A DNA stretch of 41,819 nucleotides from an uncultured Alphaproteobacteria bacterium (GTDB lineage Bacteria; Pseudomonadota; Alphaproteobacteria; CAAGCB01; CAG-977). Positions 1 to 41,819 of this stretch are shown one piece after another; position 1 is the stretch's first letter, and each line of letters begins with the position of its first letter. The notes beneath the pieces were generated by a model, which ran no database searches, was not told the origin of the DNA, and saw only the letters and a list, made by a program, of their open reading frames with translations. The stretch is taken from NCBI GenBank assembly GCA_944393745.1, contig CALYBD010000021.1, forward strand, positions 1-41,819, written 5' to 3'. A program made the translations under genes and the position numbers.

Positions 1-291
1 GCGGAACTGCCGCCGGAAGAAGAGGCTTTACCGGCAGAATATCCGCCTGTCGAAGCGGAACTGCCGCCGGAAGAAGAAGCTTTACCGGCAGAATATCCGC
101 CTGTTGAAGCGGAACTGCCGCCGGAAGAAGAGGCTTTACCGGCAGAATACCCGTCTGTCGAAGCGGAACTGCCGCCGGAAGAAGAGGCTTTGCCGGCAGA
201 ATATCCGCCTGTCGAAGCGGAACTGCCGCCGGAAGAAGAGGCTTTGCCGGCAGAATATCCGCCTGTTGAAGCAGAACTGTCGCCTGTATCG
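1..291 (+). repeat. 54-bp coding tandem repeat
   Basis: Five consecutive 54-base units begin at 1, 55, 109, 163 and 217. A decayed sixth unit begins at 271 and loses the pattern after about 20 bases. Units differ by only a few, mostly synonymous, changes (GAG/GAA, TTA/TTG, GTC/GTT, TAT/TAC; one CCT/TCT changes Pro to Ser). The array may continue to the left of the window. Confidence 0.95.
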
Positions 292-537
292 GAGGTCAGT
301 GATTTTACGGCTTCGCCCGTCCCGCCTCCTTTAATGACGGCAGAAGGATTAACTGAAAATATGCCCTTGCCTGTTAAAACGCCTGTAGTAAAAGTTCCCG
401 TAATGAAAAAGCTGCCGATTAAAATGCCGCCGGGAATGGTCAAGATTCCTAAGATGCCTGGCGTTGTTCGGGTAAAGATTCCCAAGGCTTTACATCAAGC
501 AGGGATTCCGCCGGCGCAACCTCCTTCCGATAAATAA
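1..537 (+). CDS. Acidic proline-rich repeat protein, 3' end only (5' truncated by window)
   Basis: The reading frame is open from the first base of the window to TAA at 535-537, so the gene begins upstream. It starts with five tandem copies of an 18-residue unit rich in Glu, Pro and Ala (core AELPPEEEALPAEYPPVE), then changes to a basic tail rich in Pro, Val, Lys and Met (VKTPVVKVPVMKKLPIKMPP type) and ends in PPSDK. The acidic repeat followed by a cationic tail is striking. Extended Pro-Glu repeats are known from periplasm-spanning or surface proteins, but no domain is recognisable here and I assign no function. A good terminator follows within 10 bases, so this is the last gene of its transcript. 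Confidence 0.8.
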   Translation, partial: AELPPEEEALPAEYPPVEAELPPEEEALPAEYPPVEAELPPEEEALPAEYPSVEAELPPEEEALPAEYPPVEAELPPEEEALPAEYPPVEAELSPVSEVSDFTASPVPPPLMTAEGLTENMPLPVKTPVVKVPVMKKLPIKMPPGMVKIPKMPGVVRVKIPKALHQAGIPPAQPPSDK

Positions 538-544
538 AGTATAG

Positions 545-577
545 GAAAGTCCTTTGGTTTCAGAGGGCTTTCTTTTT
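545..577 (+). terminator. Rho-independent terminator of the repeat-protein gene
   Basis: An 11-base stem (545-555 with 562-572, two G-U pairs) encloses a 6-base loop and is followed by five T. It lies 7 bases after the stop codon at 537. Confidence 0.8.
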
Positions 578-829
578 AACTCGTTTGCCGTAAAAAGGGA
601 CTGAACGGAACAGTTTTCCGAACCCGTTGATGTTTCTCGTTTTTATATTCATCGACGTCTTAATTTCGGATAAATCATACCGTTTTATGTCCGTGATTGA
701 TTTGTTCTTTACGCTGTGTTTCTGTCAAACGGTATCTTTTTCCATTAAATGAACTTTTTACGGTATTTTTGCAGCCCCGTTTAGTTCGTTACATGAAAAT
801 AAACTCGTTTTAAGGATTAAGGTAAGGGA

Positions 830-1103
830 GTGCATAACAGTCGAAATATTCGTCCGAGTTATGCGATGCAAATACACTAATCTTCTTGGCACTTTGAAAA
901 GAGGGGATTTTTCATTTTAAAGGGCGATCACACTTTGCGGCCTATCGGCTGCGGAATTATGATGCGGCAGAACCTGACGTCCGTTCAAAAGGACGTTAAG
1001 CCTGTACACTGAATGTTAAGCTTCGGCCGCCGGCCATATCATATGCCGTTACCGTACAGGCGACAGAAAAAAGAGGGCTTTTTCAGCCCTCTTTGTTTTT
1101 TTT
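830..1103 (+). ncRNA. Candidate structured small RNA (unidentified)
   Basis: The stretch 578-1113 has no convincing gene. Its right half holds a series of hairpins, all readable on the plus strand: 832-838 pairs with 858-864 (with a smaller CGAA/TTCG hairpin inside), 937-942 with 947-952, 975-982 with 991-998, and GCCTGTAC 1000-1007 with GTACAGGC 1054-1061. A strong terminator with eight T follows at 1070-1103. No plus-strand gene lies downstream, so a leader or riboswitch is unlikely and an independent transcript is the simplest reading. It does not show the hallmarks I know for 4.5S RNA, RNase P RNA or tmRNA. The 5' end is a guess; I see no clear promoter. The left half, 578-829, shows nothing I recognise. 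Confidence 0.35.
1070..1103. terminator. Bidirectional terminator between candidate RNA and carD
   Basis: A perfect 10-base stem (AAAGAGGGCT 1070-1079 with 1085-1094) and 5-base loop are followed on the plus strand by G and eight T (1096-1103). On the minus strand the stem runs into a T tract as well, so it can also end the carD transcript, whose stop codon is at 1114-1116. Confidence 0.85.
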
Positions 1104-1113
1104 CAGTTTATTT

Positions 1114-1614
1114 TTAGCCGGCCAGCTGCAAAATATCACACAGTTTAACGGTTGCTTCCTGTGTGTTGATTTTTTCTAATGCAGCCAGTTCATTGGCCAA
1201 ACGATCCAAAGCCTGTTCATAAATCTGACGTTCACTGTAAGACTGATCAGACTGAGACTGAGACCGATACAAATCGCGCACCACTTCGGCGATTGAAACC
1301 GGATCCCCGGAATTAATTTTTGCTTCATATTCCTGGGCACGGCGGCTCCACATCGTGCGTTTTACTTTTGATTTGCTGCGCAATGTTTCCAAAGCCGTAT
1401 CCATGATGTTTTTATTGGATAATTTTCTTAGTCCCGAATTTTTTGCTTTTGCCATCGGAACACGCAAAGTCATGCGGTCTTTATCAAAGCGGACAGCAAT
1501 TAATTCCAATTCCTGTCCCGCAACGGTGTCTTTTGTAATACTCAAAACCTTTCCGACGCCGTGTGTCGGATAAACGACAAAATCACCGGTAGAAAAAGAA
1601 ACTTCTTTTGCCAT
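1114..1614 (-). CDS. carD: CarD family transcriptional regulator
   Basis: A 166-residue protein starting MAKEVSFSTGDFVVYPTHGVG. This is the CarD/TRCF RNA-polymerase-interaction domain: a Tudor-like beta barrel (about residues 5-60, with VVYPTHGVGKV and AVRFDKDRMTLRVPM) that binds the polymerase beta subunit. A helical C-terminal domain with the basic WSRRAQEYEAKI segment follows; in the family it contacts promoter DNA and stabilises the open complex. Length and domain order are normal for alphaproteobacterial CarD. The start is supported by AGGA 7 bases upstream of ATG. It is transcribed alone, with a 242-base gap to slyB upstream and a terminator just downstream. Confidence 0.95.
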   Translation of the reverse strand: MAKEVSFSTGDFVVYPTHGVGKVLSITKDTVAGQELELIAVRFDKDRMTLRVPMAKAKNSGLRKLSNKNIMDTALETLRSKSKVKRTMWSRRAQEYEAKINSGDPVSIAEVVRDLYRSQSQSDQSYSERQIYEQALDRLANELAALEKINTQEATVKLCDILQLAG

Positions 1615-1856
1615 TTTAGTATCCTAATCAGGGGTTTATCCATACAAAAAAGCGATTTTCCCCCTCTCTCCTTAAATTTTAAAAGCCGCTTTTTTGCAAT
1701 TTGTCATAAATTAAGGAAAGGCCGGCTGATATAACGGCGCTTCCCTTTAAAGACATAATGGTTATATCATAAAATCTTCGTTTTGGGTAGAACTTAGTGA
1801 TAAAAGATTCATAAAATTTTAATATTTTATTGTTTTTTAAGCATTCTCTTGTTTTT

Positions 1857-2312
1857 TTAAGGAGCTGGAAGAGTATCAGGAATCAGATGCGTTTCCGGGC
1901 CGTAGAGAACAAAAACCCTTTGTCCGACGGCGAGTCGGTTGCTTAATCCCTGTATGACGCTGATCATATTACCGTCTGCCAGACGAACGATATATTGTAG
2001 GGCTTTTTGTTCGCTGAATTCTTTTTGTGTCAATCCGCCGATAAAAGCACCGGCCAATGCGCCACCGACAGAAGCCAGCACACTGCCCGAACCGCGTCCG
2101 ATTGTTGATCCGGCCACGCCGCCGGCCACACCGCCGATCAAAGAACCGCCATCATTCTTTCCTTGAATTTCAACGGTTCGAACGTCAATAATCACACCCT
2201 GTCCGACTTGATCGGCCGATCCGACGGACGACATCTGATACGAATCGCTGTTAATATTGTCGGCACACCCGAAAACCAGCAGGCATAACAAAAAAAAGAT
2301 ATTTTTCTTCAT
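1857..2312 (-). CDS. slyB: SlyB/PcP-type outer-membrane lipoprotein with glycine zipper
   Basis: A 151-residue lipoprotein. The signal peptide MKKNIFFLLCLLVFGC ends in a lipobox-like VFGC, so Cys16 would be lipidated. Residues 55-93 form a glycine-zipper double hairpin (GGSLIGGVAGGVAG, then VLASVGGALAGAFIGG), the hallmark of the SlyB/PcP 17-kDa antigen family. A small C-terminal beta domain follows (YIVRLADGNMISVIQG, VGQRVFVLYG), also typical. The ATG is preceded by GAGAGGG at 4-5 bases. Members sit in the outer membrane and help keep the envelope intact under stress. The family assignment is firm, the symbol less so. Confidence 0.85.
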   Translation of the reverse strand: MKKNIFFLLCLLVFGCADNINSDSYQMSSVGSADQVGQGVIIDVRTVEIQGKNDGGSLIGGVAGGVAGSTIGRGSGSVLASVGGALAGAFIGGLTQKEFSEQKALQYIVRLADGNMISVIQGLSNRLAVGQRVFVLYGPETHLIPDTLPAP

Positions 2313-2333
2313 CAGACCCTCTCTTTCTTTTTC

Positions 2334-2347
2334 AATCTTAAAAGATT
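2334..2347. other. 14-base perfect palindrome upstream of slyB
   Basis: AATCTTAAAAGATT is a perfect palindrome about 20 bases upstream of the slyB start. It could be an operator or a short hairpin in the leader. Nothing else supports a role. Confidence 0.3.
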
Positions 2348-2468
2348 TTCAAAAAAAAGCAGCCTGACCATCTGCAGACAGTCAAAAGATATGATACGGT
2401 CTGTTTTTTTTACAAGGCGATTTTTTATACCGGAATCCGATTAAAGAACCGAAACGTTTTTTCGATAG

Positions 2469-4796
2469 TCAGGCCGAAAAATCTTTGCGAAACTGCAGAA
2501 ATTTTTCGTCTTTGTATCCTTTCCAGCTTTTAATTTCGCCGGCAATATCTTTTTCCATGCCGTTGCGCAAAATCGTTAAGGTCATGTTTTCGATTTCGGC
2601 AACCAGACGACGTTGTTCGTCCGCCTGTTTTAAAGCCGGCATTTCTCCATCCCGGGCTTCTATCAGCCCGAACAAAGATTCGGTCTGATATGCTTCGGCG
2701 GCAACCAGATAAGCCTTGACAATATCAACCACCGGCGCACTGCTTTCCGTACGGATTTTACCGATAAAGTTAACTCCGGTCCGATTGATCAGGTTATTGA
2801 CAATCATGGTTGCACTGATTTCGCGATGCAGCGGGTGATTGAAGATATATTCTTTTGCCGTTGTCTGCAAAACCTTCGGAAAATAAAGCGGCAGTTGCGT
2901 TTCCCTTATAAACGGATCGTCCGGCAGATCACTGTTCAAAACGGCATCGTACAAGTATAATTTGGCGTATGCCATCAAAACAGCCAGTTCGGGACGAGTC
3001 AATCCGCGATCACGGGTAAAACGGGTATCCATTTCCGCATCGGACGGCAGGAATTCCAGCGCTCTGTTCAGCCGGTCGTCTTTTTCCAAAGCATGAATCA
3101 GCTTTTTATTTCCGGGAATGCTTTTTGCACCGCGATGCTGCATATACGTCAAAATCTGTGTTTGCAGATAATTGTCGCGCAAAACCAGCTCAGCGACGTC
3201 GTCTTGTATGGATTTCAGCAAATCATTGCGTTCTTCTGTTGTCATTTTGCCGTCGGCGGTCATCATGTTCAGCATGATTTTGATATTGACTTCGTGATCC
3301 GAACAATCAACACCGGCCGAATTGTCCACCGCGTCCGTATTCAACCGTCCGCCGTTTAAGGCATATTCAATGCGCGCATTTTGCGTCAGCCCCAGATTGG
3401 CGCCTTCGGCAATAACTTTTGCTCTGATTTTTGACGCATCTATACGACAGGCCGAATTGGCGTTGTCTTTTGCGTCCATCTGCGTTTCGGTCGTTGATTT
3501 GACATACGTTCCGATACCGCCGAAATAAATCAAATCAACCGGCGCGGACAATAAAGCTTTGATAAGTTCATCGGGCGTCAGAACCGTCTGCGATATTCCC
3601 AGAACAGAACAGGCTTCCTTTGAAATCGTGATGATTTGATCTTTTCTGCTGTAAATACCGCCGCCGGGGGACAATAAAGAACGGTCGTAATCCGCCCAGC
3701 CGGCTTCGGCTTTGAACAGGCGTTCGCGTTCTTTGAACGACACGGCCGGATCCGGTGTCGGATCAATGAAAATCGAAGAAGAATTAAAAGCCGCAATCAG
3801 CTTGATATGTTTCGAACACAACATGGCATTGCCGAAAACGTCGCCGGCCATGCTGCCCGATCCGATAACCGTAAAATCTTGTTTTTGACAATCAATGTCC
3901 ATTTCCCGGAAATGACGTTTAACACTTTCCCAGGATCCTCTGGCCGTAATTGCCATGCCTTTATGACTGAATCCCGCGGAACCGCCAGAGGCAAAAGCGT
4001 CTCCCAGCCAAAAACCGTACTGAAGAGAAAGAGCGTTGGCAATATCTGAAAAATCGGCGGTTCCTTTATCGGCGGCGACTACCAGATAGGGATCGTCATC
4101 GTCATAGCGTACGACATCGCGCGGTGCAACGATTTTGGAACCGACAATGTTATCTGTAATGTCCAGCATGCCGCGAATCATGGTCTTATAGGCATTGACC
4201 GCATATTCGTGTATTTGTTCTTTTGTCGCGTTTTCCGGCGGGCGTTTCGGGAAAAAACCGCCTTTTGAGCCGACGGGAACGATAACGACGTTTTTAACCT
4301 GCTGAGCCTTGACAAGGCTGAGAATTTCCGTTCGGAAATCTTCTTTTCTGTTCGACCAGCGAATTCCGCCGCGCGCGATTTTTCCAAAACGCAGATGAAC
4401 GGCATCAACGTCCGGCGAATAGACAAAGATTTCGGCCATCGGCTTCGGTTTCGGCAGATGGTGAATCTGAGCCGAAGCAAATTTAAAAGAAACATATTCT
4501 TTTTCGCCGTGATTTTGATAAAAATTGGTGCGAGTCATTGCTTTTAAGGCAGAAAAGACTGCTTTCAGCGCCGTGTTTTTAGGCATTTGCGCCGTGATTT
4601 CGTTTTCGATTGCCGCAAAAGATCCGGGCGAAGCTTTCTGCGGATTGAATTTCAAATCAAAATACTGCAGAAATTTTTCCGTTATCTCCGGATTTTCCTG
4701 ATAAGCCTGCAAAACAGCACGTTTTGTCGCGATCGTTGTCTGGCGGATATAGGAAGCTAAGGCACTGAGCAAAAAATCTTGACGTTTGAAAATCAT
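2469..4796 (-). CDS. NAD-specific glutamate dehydrogenase family protein, C-terminal half only
   Basis: A 775-residue protein matching the catalytic and C-terminal helical part of the large (about 1600-residue) NAD-dependent glutamate dehydrogenases. Visible family motifs are GGIRWS 143-148, KGGFF 178-182, AADKGTADFSDIAN from 241, ITARGSWESVKRHFREM in 283-299, GDVFGN 318-323, FGGIGTYVK and DNSAGVDCSDHEVNIKI. The N-terminal half with its ACT-like regulatory region is absent: ATG follows a purine-rich AGAAGAGAG, and only 145 bases separate it from a divergent gene. Several positions differ from the consensus as I remember it: GFSHKG (275-280) for GYDHKK, GSGSMAGD (312-319) for GVGDMSGD, AAFNSSSIF (335-343) for AAFDHRHIF. 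It may have altered or lost activity, or depend on a partner encoded elsewhere. Confidence 0.8.
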   Translation of the reverse strand: MIFKRQDFLLSALASYIRQTTIATKRAVLQAYQENPEITEKFLQYFDLKFNPQKASPGSFAAIENEITAQMPKNTALKAVFSALKAMTRTNFYQNHGEKEYVSFKFASAQIHHLPKPKPMAEIFVYSPDVDAVHLRFGKIARGGIRWSNRKEDFRTEILSLVKAQQVKNVVIVPVGSKGGFFPKRPPENATKEQIHEYAVNAYKTMIRGMLDITDNIVGSKIVAPRDVVRYDDDDPYLVVAADKGTADFSDIANALSLQYGFWLGDAFASGGSAGFSHKGMAITARGSWESVKRHFREMDIDCQKQDFTVIGSGSMAGDVFGNAMLCSKHIKLIAAFNSSSIFIDPTPDPAVSFKERERLFKAEAGWADYDRSLLSPGGGIYSRKDQIITISKEACSVLGISQTVLTPDELIKALLSAPVDLIYFGGIGTYVKSTTETQMDAKDNANSACRIDASKIRAKVIAEGANLGLTQNARIEYALNGGRLNTDAVDNSAGVDCSDHEVNIKIMLNMMTADGKMTTEERNDLLKSIQDDVAELVLRDNYLQTQILTYMQHRGAKSIPGNKKLIHALEKDDRLNRALEFLPSDAEMDTRFTRDRGLTRPELAVLMAYAKLYLYDAVLNSDLPDDPFIRETQLPLYFPKVLQTTAKEYIFNHPLHREISATMIVNNLINRTGVNFIGKIRTESSAPVVDIVKAYLVAAEAYQTESLFGLIEARDGEMPALKQADEQRRLVAEIENMTLTILRNGMEKDIAGEIKSWKGYKDEKFLQFRKDFSA

Positions 4797-4941
4797 GCGT
4801 ATTCTCTCTTCTGAACAAAAAATTTTTTACAGCATATACTTGAGATCATGAAACAACAAGCTTTTTTAAAACTAACAAAAAATCTTTTCTTTCCCGAATA
4901 AAACAGCTACAAAAAGAAAGGCAGGAAAAAAAGGATCGCAG

Positions 4942-5700
4942 ATGAAAAACAATTTTTTTTCACAAACAGGGCATTATACCGTTTGCTTTTTTAAGTATCT
5001 GCTTTATTTGTTTAATCTGGCCGTGCTGACCGGGCTTGGCATTAAGACCGTCAATTTGTGGATTTCGACACCGTTTGATTTTTCGGATACCTTGGCGGCT
5101 TTTCCCGAAGAACCGGAATTTACGGATAAAATTTCGGCGGAAAAACAGTTTTGGACGGCTTTGACGATCGAAACGCTGATTTTTGTCATCGGCGGATTTT
5201 TGTGTTACGAAGTGCTGATTAAACAAAAAACCTTTCGCCGCGGTATTACCGCACCGCTGGTTGTTGCTTTTTTATGGGCGGCGGGGGAAAGCATTTTTTT
5301 GTTTCTGCCGGCAACGGAAAAAGCACAGACAATTAACGTCTGCCGGGCCGCGGATATTTCTTGGGATACAAAAAAACATAAATGCCGGCTGATGGATCTG
5401 GAACTTAAACGTTTTGAAAAATTAAAAGCGTTAAAAACGATTCGCTCTGCGGCCAAAACGACTAAAAAAGCAGCCGTAACAAAGCCAAAACCAAAGCCAA
5501 TCCCCAAATCCGTTTCGGCCGTTAAAACGGCAACGACACAAAAAACAGCCGCTTCGCCGAACGTTCCCAAAAAAACAAAACCGGTCGCAAAACCGAAAAA
5601 AGCGGCTCAAAAACAAACCGTAAAAACAAAACAACAGGGACAATCGGCCGATAAAAATAAAACAGCCGTTTCGGGCGCGGCTGCCCCCAAAAAACCATAA
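4942..5700 (+). CDS. Membrane protein with long Lys/Pro/Ala-rich C-terminal tail, unknown function
   Basis: A 252-residue protein I do not recognise. Three hydrophobic stretches are visible, roughly residues 15-40, 72-93 and 100-125, followed by a short Cys-containing segment (INVCRAADISW and HKCRL). From about residue 160 to the end the sequence is low-complexity and strongly basic (Lys, Ala, Pro, Thr, Gln), like a histone-H1 tail. Such a tail could bind nucleic acid, phospholipid or cell-wall polymer, but that is inference. AGGA lies about 8 bases upstream of the ATG. It is divergent from the glutamate dehydrogenase gene and ends 110 bases before mscS. Confidence 0.75.
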   Translation: MKNNFFSQTGHYTVCFFKYLLYLFNLAVLTGLGIKTVNLWISTPFDFSDTLAAFPEEPEFTDKISAEKQFWTALTIETLIFVIGGFLCYEVLIKQKTFRRGITAPLVVAFLWAAGESIFLFLPATEKAQTINVCRAADISWDTKKHKCRLMDLELKRFEKLKALKTIRSAAKTTKKAAVTKPKPKPIPKSVSAVKTATTQKTAASPNVPKKTKPVAKPKKAAQKQTVKTKQQGQSADKNKTAVSGAAAPKKP

Positions 5701-5751
5701 CAGACCGTGTTTAAAAAGTTTTGGTTGATGTCTTTAGGGCTTTTGTTTCTC

Positions 5752-5780
5752 TTTTCACGTTTTTTTGCTCGTGCTATGAT
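5752..5780 (+). promoter_or_regulatory. Candidate sigma-70 type promoter of mscS
   Basis: A -35 box TTTTCA (5752-5757), a 17-base spacer and a -10 box TATGAT (5775-5780) lie 30 bases upstream of the mscS ATG. Box and spacing agreement is good; there is no experimental support. Confidence 0.4.
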
Positions 5781-5810
5781 AAAACATAACATTTTAAAGA
5801 GCCCTGATCC

Positions 5811-6662
5811 ATGATTGCTTTTATCAACCAGCATTTTTCGTTTATTTTACCGATTCTGTATAAAATTTTGCTGGCCGGCGGAATTTTGTTTGCTTCTTCG
5901 CTGATTGCCCGATTCATTACCGTTTCCCTGGATAAAGGTATTCATAAAATCAAAAATATTGACGATACCTTTTTACCCGTGGCCACATTGGTTATTCAAT
6001 ACGGCGTGTACGGCATAGGTGCTTTGTTTATTTTAAATCTGTTCGGTATTAATACGGCCAGTATCGTTACGTTGATCGGTGTCGGCGGGTTGTCAGTCGG
6101 TTTTGCTTTAAAAGATGCCATTTCCAATATGGCGTCCGGACTGATGCTGTTGTTTTTGCGACCGTTTAAAAACGGAGACGCCGTTGAAATCGGTCCGACG
6201 GCCGGAATCGTTAAAACAATCGGATTGTTTACAACGCGTCTGCAGACGTTTTCCGGTGTGTATGTTTGTATGCCGAATAATCTGTTCTGGACAGTGCCGA
6301 TCATTAATTATTCACGCAACAAAAAACGCCGTATCGAAGCAAAAATCAGTGTTTCCTATTTTGATTCTTTGGAAACGGCTGTTGATAATTTAAAGCAGAT
6401 TATTCAAGATGAACCGCGCTTTTTGGAAGATCCCGCCCCGCAGATTTTAGTCAAACAGCTGAACTTTACTGCCGTGCAGTTGGAATTGCGCGGCTGGGTT
6501 AAAACGTCCGAATTTTGGGACGTTCAGTGGAAAGTAAACGAACAAATCAAACGCCGTATTGAATCCGGACAAATCACGCCGCCTCTTTTGCGCAAAGAAA
6601 TTTATGTCAAGAACACACAAGGAGAATCAATTAAAAATGACGTTGAATTATCCGACGAATAA
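5811..6662 (+). CDS. mscS: Small-conductance mechanosensitive channel, MscS family
   Basis: A 283-residue inner-membrane protein, close to the length of Escherichia coli MscS. It has three N-terminal membrane segments (about residues 10-35, 55-80 and 83-110). The pore-lining third helix is rich in Gly and Ala (GVGGLSVGFALKDAISNMASG) and leads into the conserved LRPFKNGDAVEI start of the cytoplasmic beta domain and the vestibule domain. These channels open under membrane tension to release solutes during hypo-osmotic shock. A plain MscS without extra domains. Its 3' end overlaps the next start by 26 bases, so the two are probably co-transcribed. Confidence 0.93.
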   Translation: MIAFINQHFSFILPILYKILLAGGILFASSLIARFITVSLDKGIHKIKNIDDTFLPVATLVIQYGVYGIGALFILNLFGINTASIVTLIGVGGLSVGFALKDAISNMASGLMLLFLRPFKNGDAVEIGPTAGIVKTIGLFTTRLQTFSGVYVCMPNNLFWTVPIINYSRNKKRRIEAKISVSYFDSLETAVDNLKQIIQDEPRFLEDPAPQILVKQLNFTAVQLELRGWVKTSEFWDVQWKVNEQIKRRIESGQITPPLLRKEIYVKNTQGESIKNDVELSDE

Positions 6663-7290
6663 TTCATTCTTTGTTTCTGCGGCGGGCCGGCGATTGCAAA
6701 AGCAAATCGAGATGATGTTGGCCAAAGAAGACATCAAAAACCGTCCGGCTGTTTTAATCGGAGCCGCAGCACCTTTTCTGCCTGCTTTTGAACAGAATCG
6801 TCCGGATATTATTGCCGAAAAAGAAGATCTGCCCGACAATGCTTTAATTCCTTTTTTGCCGGCGGCCGGATCCGTTTCTTTTGCTTTTACGGCTGTCACG
6901 AATCAATCGGTTGCCGACGGCGTTTTTCCTTTGATCAAAGAAATTCACCGCATTTTAAAACCGCAGGGGCGTTTTTTCTTATTGATCAAAAATACCGGAA
7001 ATCTTTGCCCCCTGCATATCAAAGAAATGCCGTCGTTTTCAGCACGCGTGATCTGCAAAAATCTTTTACAAGCCGAATTTTTGATCAAATATCAGCAGGG
7101 AATACTGTTTTTTCCTTTTTGCGGTAAAATTTTTGATAAGGCAGACGATTGTATTTCTGCGCTAAAGGTAAAAACTGGTTGTTTTTCTTTCTTTTGTGCC
7201 GAAAAGAAATCCTTTATCGTGCAAACAAACGAAACTTATAATTCCGCGCGCATAACCAAGGCGTCCGTTTTGACATCGCCGCGAACGTAA
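6637..7290 (+). CDS. Methyltransferase-like protein lacking a clear SAM-binding motif I
   Basis: A 217-residue protein. The start at 6637 (MTLNYPTNN) is chosen because AAGGAG lies upstream at 6619-6624; an earlier in-frame ATG at 6559 would sit deep inside mscS. The segment IKEIHRILKPQGRFFLLIKN matches the strand-helix region of class I SAM-dependent methyltransferases, and the surrounding pattern fits that fold. The glycine-rich motif I (ExGxGxG) is not visible, so it may be a degenerate member of the fold. The last 18 codons or so overlap the 3' end of the convergent rimI gene by 55 bases. Function and substrate unknown. Confidence 0.7.
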   Translation: MTLNYPTNNSFFVSAAGRRLQKQIEMMLAKEDIKNRPAVLIGAAAPFLPAFEQNRPDIIAEKEDLPDNALIPFLPAAGSVSFAFTAVTNQSVADGVFPLIKEIHRILKPQGRFFLLIKNTGNLCPLHIKEMPSFSARVICKNLLQAEFLIKYQQGILFFPFCGKIFDKADDCISALKVKTGCFSFFCAEKKSFIVQTNETYNSARITKASVLTSPRT

Positions 7291-7679
7291 TAATTCGGAC
7301 GCAAACCGACCCGTTTAAATCCGTGACGTTCGTATAAAGCAATTGCATGGACATTATCAACGGCAACTTCCAAAAAAATTTCTTTTATTCCTTTTGCCGC
7401 CAAAGAATCGAACGAAGCCGTCATTAATTCGTCCGAAATATGACGGCCGCGATAATCCGGCAAAACGCCGAACGTGACAATGTCAGCCTGTCCGGGGCTG
7501 TAAGCGTAAACAACAATACCGGCCGGTTTATCCTGCTGATAGGCAATCAATCCCAAAGATCCCGGCATTAACAGCATCTGGCGCATAACGGATTCATTCC
7601 ACCCTTTGGCAAAACAGGCGCAGTGAATGTCCGCATATGTCCGGGCAAAAGAAGCGTCCCGGATTTTTATTTCCGACAT
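7236..7679 (-). CDS. rimI: GNAT acetyltransferase, RimI-like
   Basis: A 147-residue GNAT protein. The acetyl-CoA binding motif A reads VLPDYRGRHISDEL (the Q/RxxGxG/A region is RGRHIS, so slightly divergent), followed by IFLEVAVDNVHAIALYERHGFKRVGLRPNYY, which is characteristic of RimI. RimI acetylates the N-terminal alanine of ribosomal protein S18. Two in-frame ATGs are possible; the second (7677-7679) has GGAGG 7 bases upstream while the first (7683-7685) is only one base from it, so I choose the second. It overlaps the tsaB 3' end by 13 bases. The tsaB-rimI pairing is widespread and supports the assignment. Confidence 0.9.
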   Translation of the reverse strand: MSEIKIRDASFARTYADIHCACFAKGWNESVMRQMLLMPGSLGLIAYQQDKPAGIVVYAYSPGQADIVTFGVLPDYRGRHISDELMTASFDSLAAKGIKEIFLEVAVDNVHAIALYERHGFKRVGLRPNYYVRGDVKTDALVMRAEL

Positions 7680-8305
7680 AGGCATACCTCCGCTTCACGC
7701 AAATACACCGGAGCGGGAAACATTGTTTGCGGTTGTTTTCGCGCGGCCAGCAAAGCAACGTCTGCCGCTGTCGGCATGGATACGCGGCATCGGGGCAGCT
7801 CTGTCGTTTCTTTGATCAGGCGGTCAACACCGTTTCCGGCATAGATAGCATCATTATCGGCCGATTTTATTTGTTCGGCCGTTTTAACGGAGGGTTCGTC
7901 CAAGGCAACGGCACGGCAATAGTGCTGAACGTAAAAATCATCGCGCTTTGTTTCCAAAACCAAGCATACTTTTTCTGTTTCAGGGTAAAGCCGATTAATT
8001 TTATCGGCCAATGTTTCCAGAACGCAAACGCCGATCATCGGCAGACCGGCTGCCAAAGCGATACCGTCTGCAGCGGCCAGGCCGACGCGCACGCCGGTAA
8101 AGGATCCCGGTCCCGTTGTTACCGCAACGGCATCAATATCTTTGAAACGGCTGTGTGCCCGTTTTAAAACGTCCTGTACCATGGGAATCAGACGTTCTGC
8201 CTGTCCGCGTTCCATTTCTTCGCTGATCTCGCAAACAACTTCTTCGCCGTTAAAATAAGCAGCGGAACAAGTCCCGTGCGCGCAGTCCATTGCCAGAATT
8301 TTCAT
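7667..8305 (-). CDS. tsaB: tRNA threonylcarbamoyladenosine biosynthesis protein TsaB
   Basis: A 212-residue member of the ASKHA fold. It opens with MKILAMDCAHGTCSAA, has the hallmark VAVTTGPGSFTGVRVGLAAADGIALA (about residues 60-85), and is close to the family's usual length. TsaB partners TsaD and TsaE in making the t6A37 modification of ANN-decoding tRNAs. The start overlaps the stop of the preceding cvpA-like gene as ATGA (8302-8305), with GAGGGA upstream, indicating translational coupling. Confidence 0.95.
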   Translation of the reverse strand: MKILAMDCAHGTCSAAYFNGEEVVCEISEEMERGQAERLIPMVQDVLKRAHSRFKDIDAVAVTTGPGSFTGVRVGLAAADGIALAAGLPMIGVCVLETLADKINRLYPETEKVCLVLETKRDDFYVQHYCRAVALDEPSVKTAEQIKSADNDAIYAGNGVDRLIKETTELPRCRVSMPTAADVALLAARKQPQTMFPAPVYLREAEVCLCRK

Positions 8306-9123
8306 TGAGTTCCCTCTCGTTGTTCTAAGATCTGTTGCAAAAAAAGAATTTGTTGTTCCGGCGTCATGTTTTTTATTTCCGTGTTTCCCGTTGCGGTTTC
8401 CAGCTGCAGGCGCAGTAATATTTCGACAATTTCCGGCGGAATGGGTCTGCCGGCATCAAGCATCATACCGTCCGCAATGAAATCGGAGGCAACCGACAGA
8501 AGGCTTCTTTGGCCGCTTTTTGTTTGCACGTTTGTATTTAAGACATATTCCGCGGCGGATTCTTTCCAGTTTTTTTCCTCTGCCGGACGGTTGTCCTGCG
8601 TGTTCGGTTCCGATTTCAATTGATTTTCCGCTTGTTCTGACTTTTTCGGCAAAACATCTAATTCAGGATATTTTCGCAAAAGCGTTTTGACACAGCTGAA
8701 AGACAATTGCATCAGTTTGCTTTTTTCAAACAAGGTCGGGGAAACGGCACTGGCCAGAAAACTGAAAAAAAACAAAAAGACAACACCGCGAAACAATCCG
8801 AAAACGGCACCCAAAGATCGATCCAGACGTCTGAAACGGCTGTTTTTAACATTTTGAGCTAAAGAAAAAACAAACATACGCAGAAAAATCCACGATAAAA
8901 ACGACCCTAAAGCCAATGACAGCACCCATGCCGTTTTATCATGCGGAATAAAAGAAGAAAAAGCCGGTAAAAAAGCAGGAATCAGGCAATAACCGAAAAA
9001 ACCGGAAAAGATATATACGGTTAAGCTGGCCGCTTCAAAAGAAAAACCTCGGCTAAAACCGATCAGAGCCGATAAAAAAATCAGGAATAATATTAAAATA
9101 TCCGTCTGAGCAGCCTGTTCCAT
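8302..9123 (-). CDS. CvpA family membrane protein (second of a tandem pair)
   Basis: A 273-residue protein with four hydrophobic segments in the first 130 residues and the CvpA arrangement: an early GFSRGF after the first helix, then RRLDRSLGAVFGLFRGVVFLFFF. A hydrophilic tail of about 140 residues follows, rich in Glu, Gln and Lys and ending in PEQQILFLQQILEQREGTQ. CvpA proteins are inner-membrane proteins linked to colicin V production and envelope homeostasis; the biochemical role is not settled. It lies 14 bases after its paralog and overlaps tsaB by 4 bases. Confidence 0.88.
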   Translation of the reverse strand: MEQAAQTDILILFLIFLSALIGFSRGFSFEAASLTVYIFSGFFGYCLIPAFLPAFSSFIPHDKTAWVLSLALGSFLSWIFLRMFVFSLAQNVKNSRFRRLDRSLGAVFGLFRGVVFLFFFSFLASAVSPTLFEKSKLMQLSFSCVKTLLRKYPELDVLPKKSEQAENQLKSEPNTQDNRPAEEKNWKESAAEYVLNTNVQTKSGQRSLLSVASDFIADGMMLDAGRPIPPEIVEILLRLQLETATGNTEIKNMTPEQQILFLQQILEQREGTQ

Positions 9124-9137
9124 TTTTTTTATCCGAA

Positions 9138-9908
9138 TTAATCAACGACGGATTCTGCTTCTTCCATACTTTCCAAAAACAGCTTGTCCAATTCTTCGCG
9201 TTCCTGTTCATTATATCCCTGAACCTCCTGATCGGAAGAATCTTCGCGAACCGGCGGATTGTTTAAAGCGTTAAATAAATCATCTGCCTTTTCCGGATCA
9301 ACCGGTTTTTCCGGTTCGGGTGCTTGTTCTTTTCTGGGCGGTTTTTCTTTTTGCGAAGACGTATTTAGTTTTTCGATCAGTTCTTCAATTTCGTCCGGTT
9401 CCTGTTCTTTTTCGACGGGATTGTCAAACAAAGATTCGGGCAGATGTTCCTTTACGCTTTCCGTTACGCGTTCCAGGTAGGGGAAAGCTTTGCTTTTTTT
9501 CTGCAGCTGTTCCAGATATTTCGGCGCCAACGTCATCATCATAAAATAAATCAGCACTAAAATGACAATCCCGCGCACAATACCGAAAATAAATCCCAAA
9601 AAATGATCCAGACGGTTTAAAGCGCTTTTCCGGACTTTCTTTTCTATTTTCGAACAAATCAACGTCAGAACAATCAAAGTAACAACGGTAATGACGATCA
9701 ACGATAAAAGATTGGCAAACAACGGTTTGGGCACATAGTTTAAAACAAACGGTTCCAGATAGGGCATGGCGTAAAATCCGACGATCGAAGCAATGACCCA
9801 CGACCCGATCCCCAGCATTTCGCTGATAAAACCGCGGAAAAAAGACAACAGCGCGGAAACGATTAAAACAACCGCAATAAAAATATCAACGCCGTAAATG
9901 TTTTCCAT
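9138..9908 (-). CDS. cvpA: CvpA family membrane protein (first of a tandem pair)
   Basis: A 256-residue protein with four predicted membrane segments (about residues 7-30, 33-55, 68-92 and 105-130). The family signature segments are SFFRGFISEMLGIGSW and LNRLDHFLGFIFGIVRGIVILV. From about residue 150 the tail is hydrophilic and strongly acidic (repeated EPDEIEELIEKL and EEREELD-type runs), unlike the less acidic tail of the next paralog. The ATG follows directly on the radA stop codon. In many alphaproteobacteria cvpA sits between radA and purF; here radA is present but a second cvpA-like gene and tsaB follow instead of purF. Confidence 0.9.
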   Translation of the reverse strand: MENIYGVDIFIAVVLIVSALLSFFRGFISEMLGIGSWVIASIVGFYAMPYLEPFVLNYVPKPLFANLLSLIVITVVTLIVLTLICSKIEKKVRKSALNRLDHFLGFIFGIVRGIVILVLIYFMMMTLAPKYLEQLQKKSKAFPYLERVTESVKEHLPESLFDNPVEKEQEPDEIEELIEKLNTSSQKEKPPRKEQAPEPEKPVDPEKADDLFNALNNPPVREDSSDQEVQGYNEQEREELDKLFLESMEEAESVVD

Positions 9909-11318
9909 TTATAAATCCCGTTTGTCCGAAAAACCAAACATTTCAAGCAGGGTTTTTAAATGTCCGATTTCATTAATCCTCAGGATAGTATCCGATTCTT
10001 TTACTGATTTTTTATTAACGCGCTTCGGTGGAATTAATGCGCGGGCAAAACCCAGTTTGGCAGCTTCTTTTAATCGCAGGTCGGGTTGCGGTACGGCGCG
10101 GATCTCGCCGGACAGGCCGACTTCACCAAAAACGACCGCGTCCGCCGGTACGGGAATTTGCGAAACAGAGGACAGCAAAGCCGCTGCCACCGCCAGATCG
10201 GCTGCCGGTTCCGTAATTCTGATTCCGCCGGCTACATTCAGATAAACGTCTTTGGACGACATCGGCAGACCGCAGCGCGCTTCCAATACTGCCAAGATCA
10301 TTGCCAGACGCGAAGAATCCCACCCGACAACCGCCCGACGGGGTGTGCCTCCCGACGGTGCCACCAGAGCCTGAATTTCCACCAGCATCGGACGTGATCC
10401 TTCAATGCCCGCATAAACGCAACTGCCCGTAACATTGCCGCGCCGTTCGGCCAAAAACAAAGCCGAAGGATTGGGAACTTCGGTCAATCCTTTTTCCGTC
10501 ATTTCAAAAACACCGATTTCGTCCGTTGCGCCAAAGCGGTTTTTAACGCCGCGCAAAATACGAAAATGGTGGCCTCTGTCGCCTTCAAAGTAAAGCACCG
10601 TGTCAACCATGTGTTCCAAAACGCGGGGACCGGCCAGCGTGCCTTCTTTTGTTACATGGCTGACCAAAAACAGAGCAAAACCCCGCCGTTTGGCCAGGCG
10701 GATCAGTTCGTTGCCGCATGCGCGCACCTGCCCGACCGTACCGGGAGCGGAATCCATCGTATCGACAAACATGGTCTGAATCGAATCAATTACAACGACA
10801 TCAGGGGCTTCACCGGTATCCAAAGTCGCAATAATATCGCGGACATTCATTGCCGTTGCCAATTCGACATTCGCCTTTGCCAGTCCCAGCCGCGCGGCGC
10901 GCAGACGCACCTGATCAACGGATTCTTCGCCGGAAATATAAACACAGCGCACCGGCGCCCCTTTGACATTGCAAACTGCAGACAAAGCCGCCGTCACCTG
11001 CAGCAATAATGTCGATTTGCCGATTCCCGGATCCCCGCCGATCAGTAATACGGATCCGCCGACCAATCCGCCGCCACAAACTCGGTCAAGTTCTTTGATC
11101 CCGGATTTTAAACGAAAAGATGTTTCGGGCAGACCGTCCAGACTGACGAATTCGATCTTTCGGCCGCCTTTGCCGCCCGTGGCTTTTGGTGCTGCCGCCG
11201 CCGCGGTTTCTTCCTCGATAATCGTGTTCCATTCGCCGCAGGCTTCACATTTGCCGGCCCAGCGCGGAAAAATCGCACCGCAGTTCTGACAAACAAATCT
11301 GGTTGTGTTTTTGGCCAT
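9909..11318 (-). CDS. radA: DNA repair protein RadA (Sms)
   Basis: A 469-residue protein with the full RadA layout: a four-cysteine zinc finger (Cys10, Cys13, Cys24, Cys27), a RecA-like ATPase with Walker A GGDPGIGKS (94-102), the RadA-specific KNRFG motif (GVKNRFGATDEIG), and a C-terminal Lon-protease-like domain (VGWDSSRLAMILAVLEAR, DLAVAAALLSS). RadA acts as a branch-migration helicase in recombination and repair. Length is normal. Its start codon shares one base with the mlaF stop (TAATG), indicating coupling. Confidence 0.97.
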   Translation of the reverse strand: MAKNTTRFVCQNCGAIFPRWAGKCEACGEWNTIIEEETAAAAAPKATGGKGGRKIEFVSLDGLPETSFRLKSGIKELDRVCGGGLVGGSVLLIGGDPGIGKSTLLLQVTAALSAVCNVKGAPVRCVYISGEESVDQVRLRAARLGLAKANVELATAMNVRDIIATLDTGEAPDVVVIDSIQTMFVDTMDSAPGTVGQVRACGNELIRLAKRRGFALFLVSHVTKEGTLAGPRVLEHMVDTVLYFEGDRGHHFRILRGVKNRFGATDEIGVFEMTEKGLTEVPNPSALFLAERRGNVTGSCVYAGIEGSRPMLVEIQALVAPSGGTPRRAVVGWDSSRLAMILAVLEARCGLPMSSKDVYLNVAGGIRITEPAADLAVAAALLSSVSQIPVPADAVVFGEVGLSGEIRAVPQPDLRLKEAAKLGFARALIPPKRVNKKSVKESDTILRINEIGHLKTLLEMFGFSDKRDL

Positions 11319-12091
11319 TATCCGCGAATTTCCATTTGTATCGGTCCGTCGGCACGACCGTTGATAAATTGTTCGACATACGGATTGCCCGACCGGTCGA
11401 TTTCTTTTGCATCGCCGTACCAGATGATTTTTCCCTTGTACAACATGGCAACTTTGTCGGCGATTTTGCGCACCGAAGACATATCATGCGTAATCGTAAT
11501 ACCCGTTGCTCCCAGATCTTTAACACAGGAACGGATTAAATCGTTAATGACGTCCGACATGATCGGATCCAGCCCCGTTGTCGGTTCGTCAAAGAAAATC
11601 AGCTCGGGATCCGCGGCAATCGCGCGCGCCAGTCCGACGCGTTTTTTCATGCCGCCCGACAATTCGTCGGGATAAAGCGCTGCTACGTCCGCACTTAAAC
11701 CGACCTGTGCCAGTTTTTTTATCGCGATTTCTTTGGCCTGCGCGCGTTTCATCTTTTTGCCCTGAATCAGGCCGAAAGCAACGTTTTCCCAAATATTCAG
11801 GCTGTCAAACAAGGCTGCGCCCTGAAACAGCATGCCGGTCTGCGCATTGATTTTTTCCATTTCACGACTGTTCAGGCCGACAATTTCCCGGCCGTCAATC
11901 AAAATGGAACCGCTGTCGGGAGTCAGCAACCCTTGAATACATTTGATCGTGACCGACTTTCCCGTCCCCGATCCGCCGATAATAACCAGGGATTCACCTT
12001 TTTTAACCTCCAAAGTAACGCCGTCCAAAACGACTTTTTTGCCGAAAGCTTTATGGACGTCCGTCATTTTTACTTTGATTTCGTCAGCCAT
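11318..12091 (-). CDS. mlaF: ABC transporter ATP-binding protein MlaF (phospholipid/MCE transport)
   Basis: A 257-residue ATPase with Walker A GGSGTGKS (39-46), Q-loop at LFQ (88-90), signature LSGGM (144-148), Walker B LIFFDEP (164-170) and switch His202. The LSGGMKKRVGLARAIA form and the acidic N-terminus are typical of MlaF/Ttg2A. MlaF powers lipid movement between the membranes through MlaE and an MCE protein. The permease gene mlaE lies 9 bases upstream; mlaD, mlaC and mlaB are not in this window. Its stop overlaps the radA start. Confidence 0.93.
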   Translation of the reverse strand: MADEIKVKMTDVHKAFGKKVVLDGVTLEVKKGESLVIIGGSGTGKSVTIKCIQGLLTPDSGSILIDGREIVGLNSREMEKINAQTGMLFQGAALFDSLNIWENVAFGLIQGKKMKRAQAKEIAIKKLAQVGLSADVAALYPDELSGGMKKRVGLARAIAADPELIFFDEPTTGLDPIMSDVINDLIRSCVKDLGATGITITHDMSSVRKIADKVAMLYKGKIIWYGDAKEIDRSGNPYVEQFINGRADGPIQMEIRG

Positions 12092-12100
12092 AACCGCCTC

Positions 12101-12874
12101 CTATTTGGAAAAGAACAATTCGGTCAGCATATAATTGCTGATTAAAATCAGAATTGATGACGCCACAACGGCATTTGTCGTCGCTTTACCGACGCCTTCC
12201 GCTCCGCCTCTGGAATAAAAGCCGTTATAACAGCCCATAAGGGTAACGATAAAACCGAACACGGCCGCTTTGGTCATACCGGAAACAATATCGACTGCCT
12301 GCATGAAATTCCAAGTGTTGCGCAAAAAGTTAATCGCGTTAAAGTCCAGCTTGTAAACACAGATCAGATATCCGCCGTAAATGCCGATCACATCGCCGAT
12401 CAGCACCAAAACGGGCAGCATGATGACGCCCGCGACAATTCGCGGCACGACCAGATATTTAAACGGATTGGTTGACAATGTTGTCAGGGCGTCAATTTGT
12501 TCGGTGACGCGCATCGTTCCCAGCTCTGCCGCCATCGCCGCCCCGACGCGCCCCGCCACCATCAAAGCGGCCAGCACCGGTCCCAGTTCGCGGGTTACCG
12601 TCAATTCAACAACGGAGGCAACCACGCCTTCGGACGACAGCGTTGACAGCCCCGAATAGCTTTGCAACGCGATCACCATGCCGGAAAACATTGTCGTCAG
12701 TGCGACAACCGGCAGGGAATAAAAACCGATTTCCACCATTTGAGAAAACAGCGTTCTGAAATAAAACGGCGGACGCACGCAATAAGACAAAGATTTTATC
12801 GTAAACAACGTTAATCGTCCGACAGAACGCAAAAAGTTCAGAAAAACTCTGCCGACGGGAGCAAAAATGTTCAT
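12101..12874 (-). CDS. mlaE: MlaE family lipid ABC transporter permease
   Basis: A 257-residue MlaE permease (family PF02405). Visible signatures are FSGMVIALQSYSGL, VTRELGPVLAALMVAGRVGAAMAAELGTMRVTEQIDAL and FGFIVTLMGCYNGFYSRGGAEGVG, with about five hydrophobic segments. The start at 12874 (MNIFAPVGR) is preceded by AAGGCGG at about 5 bases. An in-frame TTG at 12889, overlapping the alr stop, is an alternative giving five more residues. It is the partner of the downstream mlaF and probably acts in retrograde or anterograde phospholipid transport at the inner membrane. Confidence 0.93.
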   Translation of the reverse strand: MNIFAPVGRVFLNFLRSVGRLTLFTIKSLSYCVRPPFYFRTLFSQMVEIGFYSLPVVALTTMFSGMVIALQSYSGLSTLSSEGVVASVVELTVTRELGPVLAALMVAGRVGAAMAAELGTMRVTEQIDALTTLSTNPFKYLVVPRIVAGVIMLPVLVLIGDVIGIYGGYLICVYKLDFNAINFLRNTWNFMQAVDIVSGMTKAAVFGFIVTLMGCYNGFYSRGGAEGVGKATTNAVVASSILILISNYMLTELFFSK

Positions 12875-12885
12875 TTGACCGCCTT

Positions 12886-13962
12886 TCAATCCATATAAAT
12901 CCGGTAAAACCGTTTGCTTAAATTTGTCAATAATTCATAATCTATTGTTCCGGCCAGTTTTGCAATTTCTTTTATCGGGCAGTGTTGGCCGAAAATTTCC
13001 GCCGTCGGTGTGTTCAGCAATTCCTTTAAATCAATTCCCGTCACGTCAACGGTCGTCAAATCCATTGATATCCGTCCGATAATCGGTGCTTTTTTCCCGG
13101 CCAGCCAGACATAACCCCGGTCGGAAAGCGTGCGGGGGTACCCGTCACCGTATCCGATCGCCAAAGTCGCCACACGCGCATTCTTGTCAAAAGTATGCGT
13201 TGCACCGTACCCGACCGTTTGATCCGGCATGGCGTCCTGAATTTGCAGAACTTTGGCTTCCAGAGAAACGGCATTATCATACAAAGCAATACCGGGACGC
13301 ACTAAATCCTTATAATATTGCGGATTTGTCAGGTGTGTCCCGTCGGTTGCCGACAAGCTTTCTTTAAACGGATCGGGCAGGGCCGCGCGCAGTCGGGTGC
13401 ACAAATCGTCAAAGCGCTTTAACTGTTCTGCGTTTTTGGGATTTTGCGCATCATCGGCACAGGCCAAGTGGCTGACAACCAGAGAAATATTCAAATAGGC
13501 CGGTACATTGGTGCATACGGCGTTAACGTCCGTTTCGGTCAATCCCAGCCGCGTCATGCCCGTGTCAACATGCAAAGCCGCCGGCAGGATTCTGTTTTCC
13601 TTATGCCCCAGATGATTCCAAGCGGTGATCTGACGCGGTGTGCTTAAAACCGGAATCAGATTATATTTTAAAAAATCCAGTTCCGTATGCGGCAAAACGC
13701 CGTGCAAGACGTAAATTTGCGCGTCTTCGGGCAGAACTTGTCTCAATGCGGCGGCTTCAAACACATAAGCGGTAAAAAACGCCCGGCAGCCCGCATGATA
13801 CAAGGCAGCAGCAATCTTTTGCGCGCCCAGTCCGTAAGCGTCCGTTTTCAATACGGCCGCCGCCTGCGTTTTATCGCCGACACGTTTCTGAACCGCCTGC
13901 CAGTTGTCGGCGATTTTTTTTAAATCAACGGTTAAAAACGCTCCGGCCTGTTCCGGTGTCAT
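12886..13962 (-). CDS. alr: Alanine racemase
   Basis: A 358-residue PLP enzyme that makes D-alanine for peptidoglycan. The cofactor lysine is Lys39 in AVLKTDAYGLG, at the canonical position; the second catalytic base is Tyr252 in VGYGATH. Other family blocks are HVDTGMTRLG, IGYGDGYPR and GRISMDL. Length is normal. The start lies one base after the alaS stop (TGAAATG), placing it in the alaS operon. The alr-radA-cvpA succession is common in alphaproteobacteria, though here mlaE-mlaF are inserted between alr and radA. Confidence 0.96.
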   Translation of the reverse strand: MTPEQAGAFLTVDLKKIADNWQAVQKRVGDKTQAAAVLKTDAYGLGAQKIAAALYHAGCRAFFTAYVFEAAALRQVLPEDAQIYVLHGVLPHTELDFLKYNLIPVLSTPRQITAWNHLGHKENRILPAALHVDTGMTRLGLTETDVNAVCTNVPAYLNISLVVSHLACADDAQNPKNAEQLKRFDDLCTRLRAALPDPFKESLSATDGTHLTNPQYYKDLVRPGIALYDNAVSLEAKVLQIQDAMPDQTVGYGATHTFDKNARVATLAIGYGDGYPRTLSDRGYVWLAGKKAPIIGRISMDLTTVDVTGIDLKELLNTPTAEIFGQHCPIKEIAKLAGTIDYELLTNLSKRFYRIYMD

Positions 13963-13963
13963 T

Positions 13964-16600
13964 TCAGGCCCCCAACGTCTGTTCGATAACGTTCAGTACT
14001 TCGGCTGTTTTGGAAACGTCCGATCCGCCGGCCTGCGCCATATCGGGGCGTCCGCCGCCGCCTTTGCCGCCGGCTGCTGCCGCCCCGGCGCGTACCAGAT
14101 CGACCGCGTTGATCTTTCCGGTCAAATCGTCCGTTACGCCGACAACGATCGATACTTTGCCGTTATCCGTACAAACCAAAGCCACAACGCCCGATCCGAT
14201 CTGCTTTTTCATTTCGTCCGCCATGCCTTTTAATTCTTTGGCCGGAATATCGCTTAATTCGCGTCCGACAAAAGACACGCCGTTAATTTGTTTAGCTGCC
14301 GCGGCACCGGCCGAACCGCCGGCCGCCAGCTTTTTGCGCATGTCGGACAGTTCGCGTTCCAGTTTTTTGCGTTCGTCAATCAACGCCTGCACGCGCGCCG
14401 GAATATCGGTAACGGACGCTTTCAGGTTTTCTGCCGTTTGCGTCAGCAGATCATCATGCTTTTGCGCATATTCCAATGCTGCCATGCCCGTCACCGCTTC
14501 GATACGGCGCACGCCGGCCGCCAAAGCGCCTTCCGAAATAATGCGAAAAGAACCGATGTCCCCCGTGCGTCTGACATGCGTGCCGCCGCACAATTCGACA
14601 GAAACCCTGTCTTCACCGGATCCCATTGAAACGACGCGGACTTCATCGCCGTATTTTTCGCCGAATAAAGCCATGGCTCCGTCTTTGACGGCTGCTTCGG
14701 GCGACATTAAACGTGTCGTGACTTCCAGATTTTTCAAAATATTGCGGTTGACTTCGTTTTCAACGGCGCGCAGTTCCTCAAACGTAATCTGGCGCGGCTG
14801 GGAAAAGTCAAAACGCATGCCGTCCGGATGAACGGAAGAGCCCTTTTGCGTGACGTGTTCGCCCAAAATTTTGCGCAAAGCCGCCTGCAATAAATGCGTC
14901 ACCGAATGGTGGCGCGCCGTCGCCGCGCGGCGGTCGGCGTCAACCGTCATTAAAACATTCTGCCCGATTTTTAAAGAACCTTTCCCGACTGTTCCCAGAT
15001 GAATGAACAGATCGCCGACTTTCTTTTGCGTATCCGTTACGTCAAACAAAACGGAATTCGCGATCGCTATCGTTCCCGTATCGCCGACCTGACCGCCGGA
15101 TTCGCCGTAAAACGGCGTCTGGTTCGTAATAACCGCGGCTTTTTGTCCTTCGGAAACTTCATCAACTTCTTTGCCGTCAACCAGCAAAGCGGTAACCTGT
15201 CCTTCGGCTTGCGTCATTTCATAGCCCAGAAATTCCGTGCCGCCGACTTTTTCCTTAACCTCGAACCATACGGCGTCGGTCGCGGATTCGCCGGAACCGG
15301 CCCAAGCTTTGCGGGCTTCGGCCTTTTGACGTTCCATTGCGTCTTCAAATCCCCGTGTATCGACCGTCATGTGTTTGCCGCGCAGAACGTCCTGCGTTAA
15401 ATCCAGCGGAAAACCGTAAGTATCGTATAATCTGAAAGCGACTTCGCCCGACAAAACGCCGCCGTCGGCCAGTTTATTCGTTTCAATATCCAGCAGTTTC
15501 AGCCCGCGGCCCAGCGTTTCTTTAAAGCGCGTTTCTTCCAGTAACAGCGTTTCGGTCATCAGCGCCTGCGCGCGTACCAGTTCGGGGAACACGTCGCCCA
15601 TTAACCGCACCAAAGCCGGCACCAGACGCCACATTAACGGTTCTTTGCACCCCATCATGTGCGCATGACGCATCGCGCGGCGCATAATACGACGCAGAAC
15701 GTAGCCGCGCCCTTCGTTGGACGGCAGAACGCCGTCCGCAATCAAAAAACATGACGAACGCAGATGATCCGCGATAATGCGCAGCGACATTTTGAATTCG
15801 CCGTACGGTTCAACCCCGGCCGTTCCCGCCGCCGCGTTGATCAGGCTTTTCAGCACGTCGGTTTCATAGTTGTCATTTGTTCCCAGCATTACCGCGCCCA
15901 TGCGTTCCAGCCCCATGCCCGTGTCAATGCAGGGGTGAGGCAGGTCGATCAGCCGCCCGTCGGCCAGCTGTTCATTTTGCATAAACACCAGATTCCAGAT
16001 TTCGACGAACCGGTCACCGTCTTCGTCCGGCGACCCCGGAGGCCCGCCCTGAATATGTTCGCCGTGGTCGTAAAAGATTTCGGAACACGGTCCGCACGGC
16101 CCCGTATCGCCCATGGACCAGAAATTATCTTTTGTCGGAATACGGATAATTTTTTCATCGGGCAGGCCGGCAATTTTTTTCCACAGATCAAACGCTTCGT
16201 TATCGGTATGATAAACCGTGGTCATCAACCGTTCTTTGGGCAGGCCGAATTCTTTGGTCACCAGGTTCCAGGCGTAATAAATCGCTTTTTCCTTAAAGTA
16301 ATCGCCAAAGCTCCAGTTGCCGAGCATTTCAAAAAACGTATGATGGCGTACGGTATATCCGACGTTGTCCAAATCGTTGTGCTTTCCGCCGGCGCGCACA
16401 CACTTTTGATCCGACGCGGCGCGGACATACGGGCGTTTTTCCATGCCCGTAAAGATATTTTTAAACTGCACCATGCCGGAATTGGTAAACATCAGTGTCG
16501 GGTCGTTATGTGGCACCAAAGAGCTGGACGGAACGATTTCATGATCGTTTTTACGGAAATAGTCCAGAAAAGTGCGCCGAATTTCACCGGTAGTCATCAT
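13964..16600 (-). CDS. alaS: Alanyl-tRNA synthetase
   Basis: An 878-residue class II synthetase. The class II aminoacylation domain opens with [26 protein letters not shown], with motif 2 around [19 protein letters not shown]. The editing-domain zinc site is visible as HSVTH (HxxxH) and CGGTH (CxxxH). A Gly/Ala-rich C-terminal region ([15 protein letters not shown]) is normal for AlaS. I choose the start at 16600 (MMTTGEIRR), with AGGA about 10 bases upstream; this gives the usual family length. A longer in-frame ATG at 16654 would add 18 non-conserved residues. First gene of the nine-gene minus-strand run. Confidence 0.97.
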
Positions 16601-16680
16601 AAGCTTTTTATCCTGTTCAAAATTAAATCCTGCTGAGGGTGAGTTATAACGCAAAATCCGTAAAGAAACACCTTTTTTTA

Positions 16681-16692
16681 TACTTTAAAGTA
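16681..16692. promoter_or_regulatory. Perfect 12-base palindrome in the alaS/def divergent promoter region
   Basis: TACTTTAAAGTA lies in the 166-base gap between the divergent alaS and def starts, 19 bases before the def -35 box. Its position would suit an operator acting on both operons. That is inference from position and symmetry only. Confidence 0.3.
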
Positions 16693-16710
16693 AAATATTT
16701 CAGCGAAGTG

Positions 16711-16739
16711 TTGACCTTGTTTTCGGAAAACCGTATTTA
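16711..16739 (+). promoter_or_regulatory. Candidate sigma-70 type promoter of the def operon
   Basis: TTGACC (5 of 6 matches to the -35 consensus), a 17-base spacer and TATTTA (a weak -10 box, 16734-16739) lie 27 bases upstream of the def ATG. Confidence 0.4.
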
Positions 16740-16766
16740 AAAGGGAGAAGAATAAAGGAAAAGGCA

Positions 16767-17297
16767 ATGGCTTTATTGAAAATTTTGGAAATTCCGAATC
16801 CGCTTTTAAAAAAGAAAAGCGAAGAAATCAAAGAATTGAACGATGAACTGCGCAAAACGCTGAACGATATGCTGGAAACGATGTACGCCGCGCCGGGTGT
16901 CGGACTGGCCGCGCCGCAGGTCGGGCTGTTGAAACGCATGGTCGTTATTGACGTGACGCGCGACGACGAACCGAAAAAGCCCTATAAAATGATCAATCCC
17001 GTCATCACGGCACACAGCGAAGAAACAGCCGTGCATGATGAAGGATGTCTGTCTGTTCCCGAACAGTACGCCCCTGTTGAACGCTTTGAAACAGTTACCG
17101 TCGAATACACGGACGAAAACGGTAAAAAACAAGTATTAACCGCAGACGGATTGCTGGCAATTTGCATTCAGCATGAACTGGAACACCTGGACGGAAAACT
17201 GTTCATTGACCATTTGTCCAAAGTTAAACGCGATATTATTGTTCGTCGCATTGAAAAAGAACGCCGCCGGAAAAACAGTCACGCGGAAGAAGAGTAA
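16767..17297 (+). CDS. def: Peptide deformylase
   Basis: A 176-residue metalloenzyme that removes the formyl group from nascent proteins. All three motifs are intact: GVGLAAPQ (44-51), EGCLSVP (92-98, metal ligand Cys94) and QHELEH (135-140; ligands His136 and His140, catalytic Glu137). A basic C-terminal tail (RRIEKERRRKN) follows, which may aid ribosome binding. First gene of def-fmt-truA, with fmt three bases downstream; def and fmt act at opposite ends of the formyl-methionine cycle. Confidence 0.97.
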   Translation: MALLKILEIPNPLLKKKSEEIKELNDELRKTLNDMLETMYAAPGVGLAAPQVGLLKRMVVIDVTRDDEPKKPYKMINPVITAHSEETAVHDEGCLSVPEQYAPVERFETVTVEYTDENGKKQVLTADGLLAICIQHELEHLDGKLFIDHLSKVKRDIIVRRIEKERRRKNSHAEEE

Positions 17298-17300
17298 AAA

Positions 17301-18224
17301 ATGAAGACCGTTTTTATGGGAACACCCGATTTTGCGCTGGCAGCTTTAAAGGCTTTACATTCCAAACATGATGTTGTTTGTGTTTACACGCAGCCGCCGC
17401 GTCCCAGCGGCCGCGGGCACAAGCTGACCCCATCGCCCGTTCAGCAGTATGCCGAAGAACACAATATTCCCGTCCGCTGCCCGCCGACATTTAAACCGCA
17501 GGAAGAAAAGGACGCTTTCGCCGCTTTGAATGCTGATGTTGCGGTTGTCGCCGCTTACGGATTAATCTTGCCGAAAGCCTGTCTGAACGCCTTTAAATAC
17601 GGCTGCATCAACATTCACGGCTCTTTGCTGCCGCGTTGGCGCGGCGCCGCCCCGATTCAACGGGCAATTATGGCCGGGGACAAAGAAACGGGCGTCACGC
17701 TGATGCAGATGGACGCCGGCATGGATACCGGCGATATGCTCTTGACGAAAAAAATTCCGATCGGGAAAAAAGACACTTCCGGTTCCGTTTTTGATAAAAT
17801 GGCCGTTCTGGGCGGCGAAATATTGCTGGAAGGACTGGAATTACTGGAACAAGGCAGGCTGATTGCGCAGAAACAGCCTCAAAACGGTATTACTCACGCT
17901 GCCAAAATCGCCAAAGAAGAAGGGCTGCTTTCTTTTGATCTGTCCGCGGCCGAATTGGACTGCAAAATCCGCGGTTTGCTGCCGTGGCCGGGTGCCTGGT
18001 TTTATCATAACGGCGAACGCATTTCCGTTTTGGACGCCGATCCGGTTGAATTAAACGGTTCCTTTGCCCCCGGAACGGTTTGTAAAAATCTGACAATTGC
18101 CTGCGGATCCGGCGGATTGAAGCTGAACGTGCTTCGAAGGGACGGCAAAAAAGCGCTGCCCGCGGAGGAATTTCTGCGCGGCTTTAATCTGCCCGAAGGA
18201 ACGGTTCTGAATGCCGCGGTATAA
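17301..18224 (+). CDS. fmt: Methionyl-tRNA formyltransferase
   Basis: A 307-residue enzyme that formylates initiator Met-tRNA using 10-formyl-tetrahydrofolate. The N-terminal Rossmann domain opens with MKTVFMGTPDFAL. The catalytic triad is Asn104 and His106 in INIHGSLLPRWRGAAPIQ, with Asp142 in GMDTGD. The C-terminal tRNA-contacting OB domain includes GLLPWPGAWF. Length is normal. It overlaps truA by 14 bases. Confidence 0.97.
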   Translation: MKTVFMGTPDFALAALKALHSKHDVVCVYTQPPRPSGRGHKLTPSPVQQYAEEHNIPVRCPPTFKPQEEKDAFAALNADVAVVAAYGLILPKACLNAFKYGCINIHGSLLPRWRGAAPIQRAIMAGDKETGVTLMQMDAGMDTGDMLLTKKIPIGKKDTSGSVFDKMAVLGGEILLEGLELLEQGRLIAQKQPQNGITHAAKIAKEEGLLSFDLSAAELDCKIRGLLPWPGAWFYHNGERISVLDADPVELNGSFAPGTVCKNLTIACGSGGLKLNVLRRDGKKALPAEEFLRGFNLPEGTVLNAAV

Positions 18225-18948
18225 AATCACCATTGAATACGACGGGACAAATTATTCCGGCTGGCAGCAGCAAAACAAAGCCCCTTCAATTCAGGAAGAA
18301 TTGCAAAAAGCGGCCTTCTGTTTTTTAAAAGAAAACGTCCTGATTACCGGTGCGGGGCGAACGGACGCCGGCGTGCACGCTTTGGGGCAGGTGGCGCATT
18401 TTGACACCTCGAAAACAATTGATCCGTTTCGTCTGTGCCAAGCCTTTAACGCAAATTTGCGTCCGCAGCCGATTTCCGTTCTGGCGGCAGAAAAAGTCAG
18501 TGATACGTTTCATGCCCGTTTTGATGCCAAAAAACGATTTTATATTTATAAAATCCTCAACCGCCGGTCGCGCCCCGCTTTATATCAAAACCGTGCCTGG
18601 TGGGTACATCAGCCGCTGGACGAAGCGGCAATGGCCGATGCGGCGCAGGTGTTGATCGGAAAACATGATTTTACGACTTTTCGCGCTGCGGCCTGTCAGG
18701 CCAAATCGCCCGTTAAAACGTTGGACGAAATCAGAATTGAACGTTACGGAGATTTTATTTTTCTGTATTTTTCCGCCCGTTCTTTTCTGCATCATCAGGT
18801 ACGCAATATTGTCGGCACCTTAAAACTGGTCGGTGAAGGCAAGTGGACGAAACAAAACGTCATTGACGCTCTGGCGGCCAAAGATCGCAAAGCCGGCGGG
18901 CCGACCGCAGCGGCGGAAGGTCTTTATTTTGAAAAAGTTCTTTATTGA
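18211..18948 (+). CDS. truA: tRNA pseudouridine synthase A
   Basis: A 245-residue TruA, which forms pseudouridine at positions 38-40 of the anticodon arm. It has IEYDGTNYSGWQQQ near the N-terminus, the catalytic Asp52 in GAGRTDAGVHALGQV, and the C-terminal FLHHQVRNIVGTL block. Length is normal. The start lies inside the fmt 3' end, so translation is probably coupled. Third and last gene of the operon. Confidence 0.97.
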   Translation: MPRYKITIEYDGTNYSGWQQQNKAPSIQEELQKAAFCFLKENVLITGAGRTDAGVHALGQVAHFDTSKTIDPFRLCQAFNANLRPQPISVLAAEKVSDTFHARFDAKKRFYIYKILNRRSRPALYQNRAWWVHQPLDEAAMADAAQVLIGKHDFTTFRAAACQAKSPVKTLDEIRIERYGDFIFLYFSARSFLHHQVRNIVGTLKLVGEGKWTKQNVIDALAAKDRKAGGPTAAAEGLYFEKVLY

Positions 18949-19016
18949 AGTTTGAGTATTTTTTTGTAAAAATTCTCTTATCCCTGAAAGATATTCTTTT
19001 TCGGTAAAGGCATATG

Positions 19017-19700
19017 ATGGATCTGATTGCTTTTTTAAATCAGCGAAAGGCGTTAAATGAAGCCGGCGATACGAACGGTCTGGCGGCTTTGGAAAAAGAG
19101 GCAGCGGAAATCGTTGAACAGTTTCTGGACGGCAGCTGTGCCGCGGAAACGGAAACGGCACCGTTGTTTTATTCTTTTTTCAAAACGTTTTCTCAGACAG
19201 ACAACGATTATTTAAAATCGGGCTGTGAACAGGCCGTTGAAAAAATACAGCCGCTGCTGGACGAATTTGATGAAGAACATCATCTGACGCATTTAGACGA
19301 ACTGAACCAGAATGTTATTGAATATAATCTGGGCAAGCTGGCGGTTTTTGAACGCTTAAACCCGTTTGAAAAGGAAAAAGACAAATTGAAATTTCCGGCT
19401 TTTTCCGATTTGCTGCGGCTGACGGATCAAATCGAAATTACGGACGGCGGTGAAGACGCGCATCTTCGTTTTGTTGAAACGCTGATAGACGCATCGAAGT
19501 TGCAGACTTTTATGACGCTCAGCCTGTCGGATAAAAAAATTACGCAGGATCTTTATTTATCGACTTTGCGCAGCAACATGGAAAATAATCTGGTTTTAAT
19601 GTTTACCGCCGATCGTATCAAGGCCGGTATGCCGATCAGTGACAAAACCGTCAGCATTTTAAAAGCAGAATATCAAAAATTTTTAACGGCAATTAATTAA
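19017..19700 (+). CDS. Hypothetical protein, acidic and helical
   Basis: A 227-residue protein I do not recognise. It is rich in Glu, Asp and Leu with heptad-like spacing, suggesting an all-helical soluble protein, with no signal peptide or membrane segment. The ATG at 19017 lies 6 bases after AAAGG; an adjacent ATG at 19014 is too close to it. Only 10 bases separate it from the next gene, with which it probably forms a two-gene operon: a soluble helical protein beside a Gly/Ala-rich hydrophobic one. A chaperone-with-client or regulator relation is possible, but nothing in the sequence proves it. Confidence 0.7.
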   Translation: MDLIAFLNQRKALNEAGDTNGLAALEKEAAEIVEQFLDGSCAAETETAPLFYSFFKTFSQTDNDYLKSGCEQAVEKIQPLLDEFDEEHHLTHLDELNQNVIEYNLGKLAVFERLNPFEKEKDKLKFPAFSDLLRLTDQIEITDGGEDAHLRFVETLIDASKLQTFMTLSLSDKKITQDLYLSTLRSNMENNLVLMFTADRIKAGMPISDKTVSILKAEYQKFLTAIN

Positions 19701-19710
19701 GAGGTCAAAA

Positions 19711-20625
19711 ATGTCTCTTTTCACGTTATCACAAAAAACAGTCGAGATTTTTGCCGCCAATGCGACACAACAGGCCATGATGATTCATCGCAGAGTGAAT
19801 CAAAAGAAAAACAATGTACTGAAATCCGTTCCTCTTTTGCAAAAAATGAAAGAAAAGATCACGGAATTTGATCAGGAAATGACAAAGAGACTGGGCAAAA
19901 ATTATACAAAAGTGCGAAATATTGCCGTCGGGGTCGGAAAATTTTATGTCGCCGGGCAATTCGGCGGGCCGGGTATTATTGTGTTAGGGGCGATTAATGC
20001 CGCCAAAGCCGTTAAACCGCTTTTAAAAAATGCCGAAGAACAGCGGCAGGCGGGAAAAGTTACGGGATTGTTTGATTATATGTCCAAACATCCCAAAGAA
20101 GCCGGAAAAACAATGGCTTCCGCTTCCTTGGGCGCCGGTGCCATTGTTTTCGGGCTGGCCGGAATGCTGGACGCAAAATTTGTTACCCGCGCCGCCGCAA
20201 CGGCTCTGGTTGTTTTGCCCGAAATGAAGGCTCTGAAAGAAACCGCCGAAAGTATTATTAAGGGAGAAAAAACGGCGAAACAAGCTTTTAAAGATTTGGG
20301 AAATGATATTCTGACCGTCGGTATCAGTGCGGCTTCTTTCATTGCCGGAAATTACGGCTATCTTGCTTCGGAAAACGGTGCTTCCGGAATGGAATCGGCC
20401 ACGGAAACCGGCAACACGGGCGGTGTATCCGTCGGTGTTAAAGGAGCCGATAAACCCAATTCAAAACAAAAATCGACAAATCAGACCGATACGACAATGC
20501 CCCCCGCGTCCGTAAAAAACAAAGAAAAATCGTTGCAAAGTACATTAACCCAAAACAACACAAAAACTCCGCCGGTTGCCGCGGTACGGGAAGCTTTACG
20601 CATAAAAACGCAAAAAGGCCTGTAA
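19711..20625 (+). CDS. Hypothetical protein with Gly/Ala-rich hydrophobic segments
   Basis: A 304-residue protein without a recognised domain. The first 70 residues are basic and helical. Three Gly/Ala-rich hydrophobic stretches follow at about residues 75-100, 130-170 and 196-222 (for example FGGPGIIVLGAINAAKAV and ASLGAGAIVFGLAGML). The last 80 residues are Ser/Thr/Asn/Lys-rich and look disordered. There is no signal peptide. A basic start, glycine-zipper-like segments and a polar tail are seen in membrane-inserting effectors and toxins, but I cannot assign that role. AGAGG lies 8 bases upstream of the ATG. Confidence 0.7.
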   Translation: MSLFTLSQKTVEIFAANATQQAMMIHRRVNQKKNNVLKSVPLLQKMKEKITEFDQEMTKRLGKNYTKVRNIAVGVGKFYVAGQFGGPGIIVLGAINAAKAVKPLLKNAEEQRQAGKVTGLFDYMSKHPKEAGKTMASASLGAGAIVFGLAGMLDAKFVTRAAATALVVLPEMKALKETAESIIKGEKTAKQAFKDLGNDILTVGISAASFIAGNYGYLASENGASGMESATETGNTGGVSVGVKGADKPNSKQKSTNQTDTTMPPASVKNKEKSLQSTLTQNNTKTPPVAAVREALRIKTQKGL

Positions 20626-20649
20626 GCATTTTCGGGCGGTTTGTTCGGT

Positions 20650-22386
20650 TTAAATGGCAAACTGGCTGTTGTATAAATCGGCATAAAACCCTTTTCGGGC
20701 CAATAATTCTTCGTGCGTTCCCCGTTCGACAATCCGCCCCGAATCCATAACCAAAATCAAATCCGCCCGTCGGATTGTCGATAACCGATGCGCAACGATA
20801 AAGCTGGTGCGTCCGCGCATCATGTCATCAAACGCTTTTTGCACATAAATTTCCGTGCGCGTGTCAATTGAACTGGTGGCTTCGTCCAAAATCAGCATGG
20901 ATGGCAAGGAAAGCATGGCGCGCGCAATACACAACAGCTGTTTTTGCCCTTGGGAAAGGTTGCCGCCGTCTTCGGCAATTTGCGTATCATACCCGTCGGG
21001 CAGGCGTTTGATAAAACTGTCGGCATGTGCGGCAACCGCAGCGCCGGCAATTTCATATTCCGATGCGTTCGGACGGCCGTAAGCAATGTTATCGCGCACG
21101 GATCCGGCTTTTAACCACGTATCCTGCAAAACCATGCCGAACGACGCGCGCAGACTGTCGCGTGTTAAATCCGTCACCTTCTTGTTGCTGACAATAATTT
21201 GTCCCGCATTAACGTCATAAAAACGCATCAGCAGGTTGATTAACGTTGTCTTGCCGCAACCCGTTCGACCGACAATCGCAATTTTCTGCCCCGGCCGAAC
21301 GGACAAACTTAAATCTTCAATCAATTTGATTTCCGGCACATAAGAAAAGGAAACACGATCCAAAACAACCGAACCGTCCGCACGTGTCAAAACGGCAGCG
21401 TCCGGCGAATCCGGCGTTTCCGGTTCGGCATCAATTATTTCAAACAGCCTTTTGGCCGAAGCCAGCGCGCTTTGCAGTTCGGCAATGACTCCCGAAATTT
21501 CGTTAAACGGTTTTGTATATTGATTGGCGTAACTTAAAAAACACGACAGTTGCCCGACACTTAACAGGCCGGTAACGGCTGTCAGTGCGCCGACAATACC
21601 GACCAGTGTATAAACAACGCCGTTGACAAAACGCGTGCACGGATTAGTAACGGAAGAAAAGAACAAAGCTTTTATTCCGCAGACACGCAGGCGTTCGTTA
21701 ATTTCCTCAAACTGCCGGATCGCCTCCGGTTCGCGTCCGAAGGCTTTGACCACCTTCATATTTCCGATTGTTTCTTCTACCATGGCGCTCATTTCGCCAC
21801 GCGTTTCGGATTGCAGTTTGAACAGATTAAAGGTGCGCCTGGCAATAAAATTGGCGACAAACAGCGAAAGCGGCGTTACGAAAACAACCAGCAGCGTAAT
21901 TTTAACATTGATCGCCAGCATAAATCCGATCGTTCCGAAAATGGTCACAACGCCCGTAAACAGCTGTGTAAAACCCATCAGCAAGCCGTCGGCGACTTGT
22001 TCGGCATCAACAATTACACGGCTGAGAATATCGCCGTGCGCATTCGAATCAATAAAGCGCAGCGGAACTTTTTGCAGGCGTTCGAAAGCCTTCAGGCGGA
22101 TATCACGCACGGTCAGATAAGTGATCTTATTACTGCACAATCCCATCAGCCATTGGCTGAAGGCCGTTATTGCAACCACAAATCCCAGTGTTGTTAAAAG
22201 AGATTTCAGTGCGCTGAAATTGACTTGCCCTTTGGCAATGACCAGATCAACGGCTCGTCCGGTCAGTACGGGGGCATACAAGCTTAAAGAAACGCTGATC
22301 ACCGCCAGAATCAAAGCCAAAAACAAATAAGGCAGATAAGGACGCGTAAAAGAAAGCAGGCGTTTTAACAAACGTTGTTTCGGCAT
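20650..22386 (-). CDS. ABC exporter half-transporter, catalytically canonical subunit
   Basis: A 578-residue protein with a six-helix type IV exporter domain (about residues 15-310) and an ATPase domain. Walker A is VGRTGCGKTT (near 373-381), Walker B with catalytic Glu is MLILDEATSSID (near 502) and the switch His is in VAHRLST. The signature is LSQGQ rather than LSGGQ. The ATG at 22386 overlaps the upstream gene's stop (TGATG); GTG at 22389 is an alternative. It pairs with the next subunit as a heterodimer. Substrate cannot be predicted; such pairs export drugs, lipids or peptides. Confidence 0.93.
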   Translation of the reverse strand: MPKQRLLKRLLSFTRPYLPYLFLALILAVISVSLSLYAPVLTGRAVDLVIAKGQVNFSALKSLLTTLGFVVAITAFSQWLMGLCSNKITYLTVRDIRLKAFERLQKVPLRFIDSNAHGDILSRVIVDAEQVADGLLMGFTQLFTGVVTIFGTIGFMLAINVKITLLVVFVTPLSLFVANFIARRTFNLFKLQSETRGEMSAMVEETIGNMKVVKAFGREPEAIRQFEEINERLRVCGIKALFFSSVTNPCTRFVNGVVYTLVGIVGALTAVTGLLSVGQLSCFLSYANQYTKPFNEISGVIAELQSALASAKRLFEIIDAEPETPDSPDAAVLTRADGSVVLDRVSFSYVPEIKLIEDLSLSVRPGQKIAIVGRTGCGKTTLINLLMRFYDVNAGQIIVSNKKVTDLTRDSLRASFGMVLQDTWLKAGSVRDNIAYGRPNASEYEIAGAAVAAHADSFIKRLPDGYDTQIAEDGGNLSQGQKQLLCIARAMLSLPSMLILDEATSSIDTRTEIYVQKAFDDMMRGRTSFIVAHRLSTIRRADLILVMDSGRIVERGTHEELLARKGFYADLYNSQFAI

Positions 22387-24110
22387 CACACTTCTTCCTT
22401 TTCCAGCTGAGATAAGCAGATTTCGCGATAAACGGAACAGCTTTCAAACAATTCGTCATGTTGACCGATCCCGACGGTTTTGCCGTCGTCCAGTACGATA
22501 ATAAAATCGGCATTTTTTAATGTTGACACGCGTTGTGAAACCAAAAAGACGGTCATACCGGTTGTTTCTTTTTTCAGGGCCTTGCGCAGTGCGGCGTCCG
22601 TCGCAAAATCCAATGCCGAAGCACTGTCGTCCAAAATCAGAATTTCCGGCCGGCCGACCAAAGCCCGTGCAATGGTTAAACGTTGGCGTTGTCCGCCCGA
22701 AAGATTTTTGGCCCCCTGCGTGATCATTGTTTCAAGCCGATCGGGCTTTGAAACGACAAATTCCCACCCTTGCGCGATTTTTAAAGCCTGTTCGATTTCT
22801 TCATCTGTCGCGTCTTTTTTCCCCCAGCACAGATTTTCACGGAGTGTGCCTTTAAATAAAACGGCTTTTTGCGGAACGATCCCGATTTTGCGGTGCAGTT
22901 CGGCAAAGGGATATTTTTTTACATCGACACCGTCAATTAAAACGCGGCCTTTTGTCACATCGTAAAAGCGCGCCATCAGGTTAACCAGCGTTGTTTTTCC
23001 TGCGCCCGTGCCGCCGATAATTCCAACAACGCTTCCGGCGGGAACGGAAAATGAAATATGGCTTAAAGCTTCTTCTTCGGCTTTTTTATAACTGAAAGAA
23101 ACATCGTCAAAAACCACTCGGGGCGCATCGGTAAAAACACAAACGGGTTGTTGAGATTCGGCAAGGCCGGGGGAAATATCAAACACTTCGTTAATACGCA
23201 CGGCACACGCCGAAGCTTTGGTAAAAGCAATAATCAAATTTGCCAAAGCAACCAGCGCCAATAAAATCTGTGACATATAATTAACCAGTGCGATAACTTC
23301 TCCCTGAGTTAAGCGGCCTTCGTTGACCTGAAATCCGCCGCCCCATACAATGGCGATGACGGCAGCATTGACAACGACGTATGTCGCCGGATTTAAAAGT
23401 GCCGCGATTTTCCCGGCCCAAAGCTGTTCATTCATTAAAACGCCGCACGTTGTTCCGAATGTCCGTATTTCTTCGTTTTGTTTGGAAAAAGCCCGAATTA
23501 CGCGAACACCTGCCAGATTTTCCCGGGTCAACAGGGAAATTCTGTCCAGAGTTGCCTGTATTTTTTGATAACAGGGCACCGTCGCAGACATCACAAAGTA
23601 AATGACGGCGCCGATCAGCGGGGTGGCGATCAGAAAAATAACAGCCAGTTTTACATCAACGAAAAATGCCATAATGACGGCACCGATAACGATAAACGGC
23701 GAACGCAGAAACAGGCGCAGCACTAAATTGACGCCGGTTTGCGCCTGATTAATGTCTCCGGTCAGCCGCGTAATCAAAGACGGTGTGCCGATTTCGTCCA
23801 GTTCGCTGTAAGATAAACGGGAAACATGGTTGAACAAAGCACTGCGCAAAGCTGTTCCGAACCCCATGGAGGCTTTGGCGGCAAAGTATTGAGCGGTGAG
23901 GGAACAAACCAGCCCCAGCACCCCTAAAAACACCATCAGCCCGCCCATTTTATAAATATAGATCGTATCCGCGTTTTTAATCCCGGTATCGATAATTCCC
24001 GCCATGACCAAAGGAACCAGCAGTTCAAAGCAGGCTTCCAGAAATTTAAACAAAGGGCCGATGGCGCATTCTTTTTTGTAATCTTTCAAAAAACGGACAA
24101 GCTTAAACAT
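22386..24110 (-). CDS. ABC exporter half-transporter, degenerate subunit
   Basis: A 574-residue exporter half with an N-terminal membrane domain (residues about 15-300) and an ATPase domain: Walker A GGTGAGKT (366-373), canonical signature LSGGQ (470-474), and Walker B LILDD (491-495). The catalytic Glu is replaced by Asp495 and the switch His by Gln526 (VSQRVST). Its ATP site is therefore degenerate, and it would be completed by the partner's unusual LSQGQ. This asymmetry is typical of heterodimeric exporters such as TM287/288. The signature here completes the active site on the partner. First gene of the pair; no strong ribosome-binding site is seen. Confidence 0.93.
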   Translation of the reverse strand: MFKLVRFLKDYKKECAIGPLFKFLEACFELLVPLVMAGIIDTGIKNADTIYIYKMGGLMVFLGVLGLVCSLTAQYFAAKASMGFGTALRSALFNHVSRLSYSELDEIGTPSLITRLTGDINQAQTGVNLVLRLFLRSPFIVIGAVIMAFFVDVKLAVIFLIATPLIGAVIYFVMSATVPCYQKIQATLDRISLLTRENLAGVRVIRAFSKQNEEIRTFGTTCGVLMNEQLWAGKIAALLNPATYVVVNAAVIAIVWGGGFQVNEGRLTQGEVIALVNYMSQILLALVALANLIIAFTKASACAVRINEVFDISPGLAESQQPVCVFTDAPRVVFDDVSFSYKKAEEEALSHISFSVPAGSVVGIIGGTGAGKTTLVNLMARFYDVTKGRVLIDGVDVKKYPFAELHRKIGIVPQKAVLFKGTLRENLCWGKKDATDEEIEQALKIAQGWEFVVSKPDRLETMITQGAKNLSGGQRQRLTIARALVGRPEILILDDSASALDFATDAALRKALKKETTGMTVFLVSQRVSTLKNADFIIVLDDGKTVGIGQHDELFESCSVYREICLSQLEKEEV

Positions 24111-24206
24111 TTTTTTATTCGGTTAACGGGAATAACATTGTTTTTTCCTACACGTCCGTTGCCTGAAAAACAAGAAAAAACTGAACGGGCTGTTGTGTGT
24201 GCAATC

Positions 24207-24235
24207 TTGTGTTTGAAACGGGAATTTGATACACT
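24207..24235 (+). promoter_or_regulatory. Candidate promoter of the ELM1-like gene
   Basis: TTGTGT, a 17-base spacer and TACACT (24230-24235) lie 25 bases upstream of the chosen ATG. Both boxes are only partial matches. Confidence 0.3.
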
Positions 24236-24260
24236 GAAAAAAAAAGATAAAGGGCAAAAA

Positions 24261-25523
24261 ATGGAATACTGCGGTTTTTTCAGCGGCCGGCTGGGGTCGG
24301 ACAATCAGACTCGCGGCTTGATTTTAGAGGCCGAAACGGATAAAAAAGTTCCCGTAACGCGTGATAAGCTTTTGAAATCTCCCGACGGGCAGCCGTTGGA
24401 CAGGTCACGTTATGCCGATGAGGCGTCTTTTAAAAAAGATGTCTTTGCCGCTTTGGATTCTTATTTGTCAAATGCGCAAAAGCCGGACGTCTTTGTACTG
24501 CCGTTTAACCATGGCGATATGAAAAATGCGCCGAATGATGCGGACGCTTTGGCCAAAACGATCAAGGAATATTACGGCGAAAAAAATCTGGGTGCGGTGA
24601 CGACTCTGGTTTTGACGGGTGCTTTTCACGATTATCGCCACGTCGATCTGGCAAACGTTCCGTATCATTTGATGAATGAAGAACAGGCAAAACGGTTAAA
24701 CAAAGATCCCGAACTGCAAAAGAAAATCATTCCGACGCTGGGGGTTGCCGGCAATCTGACTCGTCTGAGAATCCAACAGGAAGGGAATACGCCTCGTTTT
24801 GCCGAAGAGCTGGCGCAGTATAAAAACGGCAAGCCGACGGTTTTCTTTTCTTTGGGCGGCCGTGTCGAAGGGCCTGAAATTCAATTCACGATGAAAGATG
24901 CGGAAAATATCTGGAAAAAAGCGCTGGAATTTCAAAAAAACGGCTTTAACGTTGCTTTGGGCAACAGCCCGCGTACGCCGACGGACGTGACGGACTTTTT
25001 GTTTGAAAAAGCACAGAAAAACGGCATGAATTTTTATAATGCCAAAAAAATCGCCGAAGCGGAAACATCCGATTTTCGCCTGTATACCGGCAAATACAAA
25101 AAGGAATTTGCGGATCAACAACAAAAATTGGGTAACATCTATCCGGCCATTTTGTCGGTTTCAAATATTGTTGTCGGGACAAAAGACAGCTTTTCGTATA
25201 CGTCGGATACGGCGGCACTGGGAATCAGAACGGCCGTTTATGCCGATATGTTCATTGATCCGGTTAAACGTCCGGATTGTGACAGGTTGTTTAATTCCGT
25301 TAAAAATAAATACGTTTTTGATTTAAACGATTCGCGCGTTTTTAATCCGAAAGAAACGCTGCCCGTTTTGCCGCAGACCAATGCAACAATCATTGCCGCC
25401 GTTAAAAAATTCGATCGGGAAAAAACCATCGAACGACTGAAGGCCGCCAAACAGGCGCATCGACAGGCCGGCGTTGATCAAAACATTGTTGCTTTAAAAC
25501 TGAAAAAAGGCCTTCAGCGTTAA
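24261..25523 (+). CDS. ELM1-like (DUF1022) GT-B fold protein
   Basis: A 420-residue protein. I choose the start at 24261 (MEYCGFFSGRLG), which has AAAGGG at 6 bases; an in-frame ATG at 24138 would precede the candidate promoter. The C-terminal half fits the mitochondrial-fission ELM1 family: FFSLGGR (195-201), ALGNSPRTPTDV (232-243, matching the SRRTP block) and NIVVGTKDSFSYTSDTAALG (302-321, matching the VTaDSxSMxSEA block). The family resembles GT-B glycosyltransferases; some bacterial members sit in envelope gene sets. The first 180 residues are less typical, and conserved positions vary (NSPRTP, DSFSYTSD), so activity is uncertain. Stands alone, divergent from the ABC pair. Confidence 0.6.
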   Translation: MEYCGFFSGRLGSDNQTRGLILEAETDKKVPVTRDKLLKSPDGQPLDRSRYADEASFKKDVFAALDSYLSNAQKPDVFVLPFNHGDMKNAPNDADALAKTIKEYYGEKNLGAVTTLVLTGAFHDYRHVDLANVPYHLMNEEQAKRLNKDPELQKKIIPTLGVAGNLTRLRIQQEGNTPRFAEELAQYKNGKPTVFFSLGGRVEGPEIQFTMKDAENIWKKALEFQKNGFNVALGNSPRTPTDVTDFLFEKAQKNGMNFYNAKKIAEAETSDFRLYTGKYKKEFADQQQKLGNIYPAILSVSNIVVGTKDSFSYTSDTAALGIRTAVYADMFIDPVKRPDCDRLFNSVKNKYVFDLNDSRVFNPKETLPVLPQTNATIIAAVKKFDREKTIERLKAAKQAHRQAGVDQNIVALKLKKGLQR

Positions 25524-25606
25524 AACGGACGGATACTTTTTTCGCGGTTCGCATCGGTCTTTTTAATTAAGCGCAGAGGGGCAGGTTTTTTGTGCCTGTT
25601 GCCGAT

Positions 25607-25630
25607 CGGTTTTGCTCGTTAACCGTTTTT
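25607..25630 (+). terminator. Weak terminator after the ELM1-like gene
   Basis: A 5-base stem (CGGTT 25607-25611 with AACCG 25621-25625) and 9-base loop are followed by five T. It lies in the gap between convergent genes. The stem is short, so support is modest. Confidence 0.35.
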
Positions 25631-25659
25631 AAGACCTTTTACAATAAGGGCAGGGCTTT

Positions 25660-26763
25660 TTATCGGCCGCTTCTGGCGTTTAATACCGTTTTGGTTAAAC
25701 TGGTTTCTTTGGCCGCACGGGCACGGGAATGACCGGCAACCATTTTCATGACCTGTCCGAGTTCATCGGGATCTTTGACGGCAACGGACGGAAAGCATTT
25801 GTCTGCTTTATCCGTAATTCTGTTCTTTTCGCCGTTCATGACATGAATGACAAAAACGCGATCCAAAGCGCCTTTTTCCTGAAAATAATCGCGCACGGCT
25901 TCAACCATATCACGATCGGTGCCGTTTTTTGCCAGGCTGTCCCCCATGACCAGAACGGGGCCGCCTTTTTGATAGGCCTGTTCCAAAAAACCCGATTTTT
26001 CAACGCCGTTGCGTTTGCTTTGGTTTTTCGACCGAATTTCCATGGATCCTGTCGGTTCCACCGTGTAAAACAAAGCGCCGTTCGGATTTTCCGGGGCGTT
26101 TTCATTCTTTGTGCCGTCCGGATTTTTGCCGTCCATAACGTATTTCATCTGCGTATCGACAAAGTCGAACATTTCTTTGCCGGCCTGCGGCGATTCCCGT
26201 ATAAATTCCGATAAGTTCAAATAACTGAGGTGTTTCTTGTATTCCGCCAGAATTTTTCCGCGCGACTCCGGCCAACGTTTGAAAATTTCGTCTTTTAAGG
26301 CCAACACCTTTTCGCCGACGTAGCGTTCAAATTTTTGTTCTTTAAAGGCGTCTTGTTCCGATGCGGCACGGCGCAGAACCGTCGTTTTTCCGCTTTCCAC
26401 CAGCAGACGGCCGTGCCCGGCGACGGCGGACGCTGTTTCAAATTCCTTTACGCCGCCCAGCAAATCGTGAAAAGCGCCGTCCGGCAGTTTTTCGCCCGTC
26501 ACGTCATTAACGCGCACATCGGCCCAGTGGCGGCCCGTCACGATATAAAAAGAACTGCCTGATTCCGGCAGATCCGTCAGGGCGCGCCTGATGTCAGGCT
26601 GCATATAGCACCCGTCCCGCCCCGTCTGCGCTTTGTTTTCGGCAGCGTAAGCGGCGTTTCCTTCCAGACAGGAAGTTTTGTCCAGATCGGTAAAAACGGT
26701 CAGCGGTTTTTGGCCGGCTTGTTTCAACAAGCGGGTTAAGTTTTGACGCGAAAAAGAATCCAT
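25660..26763 (-). CDS. HAD superfamily phosphatase, trehalose-phosphatase-like
   Basis: A 367-residue HAD hydrolase. Motif I is TVFTDLDKT with nucleophile Asp26 and acid/base Asp28. YIVTGR gives the motif II threonine, the RNGVEKSG region supplies a lysine, and VLVMGDSLAKNGTDRDM contains the motif III/IV acids (GDSxxNxTDxxM). The order resembles subclass IIB enzymes such as trehalose-6-phosphate phosphatase. An Arg/Lys/Glu-rich helical insert of about 110 residues lies between motifs II and III. The start at 26763 has AAAGGCAC upstream; a longer in-frame start at 26817 has no such support. No sugar synthase gene lies next to it, so the substrate is open. Confidence 0.75.
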   Translation of the reverse strand: MDSFSRQNLTRLLKQAGQKPLTVFTDLDKTSCLEGNAAYAAENKAQTGRDGCYMQPDIRRALTDLPESGSSFYIVTGRHWADVRVNDVTGEKLPDGAFHDLLGGVKEFETASAVAGHGRLLVESGKTTVLRRAASEQDAFKEQKFERYVGEKVLALKDEIFKRWPESRGKILAEYKKHLSYLNLSEFIRESPQAGKEMFDFVDTQMKYVMDGKNPDGTKNENAPENPNGALFYTVEPTGSMEIRSKNQSKRNGVEKSGFLEQAYQKGGPVLVMGDSLAKNGTDRDMVEAVRDYFQEKGALDRVFVIHVMNGEKNRITDKADKCFPSVAVKDPDELGQVMKMVAGHSRARAAKETSLTKTVLNARSGR

Positions 26764-26877
26764 GGCTGTGCCTTTCAATTTTTGTCTAATTCTGGCATAA
26801 ACACAGAAAATCTTCAATGTTAAATTTTTTTTAAGTCCGCCGAGTCAGACTGAAACAAAAAGAATGACGGAGTCCGA

Positions 26878-27165
26878 ATGGCAAACAACAAAAGAACCGT
26901 TGCGGTTGCATTGCAGTATGATCCCGAAACGGGAAAAGCGCCGATTGTTAGCGCCGGCGGATACGGCTATATTGCCGAAAAGATTTTGGAACTGGCTTTT
27001 GCCGCCGGCGTCAAAGTCCGGCAGGACGCCGATCTGGCCGAAATCCTGGCGGCAATCGATCTGGACAGCGAAATTCCGCCCGAAGCTTTTGCCGCCGTTG
27101 CCGAAATTCTTTCTTATATTTACGAACTGAATGCTTCCGTTAAAGAGGATTTTGCAGCGTCATGA
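26878..27165 (+). CDS. FlhB-like cytoplasmic domain protein (no membrane part)
   Basis: A 95-residue protein equivalent to the cytoplasmic C-terminal domain of FlhB: VAVALQYDPETGKAPIVSAGGYGYIAEKI, then EIPPEAFAAVAEILSYIYELN. It has no membrane helices and lacks the NPTH self-cleavage site, whose place is taken by the N-terminal residues NKRTVA. Such stand-alone FlhB C-terminal homologs (FlhX/YlqH type) occur in several flagellated bacteria and can partly replace the FlhB C-terminal fragment in substrate-specificity switching. The ATG has GGAG at 5 bases. It overlaps the next gene as ATGA and heads a run leading to fliO and fliP. Confidence 0.88.
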   Translation: MANNKRTVAVALQYDPETGKAPIVSAGGYGYIAEKILELAFAAGVKVRQDADLAEILAAIDLDSEIPPEAFAAVAEILSYIYELNASVKEDFAAS

Positions 27166-27434
27166 CACCAACCCGCCATATTCAAACGGAACTGGAAAAG
27201 GCTTTGGCTTTGTTGTCAACGGCAACAGATTTAATGAACAACGGACAAATGGTCAGCATAGCTTCGCTGAACGAAATGACCGCCACGATTTGCCGGTTGA
27301 TCCGGGAAGAAGGATATGCGCGTTGTGTCGGCTTGAAACCGCTGATGATTCGTCTGGCAGAACAAATTGATGCTTTTCGACTGGCAATGGAACAACAGTA
27401 CGGTTTTTTAGGTATACACGATCAAAACGGCTGA
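27162..27434 (+). CDS. Small helical protein in the flagellar run, unknown function
   Basis: A 90-residue, apparently all-helical soluble protein (MTPTRHIQTELEKALALLS...) with no recognised domain. It overlaps the FlhB-like gene by 4 bases (ATGA) and ends 11 bases before fliO, so it is almost certainly co-transcribed with flagellar export genes. Size, helical character and context would suit a small export chaperone or assembly factor (FlgN- or FliT-like in kind). That is inference from context only. Confidence 0.75.
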   Translation: MTPTRHIQTELEKALALLSTATDLMNNGQMVSIASLNEMTATICRLIREEGYARCVGLKPLMIRLAEQIDAFRLAMEQQYGFLGIHDQNG

Positions 27435-27445
27435 AAGATTAAAAT

Positions 27446-27760
27446 ATGGAACATGAAGCTTCTTTCTTATCCGCTTTTCTGGGACTGATTTTTGTCTTGG
27501 GACTGATTTTTTTAATAACGTATTTGTTTAAGCGTTTCGGACCGTCTTTGATAACAGGGACGCCGGGAAATACGGGGAAAAAAGAAATCGTTGTTCTGGA
27601 CGCCAAAGCCGTTGATCCCAAAAACAGATTGGTTTTGATTCGTTGTAAAAACAAAGAATATCTTTTGTTGACAGGACAAAGCAATGTCCTGATCGATTCT
27701 TTTGTCAGCACACAAAATAACACCGCCGATCATTGCGAGGTTTGTCATGTCGATGTGTAA
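27446..27760 (+). CDS. fliO: Flagellar biosynthesis protein FliO
   Basis: A 104-residue protein with one N-terminal membrane helix (about residues 8-30) and a small cytoplasmic domain including IVVLDAKAVDPKNRLVLIRCKNKEYLLLTG. This matches the FliO pattern of a membrane anchor followed by a short beta domain ending in YLLLTG. FliO assists assembly of the FliP-FliQ-FliR export gate. FliO is poorly conserved, but the position just before fliP, with which it overlaps by 14 bases, supports it strongly. Confidence 0.88.
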   Translation: MEHEASFLSAFLGLIFVLGLIFLITYLFKRFGPSLITGTPGNTGKKEIVVLDAKAVDPKNRLVLIRCKNKEYLLLTGQSNVLIDSFVSTQNNTADHCEVCHVDV

Positions 27761-28484
27761 GAAATTTTTATACGCTCTGTTTTTTTTAGGTTTTATGACA
27801 ATGCCGGCCGCGGCGCAAAGCGTCAATATTGATTTGGGCGATACGGGCGGATCATCGACGGCCAGAATGGTTCAGCTGGTGTTGTTGCTGACCGTATTAT
27901 CAATTGCGCCCAGTATTTTAATTATGGTGACGTCCTTTACGCGGATCGTTGTTGTTTTTTCCATTACCCGCCAGGCTTTGGGAACATCACAGACGCCGAC
28001 AAACATGATTTTGGTGGCCTTGGCGTTGTTTATGACAGGCTTTATTATGACGCCGACATTTGAAAAAGCTTGGGATAACGGCATTTATCCGCTGATAGAA
28101 GAAAGAATCGAAACAAAAACGGCCGTGGAACGAACCGTCCAGCCGTTTAAAGAATTCATGCTTAAAAACGTTCGGGAAAAAGACTTGCAGCTTTTTATGG
28201 ACTTTTCAAAGACACCGCAAGTGGAAACCAGAGAAGATACACCTCTGACGGCTTTGATCCCGGCTTTTATGATCAGCGAGCTGCGCCGGGCTTTCGAAAT
28301 CGGTTTTTTAATTTTTGTTCCTTTTTTGATTATCGATATGGTTGTTGCTTCGGTGTTGATGAGCATGGGAATGATGATGCTGCCGCCGTCAATGTTGTCC
28401 ATGCCGTTTAAGCTGATTTTCTTTGTCGTTGTTGACGGCTGGTATATGTTGGTCGGCAGTTTGGTTAAAAGCTTTTCAACATAA
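27747..28484 (+). CDS. fliP: Flagellar export gate protein FliP
   Basis: A 245-residue FliP, core of the flagellar type III export gate. It has a cleavable signal peptide (MSMCKKFLYALFFLGFMTMPAAA), then SIAPSILIMVTSFTRIVVVFSITRQALGTSQTPTN, TALIPAFMISELRRAFEIGFLIFVPFLIIDMVVASVLMSMGMMMLPP and SMPFKLIFFVVVDGW, all hallmark blocks. The ATG at 27747 has GAGG at 6 bases, inside the fliO 3' end. The next gene converges with only two bases between the stop codons and no visible terminator. Confidence 0.97.
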   Translation: MSMCKKFLYALFFLGFMTMPAAAQSVNIDLGDTGGSSTARMVQLVLLLTVLSIAPSILIMVTSFTRIVVVFSITRQALGTSQTPTNMILVALALFMTGFIMTPTFEKAWDNGIYPLIEERIETKTAVERTVQPFKEFMLKNVREKDLQLFMDFSKTPQVETREDTPLTALIPAFMISELRRAFEIGFLIFVPFLIIDMVVASVLMSMGMMMLPPSMLSMPFKLIFFVVVDGWYMLVGSLVKSFST

Positions 28485-28486
28485 CC

Positions 28487-31400
28487 TTAAAAAGAATGAA
28501 TGACACTGGCCGAAATTGACTGAACGGAAGAATTTGATCCTGTTCTGTTGCTGATCAAAAAGTTCAACCGCGTCTTATCGGACAGCCGGCCGTTAATGCC
28601 GATGCCGATGCTGAATGCCGAAGTTTCTTCATTGTCCGGCGAATCAAACGCTGTTTGCAAAGTATCCGCGCTGAAATACGCTTTTGTTGATGCAGAACCG
28701 CCCGTTAAATAGTGTTCGTAACGTAAATCAAAAAAGATATATTCCGGTTTAAAGAACAAAAAATTCGTTTCTGCCGCGACAAAACCGGCAATGATACCGG
28801 GAGATAAAATCAAAGATGTGTCTTTGGCTTCCCGAACGGACAGATTTAAATCGGACTCGCCTTTTTCCCGATAAGCGTCCTGCGACATCTGTATGATTGT
28901 CGCCCCCATATAAGGACGAAACGACCAATCGCCGGCACGCATCGGAATTTGATGAAGGTCGTAACCGACGTTCAGAGCGGCCTCAATGCTTGTTCCGTTA
29001 AAAGAAGCCGTATGCTCAAATGTCTTTAACGGCAGGGTCGTGATGCGTTTTTTATCGTAACTCTGCAATCCGATCATCATGATGCCGTCAACAGACAGAA
29101 AATCTTTTTGCCGGCTGAAATAAGCGCCGAAACGCAAATCCGTCACGTCTGTCGTATCGGTTCCCTGATCAACGGACGATTGCGCATAACCGGCGGTCAG
29201 CCCCCATAAAAAGTTGTCGGAATAAACAAAGTCCCAACCGAACATCAGGCCGATACCGCTTCCTTCGGCGTCTTCCGGTGATAAAGGATCATCGGATTCG
29301 TATGTGCCTTTGGCATACAAAAACTGTCCCCAAATATTTCTGCGACCGCCGAACCCCTGTCCGCCGGATCGGCCGCCCGGTCTGAAGTTGCGATAAACGT
29401 CATGCTTTTTCGGTGCGTAATAACGATAATTTTCTTGTTGCCGGCCGGGACGGTAATTACGGTAAACATCATGTCCTTTCGGCGCATAATAGCGGTAATT
29501 TTCCTGCAGCCGGCCAGGACGATAGGCACGATAAACATCATTGCCCTGCGGGACGGCACGGTATTCCTGCCGCACCCGTTCGGGACGATAGGCACGGTAA
29601 ACATCGTTGCCTCGCGGGACAGCAGGCGCGGAAGGCGTATAATATTCTTTTCTGCCTTCGTATTGATAAGGATCTTTGATAACCTGGCGTTCAAAAATAT
29701 GAGTCTGAACCGTTCTGGCCAGTCTGTTTGACAAAGGCAAAGAAGCAAAATGAAGCGGTTTGATTTGATTGCTCATTTTACTTAGCTGGTTTTTGACTCC
29801 GCTTTCGTCCAGGAAATAATATCCCGCAAAATCGTTACGGTGTTCATTTTTAAATAATCTGTCTATAACGGCTGCCGTCCGGCGTTCCGTTCCCGTCAGA
29901 TTCGGCGCGTAGGACGATGATGACAGCGGCAGATATTCCAAAGAAACGGAAACGGTTTTTTCCGTATTGTTCGTTTCCGTTTGGGCAGTGACAAATTGAC
30001 CAAGTCGGTTGGATTGTTGAAAATCATCATTGATGTCAAAAATATTTTCGGCCGTAAGGACAAGATATGATTTTCCTTCTTCAAGTTCGGGCAGATTTTC
30101 CGTGTCCAGCACAAATCCGCCGCCGGCTAAAGTCAGGTTAGACACCGACATTTGCTGAACGGCGGTCGGATCATCAGCCGCGGCCGATAAAACAATGCTG
30201 CCGTAATTGATCAGTTCGTCAGGGGAAGATGTTAAATAAAGACTGCCGCCGGCCTGATTGATCAACGTCCCGCCGATGACGATGCCTTCTTTTAAAAAGG
30301 TATTGTTCTGAACGGTTCCCGTATTTTGGATCGGACGCGTTAACGTGCCGACGTTTAAGAAAAAATCGCCATCGTTTAAAATGGTATTTCCGATACTGCC
30401 GCCGTTAAAATAAAAATCGGCGTTATTTGTTAATGTTCCCGTAATCATACCGTTTCCGGTCAGTGTCATTTCACCCCGGTTATCCGCTGTCGTGACTGAT
30501 CCGCCGGAAAGGGTTGTTGTGCCGGAATTGACTAATGAAGGCAATGTTCCGCCGTCAATATTGATTTGTCCGCCTGTTTCGGAAACCGTATTTCCGGCAA
30601 CGGAGCCGCCGTTTAAATAAAACACGCCGCCCGTTACGGATACATCGCCCGCCAAAGATCCGGTTAAACGCAGTGTGCCGTTTTCGACAACTGTTGTCCC
30701 CAGATACGTATTCTGCCCGCTGAGCGTCAGCATTCCGGTACCTTGTTTTTTTAAGCCGACATTGGCGTTCGTATTTCCCGTTTTTGATTTTACTTGGCCG
30801 ATATTATTGCTCCAGACACTGTCATATTCTTGTACGTCAATTGTATAAAGATACTGATTACTGAAAAAATCCGCAGAGCTGAGGCGGTTGGCATCGAAAT
30901 AGCCGGGGCCTTTGACCGCGGCGGCCAGGTTCAGCAATCCTTGTCCGAAAACATCGGCATAAGTCACGTCCGCACAGACAATGCCGGCCGAAGAACAGGT
31001 ATACATGCCGCCCGTTTCGGCTCGGACAACGGCTTGTTTTTCGTTATCTGTCCAGTCTTTGCCGTATCCGTCGGCCGAACCGAAGAATAAAAACTGTATT
31101 TTGCCGTTGTCTTTTTGAACCATGTAATCACTGAATGCGGCATAATTTTTTGTTGCCGTTGAAAATAAAACATCGGCCAGCTGTTTGCCGCCCATGTAAG
31201 GAAAAGCGCCGGAAACAACGGCGGCTGCTCCGGAAATAACGGGCGCTGCGGCCGAAGTGCCGGAAAAAGATGTATAGGCGTTATCCCCTTCATGCGATGC
31301 GGCCGTTAACGATCCGACCGGTGCGGCCAAGGACCATTCCGATGCTCCTTGCGCCAGGTTGGTATAGCTTTCCAGAAAATACGGGCTGGAAGGGGTATAA

Positions 31401-32071
31401 TACGGATTATAGGCGATCGCGCTGATAAAATTATATTTCAGCGCGGAATCATAATAAGGCAGTCCGGCCGGAGAGATATTCGGCGATAAAGACGTGTCGT
31501 TTCCGGCGCTGGCAACAATAAGTTTGTTTTTTGCGAGCAATGCTTTGGCCGCGCTTTTTTCTGCATCTGTCGGCGTGGAAGAAGACAGAAGATGGTCTTG
31601 GTTTCCAAAACTGTTATTGATGATTTTAATACTGTCAAATTCATCTGTTGCCAGCAAATTCCAAACGTCTGCATAACTTTGATAGCAGTCCGGGCAGTCT
31701 ACGCCGTCGTTTAATTCTACGGAAAAAGAAATGATCTGCGCATCATAGGCGATACCGTGCATGCCCGTGCCGTCTTTTTTTCCGGCAATCAGGCTGGAAA
31801 CCGGGGTACCGTGATCCGTAATATCCTGAATATTAAACGCGTCCTGTTGCAGTTCGCTGAATTGATCGGCCAGTTCCTGATGCGTTGTCAAAGTACCGTT
31901 ATCAATAACGGCAACCGTTACGCCGGATCCCGTAAAGCCCAATTCATAGGCCTGTGCGGCCCCCAAAGCGTCATACGCCTGCTGATTGGCGGCATATTCG
32001 GCATCGGCAGCTGCGGCCGCAGACAACGGCAGAATTAAAAAGAAAGGAAAACTGAGAAAATTTTTCATCAT
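28487..32071 (-). CDS. Subtilisin-type (S8) autotransporter protease, with VYR-repeat linker
   Basis: A 1194-residue type V autotransporter. A signal peptide (MMKNFLSFPFFLILPLSAAAA) is followed by a peptidase S8 domain with Asp57 (VAVIDNGT), His87 (DHGTPVSS), oxyanion Asn191 (SAGND) and Ser273 (SGTSAAAP). A beta-helical passenger then carries the autotransporter-associated repeat (GTGMLTLSGQNTYLGTTVVENG) and Gly/Thr-rich rungs. An Arg/Tyr-rich repeated linker leads to a C-terminal beta-barrel starting near IWGQFLYAKG and ending in Phe (SVIHSF), the usual outer-membrane signature. AAAGGAAA lies just before the ATG; an in-frame start at 32161 is less likely. It follows its paralog by 17 bases. 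Confidence 0.93.
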   Translation of the reverse strand: MMKNFLSFPFFLILPLSAAAAADAEYAANQQAYDALGAAQAYELGFTGSGVTVAVIDNGTLTTHQELADQFSELQQDAFNIQDITDHGTPVSSLIAGKKDGTGMHGIAYDAQIISFSVELNDGVDCPDCYQSYADVWNLLATDEFDSIKIINNSFGNQDHLLSSSTPTDAEKSAAKALLAKNKLIVASAGNDTSLSPNISPAGLPYYDSALKYNFISAIAYNPYYTPSSPYFLESYTNLAQGASEWSLAAPVGSLTAASHEGDNAYTSFSGTSAAAPVISGAAAVVSGAFPYMGGKQLADVLFSTATKNYAAFSDYMVQKDNGKIQFLFFGSADGYGKDWTDNEKQAVVRAETGGMYTCSSAGIVCADVTYADVFGQGLLNLAAAVKGPGYFDANRLSSADFFSNQYLYTIDVQEYDSVWSNNIGQVKSKTGNTNANVGLKKQGTGMLTLSGQNTYLGTTVVENGTLRLTGSLAGDVSVTGGVFYLNGGSVAGNTVSETGGQINIDGGTLPSLVNSGTTTLSGGSVTTADNRGEMTLTGNGMITGTLTNNADFYFNGGSIGNTILNDGDFFLNVGTLTRPIQNTGTVQNNTFLKEGIVIGGTLINQAGGSLYLTSSPDELINYGSIVLSAAADDPTAVQQMSVSNLTLAGGGFVLDTENLPELEEGKSYLVLTAENIFDINDDFQQSNRLGQFVTAQTETNNTEKTVSVSLEYLPLSSSSYAPNLTGTERRTAAVIDRLFKNEHRNDFAGYYFLDESGVKNQLSKMSNQIKPLHFASLPLSNRLARTVQTHIFERQVIKDPYQYEGRKEYYTPSAPAVPRGNDVYRAYRPERVRQEYRAVPQGNDVYRAYRPGRLQENYRYYAPKGHDVYRNYRPGRQQENYRYYAPKKHDVYRNFRPGGRSGGQGFGGRRNIWGQFLYAKGTYESDDPLSPEDAEGSGIGLMFGWDFVYSDNFLWGLTAGYAQSSVDQGTDTTDVTDLRFGAYFSRQKDFLSVDGIMMIGLQSYDKKRITTLPLKTFEHTASFNGTSIEAALNVGYDLHQIPMRAGDWSFRPYMGATIIQMSQDAYREKGESDLNLSVREAKDTSLILSPGIIAGFVAAETNFLFFKPEYIFFDLRYEHYLTGGSASTKAYFSADTLQTAFDSPDNEETSAFSIGIGINGRLSDKTRLNFLISNRTGSNSSVQSISASVIHSF
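29372..29620 (-). repeat. Coding repeat: four copies of a 22-23 residue Arg/Tyr-rich unit
   Basis: Four consecutive units (the last one partial) share the core G/K-N/H-DVYR-A/N-Y/F-RP followed by R-x-x-QExYR. They lie between the passenger and the barrel of the autotransporter. The paralogous protease has only a short unrepeated Arg/Tyr-rich segment in the same place. Confidence 0.9.
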
Positions 32072-32088
32072 ATTTTCCTTTCCCGGAA

Positions 32089-35000
32089 TTAGAACGCATA
32101 TGAAACTGACGCTGAAAAGTTCAAAGCTTCGGTTTTGTCGGATATTCTGGTACCGGCCCACAGATTAATAACGGTGTTGCGGCTGATGTTTGTTTTCAGG
32201 CCGATTCCGGCGTTAAAGTAATCTTTGTCGCTTTCGGCCGATAAGGAATCAAACGTTTCTTTTGCCGTATCTGCCAGAAAATAGGCAGAAGTTTGAACAG
32301 AATCGCCGCTGAGAATCCGCTGATAACCGAAATCCGCCGTCAAAACGGCCTGAGAAAAAGTATAACCGATCGTAATTCCCGGCTGAACGCTGAAAGAAGT
32401 ATTGTCAATACTGTCAACGCCCAATAACAAAGCGGAGTTTCCTTTTTCTTCATAGGAATCCTGGAAAATATAGCTGACGTTTGCTGCCAAATACGGCTGC
32501 AGATAAAAGGAATAATCCCGATACGGCAAACGCATCAGATCGTATCCCAATTTCAGGTCAAGTTCGGCGGAATATCCGTTAAAGTCGGATTTCCCCAGCG
32601 TTTGTACCCCAATGACTTCGGTATACCGAGTACTTTTATACTGTTGGAATCCGGCCAGTAACAGAGAATTAATCGTTATCTGTCCGAATCGGGATCCGGT
32701 ATAAATGCCGGCCCGGTAATCTTTGACTTTAATTTCATCTGAATCCTGCGTCAGGCGTCCCGTCGCAAACCCGGCCGTTACCCCGACCAGCAGATGCGGT
32801 GATACTTCCCGGTCATAACCGATCATGCCGCCGATCGTTCTGGTTGTTGCGTCCCCTTTGTTCAAAGAAGAATCCCCGTCTTCAACAACTCTGCCTCCCA
32901 GGATTTGCCCCCAGATTTTCCGATCCGTCGTATAGGCATTGCCGCCGGCGCGGCCGCGGTAATATTTGCCTCTGTACTGTTGCATCGGTGTATAACGGCG
33001 ATGGTGAAAAACAGCCGCATCTCGATTCATGTTCATCTTGAATAAATGCGCCGAAACCTGTGATGACATGACAGACGTTAACGGCAGATGTTCTTTTTGT
33101 ATCGGTTTGGCTTTTGATCGGATCGTATTAATTTCTTTTTGCAGATCTTTGCCGTTCAAATAATAATACGCCTTGAAATCCGTATTATTGTTATCCAGAT
33201 ACATCTTGTCCATAATGCCGGCAACGGTTTTTTCTTCCGGTTGGAAAAAGGACGTGGCCGCTGCTTCGCTCATACGCTGATAATCAATCGTTACGTCAAT
33301 GCGATCGGTTTCCTGATGCACCGTTGCCGAAATGAAATCCGATAACATCGACTGCGGCGCAAAGTTTTTAAAAGCGCTTAAATTGTTAAATTCAATCAAC
33401 GTATATCGCTGTTCGTTTTCATAAGTGATATTTGCATCGCCGATCACCAGTTTTCCGCCTTTGATGTCCAGATTATCTACATGCATAACGGCGGTTCCCG
33501 TGCCGGATTCCGCAGCTGCCATAATAATATTGCCGACGGAAGAAAGATTTTCAAACGTTAACGATGAGGCGACCGATCCGTCCGATTCATTTTGTACGGC
33601 TCCCGTAATTGTTCCGAAACCGGATAACGTTCCGTGGTTCAGAATGAAATTATTGGTAAGTGTTCCTCCTGAATTAACAACGACATTGGCATTGCTCTGA
33701 TTTGTCAGTTGATATACTTTTGCAGAGCTGTTTCCGGTAACGTTGATTGTTCCTCCGCTTTCGTTTCGCAGCTCACCCCCGGTTAATAAAGCGCCGGTTG
33801 CTAAATTTAATGTATTTTTATTGGTCAGTCTGCTTATTTCCACTGTAGCATTGGGAATGGCGCTGGCAGTTATGGAAAACGTTCCTGTATTAATAATGTC
33901 TTTTCCTATGAAACCGTTGGAAATCTGCGCCGAGCCGTTATTGTTCAGTATGCCGGTTAATGTTCCGTTATCCATTCTGAAGCTGCCGCCCGTGTTGACG
34001 GTGATGTTTTGTTCCATTTGTGATGATTCGGACATGGAAAAGGTACCGCCGTTGACAACAACTTGTCCGGACAGGCTGCCCGTCAGGTTTAATTCGCCGC
34101 CTTCAACGACCGTGGTTCCCAGGTATGTATTTGCACCGGCCAGTGTTAAAATACCGTCTCCTTGTTTTTTTAAACCGACGTTAGCGTCCATGTGATCACC
34201 GGAGGGCATTTTTTGCTGACCGATGTCATTGCTCCACGTGCTGTTCATGCCCAAAGTGTTAACACTGTAAAAAAACTGGTTCATTTCCGAATCATAATCC
34301 GAGGCAGCCAGTCGGGAAGCGTCAAAATACTTTATTCCCTTGACGGCGTCTCCGACATTTAACAACCCCTGGCCGAACACATCGGCAAACGTGACTTCGT
34401 GACAGGAAACGGATTCGCCGCAGATATAACCGTCATTGGCGGCGTCCGATTTGGCCTGTTCAAGCGTACTTTGCGCCAGATCGGTAAAAAGCAGTACGCG
34501 TGTTTGTCCGTTATGTGACTGAATCATATAAGAATTCAGTGTCAGGTCTTCTTTTTTAAATGCCGTGGAAAATAAAATATCGGCAATCTGTTTGCCGCCC
34601 AGATAAGGAAAAGCCTCCTGAACCAAAGCCGCTGCCCCGGATACCATCGGGGTGGCCATGGACGTTCCGGAATTATTGTCGTATTGCGCGCCGTCTTCTT
34701 CATATAGAATCGTGGAATAAATATTCTGTCCCGGAGCACTTAACGTCCATTTTTGCGCGTTGCCGGCCAGGTTGGAAAAGGGTGATATAAAATTTCGGTC
34801 AGACGGAGATTTTTCGGAATCATAAGCAACAACATTAATAATATTATTTATAAATTCCGAATTATACGCCCCTACGCCGGCCGGGAAAGCGTTCGGGTTC
34901 AGCTCCATATTATTTCCCGCCGCGGCAATAATCAGCTTGTCCTTTTCAATCATCTTGGACATCAGGTCATAAATCGTTCCCCAGGTGGCATCGTCAATTT

Positions 35001-35526
35001 TATCTTCATTAAGCCCCCAGCTGTTATTAATAATTTTAACGGCATCATATTCATCGCTCAGCAAAGCATTCCAGGCGGATCCCGGATCCATGCAGTCTTC
35101 CGTATCCGTGCAGGTACCGTCCAGTAAAGCGGAAAAAACGATTAAATCGGAATTATACGCAACGCCGTGCATGCCCGTATCGTTTTTTTCCGCGCCGATA
35201 ATCCCGGATACATGAGTACCGTGTGAGTCTTCGGAAACATTAAATTCATCTTTTTGCAGCGAGCTGATCTGTTTTGATAAATCAGGGTGGGACGTCATCG
35301 TCCCGCCGTCAATAACGGCAACGGTAACACCTGTTCCCGAATAACCGGAATATGCTTCGTTTTCTCCCGTATAAGCTTTGTCAGCCCCGATTGCGGTTAA
35401 AGCGGATCCGTTCGCATTGTATTCCGTGTTGTTATATTCCGTCGGTACCGTGGTTGTATATTCGGCAAAAACGGGAAAAGTCAAAAAGTACGAAAAAAAG
35501 AAAATCAGCAAAAAATGTTTTTTCAT
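32089..35526 (-). CDS. Subtilisin-type (S8) autotransporter protease, first of tandem pair
   Basis: A 1145-residue autotransporter paralogous to the next gene. A signal peptide (MKKHFLLIFFFSYFLTFPVFA) precedes the S8 protease domain with Asp73 (VAVIDGGT), His102 (SHGTHVSG), Asn205 (AAGNN) and Ser289 (SGTSMATP). A beta-helical passenger with the autotransporter repeat (DGILTLAGANTYLGTTVVEGG) and a C-terminal barrel from about IWGQILGGRV to the terminal Phe (SVSYAF) follow. The catalytic set is complete, so both proteins should be active surface or secreted proteases. ATG 35526 directly follows an in-frame GTG; the ribosome-binding site is weak. It is probably the first gene of a two-gene operon. 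Confidence 0.93.
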   Translation of the reverse strand: MKKHFLLIFFFSYFLTFPVFAEYTTTVPTEYNNTEYNANGSALTAIGADKAYTGENEAYSGYSGTGVTVAVIDGGTMTSHPDLSKQISSLQKDEFNVSEDSHGTHVSGIIGAEKNDTGMHGVAYNSDLIVFSALLDGTCTDTEDCMDPGSAWNALLSDEYDAVKIINNSWGLNEDKIDDATWGTIYDLMSKMIEKDKLIIAAAGNNMELNPNAFPAGVGAYNSEFINNIINVVAYDSEKSPSDRNFISPFSNLAGNAQKWTLSAPGQNIYSTILYEEDGAQYDNNSGTSMATPMVSGAAALVQEAFPYLGGKQIADILFSTAFKKEDLTLNSYMIQSHNGQTRVLLFTDLAQSTLEQAKSDAANDGYICGESVSCHEVTFADVFGQGLLNVGDAVKGIKYFDASRLAASDYDSEMNQFFYSVNTLGMNSTWSNDIGQQKMPSGDHMDANVGLKKQGDGILTLAGANTYLGTTVVEGGELNLTGSLSGQVVVNGGTFSMSESSQMEQNITVNTGGSFRMDNGTLTGILNNNGSAQISNGFIGKDIINTGTFSITASAIPNATVEISRLTNKNTLNLATGALLTGGELRNESGGTINVTGNSSAKVYQLTNQSNANVVVNSGGTLTNNFILNHGTLSGFGTITGAVQNESDGSVASSLTFENLSSVGNIIMAAAESGTGTAVMHVDNLDIKGGKLVIGDANITYENEQRYTLIEFNNLSAFKNFAPQSMLSDFISATVHQETDRIDVTIDYQRMSEAAATSFFQPEEKTVAGIMDKMYLDNNNTDFKAYYYLNGKDLQKEINTIRSKAKPIQKEHLPLTSVMSSQVSAHLFKMNMNRDAAVFHHRRYTPMQQYRGKYYRGRAGGNAYTTDRKIWGQILGGRVVEDGDSSLNKGDATTRTIGGMIGYDREVSPHLLVGVTAGFATGRLTQDSDEIKVKDYRAGIYTGSRFGQITINSLLLAGFQQYKSTRYTEVIGVQTLGKSDFNGYSAELDLKLGYDLMRLPYRDYSFYLQPYLAANVSYIFQDSYEEKGNSALLLGVDSIDNTSFSVQPGITIGYTFSQAVLTADFGYQRILSGDSVQTSAYFLADTAKETFDSLSAESDKDYFNAGIGLKTNISRNTVINLWAGTRISDKTEALNFSASVSYAF

Positions 35527-35680
35527 CACATACCCGAAAAATGATATACCCCTTTAGGTACAATAACGTTAAATCGTATAATAATCCTTAAAAAAACGTA
35601 TTTGTTTCGTAAGGCAGCCGCAGGATTTATTCGACAGTCATGTCAGACAAAGCGGTTGGCGGCGGATTTTGAAAAAAAAC

Positions 35681-35709
35681 TTGATATCAGCCGGTAAACG
35701 GGTTACAAA
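35681..35709 (+). promoter_or_regulatory. Candidate promoter of the tRNA-Arg gene
   Basis: TTGATA (35681-35686), a 17-base spacer and TACAAA (35704-35709) lie 11 bases before the mature tRNA 5' end, a sensible distance for a single tRNA transcript. Confidence 0.5.
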
Positions 35710-35720
35710 ACGGTGGGTGT

Positions 35721-35797
35721 GGTCTCGTAGCTCAGCTGGATAGAGCAACAGCCTTCTAAGCTGTGGGTCGAGCGTTCGAATCGCTCCGAGATCACCA
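35721..35797 (+). tRNA. tRNA-Arg (anticodon TCT)
   Basis: A complete 77-base cloverleaf with encoded CCA. The acceptor stem GGTCTCG pairs with CGAGATC (one G-U), and the D arm has AGCTCAGCTGGATAGAGC. The anticodon stem ACAGC/GCTGT encloses loop CTTCTAA (anticodon TCT, reading AGA/AGG), and the T arm has GTTCGAATC. A strong terminator follows three bases downstream. It precedes a stretch of different base composition. Confidence 0.97.
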
Positions 35798-35799
35798 TT

Positions 35800-35830
35800 A
35801 AAAAGCCCTTGATTTTCAAGGGCTTTTTCT
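35800..35830 (+). terminator. Terminator of the tRNA-Arg transcript
   Basis: A perfect 13-base stem (35800-35812 with 35816-35828) with a 3-base loop, whose right arm ends in five T followed by CTTTT. Confidence 0.9.
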
Positions 35831-36079
35831 TTTCCAGACGTTTCGATGAAACAGCAAAAAACATAACTTTTCTATCACTTTTCTATCACGTTTTTGTTTC
35901 TCTCAAAAAAATAATAGAAAAATTTGATGCGAATCACATCTTTCGTTCTCCCGGAAAAACGGAATTTGGGAAAATAGGGAATCAAAAACAAACGAATCTT
36001 TGGAAACACTATCTTTTTCTTGTTTTTCTTATTGGGAAATTTTGTGGAAATCTCGGAAATTTCGTTTCAGGCATAAAGA

Positions 36080-36107
36080 AAAGGCGCATCCGAACGGACA
36101 CGCCTTT
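36080..36107 (-). terminator. Terminator of the HU gene
   Basis: AAAGGCG (36080-36086) pairs with CGCCTTT (36101-36107), with an internal mismatch and a further 3-base stem. Read on the minus strand it continues into a T-rich run. It lies 20 bases past the HU stop codon. The stretch from 35831 to here holds no gene I can see. Confidence 0.7.
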
Positions 36108-36126
36108 ATCGGTTTTTGAAGCAGAT

Positions 36127-36399
36127 TTAGTTCAAAGCATCTTTCAATGTTTTACCGGCTTTGAATTTCGGCTGTTTGCAAGCAGCGATTTTAATCGTTT
36201 CGCCCGTACGCGGATTGCGGCCTTCCGTCGCTTTGCGTTCGGAAACGCTGAATGTACCGAAACCGACCAAGCGAACTTCATCGCCTTTTTTCAATGTCGC
36301 GGCAACGGCATTCAAAAAAGCTTCGACGGCACGTTCGGAATCAATCTTCGTCAAACCGGTATTCTTCGCGATTTCCGCAAATAATTCTGTTTTGTTCAT
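36127..36399 (-). CDS. hup: HU family nucleoid DNA-binding protein
   Basis: A 90-residue [31 protein letters not shown] helices, [14 protein letters not shown], and the DNA-binding arm with [12 protein letters not shown] including the intercalating Pro. The C-terminal [14 protein letters not shown] is standard. HU bends and compacts DNA; whether this copy is an HU or IHF relative is decided by the [11 protein letters not shown] pattern, which favours HU. GGAG lies 8 bases upstream of the ATG. Its codon use looks like that of the core genes. Confidence 0.96.
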
Positions 36400-36436
36400 A
36401 ATAAAACTCCATTTTTAATGCCAATAGACGCATACG

Positions 36437-36865
36437 TTATCCTGTTTTAAAACATTCTTCAATTTGTTCTATTAGCATGTTTAATTGATCAATGGTCATG
36501 GTTTGGCTAAATGTTATTTTTTTACAATTAGGGCATTTATCTTCAAAAGTAATTTGTTCAATTTCTCTTGTTTTCGGATTTACTTGAATTTTATCAATAA
36601 AGTATCCGTGAGATATAGAGTTTCTCATATGCCTAAAAAAATCACTTGCTGAATTTTTATAATTTAAAAAACTAATATCGACTAAAGCCAATAAGTTTGT
36701 TCTTTCTTTCTGAATTATTAGTAACCCTAACAAAGAATTTAGTAACATCGTTGTTTCATATTTATATTTTTTAGAGTCGTTAGAATGATTTTCTTTATAT
36801 AATTGTAGATTATATAAAGTTCTTTCGAAAAAATCTTTTTCCTTATCTTCTCTTAATTCTGACAT
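36437..36865 (-). CDS. HEPN-domain protein (pEK499-p136-like), candidate RNase or abortive-infection factor
   Basis: A 142-residue helical protein. The HEPN signature R-x4-H is clear as RNSISH (Arg81 to His86) in FFRHMRNSISHG, preceded by MLLNSLLGLLIIQKE. This arrangement resembles the plasmid-borne pEK499-p136 HEPN family. HEPN proteins are often RNases in toxin-antitoxin or antiphage systems. A CPNC pair (Cys111, Cys114) could bind a metal. ATG 36865 has GAGGA at 7 bases; an upstream in-frame ATG at 36925 with a weak site would add 20 residues. The gene is AT-rich compared with the core genes. No antitoxin gene is adjacent. Confidence 0.7.
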   Translation of the reverse strand: MSELREDKEKDFFERTLYNLQLYKENHSNDSKKYKYETTMLLNSLLGLLIIQKERTNLLALVDISFLNYKNSASDFFRHMRNSISHGYFIDKIQVNPKTREIEQITFEDKCPNCKKITFSQTMTIDQLNMLIEQIEECFKTG

Positions 36866-37089
36866 ATCGGTTTCCTCTTCAAAAGTGTTTTTCAAAGGAG
36901 TAAAAAATTTACTTAATATACCCATATTATCTTTTTTATAACAAGAGCAGATTAATCTTTAAATCTGTGGTAAGCTCTGAATCAAATTTTAATTCATAAG
37001 AGATATCGTTTTAAGGGAAAATGCGTTTATCTTGATAAAAAGAATAACTTATTTATCTTAAAACAAGACACTTTTTTAGGAGAATAAAC

Positions 37090-37935
37090 ATGTTAAAAAG
37101 ATTTTTTTCTTTTTTTGGCCTGTTCGTTTTGTCTTCTTGTTCGCAGAACTTAATTTATTCTGAAATAGCTCCTTCTTGGGTAAATGCGGTTCGTTCCGGA
37201 GACAGTTCTTTGCGAGTTGTATCGGGAAACAAGATTTTATTTAGGGCCAACCAAAAAGGAAAAGGAAGAGATGGACGGGAGAATATTTGTGCTTCTGCGA
37301 TAGAAAAAAATATTTCTTATATCAAAAAGGCGTATCCGTTTTCTGTTCAGATTCCGATGACTGTTGAGCTTGTATTTTTCGATCCTAAAGTAAAGGATTG
37401 TTCAACGACGATTAGTATTTCTCGTCAATTGATAGAAAAAGCAGAATCTCTGTCAGAATTAAAAGGTCAATATGAAAAAGAAATGAAACGAATAAAAAAG
37501 GAAACTCAAAAGGTTCAGGCGGATTTAAAGAAAGTAAATGCTGAAAAAAAAGTTTTAGAAAGTAAAATTAAAAAATTAGATAAACTTATTGCTGAAAATC
37601 AAGTTTATGCAAAACAAATAAAAACGATAGAGGATTTTATTGAATATGCTAAAAATGAAAGAAAGCAAATAAAAACAAAAATAGAAAATTATATTTATAC
37701 AGGGATGAGTTATAACGAAGTTGCTAAAGTAATGTATGGTCATGATTATCAAGCAGATTATACTTATGATACAATTTGTGGTGAACGTAATGAATATTAT
37801 ACACGATACATGGATTACGTTTTATGTGGTGTGCGACTTCCTAAATATACATATGATAGTTCGGCAACGGGGTTTGTTAAGAAAATTTGTAATGTGAAAA
37901 CAGCTTCTTGTTATACAAAAGAAATAGAATATTAA
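37090..37935 (+). CDS. Coiled-coil lipoprotein with BamE/SmpA-like C-terminal segment, unknown function
   Basis: A 281-residue protein with signal peptide and lipobox (FVLSSC, Cys17). A globular part of about 90 residues is followed by a long charged coiled coil (about residues 115-200, Lys/Glu heptads). The C-terminal segment begins YTGMSYNEVAKVMYGHDYQ; GMSYNEVxKxM resembles the start of the BamE/SmpA fold, and four cysteines follow (Cys-Gly-Glu, Leu-Cys-Gly, Ile-Cys-Asn, Ser-Cys-Tyr), possibly two disulfides. AGGAG lies 7 bases upstream of the ATG. The gene is AT-rich. I assign no function. Confidence 0.75.
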   Translation: MLKRFFSFFGLFVLSSCSQNLIYSEIAPSWVNAVRSGDSSLRVVSGNKILFRANQKGKGRDGRENICASAIEKNISYIKKAYPFSVQIPMTVELVFFDPKVKDCSTTISISRQLIEKAESLSELKGQYEKEMKRIKKETQKVQADLKKVNAEKKVLESKIKKLDKLIAENQVYAKQIKTIEDFIEYAKNERKQIKTKIENYIYTGMSYNEVAKVMYGHDYQADYTYDTICGERNEYYTRYMDYVLCGVRLPKYTYDSSATGFVKKICNVKTASCYTKEIEY

Positions 37936-37986
37936 AAAATACTTATGTTGTTTTTGTCTATTTTGAACGGTTTTCTTTACTTTTTT

Positions 37987-38020
37987 ATAAATTTCATGCG
38001 ATACGCATGCTTTAAATTTA
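37987..38020. terminator. Candidate bidirectional hairpin between convergent genes
   Basis: CATGCG (37995-38000) pairs with CGCATG (38004-38009) around a 3-base loop, and flanking ATAAATTT/AAATTTA can extend the stem. It sits between the convergent lipoprotein and protease genes and overlaps the protease stop codon. There is no clean T tract. Confidence 0.3.
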
Positions 38021-38920
38021 TTTTAAGAGAAATTCAATAACATCTTTTTTCCAAGCTATTCCAAGTTGAGCGGCAGAGCTGAGGTCGTAGCTTGGAATTG
38101 AAATAAATGGACGAAAACAGTCAGTTTGAGTTTCAGGAGCCTCAATGATTCTGCCGGAATAAATTCCTATAAATTCTATTTTATATGCGGCCTCATTTTC
38201 TATGATGTTTCCGTTGTTGTTTTTTAATAGAGAGAGAGGGTCGTTTACAATTCTATATATTGGAGAGCCGGACATCCCGTCTCGAGAAGCTGTATCTATG
38301 AAAAATTTGTGCCCAGAATGTCTTAGATCAGAAGCGATGCTTCCTTTTTTCCATATAGCTGAATGTGAATTATCTAATCTTCCAAAAGGAAAGCCAATTA
38401 TATAAACATCATCACTAGGATGCAGTATATAATTTGAGGTGAATTCTGGCTTTATAATGGTGTTTGCACAAAAAGGAGTTCCTAAATTTTTTTCGAAATC
38501 GGGAGTTTTAAACGTATAATTTGTTACATCAAGTAATGCTACATCAATATATGTATTATCTCTATACGCTTTTTCTATATATAAAGGCTTTTCATCTTCA
38601 TCTAATAGATTAAAGTCAAAATAATATCCGATTCCAGTATATTTATCTTGGGATACCCAGCTATATATCCATACTCGTAATTTGTTTGGAATAGCTCCGT
38701 TGATTCTAGGCTGATGTATTCCATGTTCATTTGGTTTATTGATTTTCCCGCTAAATACATGCCAATTTGAAACTAAATAAGTACGATTGTTTGTTTGATA
38801 TGCAAAGGCTGTTGCTTTTTCTAATAACGTATTATTATAAAAAGTTTCTACATAAAAAGAGGCGTGGGTTAATAAATCTACCGGATTAATTATGCTAGAA
38901 AATGGTTCGGAATATGGCAT
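38018..38920 (-). CDS. Stand-alone trypsin-like serine peptidase
   Basis: A 300-residue cytoplasmic-looking protease without signal peptide. The chymotrypsin-fold triad is readable as His54 (SNWHVF), Asp126 (YIDVALLDV) and Ser217 (RDGMSGSP, the GxSGxP form). VYIIGFPFG lies between the Asp and Ser motifs, as in trypsin-like peptidase_2 proteins. There is no PDZ domain, so it is not DegP-like. I choose ATG 38920; in-frame starts at 38950 and 39037 would add hydrophobic residues that could form a membrane anchor. Such stand-alone proteases often lie among defence genes, and the neighbours here (HEPN, ArdC, HNH) fit. The target is unknown. Confidence 0.75.
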   Translation of the reverse strand: MPYSEPFSSIINPVDLLTHASFYVETFYNNTLLEKATAFAYQTNNRTYLVSNWHVFSGKINKPNEHGIHQPRINGAIPNKLRVWIYSWVSQDKYTGIGYYFDFNLLDEDEKPLYIEKAYRDNTYIDVALLDVTNYTFKTPDFEKNLGTPFCANTIIKPEFTSNYILHPSDDVYIIGFPFGRLDNSHSAIWKKGSIASDLRHSGHKFFIDTASRDGMSGSPIYRIVNDPLSLLKNNNGNIIENEAAYKIEFIGIYSGRIIEAPETQTDCFRPFISIPSYDLSSAAQLGIAWKKDVIEFLLK

Positions 38921-39432
38921 TTTAAATTCTTTAATAGTGAATTTGAGCATTAAACTAAATATGCTTACAAAAATGATATCATATATAGGAACTTTTTTGT
39001 TATTTTTTTTAGTTCCAATATCATTTAGCCTACGCATTCTTTAGCTGTTGCTTCTCCGTCAACAGCTAATCACCTTTTCTGTCCGATGTTTGTGTCGTAA
39101 ATATATCTTTCGTATTTGAAAAGAATTGATTCCTGAGCCAGTAATGCGATGCTTGTGTTCTATACTTAACTGGTGCATATCTCTGCTGCGGGGCGCCCTT
39201 TGAAATCTTCTATGACGATGGATGTTTATTTTTAAACTTTGGTATGTCTATTTTTTTTCTTTTTTTATGGACTGTTCGTCCGAATAATTTAACTAAAAGA
39301 CAAAATCCATTGTCTTAGATTCTCATTTTTTCAACTTTCGAAAATGAAGACAGTATACGTTAACTTCTATAGAAACATTTTTATAAAACTAAAAAAGAGT
39401 AGCAAAATCAATAAGTCTTGTTTTGATGTCTC
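38921..39432. other. AT-rich intergenic stretch with no gene seen
   Basis: About 510 bases between the protease start and the ArdC leader. I see no credible reading frame with a ribosome-binding site and no RNA gene. The only clear structure is the inverted repeat at 39041-39069, described separately. Confidence 0.5.
39041..39069. promoter_or_regulatory. Perfect 10-base inverted repeat
   Basis: TTAGCTGTTG (39041-39050) and CAACAGCTAA (39060-39069) are exact inverted copies separated by 9 bases, about 120 bases upstream of the protease start. It may be an operator or an RNA hairpin. There is no T tract typical of a terminator. Confidence 0.4.
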
Positions 39433-39436
39433 TCTT

Positions 39437-39544
39437 GATCGTCAATTCCCTCTGCCTGACGGAAGAAAAACGGTTTCCCCTACTTTCGCTCCGGAGTCCC
39501 TGCAAGCCGGGTGATCCCCCTCCGTTTTTCTTGGAATGACAATC
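39437..39544 (+). promoter_or_regulatory. Large hairpin in the ArdC leader (copy 1)
   Basis: AAGAAAAACGG (39463-39473) and CCGTTTTTCTT (39522-39532) are perfect 11-base inverted copies. Outside them GATCGTCAATTCC (39437-39449) pairs with GGAATGACAATC (39533-39544) with one bulge. The same pairing exists in copy 2 (41609-41718), where GATTGTC pairs even better. It could act as RNA structure or as folded single-stranded DNA. Confidence 0.7.
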
Positions 39545-39573
39545 AGCTTTCTTCTCTCCGACGAAGCACCTCG

Positions 39574-39606
39574 AAAGGGTTTCAGGCGCGATGCCAAAAA
39601 CCCTTT
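39574..39606 (+). promoter_or_regulatory. Second hairpin in the ArdC leader, upstream of the ribosome-binding site
   Basis: AAAGGGTTT (39574-39582) pairs with AAACCCTTT (39598-39606) around a 15-base loop, 19 bases before AGAAGGAG. It is conserved in copy 2. It may control readthrough or translation. Confidence 0.55.
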
Positions 39607-39640
39607 AACAAGTGCTTTTTACAGAGAAGGAGCTTTCAAT

Positions 39641-40513
39641 ATGACTGATAAATTCGACATCATCGAAACCGTTTCAAACACCATCATCGAACGTTTGGAA
39701 AACTTTTCCGGCGAATGGGAAAAGCCGTTCATTTCCTCTTTTGCCCGGAACATCACGACAAAAAAGGCTTATCGCGGAATCAACATTCTGATTTTGAACT
39801 TTGCCGCTTTATTTAACGGTTTTTCCTCGTCCGTTTGGGGAACTTATCGCCAATGGCAGGATAAAGGCTATCAGGTCAAGAAAGGCTCAAAGGCGACGAC
39901 CATCGTTTTCTGGAAACCGCTTTCCTATAAATGCGAAGTCGAAAACACCGAAACCGGCGACATCGAAGAAGTCGAAAATCAGGCTTTTGTCGCCCGTGCT
40001 TATTCCGTGTTTAACGGTTCGCAAGTCGAGGGATTTGGCGAAGACATCGAAAAAACCGAATTTAGTGTTGAAAAGGACGTGATGGCGTTCTTTGAAAACA
40101 CGGACATCACTTATTTTTACGGCGCGACTTTGGCGGGATACGATCCGAAAAACAATGTTGTCTTAATGCCGGAAAGAAAAGACTTCAAAACGGGAACCGG
40201 CTTCGTTTCGACTTTGGCGCACGAAACAATCCACGCGACCGGACACAAAAACCGCTTAAACCGAGATATGAAAGGCCGTTTCGGAAATGAATCCTACGCC
40301 GTTGAGGAACTGATCGCCGACATCGGCGCGGGATTTGTCGCCGGATATTTGGGTTATGACTATCAATTCAGCAAAAACAACCTTGCTTATCTTAAATCTT
40401 GGCTCACGGTTTTGAAGAACGACAAAAAGGCGATTTTCAAAGCCTGCTCAGAAGCGCAAAAGGCTTTTGACTATTTGCTGACATTCCAGGAAATCGGACG
40501 GGAAGCGGCTTGA
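39641..40513 (+). CDS. ArdC-type antirestriction protein (ssDNA-binding domain plus zincin)
   Basis: A 290-residue protein. Residues about 5-130 form the ArdC N-terminal domain (EKPFISSFARN, KKAYRGINILILNFAA, VWGTYRQWQDKGYQVKKGSKATTIVFWKP), which binds single-stranded DNA in plasmid ArdC and TraC primases. The C-terminal zincin-like metallopeptidase domain has HETIH (194-198) with a likely third ligand in AVEELIADIGAGF (Glu222 or Glu223). ArdC proteins protect incoming plasmid DNA from restriction. ATG 39641 has AGAAGGAG at 9 bases. Codon use is closer to the core genes than to the AT-rich neighbours. Confidence 0.9.
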   Translation: MTDKFDIIETVSNTIIERLENFSGEWEKPFISSFARNITTKKAYRGINILILNFAALFNGFSSSVWGTYRQWQDKGYQVKKGSKATTIVFWKPLSYKCEVENTETGDIEEVENQAFVARAYSVFNGSQVEGFGEDIEKTEFSVEKDVMAFFENTDITYFYGATLAGYDPKNNVVLMPERKDFKTGTGFVSTLAHETIHATGHKNRLNRDMKGRFGNESYAVEELIADIGAGFVAGYLGYDYQFSKNNLAYLKSWLTVLKNDKKAIFKACSEAQKAFDYLLTFQEIGREAA

Positions 40514-40543
40514 CCGCTTCCCTCAAAAAGAGGAGAAAGGACA

Positions 40544-40705
40544 ATGAAGATTGCATTTTTCAGACTGACGGTTTACGGCGCGAACGGATACAAAAAAGAA
40601 CATTTCGACTTTCACAGCAAAGCCGCACAACTGTCCAAATTTTACGAACTGATTGCGCAGGGATACAAGCGCGACGATTTGGAAAAGACGACCTATTATT
40701 TCTAA
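40544..40705 (+). CDS. 53-residue protein downstream of ArdC, unknown function
   Basis: A short frame starting MKIAFFRLTVYG and ending EKTTYYF, 30 bases after the ArdC stop, with a strong AGGAG 8 bases upstream of the ATG. It is rich in Lys, Tyr and Phe with a beta-then-helix look (KIAFFRLTVYG, then KAAQLSKFYELIAQGY). I do not recognise it. Coupling to ardC suggests a shared role in DNA entry or anti-defence. Confidence 0.65.
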   Translation: MKIAFFRLTVYGANGYKKEHFDFHSKAAQLSKFYELIAQGYKRDDLEKTTYYF

Positions 40706-40708
40706 AAA

Positions 40709-40784
40709 TTCGGGCGGATACGATTCTGTGCCCGCCCCGTTTTTCGCCCGATGCCATGCCCGATTGCTTCGCAATCCGCCCGAA
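40709..40784 (-). terminator. Long inverted repeat, probable terminator of the HNH gene
   Basis: TTCGGGCGGA (40709-40718) and TCCGCCCGAA (40775-40784) are perfect inverted copies. A smaller hairpin GATTGC/GCAATC (40762-40767 with 40771-40776) competes at the right arm. On the minus strand the structure is followed by ATTTTTAG, as expected for a terminator of the minus-strand endonuclease gene. It also lies just past the 53-residue gene on the plus strand. Confidence 0.55.
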
Positions 40785-40803
40785 AAAAGAATTTCTTTTA
40801 CAT

Positions 40804-41556
40804 TTAAACGGATTTTTTTATTCTTTTTTTGAATTTTTTAATATCACTTGTTTCGTTTGTTTTATGAATCATTTTATGACAGTTCGGGCATAAAACAGCA
40901 AAATCAGAAGGAGTTACTACCCTTTCTTTTCCAATATCCAAATTACAGAAAGGTTTTAAATGATGTAATTCTATATATCCTCTGCCTATTTCACCATATA
41001 TTTCTTCCATTTTTCTGCCACAGGCTTCGCATGTTGTTCCTAATTGTTCAATTATTTTTTTACGTTTTTTTCCAGAAATACGACCTTCATAAAATATATG
41101 CTCTTTTAATTTCTTTTGTTCTATATATTTTTGAGCTTGTTCTTCCATTGTTTGTTTATCAAGCTTTCTGTCATCTCCTAAAATCCAAAAATGGAGTTTA
41201 GCTTCTTTATAAGAAGGAACTTCAAAAATCGTTTTTAAAAGAAATTCTAATTTTTTGTTAGTTTTGTATCCGCATTTTAAAATCTCGTCTATTTTTTTAG
41301 AGGTTCTTGTTCCAGATTTTTCATCATTCATTTTATGTTTTTTGTAATCATTGTTCTTGTATCCGACAAATCTACTAGGAGCTAAAAGCCATTCATCACA
41401 ATTATCGTCATAATAAGCGACATAGGCTCGCCCTCGCTTCATAAGATTAAAAGCAAAATCAGATAAAGTTTTATCGGAAGAAGCAAGATACTCATACAGT
41501 TTTTCTATATTTCTTATGATGTCGCTTTGCTTTTTTACAAAATGAATTTTTGTCAT
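40804..41556 (-). CDS. HNH endonuclease (McrA-like) with uncharacterised N-terminal domain
   Basis: A 250-residue protein. The C-terminal HNH/beta-beta-alpha-metal domain is clear: zinc cysteines Cys176 and Cys179 (CEAC), the catalytic ELHHLKP (His198, His199), and Cys223/Cys226 in VLCPNCHKMIH with His227 and His231. This arrangement resembles McrA-type and other restriction or phage-associated HNH enzymes. Residues 1-150 form a separate Lys-rich domain (SRFVGYKNNDYKK, SGTRTSKKIDEIL) that I cannot name; it may select the target. AAGGA lies 8 bases upstream of the ATG. The gene is AT-rich and points against ardC, sitting between the two leader copies. Confidence 0.85.
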   Translation of the reverse strand: MTKIHFVKKQSDIIRNIEKLYEYLASSDKTLSDFAFNLMKRGRAYVAYYDDNCDEWLLAPSRFVGYKNNDYKKHKMNDEKSGTRTSKKIDEILKCGYKTNKKLEFLLKTIFEVPSYKEAKLHFWILGDDRKLDKQTMEEQAQKYIEQKKLKEHIFYEGRISGKKRKKIIEQLGTTCEACGRKMEEIYGEIGRGYIELHHLKPFCNLDIGKERVVTPSDFAVLCPNCHKMIHKTNETSDIKKFKKRIKKSV

Positions 41557-41604
41557 AGATTTTTCCTTAACAGTATTTTTCTTAAGTAAGTGGACAATAA
41601 ATTT

Positions 41605-41819
41605 TCTTGATTGTCAATTCCCTCCGCCTGAAGGAAGAAAAACGGTTTCCCCGACTTTCGCTCCTGTGTCGCTGCAAGCCGAGGGAGATACCCCTCCGTT
41701 TTTCTTGGAATGACAATCGCTTTCTTCTCTCCGACGAAGCATCTCGAAAGGGTTTCAGGCGCGATGCCAAAAACCCTTTAACAAGTGCTTTTTACAGAGA
41801 AGGAGCTTTCAATATGACT
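41605..41819 (+). repeat. ArdC leader repeat, copy 2, with first codons of a further gene
   Basis: A near-exact second copy of 39433-39646, including the large inverted repeat, the second hairpin, AGAAGGAG and ATG ACT at 41814-41819, where the window ends. A gene must be expected to start at 41814 and continue to the right, probably another ArdC-family gene or one sharing its control region. Its identity cannot be read here. Confidence 0.9.

Follow-up and report, generated by a model that had tools for sequence, protein, structure and literature searches.

A duplicated structured leader of antirestriction genes, a putative Frpo-like element, belongs to a family found chiefly on alphaproteobacterial plasmids and conjugative islands

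Introduction

To our knowledge, nearly all single-strand promoters on record come from enterobacterial plasmids, and the searches made for them have relied on similarity to the Frpo sequence of the F plasmid. Frpo is a sequence of the leading region at which the transferred strand (T-strand), folded as single-stranded DNA (ssDNA), recruits RNA polymerase and drives the expression of early genes until the duplex is formed (PMC9849209, PMC7736820). Early expression of leading genes from Frpo occurs in vivo (PMC9849209), and Frpo has been described in both a promoter and a priming role (PMC7736820). Anti-defence islands with the kind of gene set discussed below have been reported from leading regions, and the Frpo candidates of Samuel et al. 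(2024) were found by similarity to known Frpo sequences or by consensus -35/-10 boxes (PMC11541004). The STAXI motif is found in the vicinity of antirestriction, SSB and other DNA genes, and single-stranded DNA has been proposed as its possible form (Weinberg et al. 2010, PMC2864571).

The window analyzed here (41,819 nt from an uncultured alphaproteobacterium) contains two copies of a structured leader that is, on the strength of sequence analysis, quite probably a Frpo-like ssDNA control element of the leading region and likely a promoter, with no detectable sequence homology to F Frpo. Like the Frpo/ssi elements of F and ColIb-P9 (Masai and Arai 1997; PMC9849209), it lies in a predicted leading region, has the predicted T-strand as both template and folding strand, folds better on that strand than on the complement and is repeated before several leading genes. 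Its stem bulges on the upstream side, as does that of F Frpo when folded here. It differs from F Frpo in sequence and in having stems that are GC-rich in most species and a conserved internal-loop core; no -35/-10 boxes were recognized in it, by a scan that does not single out F Frpo either. The hosts are mainly alphaproteobacterial MOBP elements rather than enterobacterial plasmids, and promoter activity is here putative. As in the islands described by Samuel et al. (2024), anti-restriction genes, methyltransferases and other leading genes lie on the T-strand behind folded elements (PMC11541004). Because their candidates were selected by Frpo similarity or by boxes, the present family would not be expected among them; it is set apart from them by description, not by sequence, and the main text of that paper does not mention Alphaproteobacteria (PMC11541004). 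The elements share with the radC RNA motif (RF01754) and STAXI the property of being structured bacterial motifs. The RF01754 covariance model gave no overlap with the elements and nothing above the cut-off, and neither STAXI nor any other Rfam family matched them at the gathering score or in permissive searches.

The duplicated leader and its genes

Direct repeats span positions 39433-39645 and 41605-41818 of the window, and the leader copies within them are 94% identical (Table 1). Each copy has two hairpins followed by the same ribosome-binding site and ATGACT (shared end AAGGAGCTTTCAATATGACT). The sequence-only reading had described a leader of about 210 bases occurring twice with this layout, and both the identity and the folding bear it out: the RNA fold z-scores are -3.8 and -4.5 with 0 of 200 dinucleotide shuffles as good for either copy, and the DNA fold of copy 1 has a z-score of about -3.1 against shuffles. 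The copies differ by 1- and 2-base indels that destroy any common reading frame. The frame is thus not conserved, as the same reading had it, and the leader is non-coding; a protein-coding interpretation was rejected on these grounds. Domain A is ordered P1, internal loop, P2, P3, TGATCCCCCTCC and P1'.

Table 1. Features of the leader units in the window
Feature	Position	Strand	Remarks
Leader copy 1, two-domain, structured, before ardC	39433..39640	+	Template and, most likely, folding strand is -
Copy 1 basal stem P0, 5' arm GATCGTCAATTCC	39437..39449	+	Pairs with 39533-39544; bulge of ~10 nt on upstream side; from folds
Copy 1 domain A, widespread element	39460..39537	+	Model R1, E 2.9e-14, own genome
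Copy 1 P2, 5' arm CCCTACTT	39478..39485	+	Pairs with 39504-39511
Copy 1 conserved TGATCCCCCTCC	39512..39523	+	3' side of internal loop and start of P1 3' arm
Copy 1 domain B, long second hairpin up to ribosome-binding site	39545..39634	+	From folds; family-wide test
Ribosome-binding site AAGGAG of ardC	39627..39632	+	
ArdC-type antirestriction gene, 290 aa	39641..40513	+	ArdcN and zincin-like metallopeptidase
HNH nuclease-like gene	40804..41556	-	Separates the leader units; transcribed divergently from copy 2; weak match to type IV restriction in PADLOC
Leader copy 2	41605..41813	+	On into orfX via contig C8 (predicted join)
Copy 2 domain A	41632..41711	+	R1 match, E 2.4e-11
orfX first codons ATGACT	41814..41819	+	Cut at contig end

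The gene after copy 1 encodes ArdC (ArdcN, 7e-33; MPTase-PolyVal, 1e-36). The gene after copy 2, previously taken for a second ArdC gene, is instead an unrelated gene of ~137 aa, here called orfX. The ArdC and orfX genes have their first codons (MTDKFD) in common along with the leader, so the duplicated unit extends into the coding start. The HNH nuclease-like gene is cargo, outside the leader unit. On contig C29 of the same genome, a different gene of 311 aa fills its slot (40804-41556 in the window), and the gap between the two leader units, which holds different genes on the two contigs, looks like a cargo hotspot.

The further copies that the sequence-only reading had proposed to look for exist. 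The genome holds four full leaders (two on the window contig, C21, and two on C29) and a 46-base fragment where contig C8 ends, and several close relatives hold more leaders, each followed by ArdC or orfX where read. C21 and C8 both break inside the repeat. C8 carries the last 46 leader bases, orfX, a 90-aa gene, a MobC-like gene, a MobA/VirD2-type relaxase gene and type IV secretion system (T4SS) genes. In a relative (G006, locus L019) the HNH-gene flank seen in the window, leader copy 2 and orfX lie in one piece; C8 therefore very probably continues the window, a join predicted from sequence. C29 has the gene order leader-ArdC, leader-orfX, 90-aa gene, MobC, relaxase. The mobilization genes sought nearby are thus present, since the neighborhood of the leaders includes mobC, a MOBP relaxase gene and T4SS genes with a canonical nic site beside the leaders.

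The orfX gene (L009 19374-19826; L007 5317-5760) lies on the leading side of the predicted origin of transfer (oriT), where it is the first gene except for the 90-aa gene. It has no Pfam or NCBIfam match, and no homologues were found in viral contigs. Relatives occur on 132 plasmid records, mostly of Acinetobacter, one of them annotated DUF2958. The gene is a candidate anti-defence gene. Elsewhere in the window, a tRNA-Arg (tct) gene at 35721-35797 is followed by apparently accessory genes, including a HEPN pEK499_p136-like gene (36437-36925) and a trypsin-like peptidase gene (38018-39037); the tRNA gene is a possible integration site of a conjugative island.

A family of structured elements

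Plain BLAST of leader plus gene against plasmids and phages gave weak ArdC coding matches or none, and the family surfaced only when the leader alone was the query at a permissive E-value. The inner part of hairpin 1 (39471-39524) then matched unannotated intergenic sites, most of them on plasmids of Alphaproteobacteria and a small number in Beta- and Gammaproteobacteria. Some 140 copies were read, and their hosts are chiefly alphaproteobacterial plasmids and conjugative islands; several outliers in other phyla, such as Cerasicoccus, are among the matches listed. A pattern scan of GTDB genomes yielded at least 119 stretches. Over all loci read, 140 of 153 pattern matches show the complete architecture, which consists of a variable P1, T.TC, P2 (CCC..CYT / ARG..GGG), a variable apical hairpin P3, TGATCCCCCTCC and the closing arm; the other 13 are chance matches, contig ends or variants. 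Because the pattern used to collect copies itself fixed several core letters, their invariance is partly by construction. The pattern left free P3, P0, domain B, two variable P2 pairs and P1 save its last pair or two.

A model of ~80 nt (R1), built from 47 copies, finds five copies in the genome of the window. Including this genome, it has matches in 9 of the 21 genomes of a search among relatives and in 10 of the 299 genomes of a phylum-wide sample, with one to six copies per plasmid. The model has no match in the F plasmid (NC_002483), and the core words are missing from the F leading region.

The stems of the element covary. In an alignment of 47 sequences, the P1/P2 covariation score is 0.50 against 0.136 when shuffled (0 of 500), although the p-values are nominal because the copies are related and independence is overstated. 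Structures slid along the same alignment score 0.06-0.15, 86% of paired cells are occupied by pairs against 65.5% when shuffled, and 10 of 12 P1 pairs vary on both sides. The covariation that the sequence-only reading had asked about is therefore strong in the outer stem of hairpin 1. P1 pairing is 82%, and falls to 49% after arm swaps among 98 distinct stems. Of 123 copies, 48 have the basal stem P0, compared with 4 when shuffled, and its bulge is on the upstream side in 46 of the 48. Domain B, the stretch from P1 to the ribosome-binding site, is likewise more stably folded than its shuffles (mean z -3.3).

Contig C9 of the genome of the window has, at its start, a diverged copy with a wholly changed P1 (AAAAAAGAGG/CCTCTTTTTT; L010 571-650, minus strand), which probably marks a second conjugative element. 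One contig filed as viral (IMG/VR; L164) has an element followed by a long open reading frame (ORF) sized like ParB-like genes and may be a misfiled plasmid. In two Sphingobium plasmids, group II intron maturase genes adjoin ArdC/zincin genes annotated in pieces (L033 2303-8674, L199 6531-8962), and the intron ends at L033 were confirmed by Rfam.

Genes downstream of the element

Downstream genes were called by a rule based on the ribosome-binding site, with controls; taking the longest ORF instead produces spurious antisense genes in GC-rich DNA. An ORF preceded by a ribosome-binding site follows 126 of 135 copies, against 22 of 132 when the opposite flank is searched and 35 of 140 for randomly chosen positions. 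Its start lies at a median distance of 101 nt, and within 90-109 nt for 97 of the 126. The first genes, named from one representative per cluster, are ParB-like (34), ArdC (31), DUF932 (15), DUF3768 (9), ArdA (6) and N6/N4 DNA methylase genes (3), together with DUF736, DUF2958 and small unknowns. The proposal that several anti-defence genes have the element in common is thus upheld by this set, which is of the kind known from leading-region anti-defence islands (PMC11541004).

The folding strand

Three features distinguish the two strands of the element. Helix exceptions, read in coding-strand letters, are A-C or C-A in 131 cases and G-T or T-G in 28. The former are G-T wobbles on the complement, where P2 is 98.0% paired compared with 89.7%. 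Triloops of the form C(GNA)G are unusually stable in DNA, GNA being a stability motif of DNA and not of RNA. On the coding strand, the apical triloops of domain A are C(TNC)G in 61 copies and C(GNA)G in 1, and those of domain B are 41 and 0, respectively, whereas the background is 1748 and 1635. Read on the template strand, the C(TNC)G loops become C(GNA)G. With DNA parameters, the template strand folds more stably in 94 of 106 copies, whereas among controls it does so in 52 of 105, and the bias persists after stricter dereplication (38 of 41 and 16 of 19). The two window copies fold at -37.3 and -42.7 kcal/mol on the template strand against -33.8 and -37.0 kcal/mol on the coding strand, 9 of 10 relatives have the same bias, and F Frpo1 and Frpo2 are biased in the same direction. 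The mispairs, triloops and energies together indicate that the evolved fold is most likely that of the template strand as single-stranded DNA.

The transfer origin and the transferred strand

YATCCTG is the nic motif of MOBP relaxases. The motif lies on the template strand upstream of mobC, or of traJ or a ribbon-helix-helix gene, in all nine mob loci examined (C29, C8, Bartonella, Sedimenticola, Nitrosospira, two Caulobacter and two Sphingobium plasmids), and it is followed by C in eight of them. In Nitrosospira the motif is weaker (TATCCTGA), and in Sedimenticola the other strand bears an additional ATCCTG. Given the strand of the motif, it is the folding strand that is predicted to be transferred, and the strand that leads after nicking is expected to enter via the leader genes, away from mobC. 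The predicted nic on C29 is separated from the leader of orfX by ~0.85 kb and from that of ArdC by ~3 kb; judged by the predicted oriT, the family occupies the leading region.

The predicted T-strand is the template for 18 of the 20 elements in these loci. The remaining two are inverted and have the other strand as template; each of the two Caulobacter plasmids has one such additional copy, which adjoins nic beside oriT (L198 10326-10403, minus strand; NZ_CP013003 58964-59042, plus strand). The inverted copy of pCB4 lies beside a MerR-like gene.

Proposed function and alternative explanations

Structure, covariation, the agreement of the folding strand with the predicted T-strand, the fixed distance to the gene and the spread of the family all come from sequence analysis and support a Frpo-like control element; that the fold acts as a promoter read by RNA polymerase is what we infer from them. 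The relaxase would nick at oriT just upstream of mobC during conjugation, and the first few kilobases of the T-strand to reach the recipient would include the orfX and ardC units. While single-stranded, the T-strand would fold at each leader into P0, the bulge, P1, the internal loop, P2 and P3, and then into the second hairpin. Host RNA polymerase would load on the folded strand and, because this strand is the template of the downstream gene, could transcribe ardC or orfX before second-strand synthesis. Duplex formation would then remove the fold and turn the gene off again.

The entry-triggered Frpo-type promoter suggested by the sequence-only reading is sustained in part. The strand that folds coincides with the predicted T-strand and with the template, as a single-strand promoter would demand, but no homology to F Frpo was found, and a simple scan for the -35/-10 boxes by which Frpo is defined revealed no convincing ones beyond shuffles in the folded or the unfolded form; the same scan misses the proven F Frpo too. 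One tentative and rather doubtful idea is that the conserved internal loop (T.TC opposite TGATCCCCCT) and the TCC/GTGC loop form a recognition surface for a factor or a mode of RNA polymerase not yet described, and that there is no disguised sigma-70 promoter.

The T-strand fold might instead be an ssi site that recruits primase or RNA polymerase for second-strand priming, with the nearby gene incidental. The strand and the leading-region position are those expected of such a site, toprim genes occur on some of these plasmids, and Frpo itself is said to serve both roles (PMC7736820). However, there is one element per gene and up to six copies per plasmid at a fixed start-codon distance, and a start codon ~101 nt away is needless for priming. 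Priming as the sole function is unlikely, and priming and promoter roles are compatible and may be shared.

The element could also be a cis-acting mRNA leader, riboswitch-like or protein-bound, whose folded transcript would sequester the ribosome-binding site within hairpin 2 and regulate translation, with an ordinary double-stranded promoter upstream. The constant spacing of ~100 nt to the ribosome-binding site, the ability of hairpin 2 to pair with this site in the window copies and the strong RNA folding z-scores are in keeping with such a leader. Yet the mRNA-sense strand is the better folder in only 12 of 106 copies, the mispairs are A-C and not G-U, GNA triloops occur only on the other strand and no Rfam family matches. 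Furthermore, homology in the window genus ends abruptly at the leader base, and the sequence upstream of many copies is unrelated, so the copies there have no shared external promoter. An mRNA leader is accordingly a distinctly improbable explanation.

A structured antisense RNA that is made from the opposite strand and regulates the downstream gene would satisfy the mispair and energy comparisons equally well. It is nonetheless very improbable, as GNA triloops stabilize DNA and not RNA, the scan of copy 1 found no promoter-like sites on either strand, and the T-strand match in 18 of 20 elements would be left unexplained. A non-regulatory, dispersed palindromic repeat (REP/MITE-like) would account for several near-identical copies per element and for cassette-like boundaries, but it is hardly credible given the same orientation and start-codon distance in nearly all copies, the compensatory stems and the lack of random dispersal within the genome.

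Implications

If the leader is the Frpo-like element proposed here, a large strand-resolved alphaproteobacterial family would explain the expression of anti-defence genes on the arrival of MOBP plasmids and conjugative islands. If the internal loop and the TCC/GTGC loop are indeed a recognition surface, the entering ssDNA would itself be sensed, and entry-triggered expression would have been invented separately and convergently across alphaproteobacterial conjugative elements. The R1 model, at ~80 nt, offers a sequence handle for leading regions and for new anti-defence genes such as the candidate orfX, and early expression from single-stranded DNA outside the Enterobacteria becomes directly testable.
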